A stretch of 64,000 nucleotides of DNA from Candidatus Nitrosocosmicus agrestis. Its GTDB lineage: Archaea; Thermoproteota; Nitrososphaeria; Nitrososphaerales; Nitrososphaeraceae. The notes below the pieces were generated by a model. That model was not told the DNA's origin, ran no database searches, and saw nothing but the letters and a program-made list of their open reading frames with translations. Shown in pieces: positions 1-64,000 of this stretch (position 1 is the first letter of the stretch; every line of letters starts with the position of its first letter). The DNA lies in the NCBI RefSeq assembly GCF_008389435.1, contig NZ_VUYS01000012.1, positions 1 through 64,000 of the forward strand, written 5' to 3'. Both the position numbers and the translations under genes were made by a program.

Positions 1-126
1 ATTGATCTTCCAGAACAAGCTAACCTTGAAACAGCAAGATCTGTTTACAACAATGGTGTATTGGAAATATCCTTTGATAAAAAGAAGGATGAGAAACCAG
101 CAGGTAAAGAGATAAAGGTAGAGTAG
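1..126 (+). CDS. Hsp20/alpha-crystallin small heat-shock protein, C-terminal fragment
   Basis: The first 41 codons of the window are open in frame 1 and end at TAG. The peptide runs from IDLPEQAN through VYNNGVLEISFDKK to a charged tail (KEIKVE). The pattern 'Y-x-NGVLEI' followed by a basic strand is the last beta strand of the alpha-crystallin domain. Family members are ATP-independent holdases that assemble into cytoplasmic oligomers. The 5' part lies outside the window, so length and start are unknown. The call rests on this short motif only. Confidence 0.75.
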   Translation: MDLPEQANLETARSVYNNGVLEISFDKKKDEKPAGKEIKVE

Positions 127-694
127 TAGTTTAATCTATTCTATCGATATTTTTATTTTTTTTTAGTTTCTTAATGATACTTACAACTTAAGATTTCAAA
201 TTGTTTGGATGTTATTGTAGACTATACCAATATGGATAGTATTTGTAAAATAACTACAAATTATTTTCATTTAATGGCAAAGATAACTTTAATCTGTGCT
301 CATTGATTGTTTAATGTAATCTGTAGATTCTCGAATATATTTGTGGTTTCTACCAAAATAGATCTTTTTACTATCATGTATTCTGCTTCTCACTAAGATC
401 TAGATATCGACTCTTTTTATCCTTGAATCATTCCTACATTTGAAGATGCTTGCGAATTAATGAAATCTGAACTAGTACACTATTAGGACATATCTATAGA
501 TCTATCTAAATAGAATTATTTTTATCCAAAAATTGAGTTCTAAATTTGATTAACATGCCATCTTACACGCAATCTTAAGTATAATTTGATAAGCCAGAAT
601 CAATTGAACAGCCTTGGCATGGCTCAAATATAAATGCAAGGGCATATTTTTAATGATTATTATTTAGGATGATGAGAAGAGTTTTATTTATCGT
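127..694. other. Intergenic, no gene seen
   Basis: AT-rich sequence between the Hsp20 gene and the convergent FxLYD-type gene. All frames are broken by stops and I see no tRNA-like fold or repeat. The T-rich stretch near 149-163 could terminate the Hsp20 transcript. Confidence 0.5.
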
Positions 695-1273
695 CTAGTT
701 GTCATCTCCATCATCTCCATCATCTCCATCATCTCCATCATCTCCATCATCTCCATCATCTCCATCATCTCCATCATCTCCATCATCTCCATCATCTCCA
801 TCATCTCCATCATCTCCATCATCTCCATCATCTCCTATTTCACCACCTGTAACTTTCATAAAATATCCAAAAGAATGTTCATCCTGCCATTTTAAAGTAA
901 AGTCATAGCTGGTAGCATTGCTCTTAATCGCTTCATCTGTTATTTGTAAGGTAAAATCGGAGATATCGCCTGAACTTATAGAACTAGGACTAGTGCCGTC
1001 TGATTCATGACCTATAACTTTTCCATCATCATCATAAAAGATCGCGGATACTTCTACATATTTTGCAGTGGATGTTCCGTTATTCAAAATTGTACCAACA
1101 ATTTCATCAGCAAATGCGTTAATATTGTAATTTTGACTTAATAATACTATGTCATACTTGTTCTTGTTTCCCTGACCGAAGACATCGTAATAAAGAGTTG
1201 ACTCCAAAATTAATATGCTTGTCATTATAAATATTAGGCCGAAGGTTTTGCTCCTTGACAGTGCTCTCATCAT
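695..1273 (-). CDS. Secreted FxLYD-type protein with a C-terminal (GDD)15 repeat tail
   Basis: The protein has a signal peptide or N-terminal anchor (FGLIFIMTSILILES), then a single beta-sandwich domain with the signature 'GTILNNGTSTAKYVEVSAIF', like the FxLYD domains common in thaumarchaeal surface proteins. It ends in fifteen perfect GDD triplets followed by Asn. The frame stays open upstream to an ATG at 1345, but a TATA-like box (1347-1356) lies right at that codon, so I prefer the ATG at 1273. The acidic tail could bind calcium or other cations outside the cell; that is inference. No operon partner. Confidence 0.7.
   Translation of the reverse strand: MMRALSRSKTFGLIFIMTSILILESTLYYDVFGQGNKNKYDIVLLSQNYNINAFADEIVGTILNNGTSTAKYVEVSAIFYDDDGKVIGHESDGTSPSSISSGDISDFTLQITDEAIKSNATSYDFTLKWQDEHSFGYFMKVTGGEIGDDGDDGDDGDDGDDGDDGDDGDDGDDGDDGDDGDDGDDGDDGDDN
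701..835. repeat. 9-bp tandem repeat, 15 units, encoding GDD
   Basis: Unit TCCATCATC on the + strand (GATGATGGA on the coding strand), repeated without a base change for 135 bp. It sits inside the 3' end of the preceding gene and keeps its frame. Such uniformity suggests recent slippage, so copy number probably varies between strains. Confidence 0.97.
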
Positions 1274-1477
1274 GGTTAATAACAATGATGATATACAAAA
1301 AACTTTTATCGTGAATTTTTTGTTCTTAAACAATACTTGATACAAACATATATAAAAATCACAATTACTTTGTAACTACCATTGCATAGATTAGTTTAAT
1401 TTATTACTATACAAAAACAATAGAGGAAATTTGCGGGTCTACAATTCTTAAATATATTAGATTGGTGACCTGACATT

Positions 1478-2554
1478 CTAATAGTTTAGATATTCCCTTA
1501 TGAAATCGTTAGTCTTTGAAATGGCCATAGTCGATTCAGGTGTTTTATATAAAGTCGTTTGAAATACATGTGGCATGCCTTCATAGATATCCAATTTTAC
1601 TGGGATATCAGCTTGGTCTAACGCCTGATACAGTCTAACAGAGTCACTAAGCAAAATTTCTTTAGTTCCTACTTGAATTAATGTTGGTGGGAATCCTTTA
1701 CTAAAGTCTCCATAGACTGGAGACACGTAGGGATTCTTTTGATCCGTAACATTCGCATAGGCTTCTCCCATATTTTTTAACATTGATTCGGGAATAAATA
1801 CGTCCGCCGACTTTAGAGTTGAGTAGGTATCACCGGATCTAGAAACGTCAGTCCATGGGGACCACAGCACAAGCACAGCAGGCATTCCAATGCCTTCGTC
1901 GCGCATTTTTAGAACCGAACTTGCTACTAGTCCTCCTCCGGCAGAATCTCCATACATCGCCATGTTCTTAAGCGAATAACCTTGATCCTTTAAGCTTTTT
2001 ATCACTGATACAACTTCCGTTGTTGTGTCATTCCATTTTGAAAACGGAGCCAGAGTGTAATCTACGGAAATAATTCTAAGCCCAGTCACATTTGCCATTG
2101 TTACAGAATTTGTTAATGTAGAGTTTGCTCCAAGAATTGTATATCCGCCCCCATGGACATATATTATAATCTCATCATTATTAATCCAGTTTTTTGGTTT
2201 GATGTCAAGCACCTTTACATTCCCGATTTTGGTTGAAGTTATATTAGCTCCAAAACTATCTACAAGGGCTTTTGATTGAGCTATTGACATAGAAGAAATC
2301 CTTTTGTTCAGTTCTTCCCAACCAATCAGATCATTTGGTTTCGGGAAAACAAAATCTGGCATTTGTGATGTAATATTTATCAGAGCGTTTTGCGACTCTT
2401 TTGATATTGTTGTAGGTATAGTTGCCGTTGATTTGATATTATTTTTCTCCTGACCAAAAACAGTATTCTGTTGGTGACTGTTTATAAATCCACTGTAAAA
2501 AAGTAGAATGAAAGCAAAACAAAATACTGTTGTTACCGATGTTAATCTATTCAA
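1478..2554 (-). CDS. Secreted alpha/beta-hydrolase, HSL-type esterase/lipase
   Basis: A 358-residue protein with an N-terminal signal peptide (VFCFAFILLFYSGFI, cleavage probably after VFGQ). The hydrolase domain has the oxyanion-hole motif VHGGG near residue 135, the nucleophile elbow GDSAGGG near 203, the Asp-bearing EILLSDSVRLY segment, and the catalytic His in EGMPHVF near 328. This is the hormone-sensitive-lipase/acetyl-hydrolase arrangement, acting on carboxyl esters. The gene follows the DUF1428-like gene by 14 bp on the same strand, so the two are probably co-transcribed. The physiological substrate cannot be deduced. Confidence 0.85.
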   Translation of the reverse strand: MNRLTSVTTVFCFAFILLFYSGFINSHQQNTVFGQEKNNIKSTATIPTTISKESQNALINITSQMPDFVFPKPNDLIGWEELNKRISSMSIAQSKALVDSFGANITSTKIGNVKVLDIKPKNWINNDEIIIYVHGGGYTILGANSTLTNSVTMANVTGLRIISVDYTLAPFSKWNDTTTEVVSVIKSLKDQGYSLKNMAMYGDSAGGGLVASSVLKMRDEGIGMPAVLVLWSPWTDVSRSGDTYSTLKSADVFIPESMLKNMGEAYANVTDQKNPYVSPVYGDFSKGFPPTLIQVGTKEILLSDSVRLYQALDQADIPVKLDIYEGMPHVFQTTLYKTPESTMAISKTNDFIREYLNY

Positions 2555-2568
2555 TTCTGGACTTGGTA

Positions 2569-2976
2569 TTAGGAGATTTCGCTCAGCTTACTGAAATTGC
2601 CAAACGAAACTATTGAACCTGGTGTGATAAGTTTCAAGAATTTTTCATACATTTCGTCACCGCTCCTATCACCTTCCATTGATTTAATGAATTCTTGGAC
2701 GTGTTTTTCATCTCTATAAGATTGAATTTCTATCCAAACCTCTTCATCTTCACCTGCCGAAATTGTTTTAGCAAAGTTGACAAAATCCATCATGTTCTCT
2801 TTGCTATTGAGTATAAAGACTTCAAATTTTAAAATTCCATGTTTGATGAAAAAATCATGCGAATGTCTGTTGATTTTTACTAACTCATCATGATTTTCCT
2901 TTGGAGCTCTATATAAGAAAATTCCGACTTGACCTACACTTTGATTTGAATTTTTTTCTAAATCCAGATTATTCAT
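2569..2976 (-). CDS. DUF1428-like / dimeric alpha-beta barrel protein
   Basis: A 135-residue soluble protein without a signal peptide. The layout resembles DUF1428 proteins of the dimeric ferredoxin-like fold: a first strand with 'VGIFLYRAPKENHDELVKI', a helix, 'GILKFEVFIL', then 'EEVWIEIQSYRDEKHVQEF' and a C-terminal 'ITPGSIVSFGNFSKL'. It appears to be the first gene of a two-gene unit with the esterase. The function of the family is not known. The assignment is by overall pattern and is moderate. Confidence 0.6.
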   Translation of the reverse strand: MNNLDLEKNSNQSVGQVGIFLYRAPKENHDELVKINRHSHDFFIKHGILKFEVFILNSKENMMDFVNFAKTISAGEDEEVWIEIQSYRDEKHVQEFIKSMEGDRSGDEMYEKFLKLITPGSIVSFGNFSKLSEIS

Positions 2977-3481
2977 TGCATTTAAATCGTGTCTATATGA
3001 TAAAAATAGTAAAGTGAAAAATTGTATAGTTAATCGGGATTTAAATTAATGCTATCTCTTAAGAGAATTTACCATTGAGTATCAAATTAATTTGACTTTT
3101 CAAGGATATTTTTTAGGGATGTCTTTAGCGTCTTTGTTGGTAATCAATATCGCCAAGTTTGCGAAATGTTGTATAATATTTGTGGAATCATTATAAAGCT
3201 ACCTAGCCCCTAATATACAGAATTAGTCAAAGGAAACTGGGATTGAACATAAAACGATCTTATGGAAACCAAAATTTAAGATTGTGTATTCTTGTTAATG
3301 TGTTTAATAACACTAGTCCAATTTTATTGTCTAATAAAAACATACAAGTTTACTGCTGATCAACAAAGACAATAATAGGTTCTATTAACAAGTCGTATGA
3401 GTGGTATCTTAAATATTACTTAATGATTCTTCTAATTGTTTATTGGCTTGGCATATTTTTTAATTAAAATAGGGAGAAACG
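2977..3481. other. Intergenic, promoter region for two divergent genes
   Basis: No frame longer than about 40 codons. TATA-like tracts occur near both ends, and GGGAG at 3471-3475 can serve as ribosome-binding site for the TTG start at 3482. Confidence 0.45.
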
Positions 3482-3994
3482 TTGCTCACCACATTAATTT
3501 CAGTCTTAATAGTAATATCTTTGCTATCGAATATTCTTTTAGATATGACTCTAGTCTCGGCTGACACTTTAGTCACAAGCGTACAAGTTGGAAAAACTCC
3601 TTTGATATTCAAATATGATCCTGAAAATGGAAAGGTTGATGTAATATCTCGTGATTCCAACGTCCTTAATCCATCTGTATCTCCATGGGGCTGTATCCCT
3701 GAAACAACTCCGGGCTGCATAGATATGACCAATACATCTAGCACCTATCTCAGCATCGCAATTGGCGCTGTAGTAGGTGCATTGATCAGTTGGTTCGTAT
3801 ACGCTTTGCAAAAAAGGTCTACTCTCAAACAAGACGAAAACCTCCAGAGACTGAAAGAGTTAGATGAGAGACATGACAATATCTTAAAACTTATACAGCA
3901 TTTTCAAAATCATCAAGAAAAACTACTTGAACAAATCCTTGGTATTGAGAAAAAAATTGACTTCTTAATAGAAAGGAAAAATAAACCTAGATAA
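3482..3994 (+). CDS. Membrane protein: secreted N-domain, one TM helix, cytoplasmic coiled coil
   Basis: A 170-residue protein from a TTG start preceded by GGGAG. Residues 1-27 form a signal or anchor segment. The short outer domain contains 'VGKTPLIFKYDPENGKVDV' and two cysteines (GCIPETTPGC) that could form a disulfide. A TM helix spans 89-109. Residues 115-165 are charged, heptad-like and predicted coiled coil inside the cell. The architecture suggests an envelope sensor or scaffold, but I do not recognise a family with known function. Confidence 0.65.
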   Translation: MLTTLISVLIVISLLSNILLDMTLVSADTLVTSVQVGKTPLIFKYDPENGKVDVISRDSNVLNPSVSPWGCIPETTPGCIDMTNTSSTYLSIAIGAVVGALISWFVYALQKRSTLKQDENLQRLKELDERHDNILKLIQHFQNHQEKLLEQILGIEKKIDFLIERKNKPR

Positions 3995-4395
3995 TATTCT
4001 TGGTGAGCTACGTAATTACAGATACTTGCCAATGTAAATACAAAATAACTGTCAATGTATTGATTAAGAAGATTTGAATCTCTTTAACCTTATGTACACA
4101 AGAGTAATAATGCTCGAAGAACCACCGGTGTCAAAAAATTACTACAAGGTATTTGCTAAATTCTTCTTACTGGATAGGTCAACAATCTTAGTAAATTAAA
4201 TCGTTTGTGTAGATTTTGAAATATTTATTGTATATTTTTCACCGAGTCTTATCTGATAAGTTGTAATCTGCCTAGCTCATATTCAAAGCCGGCCTAGAGA
4301 TGATCATAATCAATCTTGCTTTTAAATAAACGATGCAAATTCAGTAAATTGGGTTAACCTCCAATTTCGAAATCTTTTAAAAATCTTTAGCAATT
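3995..4395. other. Intergenic; one possible 35-codon ORF
   Basis: Mostly stop-rich. A short ATG frame (4092-4199, + strand) encodes a peptide starting MYTRVIMLEEPP; it has no clear ribosome-binding site and could be chance. Confidence 0.3.
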
Positions 4396-4977
4396 TTAGT
4401 ATTGCGAATTTTTCTTGTATTTTGTTTTTGATATTTCAAATTCATTTAGAAATGCTCTTATGGTTTCATCTCCAAGTATACAAAATTCTACCATCTGAAT
4501 ATTTTTGGACGAGTCATCAATTTTTTCTAAAAAGCAAATCGTTTCATTTACTAATATTTTAGCACACCTGTCTTTTGGAAATCCAAATATTCCCGAACTA
4601 ATTGCTGGAACGGATATTGATTTAAAGCTGTATTGCAAACCAATTTCAAGACAGCCATTGATTGCTTTCCGCAGTTTTTCATCTTCATTTCCTTCACCCA
4701 TTCGTGGACCAACAGTATGTATTACAGCCTTACAAGGTAGGTTCCCACCAGTAGTTATTACTGATGTACCAACTGGAACAAAACCTATCTCATTACTTTC
4801 TTTTTGGATCAATTTACCTCCTTTCCTTACTATCGCACCAGCCACACCTCCTCCATGTTGTAAGTACGAATTTGCAGGATTGACTATGGCATCGACATTT
4901 CTTTCTGTAATATCTCCATCTACCAAAGTTAATAAGCGGTTTTGTTTAATTTTTATTCTATCTAGTAACATAATCAA
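4396..4977 (-). CDS. Macro-domain protein (ADP-ribose / O-acetyl-ADP-ribose hydrolase type)
   Basis: A 193-residue stand-alone macro domain. The diagnostic segments are present: 'VDGDITERNVDAIVNPANS' with the Asp/Asn pair near residues 30-35, the ligand loop 'HGGGVAGAI' near 41-49, 'AVIHTVGPR', and the phosphate loop 'SVPAISSGIFGFP' near 120-133. MacroD-like enzymes remove ADP-ribose from proteins or hydrolyse O-acetyl-ADP-ribose in the cytoplasm. The C-terminus is Lys-rich. There is no neighbouring ART or toxin gene, so this is probably a housekeeping copy. Confidence 0.9.
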   Translation of the reverse strand: MIMLLDRIKIKQNRLLTLVDGDITERNVDAIVNPANSYLQHGGGVAGAIVRKGGKLIQKESNEIGFVPVGTSVITTGGNLPCKAVIHTVGPRMGEGNEDEKLRKAINGCLEIGLQYSFKSISVPAISSGIFGFPKDRCAKILVNETICFLEKIDDSSKNIQMVEFCILGDETIRAFLNEFEISKTKYKKNSQY

Positions 4978-5359
4978 TTAAATTTCTCAAGAGTATACAT
5001 CTATTTATTTTAATTAACCTTAAAAAAGTCATGATTGTATGCAAATCTGTATTTGTTTTGTTTGCATATTTATTTTCCCATATTTGAAATTTCATATAAT
5101 TGATTAATATGTTTGAAGAGAAATGGTGATTAGTAGATGTAAATAGCTCAATTGTTAAAGTTAACCGCACAAAAAAAGTAAAATTGCTGTCTTGATTAAG
5201 AATGAATAGCAAGATTATGCTTTATTTACAATTGATATTTGCCACTAGTCTAAACAACCATTGTTTAACTCCAAGTCCATATCAATCTGTTTAGAAAATT
5301 TTTTTCACATTAATCGCCTTTTTTATGGATTTATTATCCATATATTTAAGAATTACAAA

Positions 5360-5557
5360 TTATTTTTTGTGTAGTTTATTGAGTAGTAAACCCTTGGACA
5401 CATCAAAGTCAAATGCCAGACTATTCGCTCTATTAGTCGATAAAATCACGTAATTGAAATTTTTTATATATGTATCAACCGACGATACGAGACCAATACC
5501 AGTCGTATCCGCAATTTCCAATATTGCACTTGATGCTGCTTCTTGTAGGCGATTCAT
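5360..5557 (-). CDS. Small hypothetical protein
   Basis: A 65-codon frame with ATG start. The peptide looks protein-like: an amphipathic N-terminus (MNRLQEAASSAILEIADTT), a central 'VDTYIKNFNYVILSTNR', and a basic end. I know no family. It stands alone between AT-rich gaps. Support is composition only. Confidence 0.4.
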   Translation of the reverse strand: MNRLQEAASSAILEIADTTGIGLVSSVDTYIKNFNYVILSTNRANSLAFDFDVSKGLLLNKLHKK

Positions 5558-5834
5558 ATCTTGGTTTTAAAAGAACTAAACGAGATATTATTTAAAAATG
5601 CCAACTATGAGAATGACAAACACTATTGGTATAAAAATTGTGCCAATATAGATTGTTCATTGTGATACAAGCCTTTCAAATTGTATCTATATGTGAGAAA
5701 CTAAGAAATTTAAAAATCATGACATGTGGATGATTTGTGTTATTTCCTAAGATGAGATGCAATAAAGAGAAACATTAGAACATTTATGTTTAGATTGTAA
5801 TCTCAACTTGACTCTAACTATATATAAAATTACT

Positions 5835-6356
5835 TTATTGTTGTTGATGAATTTTTATCTCATTTTTTGTGCTTGCACTAAACATCCCTTTGATCTTATC
5901 TCTCATTCCTTCTGGAACTTCATAATAAACTACTATTTGCAGGGAGTTGTTTTGGAGGATGTGCGATTGGGAGCCATGAGTTTTTCCTCTAAATTCTTTT
6001 ATTAAATCAGACAACACTTCATATTGTTTTATGATCGTATCTGCTGAACCGTGTAGTATCTCCATGGAGTTATCTACTGGTTGTTTGATGTTTGAGTTGT
6101 GCCATGCTTTTTTATAGCCATGATTATATTTGTTATATTGATTATTCATTTGTTCGTTTTTATATGGGGTAAACTTTGATGAGGGATTGTTACTGACTGC
6201 CGTATTTAATGGTTTATGACCAATAGTTGATCGATTAGGACAAAAGTGTTTTTTCATTGTGTTTACTTCCAAGTATTCGCTATTTACTGAATTCCAGTAA
6301 ATTTTGGTGTTACAACCATATGCACAATATTTTGAATTGATATTAGATGCCTCCAA
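5835..6356 (-). CDS. Zinc-ribbon-like N-terminus protein with helical C-terminus
   Basis: A 173-residue soluble protein. Near the N-terminus, 'YCAYGCNTKIYW' and, about 20 residues later, 'KKHFCPNR' give a C-x3-C ... H-x-C set suited to one Zn ion; this C-x-x-x-C-x-x-x-I-x-W / HxCPNR pattern recurs in thaumarchaeal small proteins. The middle is low-complexity (Asn/Lys/Tyr) and the C-terminal third helical. It may bind nucleic acid, but nothing here proves that. Confidence 0.6.
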   Translation of the reverse strand: MEASNINSKYCAYGCNTKIYWNSVNSEYLEVNTMKKHFCPNRSTIGHKPLNTAVSNNPSSKFTPYKNEQMNNQYNKYNHGYKKAWHNSNIKQPVDNSMEILHGSADTIIKQYEVLSDLIKEFRGKTHGSQSHILQNNSLQIVVYYEVPEGMRDKIKGMFSASTKNEIKIHQQQ

Positions 6357-6712
6357 TGAATTTATTAATATAATTACAATTAATCACTAATAAATTTTAC
6401 GCTGTGTAACAGTGGGTAGTATGGTGAGAGATCGCAATAATGAGAAACATGTATGAAATTGCTACACCAAATTATAAAAAATTGAGTCTCGATCAGATCT
6501 TATCATAAATAGAGAAGTTAGGCTTTAAGTACAAAAATTTTTAGTCTACTACACTATCTGTTATTTTTTGGGAGTTAGACTAATTGTTACTTCTCGAATT
6601 AAAGAAAAACCTGTAATTGAATTTTGCTTCTTTATTATTGCTTCCTGTATGAGATGCAAAACTGAAAGACAACTTAAGGATTTGTTTGTTTCTAGATGTT
6701 AAAATTAGATTG

Positions 6713-6910
6713 TCAATCTTGAATTTTCATTACATGAAGATATTCATAGATTTTTGTGAATTCTTGTTTTATTTGAATTATTATTGTTATTGTTGCAAGA
6801 TGTTGCAACGATTTGATAAATTTTGACCGAAGTGCCTCACGTATTCCAGTTTGGTTATGGGTAATATCGCAAAAAAATATTTGTCTGTCACCTTTTCTTA
6901 TTCTAAACAT
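6713..6910 (-). CDS. Possible small hypothetical protein
   Basis: A 65-codon ATG frame whose peptide (MFRIRKGDRQIFFCDITHN...) has plausible amino-acid composition. It overlaps an opposing frame of 80 codons that looks less protein-like. No family, no clear promoter. Retained as tentative. Confidence 0.3.
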   Translation of the reverse strand: MFRIRKGDRQIFFCDITHNQTGIREALRSKFIKSLQHLATITIIIQIKQEFTKIYEYLHVMKIQD

Positions 6911-8047
6911 ATTTTATTTTTCTCCAAAAACCAAACTCGATGCTATTATTGTTGATATGAAAATTGCAAACTATGTCATTGTAAGAACAGTTAATGAAAT
7001 ACCTAATACTATACTAACAAAAAATCATCTCTACTACAATGATAATAGTTCGTAATATTGGAAATGAAATATGCCAGAAAGGTTTGAACGTCGGATAGAT
7101 GTATCACATAAACCATTCATACTTTTCTGATCCATTTTATTGTTGTCTTGTCCAAAGTGTAAATTTGATGAGCTGAAATTAACAGTCGTGATATACTGTT
7201 AAGAATTCATTGGATGGTGGATTAATTGATGCCGATTAATTTATAGAAAATATGCCAAGTCAGATGAATAACATTTAATTTTAATTAGAGACATTGGAAA
7301 ATTGGAAATACGATTAAAATACTAGAATCTTTAGGATTGCAAATTATTGGCTGCTGCTTGCTCAATCAATATTTTGTCTTCCTAATGGAAACTAAGAACT
7401 GGTGTATTCCATAGGGAAAGGTCGTGATATCTAATATATTGAAACTGTAACAAGGACTAGCAAATCAATCACTGCATTTAAAAAAACCTTAATCCTCTGA
7501 TATGATAAATTGTTCTTTGAAGGAGAATTTCCTACAAAGGACATGCGAATAATATGTATAATATGACTTAAATTTCAAGTTTCTGTTATCCTGAATGTGG
7601 AAACATTACAATGATTTGATTATTTGGCAAAATAAGATAACAAGAAATTAATTAAAAATGGTAAAAATATACTCTTTTGAGGATACTAATCACTTGATAA
7701 TATTTATTTCCACTTAGTTTCTCTTAAATATAATATACTACTTGATGTTTTAGCGTATAAATTAAACCTATATTTTTTATTTGTATTAAATGATGATACA
7801 ATTATCTACCAAATTTTATTCCTATCCATATAATAATATGTATGACATCTTTCGAATCTGTTGTGTATGTAATCCAATAACAAAATATGGGGTGGAAAAA
7901 GGAAGTTTAACTCCTCTTTCATACCTACCTGACAAAATTTAACTATTTTAAAGAATCAATAAAATATTTATAATTTGTAGATTAAATTAGGCTGTATTAA
8001 TTAACAAATTCGATATATTCAAATACAAAAAATATGTTATTATATAA
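6911..8047. other. Long AT-rich intergenic region
   Basis: No convincing gene over 1.1 kb. A possible vestige at 7071-7202 (+) reads MPERFERRIDVSH, then a stop, then 'LSCPKCKFDELKLTVV', which hints at a decayed zinc-ribbon gene, but the match is too short to annotate separately. TATA-like tracts upstream of 8048 (around 8010-8025) probably serve the next gene. Confidence 0.4.
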
Positions 8048-8479
8048 ATGAGCTCTACAGAAGAATTAGAAAAAAAATTCTTAGAATTTGATAGTTTAAT
8101 GAAAACCTGTCTTCCCAAGGTAGATACTTCACTAATTTTAGACATTCTTCACCGTATGGCTGAAGATAAGAATCCTATGTATACCTTGGAAATCTTCTTG
8201 GATAAAAAACCAGATATCGAAGAGTTAAGAAATAGGATATCAAATGACTTGGAAGTTATGCCTGCATTTTATGACGGGGGAACACATGTAGTAATTGCTC
8301 ACAGAATAGATCTTAAAATGCTTGAATACTTTTCCTCAGATGAGAATGTTCACAGAATTCGAGGAACATTTACAGGACATGGGCAAGGTGCATCAATTGG
8401 TCCGGTATTTGAAAGAGATGATCCTGAAGAGACATGGGCTGATTATGATAAGGTACATTCTCAAACTCTTGCGACGTAA
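8048..8479 (+). CDS. Conserved-looking hypothetical cytoplasmic protein
   Basis: A 143-residue acidic protein with ATG start and no signal peptide or TM segment. The N-terminal half is helical (ELEKKFLEFDSLMKT, LILDILHRMAEDKNP) and the C-terminal half has a strand-rich segment with 'FYDGGTHVVIAHRIDLKMLEYF' split by a GG turn. I do not recognise the family. It is monocistronic, with the next gene 260 bp away. Confidence 0.7.
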   Translation: MSSTEELEKKFLEFDSLMKTCLPKVDTSLILDILHRMAEDKNPMYTLEIFLDKKPDIEELRNRISNDLEVMPAFYDGGTHVVIAHRIDLKMLEYFSSDENVHRIRGTFTGHGQGASIGPVFERDDPEETWADYDKVHSQTLAT

Positions 8480-8738
8480 TTCTATGAGTTAACTTGCTCT
8501 AATGGGGGATAATAAGAGAATCTCTAATGCCATACCTTTGAGGTCAATCTTATTATTTCAGCATTCAAAGGACAAATTTGTTTTTTTAATTTAGCAATTC
8601 ATTTTCAAATCTTTTAAAATCAAAAATTATCGTTACATTTTTACAGATAATTATAAATTTATGGAAAATTGAATTATTACAATTTACTATTAATATCATA
8701 CCAACTCCATAATAGCATATCTAGTCGACTTGATCCAA

Positions 8739-8933
8739 ATGTCTTTTGAATACGATCTATCTTCAATTGCATGTCCAAAATGTCAAAAAAAAGACGATAA
8801 TTTAGAGGTGATGAGACTGCATATTTTCACAGCGGATGAAAGCAATAGACTACCTTACTACGATATCGAGTGCCGGTGTTGTCATGAGATATTTCCAATA
8901 AACACTGCTATGTGTCTTAAAGAAGTGCAGTAG
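8739..8933 (+). CDS. Small two-knuckle zinc-ribbon protein
   Basis: A 64-residue protein containing CPKC near the N-terminus and CRCC about 35 residues later, the two knuckles of a treble-clef or ribbon zinc site. A TTG nine bases upstream (8730) keeps the frame open, but the ATG gives the more natural start MSFEYDLSS. Such proteins are common and mostly uncharacterised in Nitrososphaerota. Confidence 0.6.
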   Translation: MSFEYDLSSIACPKCQKKDDNLEVMRLHIFTADESNRLPYYDIECRCCHEIFPINTAMCLKEVQ

Positions 8934-9420
8934 AATAAGGGTAAGTCATAATAAATTCCCTTACTAATTTTACCAAATAAATACATTAATGGCATAAAAT
9001 AAATATTGTCTTTGTCGCGCATATTATTTTACCTACAAAATCCAAATGTTATAAAGTATTATAGATGAGTAGTAAAAGAAATTTCATTTATCACATTATA
9101 TCAGATACATCATACTCGAGAAAAAAAACATTTGTTACATAGTTACCAATTCACAAGGTAATATATTTATTATATTCAATTTAATTATTAATTCATTATA
9201 GTAGTACGAAACGACAGATTTGTATATTGATCTTAGCTCTCTAAGTAGGATAATCAGGTCAGTTCTTGAGGTTTATATAACCTAAGAAGGTATTTAATGA
9301 TATAAAGGCAAGATTTTCGGTGACATTGACTTTAATTTGAAATTATTCATCTACCTTAATTTTGCAATCCTGATATTGTAATAATATCTTTCTTTTCTAT
9401 GCCTTTTTTGGTATTTAAAA
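8934..9420. other. Intergenic, no gene seen
   Basis: Stop-rich AT-rich DNA between convergent genes. No repeat or RNA fold recognised. Confidence 0.45.
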
Positions 9421-9666
9421 CTAGTTTTGAGTTTTCACAAATGGATCAATTTTTTGCTCATCTGAGTATACATAATTTTTATTATCTCCATCTCCGCTAT
9501 AATGAGCATGTTTAATGTGATCTTTTAATTCTGTAATATTGCGTGCTGTTAACCCACAGATGTCACATTTATTTTCACTTGGATTTTTGATCGTCGAGTT
9601 ATCTTTAGGTAAAGGATCTCGGACTGGTGGTAGTTCGGAACCTGGATCTGAACCCATGGAAACCAT
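9421..9666 (-). CDS. Single C2H2 zinc-finger protein
   Basis: An 81-residue protein with one classical C2H2 finger: 'CDICGLTARNITELKDHI' then KHAH, i.e. C-x2-C-x12-H-x4-H. The N-terminus is Pro/Ser/Asp-rich and the C-terminus hydrophilic, so the finger is the only folded part. Single C2H2 fingers occur in archaeal small regulators and virus proteins. A DNA- or protein-binding role is likely from the family; the target is unknown. Confidence 0.75.
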   Translation of the reverse strand: MVSMGSDPGSELPPVRDPLPKDNSTIKNPSENKCDICGLTARNITELKDHIKHAHYSGDGDNKNYVYSDEQKIDPFVKTQN

Positions 9667-10002
9667 AAAGTGATCAAGATATTAAATCTTTATTGAATAT
9701 GGTACCCTTTATAACAAATAAATTTTTGAATTAAGGTTCATTATTACCCTACATGTTATAAAATAATTAACATGATAAAAATTAATGATTTACAATGAAT
9801 CATACTCTAACTTCAAATTATGATCCTTTAAAATATATCCCATTCCACAGTCTTGGCACCATGTTGAAATAGTTCTTTATGTAACAACTTGATTGAAATA
9901 AACAAAGCTCGGTGATATACTACAGTACAAATTATATTTGGTATTTTAATCGGGAAAGTCTGGTCAAACTACACAAAAGGAATGAAGTATCTCGATGTAT
10001 TA
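9667..10002. other. Intergenic, no gene seen
   Basis: AT-rich, all frames short. Contains the upstream region of the zinc-finger gene. Confidence 0.45.
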
Positions 10003-10503
10003 CTATTCACTAAAATGATTATTATTATTATTATTATTGGGAGGGCCAAAAAATATTGATATATTTTCTCCTTTCAGCGTTACCATTAATGGCGCTCTGC
10101 TCAAGTGATCTACTTTCATTGCCATAGTCTTTGTGTCATTCCTTATTGTTGTGGTATTTTTATCATCTGAGAATGTAATAGAGTGCGAGTTATTGGTTTC
10201 ATTTAATTGTTCGTATGATCTATTTGCATTTGAGGTTTCATTCATACCATTCTTACTTAATATCGAGAAACTTGTTTCATCTAGAAATGGATTATATGAA
10301 TGTGTAAAGGTTAATTTATCTAACGGACTCTGCCGAGTGTTATTAGATAATCCCCTATTAATCAATACTGACAGTTGAGCATTAACTGTTGTTGATGAAA
10401 CAATCAAAAATGTCAAAATCATTGCTAGAATCGTTAAATTAAATTTATTTCTATCGAGTTTTGCATTCAACTTCCAAACCTTCAAGTTCATCGTGAGGTA
10501 CAA
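10003..10503 (-). CDS. Secreted protein with poly-Asn C-terminus; distant relative of 18635-19144
   Basis: A 166-residue protein with a signal peptide (TILAMILTFLIVSSTTVNAQ). It carries many N-x-S/T sequons. Near the C-terminus 'VTLKGENISIFFGPP' matches 'INLKGNNMSLYFNP' in the secreted protein at 18635-19144 and 'ITLSENDISVYFDP' in the pseudogene at 41351-41854, so the three form a small family. Here the conserved 'NHFGNQS' end is replaced by seven Asn and HFSE, apparently by AAT-triplet expansion. Function unknown; probably surface-exposed. Confidence 0.6.
   Translation of the reverse strand: MYLTMNLKVWKLNAKLDRNKFNLTILAMILTFLIVSSTTVNAQLSVLINRGLSNNTRQSPLDKLTFTHSYNPFLDETSFSILSKNGMNETSNANRSYEQLNETNNSHSITFSDDKNTTTIRNDTKTMAMKVDHLSRAPLMVTLKGENISIFFGPPNNNNNNNHFSE
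10018..10038. repeat. (ATT)7 trinucleotide tract
   Basis: Seven ATT triplets, read as seven Asn codons on the minus strand near the end of the secreted-protein gene. A slippage-prone site. Confidence 0.95.
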
Positions 10504-11337
10504 AAGTGAATTAACATATGTTAAATACTGTTATTATTTTCTTAAAGAAATTTTCTAATTATAAAAATTGTTTTTTGATAATTTCTGTTCCAATAGTATT
10601 TTAAACGAAATTTAAAAAATTTAAGTTGTTTTTGTTTTCTTTTCCTAATGATGATGAACCTAGTAGTATCACATTGACCGTGCTTGAATGCATTGGGTCA
10701 AAGTCTCTTTTTACTTTTTAATAAGACTTAAAGACTGAGAAATCTGTATTGGCATTCTTTTTGCAATTCTAAATCGCTTTTCTGTACTCTCCGCCATATG
10801 GCTAATAGTTTTTGAAATCGAATACCCTGCAACAATTGGAGAAAAAACTATTCATTGTTTGAAGTATAGTTATTCTAATTTTTTGTATCCTTGTTTCAAA
10901 TACGAGGTGTCTGCATGAAAGTCATTAATTCCTTTAACTGTGCTTTACTAAATTCGTAGTCACTAAAATGGTAAACATTTTTTCTAGTAAATAAAATAGG
11001 GAACTTACAACATATGCCAAATCCTTATTAAATTACTTAAATCACTTGTCATTCTAACTCTGATTAAAACACTAAGAAAAACATTTCATTATCTTTAGGC
11101 ATAAAAATATAGAATTAATAAAAAGGAAATAAAAGTTAGAAGACCTTTTACATAGTAAATGGAACCCTATCTAAAATGTATTCACAGTTATTATTATAGT
11201 TAAAATATTTTGTTAGAATAAAATGTTAGATGGTTATATCAAATCTAAGATGGATGGGATTTTTAAATTTGAAAGAACAAATTCCAAATTCAATTTTAGA
11301 GGAAATCCAAATTGATATATAATAGGATAAAAATACC
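10504..11337. other. Long intergenic region upstream of histidine kinase
   Basis: No gene seen in 830 bp. A TATA-like GATATATAAT at 11312-11321 lies about 20 bp before the kinase ATG at 11338, consistent with a leaderless or very short-leader transcript. Confidence 0.45.
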
Positions 11338-12423
11338 ATGCTCTGTGAATTAATACTGAATCATTCGTTTCCTTTATTTTATCCGAATATAGATGATACA
11401 ATACTTCGGATTTTTTCTACCAATGTAATACCTGATGAAAATCTATTAACCTACGTTTTTTTTATTCTAATTTTAGGGATATTAGCCGGGTTTATTTTTA
11501 TGGTATTTCTTAAGAACAAGCGATTGAAGGATGATCTAGATGAGAAATCCCGTGACTTGCAAGAAGCCTTTGAAATTATGAATGAAAATAATAAGCAGTT
11601 GCAAACGGCAAATAAGGAATTAATTAAAAAAAATATCCAACAAAAGGAATTTATCAATACCGCAGCTCATGAACTGAGAACACCTACCCAGGCAATAACA
11701 GGCTATATAGAACTAATTGATGAACTTCTTAAAGAGGTTTTGAGTGAAAAAGTGGTGATTGTACTAAGAGAAGAGGGCAAAGAGAAAAATGCATTGCAAC
11801 TTTCAAAATATCATGAACTTGTTTTGAGAAATGCCACTCGACTAAGTGATCTGATAAATGACTTACTTGATGTCGCCAGAATTGATATATCGGGAGATAA
11901 CATTAGATTAAATGAGGAAAATGTCGATTTAATAAAAGAAATTAATGATTTTCTTATTGATTTTAGAACATCCAGAAAAAAAAGTGGTAAGGATTATGGT
12001 ATTAGAATAAACTTTGATACCGCGCTAGTCTCCGATGAGCCACTGTCGGTAAGAATAGATAGACTGCGATTTGGTCAGATTTTAAACAACATACTTAGCA
12101 ATGCCATTAAATATTCAGATGAAAACAGTACGATAACAATTTCTATCGCAAAACTTGTTGATCATCCTGGTAGTGATCAATATTTCGGAGACAAAAACAA
12201 AAATATGGTAGTTTTGCGGGTTAAAGATGAAGGTAAGGGTATATTTCCAGATATTCTGCCAAAAATTTTTGACAGATTTGTTACTAACTCAGAATCGGGT
12301 ACCGGATTAGGATTGTACATTACAAAGAAAATAATTGAGGCACATGGGGGTAGTATTTGGTGTTATAACAATAGGGATGGAAAGGGCAGTACATTTGAAT
12401 TTATTATACCTTTATCAGAATAA
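11338..12423 (+). CDS. Membrane sensor histidine kinase
   Basis: A 361-residue kinase. One TM helix at 37-58 is followed by a coiled-coil linker (60-103). The H-box 'NTAAHELRTPTQAITGY' places the phospho-accepting His at about residue 111. The catalytic domain has the N-box 'ILNNILSNAIKYSDENS' near 250, the G1 box 'DEGKGI' near 296, 'IFDRF', and the G2 box 'GTGLGLYIT' near 320. The sensor region is only a short N-terminal segment, so the signal may be membrane-borne or come from a partner. No response regulator is adjacent; the nearest intact one is at 44105-44479. A KaiC-like ATPase unit lies convergently downstream. Confidence 0.92.
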   Translation: MLCELILNHSFPLFYPNIDDTILRIFSTNVIPDENLLTYVFFILILGILAGFIFMVFLKNKRLKDDLDEKSRDLQEAFEIMNENNKQLQTANKELIKKNIQQKEFINTAAHELRTPTQAITGYIELIDELLKEVLSEKVVIVLREEGKEKNALQLSKYHELVLRNATRLSDLINDLLDVARIDISGDNIRLNEENVDLIKEINDFLIDFRTSRKKSGKDYGIRINFDTALVSDEPLSVRIDRLRFGQILNNILSNAIKYSDENSTITISIAKLVDHPGSDQYFGDKNKNMVVLRVKDEGKGIFPDILPKIFDRFVTNSESGTGLGLYITKKIIEAHGGSIWCYNNRDGKGSTFEFIIPLSE

Positions 12424-12572
12424 TATTCAATCACTTTTAATATTCCTTTGGAAAATCGACTTACATTTTAAAGAATAGATGAAATATTGACTGTTTGATA
12501 CAAGGTTGATCTTTTTCCTGTCATACTGCGTTGAATTTAAAATATTGTTATTGTGTTTACCTCGATTCTGGA

Positions 12573-13058
12573 TTAACCGGCTGTCTTCCCTTCGATATAG
12601 AGTTTCTTTAGTCTTAAAAGATTATCAGCAAAATTAGATTGAAAAGATTCGGTTATATTGTTTTTAATTTTTAACTTTTTACTTAAAGTTTTTATTATCT
12701 TTCTTTCTACTATTCTGCTTCCTCCGTTAATCGCATCTTCTAATACTTCATGAAACACCGCCGGGTTATCTACCGTCTCTTCTAGTTGAATGGAATGTTT
12801 TTCTTCCAAGTAATTGATTACTACTCCTGAAACTTGTTTCCCGAGAATTTCAATAGATTCTATTATTGCCTCATGATATCTATCTTTAAAAGATGTATAG
12901 AGTTCCTCTGAGTTAGTGACATTATTGTTTGAAGAATCATGTTTGGTTTTGGTTGTCGAACGATTGTCATGGACTTTCACTAAGTTTTCACTGTTGAATA
13001 ACGAATTGATATCCTTTTGGTACCCGTTATCTTGATTATTTTCACCATTATTATACAA
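12573..13058 (-). CDS. Small helical protein downstream of KaiC-like gene
   Basis: A 161-residue cytoplasmic protein. The first ~50 residues are disordered (Asn/Ser/Lys-rich); residues 55-161 are helical, with 'IIESIEILGKQVSGVVINYL', 'NPAVFHEVLEDAINGG' and a basic C-terminal helix. It lies 131 bp downstream of the KaiC-like gene on the same strand, so it may be a partner or output protein; that is inference from position. I think similar proteins accompany signalling genes in Nitrososphaerota but cannot verify this here. Confidence 0.6.
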   Translation of the reverse strand: MYNNGENNQDNGYQKDINSLFNSENLVKVHDNRSTTKTKHDSSNNNVTNSEELYTSFKDRYHEAIIESIEILGKQVSGVVINYLEEKHSIQLEETVDNPAVFHEVLEDAINGGSRIVERKIIKTLSKKLKIKNNITESFQSNFADNLLRLKKLYIEGKTAG

Positions 13059-13189
13059 ATACTAACACCGTACAGTCTGCATTAAGACCAAAGTAGTTCT
13101 GATAATAAAGTAGTTTATCTAATTTGAATTGATTTTCAATGTATTTTGTACAATTCAAATTCGATTTATTTATATTTTTCAATTTATTA

Positions 13190-14599
13190 TCATCCTCGTC
13201 CTTTACTCAATGGTTGCTCTTCGTGGGGTCTTAACACTTCGATACCTTGATGTGTTATTATATTAAATTCTAGGACTGAATTATCATGATGTGTTGATCG
13301 CATTTTGAGGATTAACAATGATCTTTTGATGACTCTATTAATTTCCTCAAATTTCAATAATATAATATTTTGCACTATTGAGGATATCTTTCTATTTGAG
13401 ATATCATAATCTGTTAGTGGTGTAGTCAAGAATGTAAATATTGCGGTTATTTCATATATTTGACACAAATTTACAAGCCTCTTTACCAGAAAATAGATAT
13501 CATCTGGATACAGAGACTCTAAGGATGAAATGCTGTCTATAACCATTCTAGTTGGTTTTATTTTTTCAATGTCTTGGTTTATGGTTTTGATAAAACTGTC
13601 TATATTTATTTCCTCTGGATATATATTACGTAAAAATATTTTTCCTTTCTTTTCATTATCTGTCACATTGTAATGGAATCGATTTGCATTATTTCGAATT
13701 TCCTTTATTGACTCCTCGAGTGAATAAAATATTCCAATATCATTACTATGTTCTGCTCCGTTTACTATGAATTCCATACCCATGGTTGTTTTACCAATAC
13801 CTGATGGACCCAACAGTGCAGTTACTGTTCCTTTAAGTAAACCTTCACCTATTTTTTTATCTAATCCATTAATTCCTGTTGATACTCTTGATGTTGATAC
13901 GGGATAGTGAAAACTTAGGGGTTGCTTTTCATATACTATCGTCCCTTTATTCCCTATAACACATGTATGGGATTCCCTGTTTATTGATGTGCCTCTCATC
14001 TTTATTACCCTCAAAGTAATTGGAATTGTGTTAGAAATTCCATATTCTAGTTTTATTATGCCATCAACAACAAATTCCTCAATACCTGATCCAATTGAGT
14101 TACTTCCAATAGGAACTTCTGATATCATCATGGAAGTTATATCCTCTGTTCTAAATATTTTTCCGAGGATCACATGGAGTGCGATTCGAGCCTCGTTTAT
14201 TTCTCCAAATGATTGAAAAATGGTAGACAAGGAATCTATAACTATTCTTTTTGCATTTAAGGACCGGGCTGACAATAGTATTTCTTCTAATGCTTCTTCA
14301 ATACCTTCTTTGTTGACTGCTGTAAAATCTAAGAAGAGAAATTTTTGAGATTTCTCGTAACTATCAAAATTCATTTCTAATCTGGCTGCATTAGTCAAAA
14401 ACTGAGCCTTGGATTCACTAAAAGAAACATAGATGCCATTTTCATTGTTTTCTAAACCATTAAGTAGAAAATGAGATGTTAATACTGTTTTTCCAGTTCC
14501 TGGATTTCCTGCTATCAAAACATTAAATCCTTTTGGAATACCTCCTTCAATTAAAGGATCTAGACCCAAAATGCCAGTAGAAATTCTTGATAATGACAT
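13190..14599 (-). CDS. KaiC-like two-domain RecA-superfamily ATPase
   Basis: A 469-residue protein with two tandem KaiC/RAD55 domains. Each begins with the 'STGI-x-GLD' motif: RISTGILGLDPLIEGG at ~5 and RVSTGINGLDKKIGEG at ~236. Walker A is GNPGTGKT at 31-38 and GPSGIGKT near 262. Walker B-like strands 'RIVIDSLSTI' and 'RMVIDSISSL' carry the Asp. This double layout is like cyanobacterial KaiC, but I see no KaiA/KaiB gene, and archaeal members generally act as signalling ATPases rather than proven clocks. Probably co-transcribed with the helical protein at 12573-13058. Confidence 0.9.
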   Translation of the reverse strand: MSLSRISTGILGLDPLIEGGIPKGFNVLIAGNPGTGKTVLTSHFLLNGLENNENGIYVSFSESKAQFLTNAARLEMNFDSYEKSQKFLFLDFTAVNKEGIEEALEEILLSARSLNAKRIVIDSLSTIFQSFGEINEARIALHVILGKIFRTEDITSMMISEVPIGSNSIGSGIEEFVVDGIIKLEYGISNTIPITLRVIKMRGTSINRESHTCVIGNKGTIVYEKQPLSFHYPVSTSRVSTGINGLDKKIGEGLLKGTVTALLGPSGIGKTTMGMEFIVNGAEHSNDIGIFYSLEESIKEIRNNANRFHYNVTDNEKKGKIFLRNIYPEEINIDSFIKTINQDIEKIKPTRMVIDSISSLESLYPDDIYFLVKRLVNLCQIYEITAIFTFLTTPLTDYDISNRKISSIVQNIILLKFEEINRVIKRSLLILKMRSTHHDNSVLEFNIITHQGIEVLRPHEEQPLSKGRG

Positions 14600-14809
14600 T
14601 TTTTCGATATTTTCAATACCATTATGTTCGAATAAATAGTTTGGGGGGAACTGATGAGATGGAATTACTCGAGGATGTTAAAGTTGAGATATTCTTTTAT
14701 GATTCAATTATTGTTTATAATTAAAATTTTTCAAGCACATTATCAAGTATTTCTAATTAAATACTAATATGCAAAATCTACCGTATATAAAAAGCTGCTT
14801 TAACCTCTT

Positions 14810-15040
14810 TTATCTTTCTAATAATTTTTTATCTGTAAATCCTGACGATAACACATCATAAATTAAACCCTGTCGCCCGGTGAGTATGTTTTCACTTACT
14901 ATATTATCAGTATTTTGGCATAACTTTTTTCAAATAGTAATTGTCTTGGAATACCGTCAGGTGGGTTTTAGTAACACACAAACAACCCATTCACTTCGGC
15001 TAGAACTAGCACCTTGACTCGGTTGTGCCTTTTGGGCCAT
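14810..15040 (-). pseudogene. Decayed small gene, about 77 codons, unknown family
   Basis: From an ATG at 15040 the frame reads MAQKAQPSQGASSSRSEWVV, then 'CVLLKPT' and a TGA. The neighbouring frame continues with 'NPPDGIPRQLLFEKSYAK', and the first frame resumes with 'NTDNIVSENILTGRQGL' to a TAA at 14810-14812. Base composition here is less AT-rich than the surrounding DNA, as expected of former coding sequence. A pair of compensating indels would restore one protein of about 76 residues. No family recognised. Moderate support. Confidence 0.5.
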
Positions 15041-15595
15041 TGTAGTATAATGATAAATAACAGGTCGTCTTAATTCCTTCCGATCCTCTTGAATTTATTC
15101 TTCTAATTTGAGGCCAATTCATTTTCCACTTTAAATTACTCCATATCCCAAGCTTCTTTGTTAATTAATTGCATTTTTTTGCTGTGAATAGAAAATTTTT
15201 CATCATCTTGTAATTGTCATGATTCTTTTTATTCAATCTTCATATTTTAGTTCTGTTTCAATTTCATCCGTTTCAAATAATCTCTTTATCGCCGTGACTA
15301 AATATGGAGACACTCAATTTTTAGTACGATAATTCAAAACCTTGAATGGGATTGAGGAAATTAATGGTAATAATGGTAACATGTGGGGATTAACAGTTAC
15401 TGAAAAGGATGATTAAAACTTATGAGCAAATAAATCTTGTCATTTGTTATTATTGCTGAACATCCTTTTATGGCTACTTTTTGATGATGAAATTCCATCT
15501 TTTTGGAGATAGGGGGGGGGTCATTCAAATCTGGTTCATATCTTAGCAAGTTGGTGTTAAGTTTAACCTGAAAAAAGATATTGTGTTCTAAAAAG
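15041..15595. other. Intergenic with a G9 homopolymer
   Basis: No gene seen. A run of nine G at 15512-15520 is unusual in such AT-rich DNA and lies about 75 bp beyond the stop of the secreted-protein gene at 15596-16732. Confidence 0.45.
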
Positions 15596-16732
15596 TTAAG
15601 CAGTTTGGGATTCTGTTATTACTATCTCCTTATCGATTGTGAAAGTATTTCCAGAATTTTCATCATGTATTGTATAAGTAATTGTATAATTGCCCGGTGG
15701 AAATGGACTTGTCTGCGTTATTGTAAAAGGAATAAATATTTCTTTATTCTGGTGATGAGAAGTGATGTTATTCACTGAAATTCCTTTCTGCTCTGTTAGT
15801 ATGTTGCCATTAGTATCTGAAATTGTAAAATCTGCATCAAAATTGATTGAATAAAGTGTTTTATTACTATTGTCTGTCATAGTTTCATAAGAAAAACCTT
15901 TTGGTTCGATATAAAGTAAAATGTCCTCGCCGGGTGCAAATAAATTATTAGTTCTTACGTTATAGATGCCGAATCCTTGGGACATTGAGGTAACAAATGT
16001 TTCCACTTCTGGGAAGAATGTTTCTTGCTGCTGCCTTGAAGTTGAATTCATTATCCCGTTTGGTATATTTTCAGACTTTGATGGGGTTGATGAAACAGTA
16101 TCTTTTGCAGGGGGAATGGCTGGGATTTCAACTTGCAAGTTTTCAATCGCTTCTTCTTTTAATTCTTGACTTATCTTGCTTGTATTCATATTCAGAGATT
16201 TAATGATAAATTCACCAACTGGCAATAATTGGTTGAAAACATTGCTCGAAGTTATGAATACAATATCGGTTTGCACACCGTTAGGGGATATAGATACCAT
16301 ATTCAAGACATTTCTTTTAAGTTCCCCTTCTAACTGCTGACTAGACAACAAGAAACACGCTGTCGAATTATCTAAAGCGTTGATATTGCATTCAATGGGG
16401 AGTAGCTGATTGAAGTCATCAAATTGTTGATATTCTGAAATGTAAGAATCTAAAGCTGCTCTTGTGTTCGTGTAAAGCGGTTCGCTAATCATCAGTTCAA
16501 CCCAAGCAAATGAATTATCTTGACTATTATATTGAAACATGTAGTCGATTGGAGCAAAAGCTTGATCACCCTTCATTTCGGTTAAATTCCAATTTGACGG
16601 TAATTGTATTGAGAATAATCCCCTTTTCTCCTCAAATGTATTCCATGTTACCTGTCCATAGGACAGGCTTGTGTTTGCAAGGTAGAACATAAATGACAAC
16701 ACTGAGGCAAAAAATATTATCTTAAATTTCAT
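15596..16732 (-). CDS. Secreted protein: PsbP/DUF1795-like domain plus C-terminal Ig-like domain
   Basis: A 378-residue exported protein with signal peptide (FFASVLSFMFYLANTSLSYG). Residues ~30-175 resemble the PsbP/MOG1/DUF1795 fold ('RGLFSIQLPSNWNLTEMKG', two Cys 'IECNINALDNSTAC'). A Pro/Ser-rich linker (~185-240) leads to a beta-sandwich domain with 'NNLFAPGEDILLYIEPKGF' and 'FPPGNYTITYTIHDENS', typical of archaeal surface Ig-like modules. Probably a cell-envelope protein with a binding role. Monocistronic. Confidence 0.75.
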   Translation of the reverse strand: MKFKIIFFASVLSFMFYLANTSLSYGQVTWNTFEEKRGLFSIQLPSNWNLTEMKGDQAFAPIDYMFQYNSQDNSFAWVELMISEPLYTNTRAALDSYISEYQQFDDFNQLLPIECNINALDNSTACFLLSSQQLEGELKRNVLNMVSISPNGVQTDIVFITSSNVFNQLLPVGEFIIKSLNMNTSKISQELKEEAIENLQVEIPAIPPAKDTVSSTPSKSENIPNGIMNSTSRQQQETFFPEVETFVTSMSQGFGIYNVRTNNLFAPGEDILLYIEPKGFSYETMTDNSNKTLYSINFDADFTISDTNGNILTEQKGISVNNITSHHQNKEIFIPFTITQTSPFPPGNYTITYTIHDENSGNTFTIDKEIVITESQTA

Positions 16733-17921
16733 TATAGTACTTTAGATACTATGCATTTAAACATAATTATATTGCCTATCTGTTTTATTGAGATATCTTT
16801 AATCGAGAACTTAATCAAACAAGTTTAATTAATTAACAAATATTATGCCTGACTGCTTTGATATAGGGGATCAGTTAATTCTGGTTAATGATTTTGCTAA
16901 AAAATTTCTAAATCATTTCAGGCGCAAGTTGACCTGGATCTTGTCTATTGATAATTTGTACTCAAATTCCCAATCATTAAGAATGAATCAAAACTTAAAT
17001 TTTCTAGTATGTTCAGTACATATTCCTAGTCTTGTTGTTCGTATTCTAAAAAATTAATCTTGTTGCTAAAAAATAATCTTTCAAGTTACTTGAATACTTG
17101 GTTATCGGATATACTCATTGGTTTGTCTGCCGATGGAGTTGATAAAAATTACTGTAAAAATAACTGTCCTTTAAATTGATGTTTTCCCACGCGAACTAAA
17201 TATTTATATCCTGTTTGATACCTTTATCAAAGCCTCTGTCAAACCTAAACAGTTCTATTAATTAATCTGTCATATAGATATCTAAACCATCTGATTTCTG
17301 CATTATGCTATTTACATCTCGCTGAGCGATAGAGAATATGAAAATATGAAAATAATTCTTTATGCCGCAATATCATGTTAAAATAATAATCAAAATAAAA
17401 ATGGCTCAATTTGTCAACTAAAGTCTGATCGATCGCTTCTTTGTGTTTTACTGATAATCCGGAAGCTAACCTTTGATTTCATATTGCTTAATAATACTCA
17501 TTGGTAATAATGTCTATTTTGTTTTATATCTTGATTGAGTTTGCCCGACATTCAAAAAATTCAACTTATCTCAGGTAGATTTACATGTACATTGGTAATA
17601 AAGGTAATGGATATTGAATTGAATGAAAGATTGCGAGCACCATTTACTGCGGTCAGAAAACCATTCTTAGTTTTAACACCTGTAGTACTTTTAAAGAGAA
17701 ATATGAATTCTAGAATTGACAGTAGTACAAAACATGATATTTTATATCTTCACAATTCAAATCTAGGTTGTACAATGATCTTGGCCGCATATCTATTACT
17801 TTGCTTCATGGTTTTTTTTGACTCGATATTACGAATAGCTTTATTCAAAAATTCTTTAGAATCTGTTAAAAAAGACTGCTGTGGCATAACCGTCTTTCTT
17901 CATCAATAAATTGGTTCAGAG
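16733..17921. other. Long intergenic region with two doubtful ORFs
   Basis: Two + frames are open here: 16845-17057 (70 codons, MPDCFDIGDQ...) and 17535-17909 (124 codons from TTG, one hydrophobic stretch LAAYLLLCFMVFF). Neither has a convincing ribosome-binding site, family or composition. The second ends 12 bp before the cupredoxin gene and could be a real small membrane protein, but I would not rely on it. Confidence 0.3.
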
Positions 17922-18422
17922 ATGTCAAATCTAAATAACAGATTCGGATTTAAAATCAATTTTGTAATAGCAACCGTGTCCCTGATTGGTTTTTTGATGA
18001 TTGTTGGGCCGATTCAAAATGCAAATTCTCAAAGTGCTGATACCATTGCGAATCATGCTGTTGTCGATAACCGGGGCATCACAAATAAAGTTTCTAATAA
18101 TTCTTCAGTAATTGAAGGTGTAACTGTCAGGATCGTCCCAGGGGCAACTTTATTGACTGATACTGCCTATAATCCCAATCCAATTAAAATCATGAGGGGA
18201 CAAACTGTGTTATGGCTCAATGAAGACTCTGGATTTCATACTGTAACCTCTGGAGGAGTAAATGATCCTAATTCGGGAATCTTGTTTGATTCAGGACTGA
18301 CTGGCCCAACAATGCTAAGCAGCAAGGGTAAAACTTTTTCATATCAATTTAATGTACCTGGTGAATTTCCTTACTATTGTATACTACATCCCGGGATGGT
18401 AGGCACTGTAACCGTAACCTGA
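17922..18422 (+). CDS. Secreted cupredoxin, plastocyanin-type blue copper protein
   Basis: A 166-residue protein: signal peptide (residues ~11-37, cleaved near NANSQS), then one cupredoxin domain. The type I copper ligands are visible: His106 in 'GFHTVTS' and Cys153, His156, Met159 in 'YYCILHPGM'. 'PNPIKIMRGQTVLWLNED' is the usual strand before the first ligand. Such small blue copper proteins act as mobile electron carriers outside the membrane in ammonia-oxidising archaea. A start at ATG 17922 fits the signal peptide well. Confidence 0.93.
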   Translation: MSNLNNRFGFKINFVIATVSLIGFLMIVGPIQNANSQSADTIANHAVVDNRGITNKVSNNSSVIEGVTVRIVPGATLLTDTAYNPNPIKIMRGQTVLWLNEDSGFHTVTSGGVNDPNSGILFDSGLTGPTMLSSKGKTFSYQFNVPGEFPYYCILHPGMVGTVTVT

Positions 18423-18634
18423 AATGCTTGTTTTTTCTCGACTGGATTACTATCTTATAACGAAGTATCCAAAACAAGTATCTAGTATTGCTTCTTATTA
18501 TTACACTATCGAATTCAATAGTATTGGATGGGGGATTATTTTTTTATTTATTCGATTTAATGTGGAAGTGTATGTGGTAAATGACTACCTCCATTCCAAA
18601 AATACAGATGGGTTGAATTTGTTTTTAAATATCT

Positions 18635-19144
18635 TTATTTCAGGATAGAACCATAAATTGATTGATTACCAAAGTGATTCTCAATCTTATTGGGATTGAA
18701 ATATAGAGACATATTATTTCCTTTGAGGTTTATCTCGGTTGGCACATCAGATACAAAGCCTCCTTGCATTGTTATTAGGGTCCTGCCATGTATTATTTCG
18801 GAATGTTTGTCATGAATAGGTGCCATAGTGATAACCAAGTTATTAACTTTATGTGAATGCAGCTCGGAGCCGTTTGCTCTTTTCATGTCAATAGTTGCAT
18901 TAAAGGTTAGGATCAGAGAATTCAACTCTTTTAACGTCCAATTTCCTGAATTAAGCCATACTATATCTCCTGAGGGATCTGTTTGAATAGAATTAAAAAC
19001 GCCTAGTCTAGTTAGATTTGATTGTTGAGCACTGCCTGCAGATATGCTATTACTCAAGAGGACTAGGACCAAAAAAATTCCACCAATCGCTCCAGTTAGC
19101 TCGGAGTTTTCTATAGGACATGATCTCAACGAAAAGAAATACAT
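18635..19144 (-). CDS. Secreted protein of a three-member local family
   Basis: A 169-residue protein with signal peptide (GGIFLVLVLLSNSISAGSAQ). The body has 'DIVWLNSGNWTLKELNSLIL', 'FNATIDMKRANGSELHSHKV' and a C-terminal 'GNNMSLYFNP...NHFGNQSIYGS'. The same order (W-x-N-x-GNW, DMxxxxGS-x-xHxH, NHFGNQS) is in the pseudogene at 41351-41854; the end is partly kept in 10003-10503. The His pair in 'LHSHKV' might bind metal; that is speculative. Function unknown, likely extracellular. Confidence 0.7.
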   Translation of the reverse strand: MYFFSLRSCPIENSELTGAIGGIFLVLVLLSNSISAGSAQQSNLTRLGVFNSIQTDPSGDIVWLNSGNWTLKELNSLILTFNATIDMKRANGSELHSHKVNNLVITMAPIHDKHSEIIHGRTLITMQGGFVSDVPTEINLKGNNMSLYFNPNKIENHFGNQSIYGSILK

Positions 19145-19271
19145 GATATAACAACTTTACTATTGTAACATGGATTAAATACAATTATGTTATCGATATG
19201 GAGAAGTTAATATTTTGAGCATAAAAGTGATTGAAATTTAGTTAATCACACTTACCACCTTTTGAGAGGTT

Positions 19272-19985
19272 GGTAACAGTTTGTGCTTAATTATCAAGAT
19301 AATGCTTGAAGATGCCCTATTTCCATATGGTTGTCAAAAGAAACAAAGAACATCTTCATTAGATATCGACCGTGCATTGTATTTGTATTTTCTTGGCTTC
19401 TCGACTAGATGTGTTGTCAAAGCATTGTTATTCTTACATAATGTTAAGAGAAGCCATGTTGCAATCTGGAAGTGGATTCAAAAAGGTCATTCCAAAAGCA
19501 CATTCTCAAAGAAGAGAGGGAAAATTGATGAATTCATTGTTGATGAAAAATTAATTAAGATTGGTCCAGAATTAATATGGCTTTGGATTGCAATCAATTG
19601 AGCCAGAAAGTCATCAAATTCTAGCACTTTTTTGCCAAAGGAATAACTCAAGAAAGAAACATGTTTGTTGCCGAGAGGTTTCTGTCAGGAGTCGTAAGAG
19701 ATTATGGAAAGCATGTATCCAGTATCTACTGATGGTGAAAGAACATGGTACCCGATGGCTTGTCAGTTTCTCAGACTCGATCACCATGTTCATTCTTTTT
19801 TTGCCAAAGAAGAGAAAAGCAGGATTGAAAGTACGATACAATATATCAAGGATAGAACTGAAAGTTTCGATGATTACTTTCCTTGTAGAAAGAAGAGCTG
19901 TAAACTAAAGCATGTAAGAAAATGGTTGAATCTGTATGTCACATATCATAACAAGGAGATGATAAACGCTTAAGTTAACAGAGCC
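19272..19985 (+). mobile_element. Degraded IS6-like insertion sequence
   Basis: The right end TTAAGTTAACAGAGCC (19970-19985) is identical to the right end of the element at 42425-43087. The expected left end near 19272-19290 (GGTAACAGTTTGTGCTTAA) has lost most of its match to GGCTCTGTTCATTTAA, although the following GCTTGAAGATG is shared by both copies. The transposase inside is broken. Confidence 0.8.
19281..19973 (+). pseudogene. IS6-like DDE transposase, multiply frameshifted
   Basis: Reading across three frames gives a sequence collinear with the transposase at 42477-43034: 'VAIWKWIQKGHSK', 'IDEFIVDEKLIKIGPELIWL' (first Asp), then 'IEPESHQILAL' after a shift near 19597, 'ERNMFVAERFLSG' after another near 19635, 'STDGERTWYPMACQFLRL' (second Asp) after a third near 19725, and 'IESTIQYIKDRTESFDDYF' (Glu). 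At least three indels inactivate it. Confidence 0.85.
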
Positions 19986-20359
19986 GACAGAACTGTTATT
20001 TTGGTGCAAAACCATCATAACTCTGTAATAATAACATCATAGACGCCTTTCTTATTGTGTCCAGCGAGAGAATCAATAGAAGTAGTTGGTAAAATTTTAT
20101 TAGTATGGGTTTCGTTCCAAAATCAGTTTTGAATAAGATAGTGATATCACAAAACAAAGTTTATAAAATAATAAATAGAAGAATTTGAAACAATAGATTA
20201 ATTTGCCAATTTCCTATTTCTGGAATGAAACTGGCAGCAACTATTTTACCTTCTAGAGGATCTCAAGGATCATACTTTCAACACGGTTAAAATTTATTCA
20301 ATTCTATTATTGTACAAGAATATATTTAAAGTATTCATATAAAATTAATCTGAATAGTT
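19986..20359. other. Intergenic, promoter of the sialidase-like gene
   Basis: No gene seen. ATATTTAAAG at 20323-20332 is a good archaeal TATA box about 30 bp before the TTG at 20360. Confidence 0.45.
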
Positions 20360-21772
20360 TTGATAGTAAATAATAGATTTACTTTAATGATCTTGTCTTT
20401 ATTTCATACATTACTGATAGCAAGTGTAGGGTATATAACACCTATAATATCTGAGCAGCAAGCAAATGCTCAGAATACTACTTCTGCTCAGGAGTTAAAC
20501 TCTAGTAACAAACCTCTCATAGATCTTATGACTAGGAATTTGACTGATGTGGTATCTGGAATGTCTTCCAAAGTCTTCAATAACGTAACAAGTCCTTCTA
20601 TTGTCATCTCTCCAGAAAATAATACCATCTACTTATCTTACTCAAAAACTGAAAATAACAAGACAAATATCTATCTGGTTAACTCTACCGATGGGGGAGA
20701 ATCATTTAGTCCACCTGTCAGGGTAAACAATATAGCTGGTGATGCAACCAAGAGTCCTTGGACTTCGACAAAGATTGTCTTGGGTCCTAACAACGAAATC
20801 TATGTGCTTTGGCAGGTCATTGACGAATCCAATAAAGAATTCAAGTACGGTACAAGTTCTCTGAGATTAGCAAAGTCTTTGGACGGTGGTGCAACCTTTT
20901 TGCCAACTACCAGACCAGCAAATGATACCGTAGGAGAAAAAGCATTTTTTGACCTTGCGGTTTCTAAGAATAATTCTCTTTTTATAACTTATCTAGATAG
21001 CTTTTCAAATGTAACTAATTATGACATAAGTTATCCTTCAGAAGCCAAGCTATTACGATCCTTTGATGGCGGACAATCTTTTGAAGGTCCAATAGTTATA
21101 GACGAAACATCATGTGATTGTTGTAAAACAGCTGCCGTAACAGCTGATAACAACGAAGTGTATATACTATGGCGTCATGCAAATCATACTGCTAAAGAGA
21201 CATATTCGAATGGCTCAAACCCCTACAATTATGAAGATAAACTAGGAGAAGGTGTGATTTATGAGGTAATAAGAGATATTTACATTACCCATTCAAATGA
21301 CTCTGGAAAAGCCGAGTCATTTGTACCTGCAATAAGAATTCACGCGGACAATTGGTATATGAATGGCTGCCCATCAGCGGGACCAGCTCTTGGATTTGAT
21401 AGCAAAGGTGTATTGCATGTTAGCTGGTTTACTGGAGGAGGAGCTATGCCTGGAACCTACTATGCAAATTCTACAGACTCTGGAAATAATTTCAGCAAAC
21501 CGTTACCTGTTTTAGCGGACAAATGGGTACCTCAAAGCCAATCCAATCTTGCCATTGATGGAAATGACAATGTATGGATGGCTATAACGGATGGCCGAAA
21601 CGACACCAATAATCATGTGTTTGTAGCAGTTAAAACTGCTGATGGAAGACTATTAAAGAATCAATTATTTGGAATTGGTGAAGATCCAATGATTTCATCA
21701 GGAACAAATCTTACTGGAATTGTATGGACTGACAAAGATAAAATCAAACTAGCAGTAATGGATCTCAAGTAA
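20360..21772 (+). CDS. Secreted sialidase-like BNR/Asp-box propeller with CxCC motif (copy 1)
   Basis: A 470-residue exported protein from a TTG start; signal peptide in residues 8-38. It has repeated Asp boxes (STDGGESFSPP, SLDGGATFLP, SFDGGQSFEGP, STDSGNNFSKP), the mark of six-bladed sialidase-type propellers. Unlike classic sialidases I see no obvious arginine triad; instead there is a Cys cluster 'SCDCCKTAAV' near 250 and a second Cys in 'NGCPSAGPALGF' near 335, both also present in 27997-29391. These cysteines suggest metal or thiol chemistry rather than sialic acid cleavage. The membrane protein at 21838 follows after 65 bp and is probably co-transcribed. Confidence 0.8.
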   Translation: MIVNNRFTLMILSLFHTLLIASVGYITPIISEQQANAQNTTSAQELNSSNKPLIDLMTRNLTDVVSGMSSKVFNNVTSPSIVISPENNTIYLSYSKTENNKTNIYLVNSTDGGESFSPPVRVNNIAGDATKSPWTSTKIVLGPNNEIYVLWQVIDESNKEFKYGTSSLRLAKSLDGGATFLPTTRPANDTVGEKAFFDLAVSKNNSLFITYLDSFSNVTNYDISYPSEAKLLRSFDGGQSFEGPIVIDETSCDCCKTAAVTADNNEVYILWRHANHTAKETYSNGSNPYNYEDKLGEGVIYEVIRDIYITHSNDSGKAESFVPAIRIHADNWYMNGCPSAGPALGFDSKGVLHVSWFTGGGAMPGTYYANSTDSGNNFSKPLPVLADKWVPQSQSNLAIDGNDNVWMAITDGRNDTNNHVFVAVKTADGRLLKNQLFGIGEDPMISSGTNLTGIVWTDKDKIKLAVMDLK

Positions 21773-21837
21773 AAAATAAACTAGGATCCAAAACATACAT
21801 CATTTCCCAATATTCAAAATTAGTTATCAGAAATACT

Positions 21838-22893
21838 TTGAGAATCAGTCGATTAAGGTATAAAAGTGGAATCGCGATTCCTTTGTGGAGTTCCTTCACG
21901 ATACTGATATTATTTTTTTTATACTCAAAGTTCACTTCGCCAGAAAATTCGGTCTTTCTTACTACATCGCTTTATGATTTGGCTTATACAATCTTAAGTT
22001 CATTCTTTGTTTGTATTGCATTATTAATTTATGGAACAATAAAAATAATCTTTTATCAAAAATCCGTAGAAACCAATAATATACTTTATTTCTTAAGGAC
22101 AAAGGTTTTTGCAGTTCGGAGGTTTAAGTTAATTTTCATTTCTTCTTCCATATCATATTTTATTTTCTTTGGATTCTTAACAAATATGTTTATATTATTT
22201 AATGAAGATGGTACTGTTTTTTCTTTGATTCCTCAAATGAATCCAATGAATAGTAATCATCATAGTCACCCGCCACATGACAACGATACAGACACAAATG
22301 GCGGGCTGATTGTCCAACAAGTAGGCAACCCAGTTCAGTCAAATAACATTAGAACACACCAAAGTCATTCACAAAATCATGAACAAATTGCAGACTCAAA
22401 CATTGAAAAATCTGATTCTATAGTTTTATCTAAAGCCCATTATCCCGACATAAGATTTGTTATATGCTGTAATCATTTTGGGTATGTACCAATGGTAACC
22501 ATATATGTTACTACCAATTTGTCGATCCTATTAATACCTCTCAATTTTTACTTAGGCGTAGTAATATCAATGCTTGTAGGAATCACTGTCGCATTAAATG
22601 TTTATGGGTTAAAAAGGATTAATGTAAATTTCAGAGGTTTATCAAAGGGTCGCATTTTTAGCGGCTTGGGGTTGACTACGGGTTTATTAGTGGGTTGTCC
22701 AACATGCGCTGGAAGTCTTTTATATTCTATAATTGGTTTTAGCTCATTAGTTACTTTTTCATCCCTAGGACTATATCAAATATTATTTCTTGTCATTAGC
22801 ATACCATTTCTGATTGTTTCCATAACTATTCTAACAAAATTCATGTATAATAGCGAATGCAGTTTAGGTTCCAGGACAAGAGATAAAAAGTGA
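21838..22893 (+). CDS. Polytopic membrane protein with His-rich loop and CPTC motif
   Basis: A 351-residue membrane protein from a TTG start. I count about six TM helices: ~14-32, 45-66, 97-119, two near 220-260 and two near 280-335. Between the third and fourth lies a ~95-residue hydrophilic loop rich in His (NHHSHPPHDNDTDT, THQSHSQNHEQ), then 'FVICCNHFGYVP'. A CPTCAG motif sits at the start of a late TM helix (LLVGCPTCAGSLL, ~287-292). His-rich loop plus CxxC/CC suggests copper handling or thiol chemistry, consistent with the cluster. No named family recognised. Confidence 0.7.
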   Translation: MRISRLRYKSGIAIPLWSSFTILILFFLYSKFTSPENSVFLTTSLYDLAYTILSSFFVCIALLIYGTIKIIFYQKSVETNNILYFLRTKVFAVRRFKLIFISSSISYFIFFGFLTNMFILFNEDGTVFSLIPQMNPMNSNHHSHPPHDNDTDTNGGLIVQQVGNPVQSNNIRTHQSHSQNHEQIADSNIEKSDSIVLSKAHYPDIRFVICCNHFGYVPMVTIYVTTNLSILLIPLNFYLGVVISMLVGITVALNVYGLKRINVNFRGLSKGRIFSGLGLTTGLLVGCPTCAGSLLYSIIGFSSLVTFSSLGLYQILFLVISIPFLIVSITILTKFMYNSECSLGSRTRDKK

Positions 22894-23253
22894 AAGATTA
22901 TATGTCATCTTTTTCAAACTAGAAATTTTAATAAAATAAATTTTAAACATGATTATCCAAGTTTGAAAGCATGTCGCAAATAAGGATTAGAAATTTGAGT
23001 TGATCAGATTTATCACTATTTGCCATATGTAAATAGGATGCCATTGACATGTATATCGCTACTATCAGGTTAGCTGCAGACTCAGATATAAGATTATTTT
23101 CTTTACCTCTTAGTTATGACAACGTTTCATGTACATTTAACGAACTTAAAATGAGTTTGAAATTATTACTCAATATTACAAATAATAAAAGAAAAGGAAT
23201 AGTTTCATTTTTGTACCAATTCCTTTTTAAACTATTTTTTTGTTATTTTTGCA
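22894..23253. other. Intergenic, one doubtful ORF
   Basis: A 71-codon + frame (23049-23264) overlaps the next gene start and has no family-like features. Otherwise empty. Confidence 0.35.
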
Positions 23254-23280
23254 TTGCTCTATAAAAAGGATCATTCTAGT

Positions 23281-23685
23281 ATGTACAAGCATATTTCTAG
23301 ATTCATGAGCAATAAGATCAATTTATTTTTGATCGTTTTGCTAGCATTTGGTTCTGTTATAACATATTTTTTTCTAATTCCTCATCTAACTCATGCATCC
23401 ATGGCTTATCATGTGCTGATTCACATTGTGAGCCTAGATATTTCAATTTTTTTAACAGTTATATCGATTCTTGCATATAAAAAAGCAAGAAGCAATAGAA
23501 TATTATTAACTTTTTTTAGCTTTGTCTTTCTTGTAGCAGTTGAGATTCTTTACTTGTTACAAGCAAGCCACCTTGTGCGGATTTTTTATATACCATTCAT
23601 CGAAATAGAGTTTTCACACGTATTACTTGCTTGTATGATCATATTATTTGCTTGGGGTGTTTTGAAGGTGGATAAAAAACATTGA
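23281..23685 (+). CDS. Small four-TM membrane protein, overlaps a regulator gene
   Basis: About 134 residues from ATG 23281 (the frame is open from a TTG at 23254). Four hydrophobic segments: FLIVLLAFGSVITYFFLI, a central VLIHIVSLDISIFLTVISIL, LLTFFSFVFLVAVEILYLL, and VLLACMIILFAWGVL. Histidines occur at the outer ends (HLTHASMAYHVLIH). Its stop overlaps the start of the winged-helix gene at 23682 by 4 bp, so the two are translationally linked. A membrane sensor partner for that regulator is a reasonable inference. Confidence 0.65.
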   Translation: MYKHISRFMSNKINLFLIVLLAFGSVITYFFLIPHLTHASMAYHVLIHIVSLDISIFLTVISILAYKKARSNRILLTFFSFVFLVAVEILYLLQASHLVRIFYIPFIEIEFSHVLLACMIILFAWGVLKVDKKH

Positions 23686-24203
23686 ATCTAATCTCTGAAA
23701 ATCACCTTTTGTGTACTCCGTATGTCAAAGGATCCGTAAGAAATAGCAATGAATTATTAGTCTACCAGCTGATTTCTTACTTGATTGGAGTTAGATACAG
23801 AGAACTGTTAAGAATTACCGGATTTAATATTGGAACATTGTCTTATCATCTTGAAACTTTGGAAAGGAACAACATGATTAGATCCTTACGTGTAAAAAAA
23901 GGAAATATCACGAGATATTATCCATATTGGGTATCTACAGATACTGCCGTAATGATAGGATATCTTAGATCAGTTCCAGCTAGACAAATCATGATGCTGC
24001 TTTTTCACGAAGGAGTCACATCTTTTTCAAAAATTGCGTCGCATATTAACAAGTCCCCTTCTACGACATCATAGTATTTAAAGAAATTAATCGAATCGGG
24101 GATGGTAATGCGCATCAAAAGAAAAACGTATTTGGAATTCTCTCTAAAAAGTCCTGAACTACTTTCAAGAATTATTACTAAAAGAAACAAACTTGTTTCT
24201 TAA
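23682..24203 (+). pseudogene. Two-domain winged-helix regulator interrupted by an amber codon
   Basis: The first 130 codons read as a winged-helix regulator ('YRELLRITGFNIGTLSYHLE', 'NNMIRSLRVKKGNITRYYPY', then a second HTH 'VTSFSKIASHINKSPSTTS') and stop at TAG 24072-24074. The same frame continues for 42 codons ('YLKKLIESGMVMRIKRKTYL') to TAA at 24201. The intact paralogue at 38790-39326 has SSTTSW at the matching place, so the TAG replaces a conserved Trp (TGG to TAG). The product would lose the second wing. Start overlaps the preceding membrane-protein gene. Confidence 0.85.
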
Positions 24204-24377
24204 ATCTGCTAAGAATAGCTTTAAAATGCCTTAAAATGTGACTACAGGTCAATATCTTAATGTATAATCAGTCTCATTAAAATCGATACCATTTTATTTG
24301 AATTTTCAACTAGATTCTTGTGTTCGACGAATGAACAATATGTGTTATATACTCTTTTAAGTATAAATATACAAGCA

Positions 24378-25001
24378 TTGACCATTCGAATTTCTCGCAA
24401 TCTGGTCCTTGGTTTAGTGATTATAGCAGTGTTAATGGGAACACCAGTTTTTCAAAATTCATTTGCCCACCAAAGAGCATTGTACTCGATAAATGGTAAG
24501 AACTATCTCATGGAAGTTGAGACGACCAACGAACCCGTTGCGGTGGATGACAAGACTAGTGTGGAAATTACAGTTGTTTCGCCAAATATGACTACTCCAA
24601 TGGATCCTGAGGCAAATGGCACACAACCTATAACTGGTCTAGAAGATTCGCTTAAGGTGGACATCCAGGCTGGAAACAAAACTCTTACTTCAAATTTAGA
24701 TCCGGCATTTGGAGAATTAGGAGTATATGAATCTCAGACATACTATCCAACAATTCCAACAACCTATAGCTTTAGGGTCTATGGAGATATAAATGGCACA
24801 CAATTTAATGATACCTTTGCTTGTAATCCAGTCTTGGGAGAAGATGCACCCCCTGATAACTCCACTATCAAGATTTCAAATGAAGTAGAAAGAAAAGCAT
24901 TAACAGGGGGATTGGATTGTCCTGACTACAGAGTGGGATTTCCAGAACCATATATCTCTCAACACGAATTAGCCAAATCACTAAATCAAAGCCAAACTTA
25001 A
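24378..25001 (+). CDS. Secreted protein, paralogue of 31895-32518 (copper cluster)
   Basis: About 207 residues from a TTG at 24378 (open further to a TTG at 24318, but the internal start gives a clean signal peptide, ISRNLVLGLVIIAVLMG). The predicted mature end begins AHQRALYSINGKNY. The body shares 'VDDKTSVEIT', 'NGTQPITGLEDSLKV', 'DPAFGELGVYES', 'YPTIPTTYSFRVYGDINGT' and 'RVGFPEPYISQHELA' with 31895-32518, about 60% identical by eye. Two Cys (FACNPV, LDCPDY) are conserved in both. Its position in a copper cluster and the His-bearing mature N-terminus make metal binding plausible, not proven. Confidence 0.75.
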   Translation: MTIRISRNLVLGLVIIAVLMGTPVFQNSFAHQRALYSINGKNYLMEVETTNEPVAVDDKTSVEITVVSPNMTTPMDPEANGTQPITGLEDSLKVDIQAGNKTLTSNLDPAFGELGVYESQTYYPTIPTTYSFRVYGDINGTQFNDTFACNPVLGEDAPPDNSTIKISNEVERKALTGGLDCPDYRVGFPEPYISQHELAKSLNQSQT

Positions 25002-25236
25002 TCTATTTTTTGTTTTTTTTTGTTTTTAATATCCAAAAATTTCATGTTAGGATTTAATAACATGCTATCTCAATCCATTATTTAAAAATAATTGGATTTC
25101 TGCTGTCTTTTATAAGATCATAAAGATCTGGTTTAATTCGAATCCGATGAACCAATTTTTTAACAAACAGTCTTTCAAATTTTTCAGCTAGATAATTGGA
25201 ATAATATTATGTATTTATATAAGTCCTATCAAAAAA

Positions 25237-26355
25237 TTAGGAGTTTAATTTTAAGTTAAATGCTCCGATTAGGTTAGGGTGAATTTTTGTATGGACGACC
25301 ATCATGACATTCATGGGTGCGGATTTATCTTTCACCAAATTATTCATCTCTTCTAAACCGTTTCCAAGTTTATCTACAAACACATGAGATTTGTTACTCA
25401 ATTCCATATTTTTTAATTCTTTATCAAACAGCTGAATTGACTTGTCAGCCAATGCACTCGCAGTTTGATATTCAGCGATATTCATTAATTCAAATTCGCT
25501 TTTTGATTTGTTATCCAGATTTATCGTTAGAACAGAGTTGGACGTATGTGTTTCATTCATGGTTGCTGAACTCACACCCATTTGCAATCCCGGATTCTCG
25601 GTATTATTGCTGTTGCTATTACTATCAGCAGTAATGTTATTAACATCCGTCATCACTGTCGAGTGGTCAGTCATCATCATTACTTTATCCATGTTAGACA
25701 TGTTGGTCATATCAAAGTTAACATCGTATGCATTTCCATAATTTCTCAATAAACTGTCTACAATTTCGACAAATCTTAAAGGTTGAGTGGTATTATCTTT
25801 AGTTTCTTTTCGATCACCGTTAAAAATATTAGTTAAAATACCTGCGAGATTATCTAATGGATTTAAACTTTGTTGTGGCCCTTTTGCCAATTCTATAATG
25901 TCATCAATTTTAGCATCCAAATTAGCAACTAATTGTTTTATTTGTTCTTGTTGGGTATTAATTATTTCATTATTTGCAATGGATGTCAAATTTGATGGTA
26001 AAGATAAGGACGACATATTCTGTAGGCTTCTTATTGCTATTGTAAGATCTTGTGCCAGTTTTTCATCCCGTTCTCCTATTTCTGCCAGTATATTTTGAAA
26101 ATAAAAATTGGATGCTTTATCCAAATGTATCTTAGCCAGAGTTAAATTTTTGCTCATGTAGTTACTTTCCAACAGGTTTAATTCAACTTGAAATTGATCA
26201 ACAAATGCAATAAATGATGCATAATCATTTGGAGTAAAGTTATGAGCATATATCTTCTGTGTTGGATCAATATCGATATTACCGATATTCAGATAAATCG
26301 AGCACAAATAGATAGATACAATTAAAGTAACAAAAAAATTCTTTGTATAAAGCAT
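25237..26355 (-). CDS. Secreted helical protein, third gene of the TlpA-CcdA operon
   Basis: A 372-residue exported protein (signal peptide FFVTLIVSIYLCSIYLNIG; HNF at the mature start). It is mostly helical, with 'DYASFIAFVDQFQVELNLLE', 'KIHLDKASNFYFQNILAEIG' and an inner Met/Asp/Thr-rich segment 'MTNMSNMDKVMMMTDHSTVM' that could bind copper through Met/His. The plan (helical pairs, DKAS-x-F-x-FQ) recalls 37354-38466. It starts 16 bp after the TlpA-CcdA gene ends. Periplasm-like location and metal binding are inferred. Confidence 0.65.
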   Translation of the reverse strand: MLYTKNFFVTLIVSIYLCSIYLNIGNIDIDPTQKIYAHNFTPNDYASFIAFVDQFQVELNLLESNYMSKNLTLAKIHLDKASNFYFQNILAEIGERDEKLAQDLTIAIRSLQNMSSLSLPSNLTSIANNEIINTQQEQIKQLVANLDAKIDDIIELAKGPQQSLNPLDNLAGILTNIFNGDRKETKDNTTQPLRFVEIVDSLLRNYGNAYDVNFDMTNMSNMDKVMMMTDHSTVMTDVNNITADSNSNSNNTENPGLQMGVSSATMNETHTSNSVLTINLDNKSKSEFELMNIAEYQTASALADKSIQLFDKELKNMELSNKSHVFVDKLGNGLEEMNNLVKDKSAPMNVMMVVHTKIHPNLIGAFNLKLNS

Positions 26356-26371
26356 TGGCGCAGTCTACCAC

Positions 26372-27985
26372 TTATCCAAGCATAGGAAAAGTCCCTGCAA
26401 GTGAAGTTGTAAAAATGGTCAGGTAACCTGTCAAAAGCAGTACTCCCATTATCAACAACAAAGCCACACTTATCCGATGAATCCACGGCATGTATTTGCT
26501 GAGTTTCCTATACGTTACCAAATATTTATCAATAGCAAGCGCAGAAATTATGAAGGGAATTGCTAATCCTGCAGAATATACGATCAGTAATAATACTCCT
26601 TCGTACAAAGAAGTAGTAACTGCAGCTATTGTCAAGATACTAGCTAAAATTGGTCCAATACAGGGAGTCCAGCCGGCTCCAAATCCCATTCCAATAAGCA
26701 ATGAACCAACATGTCCTGCAGGTCTTTGAGGAAATTTATATCCTCGGTCACGCTGTGTTCCAGGGATCTTAAGAACACCAAGTAGATTGAGACCAAACAA
26801 GATAATCATTACTCCTCCTACAATCTCGATCCATCTGCTATAATCATGAAATGCAGAACCTATCGCAGTGATTGAAGCTCCTAGAGCAACAAAAACAATG
26901 GAAAATCCCAAGATGAACAAACATCCTCTGATAAATGTTTTTGATTTTATAACAGATATCCTCTTAACTGATTGTTGTTTTTCCATTTCTTTGGAATCAA
27001 GTGTAATAGAGTCCTTAGTTGTATTAGCAGTATTAGCAGCAGTTGCAGTAGAGTCCTTTTGTTTCTTGAGAGAGTTGGATTTATTCTTATGATTTTTATT
27101 TAGTAATTCATCTGAACTCATCCCGGTTATAAAGGCAACAAAGCTAGGGATGATAGGTAAGATGCAAGGTGAAAGAAAACTCAAGAGACCAGCAGCAAAT
27201 GAAATTGGGATTCCTATAGTGATAAGGTTGCTCTTTAAGTCGCTATCGGTATCTGGGGCTAAGTTGGTACTTGAAGATCCTGTTGATGATGATGATAATG
27301 ACGATAAAGGCAAAGTGCCTGCAGAATCAGATGAAGAAGAGGTATTACCAGATTGAACAGCAAATGCATCAGGAGAAACCTCAAGAAGAGTATTTTCTAT
27401 CAAAGATTTTGTTTTTGCAGAGATAGGATCAAACTGACCTTTCCATTGATGATAAATAGTGCCATTTTTGTCTATTAAATAAGATTCAGGAACCCCTATT
27501 GTTTTAAAAGTACGTGTAAAAAGGTCGTTTGGATCATGCCATAGTGGATACGTAATATTCAAGTTATTAGCAAAGGCCTTTATCCTATCATCCATACCAA
27601 AGCTATCAACACTAACTCCTACCACTTCTAATCCGCTTTTACTATATTCTTTGTATAGTTGTTCTAAGCCAGGCATTTCCTCTCTACATGGAATACACCA
27701 AGTAGCCCAAGAATTCAAAATGATTAACTTGCCTGTAGTATTTGTTGCAATTGTAAGTGGTTTTTCATTTTCTAGGGATTGTGCAGAATAAGATTTTACT
27801 TTATCTTTTGGGACTGACTGTTGATTATTATCGCTATTGTCGTCATCACCTGTTTGTCCATAACTATAATGATTTGAAGAGATATTTCCAATAAAGAAAC
27901 TACTGGCAATAAACACAGTTATAATAAGAACTACTGAAGGTGTCAAAGAAAACCTATTAGAAGGTTTATCTACTTTGGAACTCAT
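26372..27985 (-). CDS. TlpA-type thioredoxin fused to CcdA/DsbD transmembrane domain
   Basis: A 537-residue fusion. TM helix/signal at ~15-35. Residues ~60-205 are a TlpA/ResA-like thioredoxin with WCIPC at ~96-100 and the cis-Pro in 'IGVPESYLIDKNG'. A Ser/Thr/Asp-rich linker follows, then a CcdA domain (~255-535): 'LLSFLSPCILPIIPSFVAFI' and 'GAGWTPCIGPILA' carry the paired Cys that shuttle electrons across the membrane. A hydrophilic insert lies between the first TM helices (KNHKNKSNSLKKQK). Role: moving reducing power outward for disulfide reduction, as in cytochrome or copper-protein maturation. Part of the operon 29391 to 25237. Confidence 0.92.
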   Translation of the reverse strand: MSSKVDKPSNRFSLTPSVVLIITVFIASSFFIGNISSNHYSYGQTGDDDNSDNNQQSVPKDKVKSYSAQSLENEKPLTIATNTTGKLIILNSWATWCIPCREEMPGLEQLYKEYSKSGLEVVGVSVDSFGMDDRIKAFANNLNITYPLWHDPNDLFTRTFKTIGVPESYLIDKNGTIYHQWKGQFDPISAKTKSLIENTLLEVSPDAFAVQSGNTSSSSDSAGTLPLSSLSSSSTGSSSTNLAPDTDSDLKSNLITIGIPISFAAGLLSFLSPCILPIIPSFVAFITGMSSDELLNKNHKNKSNSLKKQKDSTATAANTANTTKDSITLDSKEMEKQQSVKRISVIKSKTFIRGCLFILGFSIVFVALGASITAIGSAFHDYSRWIEIVGGVMIILFGLNLLGVLKIPGTQRDRGYKFPQRPAGHVGSLLIGMGFGAGWTPCIGPILASILTIAAVTTSLYEGVLLLIVYSAGLAIPFIISALAIDKYLVTYRKLSKYMPWIHRISVALLLIMGVLLLTGYLTIFTTSLAGTFPMLG

Positions 27986-27996
27986 TTCTAGTATTT

Positions 27997-29391
27997 TTAC
28001 TTTGTATTATTATCTGTTCTTAGAATAGAGAGATTTATGGAATTATCTCCATTCCAAAGAACACCTATCAAGTTATTACCGCTTGCTATTGTGGGTGCTC
28101 GAGCGTTTTCTTGTCCATTTACAGGTGGAAATTCGGTCATTTTGCCATCATTACTAGATATTTTTTCAACAAATATGTTTGCCGATGTATTTTCAAACTT
28201 CCATTTTTCATCTAATGCAGTTAGTCCGTATGAATCTTCCCACGCTAACCAAACGTGATTCTTATTATCAACAGCCAGATCTGCTCTGAGAGGAGGAATC
28301 CAATCTCCTGTAAGGACAGGGATTGGAGTACTGAAGGTTTTTCCCCTATCTTTTGAAATGGCGTAATAAATTCCAGGATGATCCTCTGCACCAGTATACC
28401 ATACTATGTGGAGATTTCCTTTGCTGTCTACTACCATTGGTGCTCCCACATGTACACACCCTCCAAATACAAAACTGTCATTTGCAACCTTCACGGGTTG
28501 ACTGAAAGTTGCACCTCCGTCTGAAGAGTGTGAAACTACTATGTCTCTTACTACGGGGTCGACTTGTGGATCTGTATTGGGTGCAACAGGGAACTTCTTT
28601 CGCCATGAAGTATAAATATCATCTGCAGATGCAGCAAGCACATTTACATTGCAACATTCGCAATCATTCTTATCCATCACCACATTTGAGTGAAAGGTTT
28701 TCCCCCCGTCAGTAGAGGCAATCAGGCTAGCTTGAGAACCATATGTGTCATTTTGAAGTATGGTGCCATTTCTCAAAATATTTACATCTGAATTTAATGA
28801 TCCTACGTATATAGTTCCATTATCTGAAATGTCAAAAGTTTGAAAAGCTTTTGCTTGGTTTGGATCGTTCTTGTTAACTATAGATACAGCAGGAGCAAAT
28901 GTTTCACCACCATCTATGGATTTAGCTATTTTTAGCGTTCTAAAACCATACATAAATCCAGGTGCATCTTTTGAGGATACCCACAATGTATAGATGGTGC
29001 CGTTATCTGTTACTTCTATTTGAGGAGGGACTCTTCCATCCCACATTACATCTCCTGGTTTATCATTTATCCTTATCGGCTTGGTAAAACTATTTGTGCT
29101 ATTATCTAATGATTTGACAAAGAAAAGATTAGATTCATCATTTTGAGTGTTTATATAAGTTACATATACTTTATCGGTTTTTGGATCAATGTACATATCC
29201 GCACCATGGGATCCATTACCTGCAACTTTAATAGATGGATTGAATTGTAAAGTACTCATGGTAACATTAATCAGAGGCGATACCTGAGTTTCATTTGAAG
29301 TTTGAGCGTGAGATATCAATACAAAACTACTTCCTAAAAACAAAATCAAAGATGATGATATCAACAGCATTAAGAAAAGAAAAGGTTTCAC
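27997..29391 (-). CDS. Secreted sialidase-like BNR/Asp-box propeller with CxCC motif (copy 2)
   Basis: A 464-residue exported propeller, paralogue of 20360-21772. Signal peptide 'FLFLMLLISSSLILFLGSSF'. Asp boxes: SIDGGETFAPA, STDGGKTFHSN, SSDGGATFSQP, SKDRGKTFSTP. The Cys cluster 'DCECCNVNVLAA' lies near 243 and 'GGCVHVGAPMVV' near 312, matching the positions in the other copy. It is the first gene of a tight operon (11 bp to TlpA-CcdA), which ties this Cys-bearing propeller to extracytoplasmic thiol reduction; the CxCC may be the client of the TlpA domain or a copper site. Sialidase activity is unlikely. Confidence 0.82.
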   Translation of the reverse strand: MKPFLFLMLLISSSLILFLGSSFVLISHAQTSNETQVSPLINVTMSTLQFNPSIKVAGNGSHGADMYIDPKTDKVYVTYINTQNDESNLFFVKSLDNSTNSFTKPIRINDKPGDVMWDGRVPPQIEVTDNGTIYTLWVSSKDAPGFMYGFRTLKIAKSIDGGETFAPAVSIVNKNDPNQAKAFQTFDISDNGTIYVGSLNSDVNILRNGTILQNDTYGSQASLIASTDGGKTFHSNVVMDKNDCECCNVNVLAASADDIYTSWRKKFPVAPNTDPQVDPVVRDIVVSHSSDGGATFSQPVKVANDSFVFGGCVHVGAPMVVDSKGNLHIVWYTGAEDHPGIYYAISKDRGKTFSTPIPVLTGDWIPPLRADLAVDNKNHVWLAWEDSYGLTALDEKWKFENTSANIFVEKISSNDGKMTEFPPVNGQENARAPTIASGNNLIGVLWNGDNSINLSILRTDNNTK

Positions 29392-29532
29392 TTAGCATTG
29401 CATCCAAAAAAAAGTATTTAATTTTTGTTGTACATTCGTCGAAGGTACGATCACATTACATTCAATCGGATTGAATAATTGTTTATATTATAAAGGTCTA
29501 GTAAACTATAAAGCCAAATTGTAATGTCCTTG

Positions 29533-30153
29533 CTACAAGCCATTTGCAAAAGCATATTTTTTCGGAATGTTAGCAGGAGGTTCACCGTAAATAAGTGCTA
29601 TTTCGTCATGTGGATGAAAAACAATGTCTCTATAATTAGTACCATTTCTCTGCATATTTCCATTAATATAAACACTCAAACCGGTATTATCAGTAATTGT
29701 ATTGTTAAATAATTGTACAAGAGCATATTTCTGTTTCCATATATCAAGAAACTGACCGAGTGTAAAGTTCCTTTCTTCGGGAGATTCAATATGAATTATA
29801 CCTGATTGATCATGAGTATGTAACCAGTAAAAACAATTATCTGTAATCCCAATTAAAGCAGGAACCGTATAAGCATTAGCATTTACAAAAATGTCAAGAT
29901 GAGCGTGAATATGGAATCCAAATTGCTCCATTGCACCACACTCAATATTATCTATTATTGGTGAATTTGCTGCATTTATAGGAGAATAATAATTTGGTAA
30001 TGAAATCAAATAGATGATAACAACAATAAACAGACAAGACCGAACTGAGCAGACAAGTCTTTTACTGTTACGATGACCTCTAAAAGTATTTTTATTGTCT
30101 TTTCGAATACGGCGAAATTTAAAGTATTTTTCATACCTTTGTTTGATATTCAT
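29533..30153 (-). CDS. Secreted/anchored His-rich conserved protein of the CopD operon
   Basis: A 206-residue protein with a basic N-terminus and a TM anchor (LFIVVIIYLISLPNYYSPI). The outer domain has a dense set of histidines: 'FGFHIHAHLDIFVNA', 'CFYWLHTHDQSGIIHIESPE', and two Cys (IECGAM, DNCFYW). The spacing suits a metal site. It lies 43 bp after the CopD gene on the same strand, so a copper-binding role is likely by context. I recognise the HIHAHL / WLHTHD pattern as recurrent in such clusters but cannot name a family. Confidence 0.72.
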   Translation of the reverse strand: MNIKQRYEKYFKFRRIRKDNKNTFRGHRNSKRLVCSVRSCLFIVVIIYLISLPNYYSPINAANSPIIDNIECGAMEQFGFHIHAHLDIFVNANAYTVPALIGITDNCFYWLHTHDQSGIIHIESPEERNFTLGQFLDIWKQKYALVQLFNNTITDNTGLSVYINGNMQRNGTNYRDIVFHPHDEIALIYGEPPANIPKKYAFANGL

Positions 30154-30196
30154 TTTATTCTCTCACTGCACAATATAGTATATTCCAATAATCTCA

Positions 30197-31846
30197 CTAC
30201 TCTTTACTTTGTCTCTTTTTGCTTTGCATTGTGCCCGCATTACTATTTGTTGATAGAATGTTTAATTCTTTTATTTGCTTGTGGTTCTTTTTAAAACTAA
30301 CTATACCTATGATCAGAATAATTATTGATATACCGATAACAAGATAAAGAAAGAGAATATTAGATGAAAAGACATTATGAGTATCAACTACATTTCCATT
30401 TCCGACACTACTAGAATTCATTCCATCCATTCCGCCCATACCTTGCATATCTTGATCCATGGCTTCTAATGCAGGTGGCGATGTTACGGATAGAAAAGAT
30501 GCAGCAACAAGTACGAAAATCCCCAATATTGATTCTATTTTTAAAGACTTGTTGATTCGTTTAAAGAAGAAGGATTCGTCGTTTTTATTTTTGTTTATGA
30601 TATTGTTAACATTTTTATTAATTAATTTACTATCTGTTGGTTCCGCCATTGCCCTTGTAACACCACTGTGGTTCGCAAGAACTGCTTGTTTTGCATAATT
30701 GTAAATATGAATTTGGTTGTACCTGCCAATAAATATCATTGGAAAAGCCAAGGCAATTTTTACTATAAGAATTTGACCATATACAGTAAAAACGACCGAT
30801 GTTAAACTCTGTATGTGAGTATATCCTAAGTATAATCCTGTTATGCCTATCACGGTAATGGCAGTAATGGCGATATATGAAAAATACATAAGTGCTCTAG
30901 TAGAGTGCACCAAAATAGCATTTTCTGAGACATTAGATGATTTTTCAGAATTTGTTTTGTAATCAGACTTGTCATTTAAACCAAGAGATTGTCTTAAAAA
31001 AATTGTAGAAATGTAGAATAATCCTCCAATCCAAATAGATACAGCCATAAAGTGAATCCAATCCATAGAAACATCTATATTAGAAAATGACGGTAACGAG
31101 TTACTATGACTTACCATGCTATTAGAGAACAAGTTTATGGATCCCAAAATTAGAACAGATATTAAAAGAATCCTATCTATCTTTGTATAACCGTTAGAAT
31201 TTAAACCATCAAATTTTTTGTTATATGACTTTAGTTTCTTCTTTCTATTTCTCAATATGAAATAGTAAAAGATTATTACACCCAGTATAACTGATGAAGA
31301 AAGAATTCTAAGTAGCCAAACTTGGCCCACAGATGTAGAATACAATATGGAAAATGCTGATAATATATCAAGGTCCAAATTTTGTGCCAATTCATAAGAT
31401 TGAAGCAACATGGCTCCTGTGGAAAATGCAATAATAAAAATACAGCAAACCAATACCAAGATTATGAATCTTTTTGAAATTTTGATACCAGATACAAATA
31501 TAGATATTCCATCTTCTTGCTGAATATTTTTATTTTGTAAATAAAGCGTTCTTTTTAGGATAAAGTGATTGAAAATTAATCCAAGTATAGCCACTTGGGA
31601 AATGATTAAACCAGCCTTTAAGATGGCATCAAAATTAGAAGTTACCGATTCACTAGATGTCTCTGACATTGTCATTGTTGACATTGATGAAGATGTAGAC
31701 GAATCATCAAAAGATTCCTGAGCAAACGACATAAAAGAATCTTGTTGTTGAGGTATTGTAATTAATAGAGTAATTATTAGAGAAGAGAAGAAAAAAATGC
31801 TTCTGAAATTTAGTAGCATCATGTTATATCGAGAGTTTGTTTTCAA
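30197..31846 (-). CDS. copD: CopD-family copper transport membrane protein
   Basis: A 549-residue polytopic protein with signal-like N-terminus, a short acidic/Ser-Met outer segment (SSSMSTMTMSETSSES), and about nine TM helices. The CopD domain core is 'DWIHFMAVSIWIGGLFYIST', followed by 'LMYFSYIAITAITVIGITGL' and 'VYGQILIVKIALAFPMIFIG'. Near the C-terminus a Met-rich outer loop (MDQDMQGMGGMDGMN) offers copper ligands. CopD moves copper inward in partnership with periplasmic CopC; ammonia-oxidising archaea need much copper. The CopC gene is divergent and broken (32710-33479). Confidence 0.88.
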   Translation of the reverse strand: MKTNSRYNMMLLNFRSIFFFSSLIITLLITIPQQQDSFMSFAQESFDDSSTSSSMSTMTMSETSSESVTSNFDAILKAGLIISQVAILGLIFNHFILKRTLYLQNKNIQQEDGISIFVSGIKISKRFIILVLVCCIFIIAFSTGAMLLQSYELAQNLDLDILSAFSILYSTSVGQVWLLRILSSSVILGVIIFYYFILRNRKKKLKSYNKKFDGLNSNGYTKIDRILLISVLILGSINLFSNSMVSHSNSLPSFSNIDVSMDWIHFMAVSIWIGGLFYISTIFLRQSLGLNDKSDYKTNSEKSSNVSENAILVHSTRALMYFSYIAITAITVIGITGLYLGYTHIQSLTSVVFTVYGQILIVKIALAFPMIFIGRYNQIHIYNYAKQAVLANHSGVTRAMAEPTDSKLINKNVNNIINKNKNDESFFFKRINKSLKIESILGIFVLVAASFLSVTSPPALEAMDQDMQGMGGMDGMNSSSVGNGNVVDTHNVFSSNILFLYLVIGISIIILIIGIVSFKKNHKQIKELNILSTNSNAGTMQSKKRQSKE

Positions 31847-31894
31847 TTACTGACTTGAAAAAAGATAAAATTGATTGAGGTACATATGGATAGA

Positions 31895-32518
31895 TTAAAC
31901 AGTTTTATTTAGTTCCTGAGCTAATTCATATTGCGAGATGTATGGTTCAGGGAATCCAATTCTATCTTCAGGACATCCAAATCCTCCTGCTATCGCTTTT
32001 CTCTCTACTCCTTGAGAGATTTGTACGGTAGAGTTATCCGATACTGATCCTGCCTCACCTCCAGGACTGCAGGAAAATGTAACATCAAAATTTGTCCCAT
32101 TAATGTCACCAAAAATTCTATAATTATATGTAGTTGGTATAGTAGGATAGAATGGCTCTGATTCATAGCTTCCTAGTTCGCCAAATGCAGGTTCCAAATC
32201 AGATGTCATATTCTTATTTCCCGCAGAAATTTCTACCTTTAAAGAGTTTTCTAATCCAGTTACTGGCTGCGTACCATTTGCTCTAGAATCAGTTGGATTA
32301 GATGGATCTGGATACATTGCTCTAAAATCAACACCAGTTTTATCATCAACCTGCGCAGGCTCATTTAAGGAACCAATAACAAACAAATAATCTTTACCTC
32401 CTATGTTGTACAAGGCTTTTTGGTGAGCGTAGGATGTTTGCAATATCTGTAATACCGGCGATAACATCATTGACGCAACTACTACTACTCCAATAGACAG
32501 AAAAATGTATTTTTTCAT
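31895..32518 (-). CDS. Secreted protein, paralogue of 24378-25001, first gene of the CopD operon
   Basis: A 207-residue exported protein starting MKKYIFLSIGVVVVAS. The frame is open 51 codons further upstream, but a TATA-like ATATTTAA at 32541-32548 lies 23-30 bp before this ATG, which favours it. The mature end is AHQKALYNIGGKDY. Shared blocks with 24378-25001 include 'NGTQPVTGLENSLKV', 'EPAFGELGSYES' and 'RIGFPEPYISQYELA'. Followed after 48 bp by CopD. Likely an extracellular copper-cluster accessory protein. Confidence 0.78.
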   Translation of the reverse strand: MKKYIFLSIGVVVVASMMLSPVLQILQTSYAHQKALYNIGGKDYLFVIGSLNEPAQVDDKTGVDFRAMYPDPSNPTDSRANGTQPVTGLENSLKVEISAGNKNMTSDLEPAFGELGSYESEPFYPTIPTTYNYRIFGDINGTNFDVTFSCSPGGEAGSVSDNSTVQISQGVERKAIAGGFGCPEDRIGFPEPYISQYELAQELNKTV

Positions 32519-32540
32519 CAGTATTCTGGTGTGTAGGTCA

Positions 32541-32548
32541 ATATTTAA
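32541..32548 (-). promoter_or_regulatory. TATA box of the CopD operon
   Basis: ATATTTAA on the + strand (TTAAATAT read toward the gene), 23-30 bp before the ATG at 32518. This spacing fits an archaeal promoter with a leaderless transcript and settles the start of the first gene. Confidence 0.5.
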
Positions 32549-32709
32549 GGAATATTGTACAACTATCGAAGAGTGTGTTATGCCTATTATCGTCAAACTA
32601 AATGTCTTTTTATTTATAAAGGTAACATTAAACATGGACTCACAAAGAGATTGATTCGAGTTTTGTACCAATAGGAATTATTATTTGTAATTGTATATAA
32701 TTATCCAAT

Positions 32710-33479
32710 ATGAAATCATTTGCAACCATAGTATCAATATTTCTTATTTTTATGGCGGCTACTATCAGCGGCTACCAATCATTACCTGTATATGGTCATG
32801 CAAATCCTGCATCCTATATACCTAAGCCAAATCAAAAGTTTACAACTGTTCAATCCATTCCAGATAAACTATCAATTGTTTTTACTCAATTACCTGAAGT
32901 CAAGGCAAGTAACATAAAAGTAGTAGATCAAAATGGCCTCAGAGTGGATAAAAAGATCTGTCAATATCAGAAGCTGACAACAAATTGTCTGTATCTTTGG
33001 ACAAATCAAGGATGAAAGACGGAATTTACACGGTAAACTGGTTAGCTTTATCAAAAGAAGATGGCCACGTTACCAAAGGATCCTATGTATTTACTGTACA
33101 GACTGCAAATGCAAATACGAATACACAGACAATAAATGCAACAAATCATCCAACATTAAAGCAGTTTAGCTTTATTAAGGACAATGCAAATCTGACACTA
33201 TCAATATCACCATTTAAGACAGGCCATAACACTTTTAACTTTGCCATAAATGATATGTCAGGGAATCCAATTACCAATATCAAGAATGTATATTTAACGC
33301 TTAACAATCCTGGTAAAAGCATTGGTCCGATCAGTGAAACGATGGAAAAAATCTCTGATGGGAAGTTTGGTTTGGATGGAGATTTCCTAAGTCAAAATGG
33401 CGAATGGAATATCAAGATCATGCTACAAAGAATTGGTCAATATGATATTAACCAGGAGGTCAAGATGGAAATCAAATAA
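32710..33479 (+). pseudogene. copC: CopC-YtkA-like copper-binding protein, broken by one frameshift
   Basis: The N-terminal frame (32710-33015) has a signal peptide, then a mature start at His ('VYGHANPASYIPKPNQ') and 'PDKLSIVFTQLPEVKASNIK', as in CopC. After an A5 run (32950-32954) the frame must change by one base; the other frame continues 'DLSISEADNKLSVSLDKSRM', 'YTVNWLALSKEDGHVTKGSY' (second copper His/Asp region) and then a YtkA-like domain ending 'FLSQNGEWNIKIML'. One extra A would restore about 256 residues. It may be a true pseudogene, a sequencing error in the A-run, or programmed slippage. Divergent from the CopD operon. Confidence 0.88.
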
Positions 33480-33803
33480 TCCGATTATTGATATATTTTA
33501 TGACTCAGACTTTATCAATTTTTTTAATATTTCTTTACTAACACTTTTGGATCTCTTTTGATTTCGTTTCCAAAATTCTGATTTGCAAGAATCCTTTACA
33601 TTTAAAAACAATATGTTTATCGCAAAAATCAACGTACAGAACAGCACAAATCAAATCGATAAAATCAAGAGCATGTATATCCGCAGGATTATTTTACAGG
33701 CAAAAAGGATATTTACAGAAAAGAAGGATGAATTTAGCAAGCAGGTAAATACCAATCCTATAAATTAAAGTAATTTAGAAACAAGAATGATGCAAAATAT
33801 ATA

Positions 33804-34391
33804 TCAGACCTGTTGCACTAATTCACGCGACCTTCGGTTCATTTTGGATATTATAAGCGACATCGAATGAATTATTCCTGTCAAGCCCTCCAAAAAAAGT
33901 CTCTTTGTCAAGTCTTCATGAAACATGACCTTGTATACATTAATTGATGGATAAGACTTGATCATTGATATATTCATTGGGTATATAATGCTCTCTAATT
34001 CGCTATATTCAATATCAAAATTTTCTTCTTTTATTTTACTTTCCGTCTGGTTGTCAAGTTCAAAAGTAGTCCTTATGATAAAACCATCATCCAAATCCTT
34101 TTGATATTCTAAAAACAAAGGTGTAGATGAACCAGACGAATATGGTAGCTGAGGTGTAATCTGTGCCTGATATTCTATTCCTTCAATCTTATTATCTTTT
34201 GTGCTATCTTTAGTTTCATATCCCCACTTCCTTAACCAGCTAACTATCTCTTGAAATTGATGTTCTTTGGATTTGGTTAAGTTAGACTCAGTATTATTTT
34301 TAACTTTATTTTTATCAAGTATTGAATCTTTCTGTGTATTACTGCTAGATATAGAATTCGTCATAGTTTCAGTTTTGTTTGATTCCGACAT
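33804..34391 (-). CDS. Hypothetical cytoplasmic protein (DUF2299-like layout)
   Basis: About 195 residues from ATG 34391. An upstream ATG (34418) keeps the frame open but overlaps a TATA-like TTTAAATA (34420-34427), which lies 29-36 bp before the chosen start and supports it. The first ~45 residues are Ser/Asn/Lys-rich and disordered. The rest begins 'FQEIVSWLRKWGYETKDS', followed by strands and helices, recalling DUF2299/secretion-chaperone-like folds. That resemblance is weak. No neighbours on the same strand. Confidence 0.55.
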   Translation of the reverse strand: MSESNKTETMTNSISSSNTQKDSILDKNKVKNNTESNLTKSKEHQFQEIVSWLRKWGYETKDSTKDNKIEGIEYQAQITPQLPYSSGSSTPLFLEYQKDLDDGFIIRTTFELDNQTESKIKEENFDIEYSELESIIYPMNISMIKSYPSINVYKVMFHEDLTKRLFLEGLTGIIHSMSLIISKMNRRSRELVQQV

Positions 34392-34666
34392 ATTTCCGTC
34401 CTTAAGTAAATTATGCAATTATTTAAATACTGATTCTAATCTCATAAACAAGAATAACTCTTAACTGTAAGTATTAATAATAATAGTAATAATAGTTTAT
34501 CCTTTAACTACCAATTTACAGGCAAAGTATATAGTCATTCTAGACAGATTCAATACTTTTTGATTCAGCCTCTCTTCGCACCCATTTTACTTCTAACTTA
34601 TTTATTTCGACGCAAATGACATATATGTATCCTTTGTTGGTTAAGTAATGTACTGCTGTCAAGAAT

Positions 34667-34840
34667 GGCTCTGTTCAGTTAACGCATTTTAACTCCTTGT
34701 TATGATAGTCGACAAAGAGATTTAACTAGTTACTTACATGTTTCATCTTACAATTTCATTCTACATGGAAAGTAGTCATCAAAGCATTCGGTTCTATCCT
34801 TGATATACTGCATCTTTCTTTCAATCAGACTATTCTCTAG
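34667..34840 (-). mobile_element. Solo right end of an IS6-like element
   Basis: GGCTCTGTTCAGTTAA (34667-34682) matches the family terminus. Beyond it, read on the minus strand, are the last codons of the transposase: 'MQYIKDRTECFDDYFPCRM' with a stop shortly after, as in the copies at 19281 and 42477. The 5' three quarters are missing. Confidence 0.8.
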
Positions 34841-35746
34841 AGAGGAATGAAGATAAATTATTTTTGATGGGTGGACAGAGAAAAGGAAGAGAATAAGTAA
34901 AGAAATAGCCATATGTTTTATTGAGAATAATTATTGATGTGTATAGAATATAGAGCTAAGATATGAGGTAAGTTTTTGAAGAATATCTTGGTCTTTGGAA
35001 TTATTTAAATAGAATTATTATTATTCATTAGCTTAATACCATAACAATTACTTTTATTATGATAGATTATAATATACACATAGCGCCAAAATGATCACCC
35101 AATATTAAGGGAATATACAATTGTGTGAATTTGAAAATTTATGAATTTGACATTTTATATAAAATACTACATTTTAAAATCCTACAAGACTATTAAAAAT
35201 GGGCAGTGGTTAAATATTATGTTGATTACAAATTCCTATCATATCTGAAAGTCTTTAATTCAACACAGTTAAGGGCATATCAAATATGGTATAAAAGAAA
35301 GAAGTTGTATCATCACTGTGGTTAAAATTAGGCTAATTATAAACAATTCTATATGTCATGTTCTTCTAGAGTAATAAATTGACTATGGCAGAAACCTTAT
35401 AATTAAACGATATTGGACATACACCGTTAAATGGAGTCTTATTCAGGCGATATAACAAATAACTATGAAGAAAACAATAATAATGACAGAGTAGTTTAAA
35501 GATATTCTCTTCTTCAGAACATTGCGTTATTGTTCGGAAATTGTGATGAACACTGAAATTCATGGTCATAAGGACAATTATACAGACCCTCATAGACAGA
35601 CATGAAAAGAGGGCTTTGAAAAATTATAAGACAATAGATAAAGATTTTGGATTTGTTGATGATGAGTTATTACTTTACTTTCAGAGTTTTATACATATAT
35701 CAATACAAATTATGAATAATAATCAAACTAACCATATTTTGAATAT
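34841..35746. other. Intergenic, no gene seen
   Basis: 900 bp of AT-rich DNA. Two opposing frames (35366-35593 minus, 35562-35750 plus) are open but not protein-like. No repeat recognised. Confidence 0.4.
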
Positions 35747-36055
35747 CTAACTTTTAAAAAAATTGATATTATTAATTAATTCAGACATTTGATTTTGTTG
35801 TCCATGAATGATATTGATACTAATATTTTCCTTCTTATCTAATTTTCTTTGTCTATATTTTTTTTTCAAGCGTTTATTTCTTGGACGTGTACGTAGTTTA
35901 CTTCCACAACAAGGACAATGTGACCCTATGTCCCAATTTATATACAACTCACAAACTTGACATCTTTTTTGACCGTCCGCATATCGGCTATTATAAGTTA
36001 CACCCAAGGTATTGGCCTGATGTCTAATACAGATCCCTCTACATGAGGCAGTCAA
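35747..36055 (-). CDS. Small basic zinc-ribbon protein (intact member of a local family)
   Basis: A 102-residue protein from a TTG start. The zinc ligands are C-x3-C (SCRGICIRHQ), C-x2-C (RCQVCELYI) and C-x-C-C (HCPCCGSKL), followed by a very basic tail (RTRPRNKRLKKKYRQRK). Three decayed relatives lie at 44584-44796, 47100-47312 and 47321-47545, with the same Cys order and the same basic 'LRKR' tail. The shape suggests nucleic-acid binding. Such proteins are common in Nitrososphaerota with no assigned function. Confidence 0.75.
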   Translation of the reverse strand: MTASCRGICIRHQANTLGVTYNSRYADGQKRCQVCELYINWDIGSHCPCCGSKLRTRPRNKRLKKKYRQRKLDKKENISINIIHGQQNQMSELINNINFFKS

Positions 36056-37353
36056 GTGACTAATTTTATGACGAATCTATATTAAAAAGAAAAGGTGATT
36101 TTAAATATTGAGAATTATTGAATTGATATTTATGTGGATGGTCATTGATCCATTTTTATCTATACCTTGACGCTTTTTCTTCTAACATCTATCCCTCAAA
36201 ACACCAATTTTATACTTCATTATTTCATGGTAGTAAACCTCATCTACATCAGAGATAATAAGGACAATTGTGAATTTTATTTCGTTAATGCATAGTATCG
36301 ACTGTAATTTGTTGCTCTAATTTTAGAGTACAAATATTCTAGTACCTAAACGTAATCAAGCCTTTCGAGTATCTTATTTTATTGAGAATTCTTTAAATCT
36401 TTTGAGATTAAATTGGAAAGATTGAGGAAATTATTTGACGGCTTTATTTCCACTTTATATCATAAAATTATTATTTCATGGCATTAAAATTAAAGATAGG
36501 GTTTATGATATAATATTATTTTATTTTTAGGTTATTGAATGGTTAATCTCACCAGAATTCAAAATTATCTTTAATAACAAAGTAGTAAAGGCATTAATAA
36601 AGGTCTCAAGAGCCTCTCATGCTTTTGTATCTTTGTTTGTGCAAAAGAATGGTAAGACAGAATTGAGTGCTGTCAACAAGATTTTTTTTACAATTGTCAG
36701 GATATTCCTTTTAATGTGGTACAAGATTACCAAGACAATTATTCATTCTCTGTACTATGATTAAATACTTATCACATGAATGTAACCTTTACTACTTTCT
36801 CTTTCTTTTTCTTTGGTTTGTCGTTCTTAATGATCTCCTTGAGATGACTGACTGATTTTCAAGTCAAGGATCAGACCAGATTCATTCCTCCATCTGTCCG
36901 CACAGACTGGGATCTTATGATAGTAATGAATTGACCTATCTTTGTCAACGAGAGAATTATACTTATTCTTGACCTAGATTATCATTTTTTAGTCTGAGAA
37001 TAGATTTTCTTGTACTTTTTGCATCTATAACCATCTCATGTGTCGTGAATCAATACCATATTGTTCTACATTAACTAATGGAGACAGGTTCAAGACGACT
37101 ATGAATATGCTCAAAGCCTTGATTAGAAGGGTTAAGTGGACAGATGAAGGGTATGATATAAATACTGTGTACATCGCTATTAAAGCCTTTTAAAATCCTC
37201 TAAAAACATATCCAGAAAAAAATGGCCCTAGATATCGTTGACTTTTACACTATACGTAGGTCAATAATTGACGAAAGGAAAGATACAAATTTATGATTCT
37301 CAATCTAGAAAATTTTCAATTCATTTATATTTTTAAATTCTCCGATATCATCA
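36056..37353. other. Intergenic with a dispersed repeat shared with 51525-51917
   Basis: No intact gene. A stop-to-stop + frame from about 36533 to 36765 ('KVVKALIKVSRASHAFVSLF') lacks an ATG. The segment 36615-36983 shares three blocks with 51525-51917. An inverted repeat TGATCtCCTTGA / TCAAGGATCA lies at 36831-36842 and 36864-36873. Confidence 0.5.
36615..36983. repeat. Dispersed degenerate repeat, copy 1
   Basis: Three ordered blocks match 51525-51917: TCTCATGCTTTTGTAT (36615-36630, exact), ATACTTATCACATGAATGTA... (36765-36793, 27 of 29), and GACCTAGATTATC (36971-36983, 12 of 13). Spacing between the first two differs by about 95 bp between copies. In one frame both encode 'TYHM-x-V-x-FT', so this may be a remnant gene. 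Confidence 0.6.
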
Positions 37354-38466
37354 ATGTATTTTTATTTTAGAGATATCAACATAGCATTAGTAACACTTGT
37401 ATCTGCATTGAGCGTAGCACTGTTGGTGTCATATGCACCAATTAATATTGCTATAGGTCAGTCAAATGATACACAAACACAAAATGGATTAAACGAGACT
37501 GTTGACTATACTGGTTTTCATTCAAATATTGAACAAATAAATGGACATATTGATAAGGCGGTAGATAATAAAATTGCAAACAATCAAAAACTGACTCTGG
37601 CACATACTGAGCATCCGATAGCAGAAGTGCTGAGCTTAATTACAATCCCATTAAACGAATCAAATAGTGAACTAAATCAGACATATTATGAAAATCTCTT
37701 TAACCTTGATAACTTGGCCAAGCAAAACAGTACTATTGCTGACTTTGAGAATCAATCAATTAAATCGCTAGATTTATCTGATAATGTCATTTCAACCGTT
37801 ATTCCTTCAAACATTTTACTCTCCAGCGAACACAATGCAAGCGTAGTAAAAGACTTGTTAAATACCGCCGGCTCTGAGTATGCGGAGGGAGTTGCTGATG
37901 GTAAATTAGTCCAAATAGTGGAGTTCCAAGATGGGTCCTCTTTTATCAATAGAGCATACTTGTTATTTAATGACACACAAAATATTTCAAATGATGCCAA
38001 CAAAATAACATTATTACAAACAGATTTTGCAAACTTGACAGATTCAGTTAACAATCTTAAAGACCCATCGGTAATTGACCAAATGATAGTAAAGATCAAT
38101 TCAGAATTGGGAGGCGAGAACAATCAAGCTAATGGTACATCAACCCAATCTGACGAGCAGCTTACTTCAGGTGATTATATTGCAAAAATCCGTGGTCTAT
38201 TGGATCAAGTGATTTCATCTTACGAAACAAACGATAAGGTAAAGGCCAAAGAACTGGCAACTACCGCCTATTTGGACAACTTTGAGTTTATCGAAGCTCC
38301 AATAGGTAAAGAATTATCAGACAAAGGTGAATCATTGTTAAGGGAAAAACTTAGAGACCAAATAGATTCAAACGCTACACTGTATGAGATAAAACAAAAT
38401 ATTGCAGATATCAACGCAGTACTGGATGATGCAGCAATAGCTTTATCAAATTCAACTGCACAATAA
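37354..38466 (+). CDS. Secreted helical repeat protein
   Basis: A 370-residue exported protein with a signal peptide (LVTLVSALSVALLVSYAP, then IAIGQS). It is almost wholly helical: 'NIEQINGHIDKAVDNKIANN', 'LAHTEHPIAEVLSLITIPL', and C-terminal 'YIAKIRGLLDQVISSYETND' with 'KAKELATTAYLDNFEFIEAP'. The layout recalls the extracellular helical domain found with FTR1-like iron permeases and the plan of 25237-26355, but no permease is attached here. Possibly metal-related; uncertain. Monocistronic. Confidence 0.65.
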   Translation: MYFYFRDINIALVTLVSALSVALLVSYAPINIAIGQSNDTQTQNGLNETVDYTGFHSNIEQINGHIDKAVDNKIANNQKLTLAHTEHPIAEVLSLITIPLNESNSELNQTYYENLFNLDNLAKQNSTIADFENQSIKSLDLSDNVISTVIPSNILLSSEHNASVVKDLLNTAGSEYAEGVADGKLVQIVEFQDGSSFINRAYLLFNDTQNISNDANKITLLQTDFANLTDSVNNLKDPSVIDQMIVKINSELGGENNQANGTSTQSDEQLTSGDYIAKIRGLLDQVISSYETNDKVKAKELATTAYLDNFEFIEAPIGKELSDKGESLLREKLRDQIDSNATLYEIKQNIADINAVLDDAAIALSNSTAQ

Positions 38467-38789
38467 CCATCCAAATTTTTTACCTTACAATCACATTTTG
38501 TTTATTTATTTATTTATTTATTTTGTATAATGGAATAAGCTTGTCTGAAAAATGATGATTAGGATCGCTCTTAATATCTTTTTAGATACCGAATAACCTA
38601 AATTATTGTAATGTAGAATGTGTTGAAATGATTCTGAATATATGATATATATTAATTACTTTAAAGAGTGATACAGCATATAGGATATATTTTTATTGTT
38701 AAGTGGAACGTTGACTAAAACTCGTAATAAACAAAGGTAGTTAAAAACCATTATCATAGTCTTAGTTTGACATACTACCTAACTAATGG
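38467..38789. other. Intergenic with (TTTA)n tract
   Basis: No gene. A short TTTA tandem tract at 38501-38522 just after the preceding stop may contribute to termination. Confidence 0.45.
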
Positions 38790-39326
38790 TCATACAAAGG
38801 GATTAATCATATGAGTATAGATTTTCGCGTCATAATACGTTCGATCGAGTATTAAATTATCAAAACTATCTAAAATCTTTGATGCTATCTGAGGTTGAGC
38901 CAAACCAAAAGTGGTACTTTTTTTACTTTTTATTCTGATTATTATATTGTCGTTTAACAGTCTTTTAATATTCCAAGATGTTGTTGACGATGCCTTATTG
39001 ATATGGATTTTTATTTCTGTGAAACTCTTTTCCTTGTAAACATCATATAAAAACAAGATTATTTGCCTAGTAGTTTTGTTTTTCAAATATCCTATTATTG
39101 AAAAATATTCATCTGGAATCGATGTAGAATAATATCTCGTTATTTTGCCATTTGAACGCCTAAAAGACTTTACAAGATCCTTTTTTTCTAATACATCAAG
39201 AGAGTATGATAAAACTCCATGATTAAATTTTGTGGTTCTTAACAGATCATTGTATCTAATACCTGGAGTGGATAAAATTATTTGATATATTATTGACCTA
39301 AATTCATTTGCCTTGGTTTTATACAT
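38790..39326 (-). CDS. Two-domain winged-helix transcription regulator
   Basis: A 178-residue DNA-binding protein. First HTH: 'GIRYNDLLRTTKFNHGVLSY' with wing 'KKDLVKSFRRSNGKITRYYS'. Second HTH: 'SFTEIKIHINKASSTTSWNI' with wing 'DNIIIRIKSKKSTTFGLAQP'. It is the intact paralogue of the amber-interrupted gene at 23682-24203 and shows the conserved Trp lost there. No sensor domain. The adjacent chelatase-like gene (39462-40655) is on the same strand upstream, 135 bp away. Confidence 0.82.
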   Translation of the reverse strand: MYKTKANEFRSIIYQIILSTPGIRYNDLLRTTKFNHGVLSYSLDVLEKKDLVKSFRRSNGKITRYYSTSIPDEYFSIIGYLKNKTTRQIILFLYDVYKEKSFTEIKIHINKASSTTSWNIKRLLNDNIIIRIKSKKSTTFGLAQPQIASKILDSFDNLILDRTYYDAKIYTHMINPFV

Positions 39327-39461
39327 GTTTATTCATTCAATCTGCTTGTTAGACAATGGTTCAAAGTTCATTAATTCATGATAATAATATCTGTAGAAAA
39401 AAATGTGTGTGTTAGTGTGTTAATTTGTAGAGTAAAAAAGGTTGTTGTCCCTTCCCGATAT

Positions 39462-40655
39462 CTAGTTCCAATCAGGTGTTATAGTATTTTCAGTGGGCTT
39501 TTCCTTCAGAATAAATGCTGTAGTTCCCAATACATTCTTGATTCCCCAATGTACGAATTCATCTGAACCAATTGGGATTGGTGCATCGGCTTCGACATAA
39601 GAAATACCCCTGTTGTCTAATTCTTCCTTAACAGCGTCATATCCCATTCCACCTGTGGCTGGAACAAGTATAACTCTATCAGCATCATGTTCGGCTAATG
39701 ATTGTTCTATCTTGTCAACTGCTGCAGGTACTGCGATCTCCATAAGATCAGGCCAGTCTTCTCTTGCAGTAACTCCAAAGGCATCAGCGTAACCGATTTT
39801 TTGTTGAACATATTTGGCAGCACTTGTTAATTCCTTTGTTTGAGCCATGTCATTTAAGTTAGACTTTGCACCATGACCAATATTTACAAATATTTCATTT
39901 GCTGGGTTACCATTATTTTCTGAATTGGCCTTTTCTGCAATTTTAACAAATATTTCTCTCAAGATTCGGTCATCTGGGCTTGCAGGTCTTGAAAAGACAA
40001 GGGTTGCATCGCTTGTTTGGCTTGCTGGAGTAGTCAGCATTCCCATGTATCGACATCTATCTGGACCCTCTGGCGGATTAGGACAGTACTTGTATTCTTC
40101 TATCCCACCAAAGTATCCCCTTGTCACGTTGTGAATTACTGTTGAATCTGGACCAAATAAGTCAGAGTACATAAAGATAACGTATTTTACTCCCCTATCA
40201 TCGAGTTTTTGCAATCCTTCATCCCAGTTATATGGCATATGAGTTATGATCTCGGTTGGGTATCCAAGTTTCTCAAGAGCTGCTTTGATTGGCTCGGTCT
40301 TCTCCGGATCATGGCTTCCAGGATACCCTAGACCGTGTGTATATATCAATACACCTATCTGGCCAGTAACACCACTACCCATTCCATTACCTGGAAGAGG
40401 GATAAGATCTCTAAACATATCCAAAATTTCGGAAACATCCATATTCACAAAATTTCCAAGATCTATAGATGAAAGCTTTTGTTGTGCTTCATCCAGTTTC
40501 TCATTAATTTTCGTATTTGCTTCGTCTAATTGAGAATTACCAATTATTGATAATCCAAATGAATTTACACTTTGTGCAAATACTGATGATTGAAACCCTA
40601 ATACCAATAGAGTTAACACAACAGTTGCACCAATAGTAGTAACGTTAGTTCGCAC
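39462..40655 (-). CDS. Secreted CbiX/sirohydrochlorin-chelatase-like protein
   Basis: A 397-residue exported protein (signal peptide VVLTLLVLGFQSSVFAQ). After a helical spacer (DEANTKINEKLDEAQQKLSS) come two Rossmann-like chelatase domains: 'IGVLIYTHGLGYPGSHDPEK' with 'IKAALEKLGYPTEIITHMPY', then 'NEIFVNIGHGAKSNLNDMAQ' and 'RVILVPATGGMGYDAVKEEL'. Each has a His in the position used for metal insertion in CbiX/HemH-like enzymes. A class II chelatase outside the cytoplasm is unexpected; it may bind metal or tetrapyrrole rather than catalyse. Two Cys (KYCPNPPEGPDRCRYM) may pair. Confidence 0.78.
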   Translation of the reverse strand: MRTNVTTIGATVVLTLLVLGFQSSVFAQSVNSFGLSIIGNSQLDEANTKINEKLDEAQQKLSSIDLGNFVNMDVSEILDMFRDLIPLPGNGMGSGVTGQIGVLIYTHGLGYPGSHDPEKTEPIKAALEKLGYPTEIITHMPYNWDEGLQKLDDRGVKYVIFMYSDLFGPDSTVIHNVTRGYFGGIEEYKYCPNPPEGPDRCRYMGMLTTPASQTSDATLVFSRPASPDDRILREIFVKIAEKANSENNGNPANEIFVNIGHGAKSNLNDMAQTKELTSAAKYVQQKIGYADAFGVTAREDWPDLMEIAVPAAVDKIEQSLAEHDADRVILVPATGGMGYDAVKEELDNRGISYVEADAPIPIGSDEFVHWGIKNVLGTTAFILKEKPTENTITPDWN

Positions 40656-41350
40656 AATAACTTTTTGACAAAATAAAATATATAATAGACATACGATTCT
40701 AAATCTAGAAAGTATATTTGTTTATGAAAAGGTATAGTAAGTTTGTTTGATATTAAAGTTAGAATGAATATGACAATAAGTTTCATAAGTAGAATGTTTG
40801 TAGAAATGAAATAAATAAGATAGTATTATCTAATATTTAAATAGAAAAAAACAGTTTGATTTAAAGAGAAGATTTGTTATAATTGATGCTCATCGTCTTA
40901 AGTAATTGTTTTAAAATTCGGGCAATTATTTGCATATCTGATTAGATTATTGTCCCTAAATAAGGGATTAAACCAACACGCAGCAATTGAGCAAGAATTT
41001 TCATACAATTTTTTTGTATATTCTCTATCGAGGAAACAATTCAGAACTTTATAAAAATGTTATCCAAATATAAAAAACAACATAATACACCATACACCAT
41101 ACAGTTGAAAGTATAACTGAAGTGAAATAATTATGATGCCATTTTTACCTAGTATTCTTGGATGTAGAATCTCAGAATTCACATTATTATCTGGTCTCCT
41201 TTGCAAGGAAAAAAATAAAAAGAAATCTTTTGCTATCAAACTAGTCATTTATTCTCGTCATGATCATTAAAAAAATATCATGATATTGTAATTGATAATT
41301 AAATCAAAATAACATAACAAAAAATTGGATGAATAGTGCCAAGAAAATAT
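40656..41350. other. Intergenic, no gene seen
   Basis: AT-rich. A 62-codon minus frame (41060-41248) is not convincing. Confidence 0.4.
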
Positions 41351-41854
41351 TTATTCTGTTATTGACCCTGTTATTGACTGATTTCCAAAATGGTTATCTA
41401 TTTCGGTGGGGTCAAAGTATACTGAAATATCGTTTTCACTTAGTGTAATTGTTGTTGGTTCATCATCAACAGGACCTTCCCTCATTGTGATTGTAATGGT
41501 GCCGTTTATTTCCGTTGTATTATTTTGATTGTCTGATTGTTCTGAAATCTGTAAGTTATTATCTCGTGTTCGTGAGCCGCTGATCCGTCTGGTTTTGCCA
41601 TGTCAATAACTGCTTCAAAGGTAGGTGATGACGAGTTAATGCCAGTCAATGACCAGTTGCCTGTGTTAATCCATTTATGGCTACCTGTTTCGTCTGTCTG
41701 AGTGTGATTAAAAGTACCTGTTTTTGTATCATTCTGTTGCTATGCATCTGCGACTGGGGAACTAATAAGCGAGGTTGTTGTAACTACCAAAACTATGAAC
41801 TGTCGCAAATGCAATTGAACTATTTTGTCTTTGTAAGTCCTTAAAAATGTCCAT
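41351..41854 (-). pseudogene. Decayed third member of the 18635-19144 secreted family
   Basis: From an ATG at 41854 the sequence needs a frame change to read the signal peptide 'FIVLVVTTTSLISSPVADA', where a TAG falls. It then continues 'KWINTGNWSLTGINSSSPTF', 'DMAKPDGSAAHEHEI', and after a second frame change 'TITLSENDISVYFDPTEIDN' and HFGNQS to a TAA at 41351. All conserved blocks of the intact member are in the right order. Confidence 0.85.
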
Positions 41855-42424
41855 ATTGCTGTTAAAAAATTCATAATATATCAATATTCCATACATTATC
41901 TATACCGACAATTATTTAGTATCTATTTTCTTGGGTGGCTAATCAATCACTATATTTTGTCGCTTATTAAAATTCCTGGTAACATTATAGAAACTGTCAA
42001 TTATTTATGTTATTACTGCAGTATATTCATTAAAAGAGCTCGACTACTAATCGGGCTGGCGACTAGATATGTGATTGCTACAACTCAGAATTTTCTGTAA
42101 GTAAAAGTCTCGGTTAACTTTAGTATGAGTTAACAAATTGTTCATTTTGAAATAGGTACTTCTCGCCTATGCGAGGTGACTTTTATGGGTGGTAGAATTC
42201 GATCAAATTTGCTTCTCATACTGTCGACTCTACTACCTTTAATAATAACACTATCTAATAATTCATGCAGCGTTACTAAATAAAATACAGATAACCTCGC
42301 TTTTTTCTTCAAAAGAATTATCCAGATAATCTAGTTCTATTTGCAAGTAATTAGAAGGAAAATAAGTTCAAAATTCTTTTTTGCTTCATTTAAATCATGA
42401 ATAAATGAAAATATGTGTTGTAAA
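41855..42424. other. Intergenic left of the IS6-like element
   Basis: No gene. A small perfect hairpin CTCGC-CTAT-GCGAG at 42162-42175 is the only structure noted. Confidence 0.4.
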
Positions 42425-43087
42425 GGCTCTGTTCATTTAACGAAATCTTATAGCTTGAAGATGTTCCATCTCTTTTGTGAATACTAGAAATAAAACACCT
42501 TCAAAGTATGTTTACTATGGGTTGCATTTGTACTTTTCAGGTCTTTCTCTTAGGAAAACATCTGAAAGATTATCTCAAATATACCAGAGAAATCATGTTT
42601 CCATCTGGAATTGGATTCAAAAGTACAAACCGCTGAAGATACGGGTTAGGAAAAGGAAAATTCTGGAGTATATTGTAGATGAAACTTTGATCATGATTGG
42701 TTCTGAATACATCTGGATTTGGGTTGCAATCGAGCCTGAAAACAGGCAAATACTCTCGCTATCCATATCTAAAGAGAGAAACATGTTTGTTGCTGAAAGA
42801 TTTCTGTCAGGGTTAATTAGGATTCATGGAAAACATGCTATATCGACCGATGGTGGAACCTGGTATCCGCAAGCTTGTAGATTCCTTGGACTAGAACATC
42901 ACATTCATTCATCGTTTGAAAAAAGTATCATTGAAAGAACAGTGCAATACATCAAGGACAGAACCGAAAGTTTCGATGATTACTTTCCATGCCGACTGGA
43001 AAACTGTAAACTAAAACACGTTATAATTGGGTGAATCTTTTTGTGTGTAACCACAATAAGGATATAATGACTTAAGTTAACAGAGCC
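42425..43087 (+). mobile_element. IS6-like insertion sequence, 663 bp
   Basis: Terminal inverted repeats GGCTCTGTTCATTTAA (42425-42440) and TTAAGTTAACAGAGCC (43072-43087) match at 14 of 16 positions and begin with the GGCTCTGTT typical of IS6-family ends. The 8 bp flanks (GTTGTAAA / ATTCCGTG) are not a direct repeat, so the target duplication is lost or recombined. Confidence 0.9.
42477..43034 (+). CDS. IS6-like DDE transposase, C-terminus frameshifted
   Basis: 185 codons from a GTG. Catalytic residues are in place: Asp in 'IVDETLIMIGSEYIWIWVAI', Asp in 'STDGGTWYPQA', Glu in 'SIIERTVQYIKDR'. A short HTH-like N-terminus ('RKTSERLSQIYQRNHVSIWN') precedes them. The frame stops at 43034 after 'KHVIIG'; one extra A would continue 'NWVNLFVCNHNKDIMT' to the stop inside the right terminus, as in the other copies. 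So the last 16 or so residues are lost, and activity is uncertain. Confidence 0.88.
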   Translation: MNTRNKTPSKYVYYGLHLYFSGLSLRKTSERLSQIYQRNHVSIWNWIQKYKPLKIRVRKRKILEYIVDETLIMIGSEYIWIWVAIEPENRQILSLSISKERNMFVAERFLSGLIRIHGKHAISTDGGTWYPQACRFLGLEHHIHSSFEKSIIERTVQYIKDRTESFDDYFPCRLENCKLKHVIIG

Positions 43088-43117
43088 ATTCCGTGATAAT
43101 AATTTTTAAAGTAAACT

Positions 43118-43191
43118 TAGAGATGTGTGAGAATTGATAAACCCATGGTACTGAACTCATCTCTAGGAGCCGAATAGAGATGGCTTTTTTT
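43118..43191 (+). ncRNA. Three-arm switch-like structure with intrinsic-terminator shape
   Basis: TAGAGATG (43118-43125) and TAGAGATG (43175-43182) can each pair fully with CATCTCTA (43158-43165). The second pairing gives an 8 bp hairpin with a 9 nt loop followed two bases later by T7 (43185-43191), like a terminator; the first pairing would prevent it. This is the layout of an attenuator or riboswitch, here 30 bp after the IS right end. No ligand domain recognised; transcription is unproven. Confidence 0.45.
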
Positions 43192-43285
43192 GTATTGACT
43201 TGACTTTATGTCTTTTTCGGGATCTAAGTAAAGTGTCTGAGATAACAAGTTATAAAAATACTGTTTATTTTTTAATTTAATTATA

Positions 43286-43322
43286 AAGGAGGGTTTATAA
43301 GTGGAATACCAACACCCTCCTT
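43286..43322. repeat. Perfect 9-bp inverted repeat, 19-nt loop
   Basis: AAGGAGGGT (43286-43294) and ACCCTCCTT (43314-43322). A short AATTAATGGTTTTGA (43339-43353) follows, resembling the AT-rich tail of elements A-E at 51073-52572, but the distance is shorter. Possibly a divergent relative. Confidence 0.6.
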
Positions 43323-43697
43323 AGCTACAGTTGCCCCAAATTAATGGTTTTGACCTGAGAGTACTTTACTATTATTAAAAAAAGTATTTAACTATTGATC
43401 TATTTTTATGGATACTCGTCTCTCATCTACAACCCATCTACTGTCATGGAATTTTCCCAATCGTGCAATGCAATTCAGTAAATCTTAAATATATTAATAA
43501 TAGAAATAACTTTATATCAAGAATACTTTTGAAATCCTGTCCCTTAGTTTATTCATTTAGTATTCTTTTATCAAAACATCCTTCTAGGTTATAGTTCATT
43601 CCTTAATCAAGTATTGATACATGTTTTGATTGCAAAGATAAAACGCTAAACGAATTGTAAGAGATTTCAAAATTATTGGATAAGGAAGAGAAAAAAT

Positions 43698-43967
43698 ATG
43701 AAAAGAAAATCAAAAATTAAAATATTAAAAGATAATGATAAAGAAAGCGACAGTTATACGTTTGTAGAAAAATCAATCGAAATTTCCACTTTTGAATCAA
43801 ATATCAATCAAGAGCAAATAGGATTTGAAGAGAAAGGAGAATCGCTTGATTTAGATAAAATATACAAAAAGAAAAAGGTATTAACTAATCAAGATATGGC
43901 AAAGTCTTCAAGAGGACTAAAATATACTAACCCTTCTCAACGTAATCATTCTTCTGTTTATGAATAG
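43698..43967 (+). CDS. Small charged hypothetical protein
   Basis: 89 residues from ATG, with GGAAGAG 10 bp upstream as a possible ribosome-binding site. Very hydrophilic and Lys/Glu-rich (SLDLDKIYKKKKVLTNQDMA), probably disordered in part. No family recognised. Confidence 0.5.
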   Translation: MKRKSKIKILKDNDKESDSYTFVEKSIEISTFESNINQEQIGFEEKGESLDLDKIYKKKKVLTNQDMAKSSRGLKYTNPSQRNHSSVYE

Positions 43968-44104
43968 TGAAATCCTATACTTTCCTTATACTCCAAAAAT
44001 CTTCAGATAATAGAAAGATAAAAGCTACATGATTTTATAACACTTTTGTTCAAAGGTTTACTAATATTGGAAAGCTTTATGGATTTATTTTTAGATTACC
44101 GAAA

Positions 44105-44479
44105 TCACAGTATTAGTAATTCGGTTAATAAATTCTTTAAAAGTAAAAGTCTAATAGGTTTTTGAATAATTTTATATATTTTTGCTGTTTCATATTCTGG
44201 ACAAGCCTTTACTATACCCATATCATAAGCCGTTAGCATTACAATTTTTACCATTATGTTCAATTGTCTTATTTGTGTCGCCAATACAAGACCATTCATC
44301 TTTGGCATTCTCCAATCAGTTATAATCACCACAATTTCAGAACTATTAAGTTTAAAATATTTGAAACCTTCGAAAGGATCATTAAAGGCAATTACATTAT
44401 AACCTATTTTAGATAGATACTCCTGTATCATTTTCAGAAAATCTAACTCATCATCTATGATCAATATCTTCGGGTTCAC
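44105..44479 (-). CDS. Stand-alone response-regulator receiver protein
   Basis: A 124-residue single receiver domain (CheY-like) without output domain. Acidic pair Asp9-Asp10 in 'ILIIDDELDF', phospho-acceptor Asp55 in 'IITDWRMPKMNG', Thr83 in 'VMLTAYD' and Lys107 in 'IIQKPIRLL' are all present. It would take phosphate from a histidine kinase and act by protein contact. No kinase is adjacent; the only intact kinase here is at 11338. Confidence 0.9.
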   Translation of the reverse strand: MNPKILIIDDELDFLKMIQEYLSKIGYNVIAFNDPFEGFKYFKLNSSEIVVIITDWRMPKMNGLVLATQIRQLNIMVKIVMLTAYDMGIVKACPEYETAKIYKIIQKPIRLLLLKNLLTELLIL

Positions 44480-44583
44480 AGGAATAAATTTGAAATTAGC
44501 TTTGGAAATATATAAAATTATTCCTACTATTACGTTTTAAGGATTAGATATGACATAATGTTATCATTATTAATTGTCTGATT

Positions 44584-44796
44584 CTAATATCTTGTGAATT
44601 GTTCCCTTCTCAATTTTGCAACACTAGACCTATTTGATCTAGCACTTCGTTTTCTAAGTCTGCCACGACAACTATAACATCTAAATTCATCCGTATTATA
44701 TGCAATCTCACAGGTAGTATATTTTGAGTCAAGCCCTAAGATGTAAGCAGCATTGATATTCTTTTCATTTCAGCAGAACCCATTACAATAATTCAT
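44584..44796 (-). pseudogene. Zinc-ribbon family gene with one in-frame TGA
   Basis: A 71-codon frame from ATG 44796 to TAG 44584: MNYCNGFC, TGA, then 'NEKNINAAYILGLDSKYTTC', 'EIAYNTDEFRCYSCRGRLRK' and a basic tail. The C-x3-C, CE and C-x2-C plus LRKR pattern matches 35747-36055. The stop falls right after the first knuckle. Length and order match the copy at 47100-47312 exactly. Confidence 0.8.
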
Positions 44797-44972
44797 TGCA
44801 GGTTAATCGCGCCCTGATAATTTCAATCGCCAATATATAAAATTAATTTAATATGTTTGTGATTTTTAATTATTTAATTATGATTTGAATTTATATATGA
44901 AATAACCTAGGAAAAATTGATGAGTTGATCATACAAATTGTTCGGAATATTTGTAATCCATAGTCCAGAGTC

Positions 44973-45246
44973 ATGACCTCTAAATAATAACAAAAGCAAA
45001 GAAATCTTTAAGGAGATTTACAATAAACTAAAGTCAAATTCTGATAAATATAGAGTCCAAGAAATTAATGGATTTTACATGTCTGTTTTAGAACACGAGT
45101 GGTTTATTTTAGTCCAAGCAAACAGTGCCCATGATATAGAACAGCTTTGTATAGAATCTGGAATTTCTTCATACAATACCGTAAAGATTGTGCCATTAAC
45201 TGACTATCAGGATGTATTGAATAGAATCAACAATCAGAACCAGTAA
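44973..45246 (+). pseudogene. DUF3303-like small protein, frameshifted near its start
   Basis: A long stop-free frame ends at TAA 45244-45246: 'IFKEIYNKLKSNSDKYRVQE', 'INGFYMSVLEHEWFILVQAN', 'SAHDIEQLCIESGISSYNTV', 'KIVPLTDYQDVLNRINNQNQ'. It lacks an upstream ATG in frame; the ATG at 44973 (MTSK) joins it if one base is removed near 44985. The strand-helix layout with a late 'KIVPLTDYQDVL' resembles DUF3303-type ferredoxin-like folds. Either a recent frameshift, a sequence error, or a shorter protein starting at an internal ATG. Confidence 0.65.
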
Positions 45247-45535
45247 AATGATCTATTCATTTCTTAAGTTTATATTTCATTAAACAGGAACGCTATGGGC
45301 TATAAGGATTTATTATTTTCTAAATATAGTTTTACACTTTTTAGTTATTCAAATGTAATTACATAATTCATTTATTGATTTTTTATGACTTTATAAATGA
45401 TTGAAATGCTTGTAATTTCTTATAAATTTTAAACAATATTATGACATCTATCAATTGTTATGGATATATGACTATTTAGAACCGAAATAGATATTTATTA
45501 AAATATTATAATTTGTTGTAAAACCATGTTAGGAT

Positions 45536-45817
45536 GTGACAGAGGAATTTTTTGATGCGAAATACCATGATCCAATTTATGTCTCGAAATTAGATCGAAA
45601 TACACTTGAAAAATTGGGAGTTACCCTTGACAATGATGAATGTTATTCAACGCGCTTTGTAGATGGGATACGGTTTAGAGAACAGTTTATACCTCTTGTA
45701 TTTTGTATTGATTGTGATAATAAAAGTTGCGATATGGGTCCGATGCCACTTTGGCATAATAGACCTCTCATGATCCGGTGCCCTGTTTGTGAATATATTT
45801 ATTTTCCCTTATCCTAA
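45536..45817 (+). CDS. Small protein with CxxC zinc knuckles
   Basis: 93 residues from a GTG start. The C-terminal half has 'FCIDCDNKSCDMGPMPLWHN' and 'IRCPVCEYIYFPLS', a C-x2-C-x4-C / C-x2-C set for zinc. The N-terminal half is acidic. Similar in plan to the protein at 8739-8933 (a ligand pair near an aromatic-rich end). No known function. Confidence 0.65.
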   Translation: MTEEFFDAKYHDPIYVSKLDRNTLEKLGVTLDNDECYSTRFVDGIRFREQFIPLVFCIDCDNKSCDMGPMPLWHNRPLMIRCPVCEYIYFPLS

Positions 45818-45872
45818 TTGGACAAAATGATTTGTAGATTTATTTGTTAATTTAGTTAATAATCTGTTGTTT

Positions 45873-46202
45873 CTATTTATTGACGTCTAATTCAATTAAC
45901 CTGAATCTCAAAAGAATTATTCGTGATGAGATAGGATAACTCCCAATAATAGTTCTATGTATGGTGAATTTATATCCTTTAGGTAGCAAATTGCTAATGA
46001 ATTTTACAATGGTTTTAGCATGCATATTAGCACAACTAACAATTATTTTCACAGGTTTGTAGCCATCAATAATTTTTATTATCGTATTGAATTCGTGAAT
46101 TCCAGCATAGGATTGATGTGTTGAGATTGGAGATTGTATTACAAATTTGATAAGAGGACTAGTGTCATCTAATAAGCTATACTCATAAATACACATCATC
46201 AT
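45873..46202 (-). CDS. Hypothetical protein
   Basis: 109 residues from ATG (MMMCIYEYS...). Alternating strands and helices such as 'INDGYKPVKIIVSC'-like 'DGYKPVKIIVSCANMHAKTI' and 'LPKGYKFTIHRTIIGSYPIS' suggest a small alpha/beta fold. No motif recognised; coding character is good. Confidence 0.5.
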   Translation of the reverse strand: MMMCIYEYSLLDDTSPLIKFVIQSPISTHQSYAGIHEFNTIIKIIDGYKPVKIIVSCANMHAKTIVKFISNLLPKGYKFTIHRTIIGSYPISSRIILLRFRLIELDVNK

Positions 46203-46317
46203 TTATTTTGAAATCAGAAATATCTATAATATACAAATACAAAAAGAGTTCATACACTTAGCATGTTTAACATATAAACAAGTTTTAGATTCGTTGTTGT
46301 TGTTATTAGTCATGGTT

Positions 46318-47042
46318 CTAGATTCCCATTCTTTCCTGTTCTATTATCTCAACTGATATATCCTCATGGTATGATATATTTTCTTTCTCTGGTTCTCCAC
46401 TTAAGTTTCTTTTGGATTTTGTTTTGTAGTTCTAACAGTTTATCATGTAATTTATTCAAGGATTGTAATATTTCTCTTAAACGTTGAGTAGTAATACTCT
46501 AAATTTACCCCTCTCTTTTCTGAGTTGCAAATTAGTATTGTCTATTATTTCCATATCTCTGTATCTTTCAAATTCCTTTATAACGTGTTCTATATCCTCT
46601 AATCTTGCTTGTTTATGATTGAGGGTTTTTCTTATAGTTGCATTCTCTTCATCTTTAAAAGATAGTTCCCCATTACTAGAAAGTTCGTCTAGTGTTGTTT
46701 CCTGGTTCTCGACCTTGACTAATTCATTATAATGAGGATTGTATATTAATTGATCCGCAATTAGGACATTGTAGTTTGTTGCCCTCTCTTATCTCTTGTA
46801 GCATTATATTTTCGCAATCATCGCTTAAGGGTATATCATTTTCTATGTCTATTTCTGATTAATCCTCTCTAGTCGTGTTATCTAGAGGTGAATTAGTCTC
46901 ATAAAATTTAGAGTTTGACATGTTGTTTGTTCCTTTCCTAGGTAATTCTTTCTCTTTGTTGTTTTTACATAGACATAGATCATACAAAAAGCAATAGTAT
47001 TTGTCGCAATTATGACAGTATACTTGAGTTATATTATATTGA
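46318..47042 (-). pseudogene. Decayed zinc-ribbon / coiled-coil gene of the integrated element
   Basis: Reading minus-strand frames in turn: 'QVYCHNCDKYYCFLYDLCLC', then MSNSKFYETNSPLDNTTRED, an in-frame TAA near 46860, 'SEIDIENDIPLSDDCENIML' and 'NKLQCPNCGSINIQ', a shift, 'NPHYNELVKVENQETTLDEL' and a long coiled coil ('KQARLEDIEHVIKEFERYRD'), a shift, 'SITTQRLREILQSLNKLHDK', a shift, and 'EDISVEIIEQERMGI' to TAG at 46318. One stop and three indels; no product is likely. Two Cys pairs suggest a former zinc-binding protein. Confidence 0.82.
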
Positions 47043-47099
47043 TTTCATTGTTGAACTTTGAAGTCTAAGTATCGATCGATAATACTCATTATTGATTAG

Positions 47100-47312
47100 T
47101 TAATACCTCTTCGGAATAAGAGGCGACATCTTTTTCTTACGTGGATTCCTGGATCTCCTTTTTCTTAGTAAAGTATTGCAGCAGTAGCATCTAGGGCTAT
47201 TTGTGTCTTAGGCTATCTCACAGACAGAACATTTAGAGTTATGCAGTCTACCTGCAATTCCCTGATAACTGCTTTCGCTATAGCATTTACCTTTACAAAA
47301 TGAAACTCCCAT
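47100..47312 (-). pseudogene. Zinc-ribbon family gene with one in-frame TAA
   Basis: 71 codons from ATG 47312 to TAA 47100: MGVSFCKGKCYSESSYQGIA, 'GRLHNSKCSVCEIA', TAA, then 'DTNSPRCYCCNTLLRKRRSR' and a basic end. The order C-x3-C, C-x2-CE, C-x-C-C and basic tail matches 35747-36055, and the stop aligns with the Trp of 'YINWD' there. Confidence 0.82.
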
Positions 47313-47320
47313 TTCTTTTT

Positions 47321-47545
47321 CTAATACATTTTTACCCGAGGCCTAATTATTTTAGCTTTTAAAGAATTCTTAGCTCTTGGAGTTCTTTTTCTGAGTCTAC
47401 TTTTGCAACAATAGCAATGCAGCGCATTGAGTCTGTGTCTAAGACTATTTCACATCCAGTGAACTTCGAGTTTAGATTTTAATATTATACTACATTGATT
47501 TTTTTTATCTTTTCAACAATTACCCTGACAGAATCCACATATGTT
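47321..47545 (-). pseudogene. Zinc-ribbon family gene, stops and frameshifts
   Basis: A third decayed copy, directly upstream of the previous one on the same strand: 'ICGFCQGNC' then TGA; in another frame 'FTGCEIVLDTDSMRC'; back in the first frame 'HCYCCKSRLRKRTPRAKNSL' to TAG at 47321. At least one stop and two indels. Confidence 0.72.
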
Positions 47546-47816
47546 AGTTTGATACCTCTTCTTGTTGTTTGAATCTCACTTCGTAAACCATCCAATCATT
47601 GGTTAGAAAGTAACATTTTGTTTTTAGTTTCTTTATAGTCATTACTAGTTTATCGTCTCATGTTACGAGTATTTTGAATGAATTTAGAAATCGTTTGAAA
47701 GTAATGGCATTTACATTATCCTTTCGTATAATAAGCATATGAGTTTAGCAAATGTCGTATTAGGATCTAATTCTATGTGTTATCAGGTCATCAAAGTCAT
47801 ATTTTATTTTAGACAT
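47544..47816 (-). pseudogene. Decayed 91-codon gene with three in-frame stops
   Basis: One frame from ATG 47816 to TAA 47544: MSKIKYDFDDLITHRIRS, TAA, 'YDIC', TAA, 'THMLIIRKDNVNAITFKRFL', 'NSFKILVT', TGA, 'DDKLVMTIKKLKTKCYFLTN' and 'DWMVYEVRFKQQEEVSN'. No frameshift is needed, so decay is by point mutation. Unknown family. Confidence 0.7.
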
Positions 47817-47820
47817 GTTG

Positions 47821-48110
47821 TTAAGAAATCAGCTCCTTAAATCCCTCGTATCTTTTGAGGTATTCCTGTCCCTTTACACCTATGGAGTAATATCTGTATG
47901 TTAGGTATTCACTTTTCAAATTATCCTCTGGAGATACTTCCCTGATTAGTTTATGCTTGACTAGGAATATTTTGATATTACAGTTAGTAGTTATGCTATT
48001 CACGAATAGAGGTATTGTTGGAGTCTTTTGAGGACCTGATAAACAGATTCAATAGTTGCTCCCATATATCCGCCTCTATTATTTGAGGCATAAGATTTTG
48101 TTATTTAGTA
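47821..48110 (-). pseudogene. Truncated winged-helix-like protein
   Basis: The intact part (47821-48003, 60 codons) reads 'KHKLIREVSPEDNLKSEYLT' and 'YYSIGVKGQEYLKRYEGFKE', the end of a small thaumarchaeal winged-helix protein (wing, then 'GxEYLKRYxxLxxLI'). Upstream in another frame is 'KSYASNNRGGYMGATIESVY' and 'QVLKRLQQYLYS' before TGA, which looks like the missing N-terminal half. One frameshift near 48000 would join them. Confidence 0.5.
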
Positions 48111-48200
48111 AAATCTCTTGATATACCAGACCCTTGCAGATTATTGCTTTTCTTATCAAAAAAAGTAGAGATAGAGTCTAATTCTTTGAGATACATTAGC

Positions 48201-49157
48201 TTACAAAACTCCTGCAGCTCTTTTGGCCTGAATTTGATGCATCTCTTTATCTGTTTTTGCTGCTTTGATCTGCATTGTTTTGGTATGAACCAATAAAAAG
48301 AACGTTCTCTCTGATTTACTAGATACTTCCTTTAACATTCTGATTGTGTCCTGTTGTAGTTTGAAAACCTCAACTTTTTTGTATCCTTCCTTTGCAAGAC
48401 TTTCTCTATCTACATCTTGTAACAATACTCGATAATTGCTATTTTCTACATTGAGTCTCCTATCTTCCTCAGCCATTAAACCTCCTTTCACCTGATTGAA
48501 TTTCTTTGACCAACTTTCTGTTTGCTGTCTTGCTGTGTCTCTATCCTCTACTAATTGATTCATGGTTTGGGTCATCTCATCCATCCTTGCCTCCATTGCT
48601 CTAAACTCTGGAGATTTATCAGAGAGAAAAGCAGTAGTGGGAGTAGTAGGCTGTCGATGATGTTGTAGACCGTTTGCAGGGTTTTCCAAAGTCTCTTCTT
48701 TATCATCTGCAACTTCAATATCAGCCTCTTTTTTCATCTGTGAGAATGATTTTCCTCCGTATATTTCGTCTAGTGTATTTTCTGCATTTTGATCTGTTGT
48801 CTCACCGTTGTTAGTTACTAAAAGAGGTTTTTTCTGCTCCACTGTCACATTTGCGGCCCTAGGGCCGCAAATTGGATCCCTGACTTTGTTTGCATTTTTA
48901 TACTCGTCAGGGAGAATCTTTCTCACATATCGTTCCTTAATATCGTATTTATCAACATCCTTGCAAACTTGCACAAATAGTCTCTTTAGGATGTCCTGAT
49001 TCATCCAGAATTTTAGCAAGCCTTAGAATCTTGTCTTTTTGTTTCTCTAATAGTTAGTTGGATATTCGTCATGCTCTATCTCAATATCTCCCAAAATAGC
49101 GTCATATTCCATTACAAACTTTCTTTTGAATTCTGCTCGATCTGTTGTATCTGACAG
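48201..49157 (-). pseudogene. Element-encoded coiled-coil protein, N-terminus frameshifted
   Basis: The open frame 48201-49019 encodes 272 residues, but its first ~17 are out of frame with better upstream sequence. A perfect ribosome-binding site AAGGAGGTG (49169-49177, minus) precedes a CTG at 49157 that opens 'SDTTDRAEFKRKFVMEYDAI', 'LGDIEIEHDEYPTNY'; a shift gives 'EKQKDKILRLAKILDESGHP' and KETICA; a second shift near 48965 enters 'KDVDKYDIKERYVRKILPDE' of the main frame. The rest is a Gln/Glu-rich coiled coil ('MEARMDEMTQTMNQLVEDRD'). An ATG-to-CTG change plus two indels suggest decay. It follows the RHH and 83-residue genes in one operon. Confidence 0.7.
48849..48872. repeat. 24-bp perfect GC-rich palindrome
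   Basis: ATTTGCGGCCCT / AGGGCCGCAAAT, centred between 48860 and 48861, with no mismatch and no loop. Sixteen of its central bases are GC-rich in otherwise strongly AT-rich DNA. It lies within the coiled-coil gene and encodes ICGPRAAN. Confidence 0.97.
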
Positions 49158-49158
49158 T

Positions 49159-49410
49159 TTAGATTAAACACCTCCTTTTGGTAAATTCTGCATCTGCAAG
49201 ACTGATTGCAGTTTTCAATAGATCTTTAGAATCTATGTCAAACTTAGGAACATCATTTTTACTTCTTTTCTTGGCGGTTTTGATGATTTCTTCATAAACG
49301 AAAGTTCTAAGTATTTTAGTGTAGGTATTAGCATCGGGGGAAGTTGCATACTCGTTAGCATTGGATTGGTTATTCTTTGTTACTTGATAGGTAGGTGTAG
49401 AATAACTCAT
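49159..49410 (-). CDS. Small hypothetical protein of the RHH operon
   Basis: 83 residues from ATG 49410, which lies 4 bp after the stop of the RHH gene. N-terminus is Asn/Ser/Thr-rich; C-terminal half helical ('YTKILRTFVYEEIIKTAKKR', 'KDLLKTAISLADAEFTKRRC'). The last codons contain the ribosome-binding site of the next gene. Possibly a replication or partition accessory protein by context only. Confidence 0.6.
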   Translation of the reverse strand: MSYSTPTYQVTKNNQSNANEYATSPDANTYTKILRTFVYEEIIKTAKKRSKNDVPKFDIDSKDLLKTAISLADAEFTKRRCLI

Positions 49411-49413
49411 TTT

Positions 49414-49605
49414 CTAGTTTGCAACCCCCTTATTACATTGATGAAATGTGTCTATTTTCTCTTCTATTAGCATCTTTATGACATATTTCTTTGGCATTTC
49501 ATAATACTTTGCCAGAATGTTTAGTTTCTTGTTTATGCTCTCACTTATCATGACACTAACTCGTCTTTTTGGACTTATTGTATGTCGATTGTGTGTTTTT
49601 AACAT
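49414..49605 (-). CDS. Ribbon-helix-helix (CopG/Arc-like) DNA-binding protein
   Basis: 63 residues. The RHH pattern is clear: strand 'RRVSVMISESI', helix 'NKKLNILAKYYEMP', turn, helix 'KKYVIKMLIEEKID'. Such dimers repress their own operon in plasmids and integrated elements. First gene of a run with 49159-49410 and the coiled-coil gene. Divergent from another RHH gene at 49736, the two sharing a 130 bp AT-rich control region. Confidence 0.75.
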   Translation of the reverse strand: MLKTHNRHTISPKRRVSVMISESINKKLNILAKYYEMPKKYVIKMLIEEKIDTFHQCNKGVAN

Positions 49606-49735
49606 TCAATACTACATAGTATTGCATAAATTTATATATAATATACAATTTTATCATACAATTCTTATACACTTGTTTTCTACATTATCTACAATATCTT
49701 TATTAGCATGTTAATAGCATGCCAAATTAATACAA

Positions 49736-50176
49736 ATGGTGAAGTCTAATAAAAGACTAACTGTGGCAATATTTGAGTCGGTATATCAAAAGATAAAATT
49801 AGCAGCGGAACAAAAGGGTAAGACATTGCAGGATTATGTAAATGAGACTCTACTCATGAACGTAGAAAGAGATGAGTTCCTAAAGATCTTTGCACCCAAT
49901 CTTTCCTTAGAATATGTAGCCAATAACACGATATTTCTGCATGACGAAAAACAAAACAAAACAATCACAATTAAACTAAGGTATCATGAAGATAGCAGTT
50001 GTGATGACGGATTTGAGATATTTTGCGAACAGGACGAGTCAATAGAATGTCTGCATGTAAGGTTTACAATGGCATTACCCGAGTTAATAAAACTTAATCT
50101 AAAAAGATCAAAACAAAGATTAGAAGGATGGAAGAATTATACTGAAATGAATACACGTCCTTCAGGTCAGATATAA
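49736..50176 (+). CDS. RHH-domain protein with C-terminal beta-rich domain
   Basis: 146 residues. N-terminal RHH: strand 'KRLTVAIFESV', helices 'YQKIKLAAEQKGKT' and 'LQDYVNETLLMNV'. The C-terminal ~80 residues form strands with an acidic, Cys-bearing stretch ('SSCDDGFEIFCEQDESIECL'). Probably a DNA-binding regulator with a sensing or oligomerisation domain. Divergent from the small RHH gene. Confidence 0.72.
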   Translation: MVKSNKRLTVAIFESVYQKIKLAAEQKGKTLQDYVNETLLMNVERDEFLKIFAPNLSLEYVANNTIFLHDEKQNKTITIKLRYHEDSSCDDGFEIFCEQDESIECLHVRFTMALPELIKLNLKRSKQRLEGWKNYTEMNTRPSGQI

Positions 50177-50269
50177 TCTGAAAATATTGTAAAATCAAGG
50201 AGTAAACTCTACGGTAAAATATTATAGATTAATGTCGTAGAAGGCAAATAAATCTGCAAAAGTAAGGTT

Positions 50270-50706
50270 ATGAACTTCAACTCAAGTTCGGAGAAAATCA
50301 ATAAAGAAAATCAAATTGATTGTAGGGATCATCGTACATTCTTAGGCTCTATAGGAGTTTCATTATTTTGCTTCGTCATTGCTTTTGTTACACTACCGTT
50401 AAATCTGAGTGTAGGGTGGATATTTTTAGTTTTTGCCTTCATTATTGCCTGCATTTCTACTTTATTGTTTATTTACGAAAGAAAAGATAAAATAGAAATA
50501 TTGTTATTGCGATTATAACAAAAGAGCGTTTAGAAAATACTGATTCCGAAATTGGACCTGCATTTAATTATTATTTTTGTACCTCGACCAACCAAAGGTA
50601 TAAAGTATGTGAGGAGTTGTATTATTTTTTAAAAGAAAATGATATAGTAGAGGTTATAGCAAAACACGATTCTATATTGGGTCTTGTTAAGGTAGTAGAG
50701 GAGTAA
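50270..50706 (+). pseudogene. Two-TM protein with soluble C-domain, split by a frameshift
   Basis: Frame 1 (50270-50518) encodes two TM helices ('GVSLFCFVIAFVTLPLNL', 'WIFLVFAFIIACISTLLFIY') then YERKDKIEI and a TAA. A second stop-free frame overlaps it and runs to TAA 50706: 'ITKERLENTDSEIGPAFNYY', 'FCTSTNQRYKVCEELYYFLK', 'ENDIVEVIAKHDSILGLVKV'. A one-base change near 50505-50515 would make one ~145-residue protein. The C-domain looks like a small beta-barrel with two Cys. Decay, error or shift cannot be separated here. Confidence 0.65.
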
Positions 50707-50750
50707 AATATTGTTAAATGAGGGATAGAAAAATAAATAGTTAAAGTAGG

Positions 50751-51038
50751 ATGCAAAAATCAAATAGAATGAGTAAATCAAAATCTACTAAATCTCCCCA
50801 ATCAGACAAGAATAATAATAATGATAATGATGAAGATTATTACCTTAAAGACCATTACGATAATGTATTGTTGGTAAGAGACAATATCTTAAAGAAAGAT
50901 ATCGAGATTTTTATCAAGGGTGGACCACTACACTGCGACCACCATAATGAGGTTATGGGTTTTGGATGTAAACACATGAACTTTGTTCATTCATTAGATG
51001 AAGTTGAGAAGCTAAAGAGAGCAGGGAAGCTGAGGTAA
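50751..51038 (+). CDS. Small hypothetical protein with His/Cys cluster
   Basis: 95 residues. N-terminus is Lys/Ser/Asn-rich and disordered; the C-terminal half has 'LHCDHHNEVMGFGCKHMNFV' followed by HSLDEVEKLKRAGKL, a likely zinc site (C, HH, C, H). Coding character is good. Last gene before the stem-loop array. Confidence 0.6.
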   Translation: MQKSNRMSKSKSTKSPQSDKNNNNDNDEDYYLKDHYDNVLLVRDNILKKDIEIFIKGGPLHCDHHNEVMGFGCKHMNFVHSLDEVEKLKRAGKLR

Positions 51039-51072
51039 TTTTGAGATGTGCTTATGTATGTATTATATATAT

Positions 51073-51212
51073 ACACAGGATAGATTACACGGATGGATCC
51101 ACCACCCCATGAAGGTATTGGTATAATCTATCCTGTGTCCGTAGAAACCGAATGGTTGAATATTCGGAGGATAAATAATGAATTTCATCAATTAAAGTTT
51201 TATCTTGATTAT
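51073..51212 (+). ncRNA. Stem-loop element A
   Basis: Perfect 15 bp stem ACACAGGATAGATTA (51073-51087) / TAATCTATCCTGTGT (51124-51138), loop 36 nt. Nine bases later a second hairpin CCGAAT / ATTCGG (51148-51153, 51162-51167). Then the tail TCATCAATTAAAGTTTT (51185-51201) and TCTTGATTAT (51203-51212). A TATA-like TATTATATATATA (51061-51073) precedes it. Orientation is assumed from the tail. No coding frame. Confidence 0.6.
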
Positions 51213-51234
51213 CAGATCATATATTATAGTAAAT

Positions 51235-51384
51235 ATGTGAGATGAACCTATTGTATATGAGCCTACGGAAAAGGATGAAGGTTTTTAGGTTCATCCCACA
51301 TTGGACATTTTATGACACTTGCAACTTCCCTTCTTTTTTAAAAGTTGCAGGGTAAGCTACGTTATCAACTATTAATGTTTTTTG
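51235..51384 (+). ncRNA. Stem-loop element B
   Basis: Stem ATGTGAGATGAACCT (51235-51249) / AGGTTCATCCCACAT (51287-51301), 14 of 15 paired, loop 37 nt that shares ATGAAGGT with the loop of A just before the 3' arm. Second hairpin GCAACTT / AAGTTGC (51321-51327, 51342-51348). Tail TCAACTATTAATGTTTT (51365-51381), 14 of 17 identical to A and E. Confidence 0.55.
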
Positions 51385-51524
51385 TTCGAAATGTAGCACC
51401 TTGGATAGGGTGAAAGCTAGATGATAATCAAAAAAAGGACTCCTAGAATTATTAAAGTAATAAGTAGCACAGAGAGGAAATGAGAATAGCAAAGGCGTCA
51501 ATTAGAAGTTCACATGGGGAACTT

Positions 51525-51917
51525 TCTCATGCTTTTGTATTCTTATTGCGCGTCTCAACGCAAGCACTTTTCTCATTTGGTAATGGTAGGATCAAATGAA
51601 GGTATGAGCGAATGAATAGACGTAGATGTGAGGATATGAATCCTTCTATTTTTTCCTTACCTTTGTGCAATCGTCATCACCGTGCTTTCAAATGAGGTAG
51701 TAGTATATTAGATGAATAAGCGATCGTCTGAATGCCTGATATTAGAGGAGTGGATCACTTTTTGTAACGATACTTATCACATGATTGTAGCCTTTACTTT
51801 TGTTCTACTTTTCTCTCTCTTTGCGTTCCAAGCTGTGTGGTACTTGTCTTGATACCCCGGAGATTAGGGCAAGAATTAATATGGTAAAAATATTATTTAT
51901 CAATGATCTAGATTATC
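51525..51917. repeat. Dispersed degenerate repeat, copy 2
   Basis: Counterpart of 36615-36983: exact 16-mer at 51525-51540, 27 of 29 at 51770-51798, 12 of 13 at 51905-51917. It lies between elements B and C. Function unknown. Confidence 0.6.
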
Positions 51918-51942
51918 TGTTCTTATTTTACAAGTGGAGAAA

Positions 51943-52048
51943 ATGGGGGATGAACCGCATGATGAATGAAAATCAATAGCCAATATGACAAAGCAGTAAT
52001 CATGGGCTCATCCCACATGAAATGAAGACAAATACATGCCACTTGTCT
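51943..52048 (+). ncRNA. Stem-loop element C
   Basis: Stem 51943-51963 / 51999-52018: ATGGGGGATGAACCGCATGAT against ATCATGGGCTCATCCCACAT, with one bulge and two mismatches; loop 35 nt. Second hairpin AGACAA / TTGTCT (52026-52031, 52043-52048) seven bases later. The conserved tail is not obvious in this copy. Confidence 0.5.
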
Positions 52049-52247
52049 TTGTATACACCTTCCCTGTCGAATGCATGCGTATTAAGGGATAGGTGCATAC
52101 GGTTGCTATTAATATGAAAATATAATATATGGATTAGTTAAAAGTCATATTGAAAAATATCAGTTATTCTTGTTTATATTTTAAATAATGGTTAATGAGA
52201 ACTGGGTGGCGAAATAAAATAAAATTTTTTAATTTCTAATAATATAC

Positions 52248-52409
52248 AGGATGGGCTTTGGTGCGGATCAAAAAAGGTATGGTAATACTTACTTTCAATG
52301 GTAGTTGATATGACCGGGCCACCACCCATCCTCACCGCATTGGACATATGACGTGAATTATTTTATGATAGTCTTACTACAATAATTAAATAAAGATTGT
52401 CTTGATTAT
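52248..52409 (+). ncRNA. Stem-loop element D
   Basis: Core stem AGGATGGG / CCCATCCT (52248-52255, 52325-52332), longer 69 nt loop with further partial pairing (TTGGTGCGG with CCGGGCCACCA). CATTGGACATATGAC after the 3' arm matches CATTGGACATTTTATGAC in B. Tail AATTAAA (52384-52390) followed by TCTTGATTAT (52400-52409), the latter identical to A. Confidence 0.45.
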
Positions 52410-52444
52410 TTGGATTGAGATTAAATCATTATGACAATGTTAAA

Positions 52445-52572
52445 AATACAGGGTGGATTTACTAGTAGGCAACCTAGTAAAGTACATTAGCATATCCACC
52501 CTGTATTCATCAGGTTCCGAACTAACTTATAGAACGGAAAGATAACCATAGCAATCATCAATTAAAGTTTTT
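52445..52572 (+). ncRNA. Stem-loop element E
   Basis: Perfect 14 bp stem AATACAGGGTGGAT (52445-52458) / ATCCACCCTGTATT (52494-52507), 35 nt loop containing its own hairpin TTACTAG / CTAGTAA (52459-52465, 52474-52480). Second hairpin TTCCG / CGGAA (52515-52519, 52535-52539). Tail TCATCAATTAAAGTTTT (52555-52571), identical over 17 nt to A and at the same distance from the stem (47 against 46 nt). Confidence 0.6.
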
Positions 52573-53366
52573 TGATAAAAGCATTGTACAAGTGAAATAA
52601 TATTCATCCAATACAAAATGTAGAGAAAGAGATCAGCAACTTGCCATTGTGCATAATTCGCAGTCAAACATTTCCTGATCTTCTTACATCTCCACATCTA
52701 CACAAAGAATGCTTGATTTGTTTTTCCCCTTGTTCAGTTGTAGATAGTCAAAGTACGTAAGAATTTTTAAGTATTTTGGTTATTATTTATTTTATTGTAT
52801 TTACACAGATCATTTTATATTAGAATTTTATAAAACCATGCCATGTTTTCAATTAATTATATTACAATTGGCAATGAACTAGAGTATTGACGATTGAAAA
52901 AAATGAAGATTAGACTAACGAATGAATCCTATTGTCCTAAACCAGTTCCATAATCTTATGGCCAACCAAACAGCTATGTTTCCACCTAAATTGAAAATGA
53001 TTCGGATGACTAGTTCTCGAAGGAGTTGTGATAAATAGTTGATCAAATTATAGTATCATAAAGTCTATTGATGAATTTACTTAAGAATAGTTAAAAGGAA
53101 GAAATGAAATGAAATATTTAAAAAATGTGGGATGGATTTAATCAAATTAAATATTGAAAGTAATAGTGGATTAGAACTTTATGAATCTTCAAAATGCTTG
53201 CTGCAGCCGATAATTTATAATAGTTACAGTGGCAATTGTTAATAGTTATTCTGTGACTTAGGTTACATTTTATCAAAATAGCATTGACTAACTTGATTAA
53301 TTATTGCTTTGCAAATACAAGTATTTCGATTTAGAATATTAAGAAGAGAAAATGAAAATTTTTTCA
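52573..53366. other. Intergenic right of the stem-loop array
   Basis: No gene and no further stem-loop of the A-E type seen. AT-rich. Confidence 0.4.
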
Positions 53367-53705
53367 CTATGATTGTTTCAATTCTTCGGTTGGAATCTCT
53401 TGATCAGCAATGGGTTCAGTTCTCTTCGGAGAATCTATCGCATTTTGAGCCAAACTTATCATTTCTGCAACGTTTGATGGCATGTTTATTTCATTAATTT
53501 CTTTATTAACATCTTTCTTGCTAAGAAGATATTGGTTTGCGAATGAATGACTTATTGACTTTACTTCCGAAAAATCGATTTTTAATTGATAAGAAGGATT
53601 ATGTATGATATCCTTTTCAAAGAAGGAAATAACGCTCTTTCGAATGGCTAAATGAGGAGAAATTGAATCTTTTATTGAAATAATAGGAATATTTGACATA
53701 TTCAA
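53367..53705 (-). CDS. STAS-like DUF4325 protein
   Basis: 112 residues. The core 'SYQLKIDFSEVKSISHSFAN' followed by QYLL matches the DUF4325 signature (hydrophobic strand, DFxxVxxISxSFA). This family has a STAS/anti-anti-sigma-like fold. It lies 56 bp after a GHKL ATPase gene on the same strand, so the two probably form a partner-switching pair. C-terminal 30 residues are acidic and disordered. Role: signal relay; target unknown. Confidence 0.75.
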   Translation of the reverse strand: MNMSNIPIISIKDSISPHLAIRKSVISFFEKDIIHNPSYQLKIDFSEVKSISHSFANQYLLSKKDVNKEINEINMPSNVAEMISLAQNAIDSPKRTEPIADQEIPTEELKQS

Positions 53706-53761
53706 TGAATAAGACCAACTCGTTATTGAATTTTTATATTTCCAAAGTTTTGCCTATAAAA

Positions 53762-54550
53762 TTACTCCCAAACTAAATTATCAATAAATTTTCCCTTTGG
53801 CTCCATGAATTTGCATCTAGCGCTAATCATGGTACCATTAAGGTGGAAATGAGGATCATTTGGTTTGTGCTTTCTAGGAGGTTTTCTCAGATCTAATATA
53901 CCTTTACCTGATATTATTAGAAACTCGCCTTCATATTGATTGGTGCATATATTATATGATGAACGAATTCCTTTCCCTCTACCTGCATCAGGACGGGTTG
54001 TTACTCCCTTCCAAGCTCTATAGATACAATCCACATCTTCTGGTAATCCTATTCCACTATTTCTAAATACTCTTGGTATTGTTAATCCATCATCGAAAAA
54101 CGAAAAGTCCAATAATCCTTGTTGTTTATACTCCTGCGCCATAAAAAAAGCATTTGTAAATTCGGAATGATCATAAATATTGTTTATAAGTTCTTGGAAA
54201 ATATAAAATAAAGGAGTTGGGTCTGAAAACCTGTCCTTCAGAATATTGTAAATTGAATCCATTTCAGAATCAAAATTTGTATGATCTTCGGGCAACCTCG
54301 TCAATGGAATATAAGTAAACGTAGATCTAGACGAAATATCCTTCTTTATGATGTTTTCAAAATAGGAATGGACATCTTGATTTTCAATAATAATATTTTC
54401 TGAAGGAATATCATTAGTCGTGATAAAATGGTACAAAGGTATAATATGAGTAGGGGTCAGGAAGTCATTCTTGACGATGATTTTACTGTTTTCATTATAA
54501 TCTTTCCTAAAATTACAAAAATCCAAATAGGAGTCTAACAGATTCTTCAT
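53762..54550 (-). CDS. GHKL (HATPase-like) protein paired with DUF4325
   Basis: 262 residues without TM helix or His-phosphotransfer domain. ATP-site motifs: N-box 'FYIFQELINNIYDHSEF' near 120, D-box 'LDFSFFDDGLTIPRVF' near 152, G-box 'DAGRGKGIRSSYNIC' near 190. This resembles anti-sigma-factor-type kinases more than sensor kinases. The N-terminal ~90 residues are a separate alpha/beta region. First gene of a two-gene unit, 138 bp from the integrase gene, also on the minus strand. A regulatory or defence role in the element is possible, unproven. Confidence 0.78.
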   Translation of the reverse strand: MKNLLDSYLDFCNFRKDYNENSKIIVKNDFLTPTHIIPLYHFITTNDIPSENIIIENQDVHSYFENIIKKDISSRSTFTYIPLTRLPEDHTNFDSEMDSIYNILKDRFSDPTPLFYIFQELINNIYDHSEFTNAFFMAQEYKQQGLLDFSFFDDGLTIPRVFRNSGIGLPEDVDCIYRAWKGVTTRPDAGRGKGIRSSYNICTNQYEGEFLIISGKGILDLRKPPRKHKPNDPHFHLNGTMISARCKFMEPKGKFIDNLVWE

Positions 54551-54687
54551 GGTTATTTTAATATCCTACGTACTAAAAAATGAATCCATAATACAAAATG
54601 GACTTTCTTATTTGCAATCTTGAGAAGCATATCATACCTGCTATGCTTCGGTATGATGATGATGGAATCATTTTTTCTCCAATTATT

Positions 54688-55902
54688 TCAGATGCCCAAT
54701 TTCTCTCTGATCTCTGCTAACTCAAAACTCATTCTGGATAGATCACTCTCTCTTTCTTTGTAATAGTCTACCTGTTTTTGTAAGCGGTGCTCATTTGATA
54801 TTGTTAGAAGGTCAACTGCTTTAAGATATTCTTGTAAAATCTCTTCATCCTGGGGCTTGTAATAGACCTTATCTAAGCCTGTTGAATGGCCTACTAGCAT
54901 TTCCCTAATTGTCTTGTCTACCTTGGCTCTCTGCATTTGTGTTATTGCAAAAATACGTAAGGAATGACAGGGGTGTAGTTCATGTCTGATTTTGGGTGCT
55001 TCTTTCTGACTCATAGTTTCTGTTGTATGGATTTTTTCTCTGATTCCTAGTTGATGTAATTTATGGATTATAACTTTTTCAGTGATACTACTAGGTAAGA
55101 TAGATGTTTTAGATGAGTATAGTGCAGTATTAAGTTGTTTATTGAATTGTCTAATTATTAGAGCTGTATCTCCTGGAATCCAGTTGCCATTTTCATCTAT
55201 TTTTAATGATGATTCGCCATGTCTTTTTCTCATGTCCAAATATTCATCAATGGCTTTAGCAGTTTCAGGAGTACAAAATGTAAGATATTTTGATTTAGGT
55301 GAGTTACCATATACTGTTATTTGATAAATAAAGTCTTTTGTTGTATTTGCTATATTCCATCTCTTTAGGTGTTTTAATCTAATATGTGGTAAAGCTCCTA
55401 CTCGCATTCCTGTTGAAGCCATTAGTAATACACAGACTCTGCCTCGTTCATCTTGTAATGAGAGTAATTTAGAAATTTCATCTAGATTGTAAGGTCTGTA
55501 TTCTTGTTTGTTTTCATGCTCTCCTATGAATTTTGATATTTTTTTTCTATTTATGAGAACGTCATTAATAGTGAAAAAGTGAGAAAGTGCTGCTAGAAAA
55601 AGGGATAAAGAGGAATGGGATAAGCCCTCATTATCTTTCATGAATATCAGATGCTCTATAATGTCTGCCTCTAATTCTTTGGGATTAGTTTGCAGAATTT
55701 CATCTAGAGTTTTATTTTTGTATTGGGGTAAATTTAAGAATCTGTTTAGGTAAATCGAATATGCATCTTTGGTATATCTTGATCTCAAGGAATTTATAAA
55801 ATTTCGATATGCGAGATGATCCGTTACCTCGGGTCTAATCAGATTAAAAATGCTAGTTGTAAGTGAAGTGGAATTTTTCATAATATCTAGACTGTATAGC
55901 AA
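54688..55902 (-). CDS. Tyrosine recombinase / integrase
   Basis: 404 residues. N-terminal SAM-like core-binding domain (~30-130, 'YRNFINSLRSRYTKDAYSIY'). Catalytic residues: Arg in 'LMASTGMRVGALPHI' near 167, Lys in 'GNSPKSKYLTF' near 205, H-x-x-R in 'PCHSLRIFAITQM' near 312-315, His in 'LVGHSTGLDK' near 339, nucleophile Tyr in 'KVYYKPQDE' near 345. A C-terminal helix (~365-404) follows. This is the thaumarchaeal chromosomal-element type. It would integrate or excise the element; I could not find the att repeats. Confidence 0.92.
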   Translation of the reverse strand: MLYSLDIMKNSTSLTTSIFNLIRPEVTDHLAYRNFINSLRSRYTKDAYSIYLNRFLNLPQYKNKTLDEILQTNPKELEADIIEHLIFMKDNEGLSHSSLSLFLAALSHFFTINDVLINRKKISKFIGEHENKQEYRPYNLDEISKLLSLQDERGRVCVLLMASTGMRVGALPHIRLKHLKRWNIANTTKDFIYQITVYGNSPKSKYLTFCTPETAKAIDEYLDMRKRHGESSLKIDENGNWIPGDTALIIRQFNKQLNTALYSSKTSILPSSITEKVIIHKLHQLGIREKIHTTETMSQKEAPKIRHELHPCHSLRIFAITQMQRAKVDKTIREMLVGHSTGLDKVYYKPQDEEILQEYLKAVDLLTISNEHRLQKQVDYYKERESDLSRMSFELAEIREKLGI

Positions 55903-56021
55903 TATGGTAGCTATTAAATATGCTATATAGAGTGATTAAATACAATTAATAATTTTGAAAATGAGGGGGGTAGCAATAGGTAGATTATTTCACTTTCCTA
56001 AATAAGCTATAATTAAAATGT

Positions 56022-56043
56022 AAATAAATAAATAAATAAATAA
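56022..56043. repeat. (AAAT)n short tandem tract
   Basis: Five tandem AAAT units upstream of the transporter gene; reverse complement of the TTTA tract at 38501-38522. Confidence 0.9.
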
Positions 56044-56094
56044 CAACTAGAGTCACACTAAAATAGAAATTATTATTACCATGGGTATGATTAT

Positions 56095-57063
56095 ATGGCT
56101 GACCTAAAAGTATGGCTCGTTTTAATAATGCTTTGGGTCGTTATAGGATCTACATATATAGGTATAAAAATTTCGATTGATACTATACCTCCCTTTTTAA
56201 TGTCAGGAACCAGATATGCATTATCAGGGGGTCTTCTTTTATTGTTGAATTTTCTGATACCTTCCAAAAACTATCTCACTGAAGGGAAGTTAACTCGGGA
56301 TTATAAAATCGGAATCAGATCTAGAATTGTTCAACTATTTGGTAAGAAACAATGGAGGGAAGCATCGATTATTGGAGCCGCTTTGATATTGGGTGGTCAG
56401 GGACTGTTGACTTGGGGTGAACAATTTCTTTCATCTAGCTTTACCGCCCTGCTATTTTCTACCGTTCCTATTTGGATATTACTGCTGGGAAAGTTCTTAT
56501 ACAAAGAAAAGCTAAAGAAATTTACCATACTAGGTGTGGTATTAGGGTCGATTGGTTTTATTATTTTGATATCTCCTACCTTGTTGGCACAATTTGTAGA
56601 GATCAATTCTTCCAACACGAAGTTTGAATTTGTTGGCATACTTGCATTGATGGTGGCTACCCTTAGTTGGTCAGGGGGATCGTTATATTCTTCAAAAGCA
56701 GATCTACCAGACAACATATTTATTTCGACCGGTATGATGCTATTTGTAGGCGGACTTCTTTTACTTGTATTAAGTGTTACAACTGGCGAACTCCAGAAAT
56801 TTCACGGTGATACAATTTCTAGGAATTCATTTATTTCGTTGATTTATCTCATAACGGTAGGGTCTGCAGGTTGGGTTGGATTTTTTTGGATACTTAGATA
56901 TACTTCTGCAACGCTTGCAAATACATTTGCTTACGTTAGCCCTGTGATTGCCATAATTTTGGGATGGGTTATACTTGATGAGGTTATCACTATTCAGCTA
57001 GTAGTTGCTACTATGATAATAATGATCGGAGTTGTATTGATAGCAAATAGGGGAAAGTTTTGA
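56095..57063 (+). CDS. EamA/DMT-family exporter
   Basis: 322 residues, ten predicted TM helices in two five-helix repeats. Typical starts of both halves: 'WVVIGSTYIGIKISIDTIPP' and 'LALMVATLSWSGGSLYSSKA'; the second half ends 'FAYVSPVIAIILGWVILDEV'. A hydrophilic insert (residues ~60-85) between helices 2 and 3 is slightly long. DMT members export amino acids or metabolites; substrate unknown. Monocistronic. Confidence 0.88.
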   Translation: MADLKVWLVLIMLWVVIGSTYIGIKISIDTIPPFLMSGTRYALSGGLLLLLNFLIPSKNYLTEGKLTRDYKIGIRSRIVQLFGKKQWREASIIGAALILGGQGLLTWGEQFLSSSFTALLFSTVPIWILLLGKFLYKEKLKKFTILGVVLGSIGFIILISPTLLAQFVEINSSNTKFEFVGILALMVATLSWSGGSLYSSKADLPDNIFISTGMMLFVGGLLLLVLSVTTGELQKFHGDTISRNSFISLIYLITVGSAGWVGFFWILRYTSATLANTFAYVSPVIAIILGWVILDEVITIQLVVATMIIMIGVVLIANRGKF

Positions 57064-57599
57064 TTGTCAGACTGACTAGTTTTGTAAATATCTTTCTAAT
57101 CTTTGATCTCGAATGACAGTTGTGAGTCAAATTTAGTTAAATGTGATTATGTCTCTAAATGACCAATTGTGGAGTTATTTTCTAACTCGGATACTAGAAC
57201 AATGTCATTTATTCTAAAAATATTTCTTAGAGCATATTATCGGGATGCGTAATAACAAATTAAAAAATTCCATTCTTACTACTAAAAAAACCAAGTCTTG
57301 TCTAATACAAAGCCAAAGAGATGTCATTGTTATTGATGACTTACTGGATGAAAACAAATCAACCCAAATAAAATTACGTCAATACATTGGCTAAATTTCA
57401 AATGCCTTTGACGTTTAAATTTTATAATATCTATAATGGAGAAGATAGTTTGATGATCGCAAGACTTTGGAGTCGCATCTGTTGTTATAGGTATTAATAC
57501 TTAAGTAAATGACAAAATTTTAGAATTGAAATATACTAAGAATATGGATAGCACGATTATTTACTTGGTTTAAAGATAATGTGTATTAATAAAATGCTT
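57064..57599. other. Intergenic containing one small ORF
   Basis: Apart from the 49-codon frame at 57245-57394 nothing is seen. Confidence 0.4.
57245..57394 (+). CDS. Possible 49-residue protein
   Basis: ATG frame: MRNNKLKNSILTTKKTKS... then 'RDVIVIDDLLDENKSTQIKL'. Composition is protein-like (basic first half, acidic middle) but there is no ribosome-binding site or family. Tentative. Confidence 0.3.
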   Translation: MRNNKLKNSILTTKKTKSCLIQSQRDVIVIDDLLDENKSTQIKLRQYIG

Positions 57600-58415
57600 T
57601 TAATCTAAAAAGACTGTTCTTAAATTCTCATTTAGATTATTTAAGGTTCTCATGTCTTCTTGATTAATTTGAAAGTCAAATACCTCACTATTTTCTAAAA
57701 TTCTATTCTCGCGACTAGATTTAGGAATTACAACCAAATCATGTTGCAAATTCCAACGGATTAGTATCTGTGCAGGACTTTTGTTGTATTTTTTTGAAAT
57801 TCTAAGAACTTCATTATGATTTAGTCTTCTTCCCCTAGTCAATGGACTATAAGCTTCGACTTGAATTTTGTTATCTACACAGAACTTTAATAGATCTTTT
57901 GAGTAGTTGAAGGGATGGAATTCCACTTGATTAATTGCAGGTATAATATCGCTATCTTGTATCGTTTCTTGTAATTCATCAATGGAATAATTACTGACTC
58001 CTATGGCGTTTGCTTTTCCTTCTTTCAATAACTTTATCATGGCTTTCCATGTTTCCTTGATTTTTCCCGCAACTGGCCAGTGTATGAGATACAAATCCAC
58101 ATAGGTAAGTCCAAGTCGTTTTAGGCTGGAATCAATAGCATTAAGAGTAGAATCATATCCCTGATCGGTGTTCCAGACCTTTGTTGTTATGAATATGTCT
58201 TCCCTTTTTGAAGAATTATCCTTTAATGCTTTGCCAACATCAACTTCATTACCATATATCTTGGCAGTATCAATGTGTTTATATCCGACCTCTAAAGCAT
58301 ACCTAACTGCTCTGACTGTTGGTATGCCCGGGGGAATTTGATAAACTCCTAGTCCGATTCTTGGGATTTGAACTCCATTATTTAATTTCGTAGTAGAGTT
58401 GAGCGAAAAAGACAT
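57600..58415 (-). CDS. Aldo-keto reductase
   Basis: 271 residues, the usual size for bacterial/archaeal AKR5-type enzymes. Catalytic tetrad visible: Asp49 and Tyr54 in 'HIDTAKIYGNE', Lys79 in 'FITTKVWN', His112 in 'DLYLIHWPV'. NADPH-binding segment 'VVIPKSSRENRILEN' near the C-terminus. Reduces aldehydes or ketones in the cytoplasm. Ends 'LNENLRTVFLD'. Monocistronic. Confidence 0.93.
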   Translation of the reverse strand: MSFSLNSTTKLNNGVQIPRIGLGVYQIPPGIPTVRAVRYALEVGYKHIDTAKIYGNEVDVGKALKDNSSKREDIFITTKVWNTDQGYDSTLNAIDSSLKRLGLTYVDLYLIHWPVAGKIKETWKAMIKLLKEGKANAIGVSNYSIDELQETIQDSDIIPAINQVEFHPFNYSKDLLKFCVDNKIQVEAYSPLTRGRRLNHNEVLRISKKYNKSPAQILIRWNLQHDLVVIPKSSRENRILENSEVFDFQINQEDMRTLNNLNENLRTVFLD

Positions 58416-58860
58416 CTATACGAAAGAAATTATCATTAATAGACTTAACCCTATCTATGATAATCGTTGCTTAAAAGACATCAAAAAATTTATTTTTAAG
58501 TTGTAGATTTGAAACCTAAGATCCTTATTGCATTTTGAAAATGCATTTGCGAATGTACTTAAATGTCTTAACCTGTGTGTCTATTTGCTGCTTCTACTGC
58601 TTTGAGGATTAATTCATTGAGCGATTATTCTATGTGACTGAATTCTGTATCTTTTTTGAATACATTAGTGAACTTTTTCTTGCTGCTGAACTGTAATAGA
58701 AGACTAGGGCAGTAATAGTTTTAATGAATATATGTCTATATACTATATATAGGAATAATGACTCAGGTTATTTTTCTAAAGTTTTATCTTTGAAAGGACT
58801 GTCTTATTCAGCAAAAATTAATTGACCGATAAAATAGATTGCATCAAAGGTAAGAATAGA
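58416..58860. other. Intergenic / upstream region of the M32 gene
   Basis: No gene. A TTG at 58822 keeps the downstream frame open (MTDKIDCIKGKNR), so that the M32 protein could be 13 residues longer. Confidence 0.4.
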
Positions 58861-60357
58861 ATGAGATCCGAGAATCCCCTAATGAATCAAGTCCTTGATG
58901 CTTACAAGCCACTATGGTCTTTAAAACATGCCATCTCTTTAATGAGTTGGGACTTTGAGACATATATGCCCAGACAAGGAACTGAGGATAGGGGCGTAGC
59001 CGATTCACAACTGCAAATGTTACATAAAGATCTTTTACTAGACAAAGATTTTGTCAGTCTTGTTGAATCGGCAAAAAATCTAGAAAATCTCGGTGACACT
59101 GAGAAAGGTGTAGTGCGAGTACTAGACAGGGAAATTGTAAGACAGATTAAAATACCAAAGGAGTTGACAGAGGCAGAATCTCTTGCTAGAATAAGGGGAA
59201 ATATGGCTTGGAGGGAAGCTAGATCTAAATCTGATTTTAAGATGTTTGAGCCCTATCTTGAAAATATGGTGGAGATAAAAAAACAGATCGCTGCCAAGAA
59301 GGGATATGAAAAACATCCTTATGATGCGCTTTTAGATGTTTTTGAAGAGCAACTAACTGTAGCCGATATGGATAGAGTTTTTGGGACATTAACACCGCGT
59401 ATTCAACAGATTCTAAAAAAACTCCGAGATTCAAACAGTCCATTTTGCCAAGAGAGTAATCTTACTACAATAAAATATGATATTGAAAAAGTGGATAAAC
59501 TTAATCAAGACATTTTAAAACTTTTACAATACGACATGAAGCGATTCCGATTGGATATTTCTACTCATCCTTTTACAGAGACCATGGGTCTTAATGATGT
59601 CCGGATTACTACTAGGTATGAAGGTTCAGACTTCAAAAGGTCGATTTTTAGCACTATTCATGAAGGTGGACATGCACTGTACAATTTACAATGCGACCAA
59701 TCTTTGTCTCATACTCCTATTGAAGGTGGAACTTCACTTGGTCTTCATGAATCTCAATCAAGATTTTGGGAAAATATTGTAGGTAGAAGCATACAATTTG
59801 TTCACTTGATAGCGCCTTTGATTAGAGATTACGTTGATCATACAAAACAGGCAACGGATGAAGATTTGTTCTTTTATTTTAATAACGTTAAAGCTGATTA
59901 CATACGAGTCGATGCGGATGAAGTTACATACAATTTACATATAGCAATTAGATATGAAATTGAGAAAAAAATATTCGGTAATGAGCTGAGAGTTAGGGAA
60001 ATTCCTGATTATTGGAACGATAGAATGGAAGATCTTCTTGGAATCAGACCGACAACAGATTCGCAGGGAGTTCTTCAAGACACCCATTGGAGTAGTGGTC
60101 TATTCGGTTATTTTCCAACCTATACGTTAGGAAACTTAGTTTCGGCTATCATTGCTTCCAAAATGCATAAGGACCTGTCAGAATACGAACAAGATATCCA
60201 GAAAGGAAATTTTGATCCGATTAGAAATTGGTTGAGGTTAAATATACATCAGTATGGTTCTACATACGCTCCAAAAGATCTTCTCGCAAAAAACTTTGGA
60301 GAATGTTACAACCCGGATTACTTTATTACCTATATAGAGAATAAATACTGTGTTTGA
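58861..60357 (+). CDS. M32 carboxypeptidase (Taq type)
   Basis: About 498 residues, the family norm. Zinc motif HExxH as 'IHEGGHALYN' near 281 (from 58822), with the downstream Glu in 'LGLHESQSRFWENIVGR'. Other family marks: 'LMSWDFETYMPRQGTEDRG', 'TTRYEGSDFKRSIFSTIHE', 'WSSGLFGYFPTYTLGNLVSA'. Cytoplasmic zinc metallopeptidase removing C-terminal residues. I prefer ATG 58861 (MRSENPLMNQVLDAYKPLWS), where family similarity begins. Confidence 0.93.
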   Translation: MRSENPLMNQVLDAYKPLWSLKHAISLMSWDFETYMPRQGTEDRGVADSQLQMLHKDLLLDKDFVSLVESAKNLENLGDTEKGVVRVLDREIVRQIKIPKELTEAESLARIRGNMAWREARSKSDFKMFEPYLENMVEIKKQIAAKKGYEKHPYDALLDVFEEQLTVADMDRVFGTLTPRIQQILKKLRDSNSPFCQESNLTTIKYDIEKVDKLNQDILKLLQYDMKRFRLDISTHPFTETMGLNDVRITTRYEGSDFKRSIFSTIHEGGHALYNLQCDQSLSHTPIEGGTSLGLHESQSRFWENIVGRSIQFVHLIAPLIRDYVDHTKQATDEDLFFYFNNVKADYIRVDADEVTYNLHIAIRYEIEKKIFGNELRVREIPDYWNDRMEDLLGIRPTTDSQGVLQDTHWSSGLFGYFPTYTLGNLVSAIIASKMHKDLSEYEQDIQKGNFDPIRNWLRLNIHQYGSTYAPKDLLAKNFGECYNPDYFITYIENKYCV

Positions 60358-60503
60358 ATCCTGACTATTTGTTTGGCACTTGATAATGTCAATCAATTAT
60401 TGCTGAGTTTTTTTAGCTTCTAGCATGATGCGACTCAAAATAATTAAAAAGAATTACGATAAGACTATCTAGTTAGTGTTTCTTTAAACAGCATGTGAGA
60501 TGA

Positions 60504-61200
60504 CTAGGCTGGATAATGTCCATAGTTAGCCCCTGTGACTTCCTCCACTACTATGTAAACAATGGCAGAAGGCTTGTAATTTCCAGATATGGTACTCAGA
60601 AACAGTGATCTCCCAATAAATGGAACGGATGCGGAGAGAAATGGTGGTGGATTGATTCCATGTTCCGGAATAATTCTGGATGGCGCACTTAAGATACTAG
60701 CATCTCCTGCTTCAAACTTGTCTTTTTAAGTGACATTAACGGTGGGATTACTTTTCTGTGACCAAATTCTGATGATGCGAAAATTATTTGCTGGAAATCA
60801 GTATACTATTCAATAACTAACCTCTAGATTAAAGTAAATGATAGAATACCTTCAAGAGTGGAACTATCATCTCGGTAAGGAAAAATGATTATTGTTTGTT
60901 TGTGCCTATCTTGTTTTGAGAATTCCTGAACTAGTTGTTTTGGTGCCTCATTGACAAGTGGATTGCTGATCTCTTATGGATAAAAAGATGATATATTCTA
61001 TATCTTTTGATTCTGGGTCAAAGAATAAGTTGTATTATTAGATGTCACATTGATTGGATGTCCTAAAACTTTTACTTGATTGATCTCTTTGTATATACCA
61101 CATAACCATAAAGAGAGCGCCATTTAAATTATTGATATGACAAACAAATTATTTTCTTTTCCTTCAGATGAGCTTTAATGAATACACATATGGTACATGG
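60504..61200 (-). pseudogene. Decayed secreted-protein gene, unknown family
   Basis: Minus-strand fragments in order: 'LWLCGIYKEINQVKVLGHPI' with NVTSNNTTYSLTQN, then 'NPLVNEAPKQLVQEFSKQDR' and 'IIIFPYRDDSSTLEGILSFT' with two stops, a shift, then 'NPTVNVT', stop, 'KDKFEAGDASILSAPSRIIP', 'EHGINPPPFLSASVPFIGRS', ending 'ANYGHYPA' at TAG 60504. At least three stops and one or two indels. N-x-T sequons fit an exported protein. No family recognised. Confidence 0.7.
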
Positions 61201-61422
61201 TAATTATCCTCATAGATCTGACGTCATGTTTAAACCCTCTTTCATTTTTTTTGATATTGTAATTAAGCAACTGTATTAGGTTTATTGAAGTAATCTATCT
61301 AAATATTTGACAATTAACTTGTTGGAGGGTTCTCACTTTTGATCATTTATTGTTATAATTAAATATTTTCGATTGTACTATCATATTTAGTTTTATTATT
61401 TTGTTGAATACTTTTAATCACA

Positions 61423-61533
61423 ATGTATGAGAAACATACCGTGAAATGCAAATCCTGTGGTCAGTTATTTATTTCAAAGGAGGATGAAACTGTTTGGAAC
61501 ACCTGTTCCAAGAAATTGGAGAATATAAAGTAG
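61423..61533 (+). CDS. 36-residue zinc-knuckle protein
   Basis: ATG frame: MYEKHTVKCKSCGQLFISKE, then DETVWNTCSKKLENIK. C-x2-C and a later C (with His5 or another partner) resemble half a zinc ribbon. Its size and composition fit the many tiny zinc proteins of this group. Confidence 0.5.
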   Translation: MYEKHTVKCKSCGQLFISKEDETVWNTCSKKLENIK

Positions 61534-61649
61534 GTCATAATAATATAAACCCAAACTTGGCCTGGGATCTTACATTAAAGATTGTTAGACCTTGATTAAA
61601 TAGTAATCGATGTCTAACTTTTTTAAATAGATTTGCTATAGGTATTCAG

Positions 61650-62525
61650 TTGTCCCAATATGTGGTCTTTGAATTCATCCTCATTTGCTCTTTCTTATTG
61701 CTTGTAGCTTTTACATTTGATATATCTCTGGTTGAATCATCTCCCACGGGAACACGTCCACATTATGTCTTCGACCATGCTGGTGTTATCAATGATAAAT
61801 ACGAGAATTTAATGGATACCTTTCTTCGACAATTAGATGATTCAACAACTGCTGAAGTTATTGTTTATACTATTCCCGGTTTTATAGGACACGGTATCAA
61901 GAAAGATGGACAAGAAATCCAAGATAGGGATACACTTTCAAATTACATATTCAATGAGTTGTACCTCGATGACATAAAGGGAATTGGTAAGACTGGTAAG
62001 GACAACGGAGTATTAGTATTATTTTCTTCAAAGCCTGACACTTCTGGAGGATCCATGAGAATTGAAGTTGGGAGAGGACTTGAGGGTAACATTACAGATG
62101 GTATAGCCGGAGAAATATTAGATACTTATTTGGTACCTGCCAGAGAGGTCTATGTCAAAAATGGAAATATTACTTTACTCGATCAAGGTATTTTAAACAC
62201 TGTAATTTCATTAGGACAATACATCGGATATTCCAATAGTGATCCAATCTACAAACTAACGCCACAAACACAACAACAGTCTCCACTAGACTATTTGGGG
62301 ATAATTATAATGGTGATAGTTTTCTTGGCGGTTTTTTCACTAATTCTTCGTAGGAGGGGTGGTAGAAATTGGAGAAGATGGGGAGGTTACGGTGGTATGG
62401 GCTGGTACGGTGGTACTGGTGGCGGGTTAGGGTCTGGATGGGGCAGTGGAGGCACTGGTGGCGGTTTTGGAAGCGGAGGCACTGGCGGAGGTGGATACTC
62501 TAGTGGTGGAGGTGCCGGACGATAA
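61650..62525 (+). CDS. TPM-domain (TLP18.3/Psb32/MOLO-1) membrane protein with Gly-rich tail
   Basis: 291 residues from TTG. Signal peptide ~8-30; TPM domain ~38-195 ('YVFDHAGVINDKYENLMDTF', 'EVIVYTIPGFIG', 'GIGKTGKDNGVLVLFSSKPD', 'RIEVGRGLEGNITDGIAGEI'); TM helix ~215-232; then a Gly/Trp/Ser-rich tail (~240-291). Classic companions of LemA, which follows after 45 bp. The pair is widespread; proposed roles are in membrane-protein quality control. An ATG is absent near the signal peptide, so TTG is the best start. Confidence 0.88.
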   Translation: MSQYVVFEFILICSFLLLVAFTFDISLVESSPTGTRPHYVFDHAGVINDKYENLMDTFLRQLDDSTTAEVIVYTIPGFIGHGIKKDGQEIQDRDTLSNYIFNELYLDDIKGIGKTGKDNGVLVLFSSKPDTSGGSMRIEVGRGLEGNITDGIAGEILDTYLVPAREVYVKNGNITLLDQGILNTVISLGQYIGYSNSDPIYKLTPQTQQQSPLDYLGIIIMVIVFLAVFSLILRRRGGRNWRRWGGYGGMGWYGGTGGGLGSGWGSGGTGGGFGSGGTGGGGYSSGGGAGR

Positions 62526-62570
62526 CATTTATTTATAACCTAATTCTGATTTTTTTAGAAGCTGAATAAA

Positions 62571-63185
62571 GTGGTAAACAAAAGAGTAGCTATCCCATTA
62601 GGTATAGTGATTGTTATTGCTATTATTGTTATAATACTGTTTGTTACTTATTTTTCTGGATTTAATTCGGCTCAAGCAAAAAATGAAAACGTAAAGAAGT
62701 TGGCTGCAGATACTGATACTCAATTACAAAGACGATACGACTTGATTCCCAACTTGGTCCAGTCTGTAAAGGGATACATGCAATTTGAGAATCAAACACT
62801 CGCTGAAATAACCAGTTTGAGAACCCAGTGGATGGCGACACCAAGCACCGATATTTCTCAAAAAAATCAATTAAGTAATTTAATCGAGGGGGTTCTGGGT
62901 AAAATTGTTTTAACCTATGAAGCATACCCTTCACTAAAGTCAGATAACGTCGTGACTAGATTGATGGACGAATTGGCAGGGACAGAGAATAGAATTACGG
63001 TTGCTAGGACCTATTACAATGATGGAGTTAGAGATTATAACACTTTTCTGAAAGTTTTCCCAAATGTTATATTCAATAATGATGGACTAATAGGACTCAA
63101 ACCATGGGGATTTGCAGAACTGCCTCAATTTCAGGCAGATCAATTAGTTAGAATAAGTGTTCCACAAGTGAATTTGACGTTGTAA
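62571..63185 (+). CDS. lemA: LemA-family protein
   Basis: 204 residues from GTG. One N-terminal TM helix (~7-30), then the LemA helical bundle: 'RRYDLIPNLVQSVKGYMQFE', 'LTYEAYPSLKSDNVVTRLMD', 'ELAGTENRITVARTYYNDGV', 'RDYNTFLKVFPNVIF'. These are the strongest LemA signatures (RRxDLIPNLV, Y-P-x-L-K, ENRI, YN). Second gene of the TPM-LemA operon; function poorly defined. The symbol is used as family name. Confidence 0.93.
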   Translation: MVNKRVAIPLGIVIVIAIIVIILFVTYFSGFNSAQAKNENVKKLAADTDTQLQRRYDLIPNLVQSVKGYMQFENQTLAEITSLRTQWMATPSTDISQKNQLSNLIEGVLGKIVLTYEAYPSLKSDNVVTRLMDELAGTENRITVARTYYNDGVRDYNTFLKVFPNVIFNNDGLIGLKPWGFAELPQFQADQLVRISVPQVNLTL

Positions 63186-63541
63186 GAGTTGTACTTAGAA
63201 CGGGCAAGTTCATAAAACAATAATTTTGATTTCCCAAACACTTAGTGATATGGAGACAAAATTATTGATTGCTTTACAATACAAAACAAGTGATATTCTT
63301 TTGAATGGCTCGATATCTAATTTTCTCTTTTTATCCTTCTTTTTGTAAAAAAAAATAAACCATATTGGAAATAATATGCTATATCAATGATGTTACTTGG
63401 GATCGAACTGGACTATCTCTTCAAAAAAATGAATATTTTGGCCAATATAAATTGATTTTCCTACTATCAAATATTGTCGGTTATTTTTCACATTGTGCTG
63501 AGAAGTCAACGTCAACAAATTAAATATGTCAAAATGGTACT

Positions 63542-64000
63542 TCACCAATCGGGAGTAGTATTACTAATCTTGCTGTTAATGGCCTTGACAAACAATTCTA
63601 TTGAAGCGGGTTTTCCAAAAATATCTTTGGTGTCTATTTCAGGATAAATACTCATAACTTCTTCTGATGCATCCAGGCCAGTCGCAAAAATTGCCTTTAA
63701 AGATAGGTTTAAAATTTTCAATATTATTTACAGGTTCATCCCATTTATCTCTGGCATTGTTATATCAATAATCACCAGTCGATACTAATGTACAAATTTG
63801 GGATTAACCAAGTGTAAAAGGGCCTTTCTAGAATCTGAGAATGTTTTGATATTATCATAGCCTTCTGATTTTAACAATAAGAGATATGACTCTAAAACGT
63901 CTTTGTCATCCTCTCCTAAAATAATTGGAACATTTGATAAAGTATCTTTATAGTGTAAATCAGTATTCTTAACGTTGCTATCCGTTATGTCTACTGCAAT
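63542..64000 (-). pseudogene. Response-regulator receiver pseudogene, runs off the window
   Basis: One minus-strand frame: 'SNVPIILGEDDKDVLESYLL' (acidic pair), 'FSDSRKALLHLVNPKFVH', TAG, 'YRLVIIDITMPEINGMNL' (phospho-acceptor Asp), TAA, 'IILKILNLSLKAIFATGLDA' (Thr), 'DIFGKPASIELFVKAIN' (Lys), to TGA at 63542. Two premature stops; all receiver landmarks in order. The N-terminus continues past 64000. Confidence 0.88.

Follow-up and report, generated by a model that had tools for sequence, protein, structure and literature searches.

In integron attC arrays, several imperfect hairpins follow one another close to a tyrosine recombinase. Archaea have intergenic small RNAs (itsRNAs) of 50-500 nt, such as Methanosarcina mazei sRNA154 (review PMC5867862). 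The Pyrococcus abyssi RNAs sRk48, sRk52, sRkB and sRkC are ncRNAs of repetitive loci that are related to an IS605 OrfB element (PMC3124441), and candidate structured RNA classes have been obtained by comparative genomics (PMC2864571). The literature that we searched held no report of small RNAs of such kind in Nitrosocosmicus or other ammonia-oxidizing archaea.

We analyzed a window of 64,000 nucleotides (contig C5, positions 1-64000) from a 3.22-Mb archaeal genome of 43 contigs, in which the original prediction had placed five covarying stem-loops (A to E) in a gene-free stretch of an integrated element. By sequence comparison, two families, here called F1 and F2, were shown to be discrete conserved noncoding units whose helices are maintained by compensatory change. 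Both look like families that are absent from Rfam, as searches at gathering and permissive thresholds returned nothing relevant in the window or at the further F1 and F2 loci, and that are so far confined to Nitrosocosmicus. It is very probable that these units are structured RNAs, and the explanation that we favor, with less assurance, is that small structured RNA genes are clustered here, with F1 on the minus strand.

Hairpins A to E and the F1 family

The cluster is flanked by a small-gene module, whose 95-aa gene (50751-51038, plus strand) adjoins F1 copy A, and by the tyrosine recombinase of the integrated element (54688-55902, minus strand), which has an integrase match in PHROG; both genes serve here as context only. 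A related element with homologous genes is found on contig C42 of the same genome. The 95-aa gene, which would be convergent with a minus-strand F1 gene A, is also part of the C42 element and is present in a broken version in a related species (G007). The C42 element (L031, G000:C42:130000-149900) carries a homologous recombinase (~69% DNA identity) with other cargo alongside. No att-type direct repeats were found to be shared by the recombinase end and the 38-52 kb part of the window, and the viral contigs searched contained neither an exact copy of the conserved F2 box nor a relative of the 95-aa protein. A perfect 24-bp palindrome, ATTTGCGGCCCT/AGGGCCGCAAAT, lies at 48849-48872 within a 272-aa ORF, and its core CGGCCCTAGGGCCG is retained in the C42 element.

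All five stem-loops were found at the positions and with the pairing that had been claimed, and we assign them, as the likely reading, to the minus strand. F1 copy A (51073-51201, presumably read from 51201 to 51073) has stem1 at 51073-51087/51124-51138, a second hairpin at 51148-51167 and, in what had been described as a 17-nt tail, a reverse-strand BRE/TATA at 51185-51201. The same parts occupy 51235-51250/51286-51301, 51320-51349 and 51365-51382 in copy B (51235-51382), and 52445-52458/52494-52507, 52515-52539 and 52555-52571 in copy E (52445-52571). Copy C (51943-52085) is a diverged member with stem1 at 51943-51956/52005-52018, a second hairpin at 52025-52049 and a weakly recognizable promoter (TTAATA at 52080-52085); it scored 18.6 bits (E 0.2) against the F1 covariance model. 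Copy D (52248-52400) is the most diverged, with a short stem at 52248-52255/52325-52332 and a long loop. The F1 covariance model gave no match to D, whose weak assignment to the family draws on motifs in the sequence of its stem and tail.

When the whole 64 kb was scanned, six long hairpins (loop length at most 70 nt) passed the threshold, A, B and E among them. Fold z-scores were -2.9 (A), -2.6 (B), -1.0 (C), -2.7 (D) and -4.7 (E), so that C taken alone is unexceptional. The description of the stretch as gene-free holds for proteins, since the region from A to E has a single ORF of at least 60 aa, one of 63 aa on the minus strand that overlaps F2 and B, but F2 (51473-51806) and a third unit, R4 (~52590-52863), had been missed, and the set of elements is larger than five.

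We searched for F1 homologues at the DNA level, by pattern and with a covariance model (R1), for which eight copies were used. In this genome, F1 is found on contigs C5 (A, B and E clear, C weak), C42 (A' and B'), C26 (two copies), C17 and C39, and homologues are present in three related species (G007, G009 and G017); a copy C' on C42 was identified by eye. The evidence for the family hence comes from four genomes, with C and D as weak members. A class-wide search gave one match outside the genus, which was marginal (G229, E 0.008). The covariation read directly from the five stems was also recovered: RNAalifold, run unguided on eight F1 copies, found stem1 with 9 of 13 pairs double-changed, and stem1 had 17 double-changed cells compared with 6.3 in shuffles, none of 500 shuffles being as high, although the copies are related by descent and neither these counts nor the strand counts given below are independent events. 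The second hairpin varies between types. Loop length ranges from ~20 to 60 nt and more, and the view of the loop as variable was overstated, since ACCTTCAT (reverse strand) recurs in the loops of copies A and B and of the copy in G007.

The spread of F1 bears on whether the hairpins could be folded single-strand DNA sites, attC-like or origin hairpins, that serve the recombinase, as the original prediction had also allowed, or replication of the element. Several of them do lie close to a recombinase, with AT-rich conserved DNA alongside in the element, and a single-strand DNA fold would also be maintained by compensatory change. However, F1 copies are present where a homologous recombinase is not: the 20-kb stretch that holds the two C26 copies has no recombinase in its ORF list, none was found in the 3 kb read around the copies at C39 and in G017, and at C17 the nearby integrase is another protein, of 505 aa. 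Moreover, cassette-like ORFs are missing between A and E, and the promoter-like conserved block and the second hairpin lie outside the stem. We consider recombinase or replication sites quite improbable.

Another possibility is that the units are portions of neighboring mRNAs, such as 3'-UTR structures or terminators. At C5, C42 and G007, the 95-aa gene is followed at a short distance by F1, and at C26 and C39 a 137-aa gene precedes F1 in the same way, which speaks for such structures. However, in two genomes (G005 and G011) genes closely related to the 95-aa gene have no adjoining F1, and F1 as the 3' UTR of this gene was rejected because relatives of the gene occur elsewhere without it. The strands of genes neighboring F2 likewise show no clear bias (32 to 25), and we judge an origin in neighboring mRNAs improbable. 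The C39 locus (L086, G000:C39, ~860-1530) holds a diverged F1 copy in which an insertion sequence with transposase ORFs sits within the stem1 loop, and the 137-aa gene beside it is a paralogue of the one at C26.

Probable promoter and strand of F1

The tail, TCATCAATTAAAGTTTT, is the same 17-mer in A and E and has three mismatches in B, as reported. Matches with up to three mismatches are not rare (4 in the window compared with 2.0 expected), so that the weight of this motif comes from its exact copies and fixed position. On the reverse strand, the T-rich tail is AAAAACTTTAATAG in several F1 copies. The archaeal BRE/TATA consensus is RAAANNTWWWWA (PMC3124441), and it is matched exactly on the reverse-strand tail in 7 of 15 F1 copies, including B, compared with ~2% of random windows. 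Most other copies have the TATA core in the same register, but in C, C' and D it is weak or missing. TTTAATA is among the 7-mers enriched ahead of start codons in these genomes. From the TATA center to the base of the second hairpin, we measured 24.5 nt in B, 24.5 nt in E and 26.5 nt in A, a spacing that matches the usual archaeal distance from TATA to transcription start; a promoter-to-start window of 15-30 nt was used in PMC3124441.

The stems and their folding lean to the same strand. On the minus strand, F1 stems have 12 G-U wobbles compared with 4 A-C mismatches, a weak excess (p=0.077), and the G017 copy has four G-U wobbles. MFE was lower on the minus strand in 11 of 13 comparisons (p=0.027), the fold z-scores leaned weakly in this direction (p=0.054), and T4-T5 follows directly after stem1 on the minus strand in several copies. 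Given the reverse-strand BRE/TATA together with the wobble and folding asymmetry, F1 genes are likely to lie on the minus strand, opposite to the strand that the original prediction had assumed. Its proposal of a structured-RNA family is upheld by homologues, by covariation and by identity above that of spacers and the adjacent gene, but its strand is probably wrong, as the tail resembles a reverse-strand promoter.

That orientation, with plus-strand structured RNAs and the T-rich tail as terminator, would fit the T-runs that close the tail on the plus strand and the raw MFE of F2, which is lower on this strand (p=0.017). It does not fit a reverse-strand tail that carries BRE/TATA at fixed spacing, nor F1 stems in which A-C exceeds G-U on plus and which fold better on minus, nor the region upstream of F2 on the plus strand, where no conserved motif was found. 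We regard plus-strand RNAs as unlikely, and for F1 the promoter and wobble results led us to abandon the tail as a plus-strand terminator.

F2, R4 and conservation between elements

F2 (51473-51806, tentatively minus strand) lies between B and C and had been overlooked. A closing helix, P1, joins its two ends, and inside are a hairpin P2, helices P4 (TCATG/CATGA) and P3 (GTATC/GATAC), and a variable interior; the three helices other than P1 are named here from their sequences. Searches with a covariance model (R2, E up to 0.01) gave 90 matches in 11 of 15 Nitrosocosmicus genomes, at 2-13 per genome; 286 genomes of the class from outside the genus, scanned under stricter filters, gave no match. 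Exact copies of the F2 box in a collection of named genomes came from nine stretches, all of Candidatus Nitrosocosmicus. In an unguided MAFFT alignment of 20 copies, we counted 28 double-changed cells compared with 11 after shuffling; in 46 copies aligned to the model, an alignment that is guided and leans to structure, the counts were 110 and 32, with 23 of 31 pairs double-changed. A local alternative hairpin proposed by RNAalifold had no double changes and was rejected; the long-range P1 is preferred because it covaries.

A first impression from a few loci, that F2 is a 3'-UTR element, was not borne out over 60 copies. Some F2 loci have the same neighboring genes across species, an arrangement that counts against non-autonomous MITE or REP-like repeats whose inverted ends only resemble stems. 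Such repeats would be multi-copy and dispersed over mobile DNA and chromosome, as the copies are. However, there is no fixed terminal inverted repeat, the outer arms of P1 and stem1 vary and covary, and conserved blocks are located outside the arms, which makes repeats of this type very improbable. The window has a second F2 copy (36569-36801, minus strand) with a box of its own at 36960-36980 (minus strand, two mismatches), away from the RNA cluster of the integrated element. Tandem F2 pairs, ~300-350 nt apart and next to a small secreted-protein gene (MSIIKNKSMILAVV...), occur in three species (L142, L145 and L169).

A conserved box, AATCTAGATCATTGATAAATA, at 51894-51914 (minus strand) would be upstream of a minus-strand F2 and is a candidate promoter. 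The flanking motif AATCTAGATCAnnnATAAATA lies outside P1, its conservation being limited to the flank that would precede a minus-strand gene, and the box is not a canonical BRE/TATA in most copies. An excess of A-C over G-U on the plus strand (72 to 48) agrees with the minus strand. Raw MFE points the other way, z-scores show no strand difference, and T-run terminators after P1 do not differ between strands. With its strand signals in conflict, F2 may lie on the minus strand, less certainly than F1. F2-type boxes without an F2 core downstream were seen at L198 (G007:C1:155605), L193 (G006:C1:1722841), L195 (G008:C1:47860) and L203 (G008:C1:3335260); L198 and L193 are alike downstream of the box and perhaps represent another RNA family.

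The third conserved noncoding unit, R4 (approximately 52590-52863, presumably minus strand), lies after E. It consists of a hairpin at ~52618-52697 and, beyond it, a conserved AT-rich segment whose minus strand carries the TATA-like ACTTAAAAA, and it recurs at C26, G007 and G009.

Between C5 and C42, identity is 94.2% for F1A, 96.1% for F1B and 94.3% for F2, compared with 74.1% and 79.5% for the B-F2 and F2-C spacers. The 95-aa gene is 83.3% identical and the neighboring 83-aa gene 93.7%; the A-B spacer and the short stretch ahead of A are likewise well conserved. Because F1 and F2 are more conserved than the F2 spacers and the 95-aa gene, these values fit discrete units under selection, although the 83-aa gene is equally conserved.

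Proposed RNAs and their relation to known systems

In the model that we favor, F1 would be transcribed on the minus strand from the BRE/TATA promoter formerly taken for a tail. The transcript would start ~25 nt downstream of the TATA, at the base of a 5' hairpin, continue over a linker to a long terminal stem that is capped by an apical loop, and end near the short U-tract of several copies, giving an RNA of roughly 100-150 nt. F2 would be a multi-copy RNA of 200-330 nt closed by the long P1 helix, probably also from the minus strand and starting from the box at 51894-51914. These RNAs might act as regulators that pair with mRNAs in trans through exposed loops, and their genes may be spread in part by the integrated mobile element. 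Trans-acting regulation by F1- and F2-type RNAs is a tentative reading that we favor on the model of intergenic sRNAs of other archaea, sRNA154 among them. ACCUUCAU is common to the loops of copies A and B and of the copy in G007, and we offer only as a suggestion that it might serve as a seed for pairing with AUGAAGGU-type starts. It is more speculative still that F2 represents a class of large, multi-copy structured RNAs that is specific to the genus and has AATCTAGATCAnnnATAAATA as promoter signature, and that mobile elements of ammonia-oxidizing archaea carry a cargo cassette of F1, F2 and R4 that acts on host mRNAs.

Two covariation-supported families outside Rfam, one with ~90 copies across the genus, provide predicted transcripts that are directly testable. 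If the model is true, it would give access to regulation at the RNA level in a soil nitrifier of importance and would make RNA genes a cargo of Nitrosocosmicus integrated elements.

As in integron attC arrays, several imperfect hairpins stand in series by a tyrosine recombinase; unlike such arrays, the F1 cluster has no cassette ORFs, its conserved blocks extend outside the stem, and some copies have no such recombinase nearby. F1 and F2 resemble the RNA classes from comparative genomics in being defined by covariation, but they are limited, among the genomes searched, to one archaeal genus and have no Rfam match. With the repetitive-locus ncRNAs of Pyrococcus abyssi they have in common that they look like multi-copy structured RNAs, with predicted BRE/TATA promoters in F1, whereas no IS605 OrfB gene lies beside the F1 or F2 copies examined. 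Archaeal itsRNAs differ in that F1 and F2 are multi-copy and partly on a mobile element, and the likeness drawn here is one of features rather than of sequence or structural relationship. By those features, F1 is intergenic, would fall in the 50-500 nt range, has its own predicted BRE/TATA-like promoter and is predicted to fold into more than one stem-loop, with a conserved secondary structure in stem1, as archaeal itsRNAs do.
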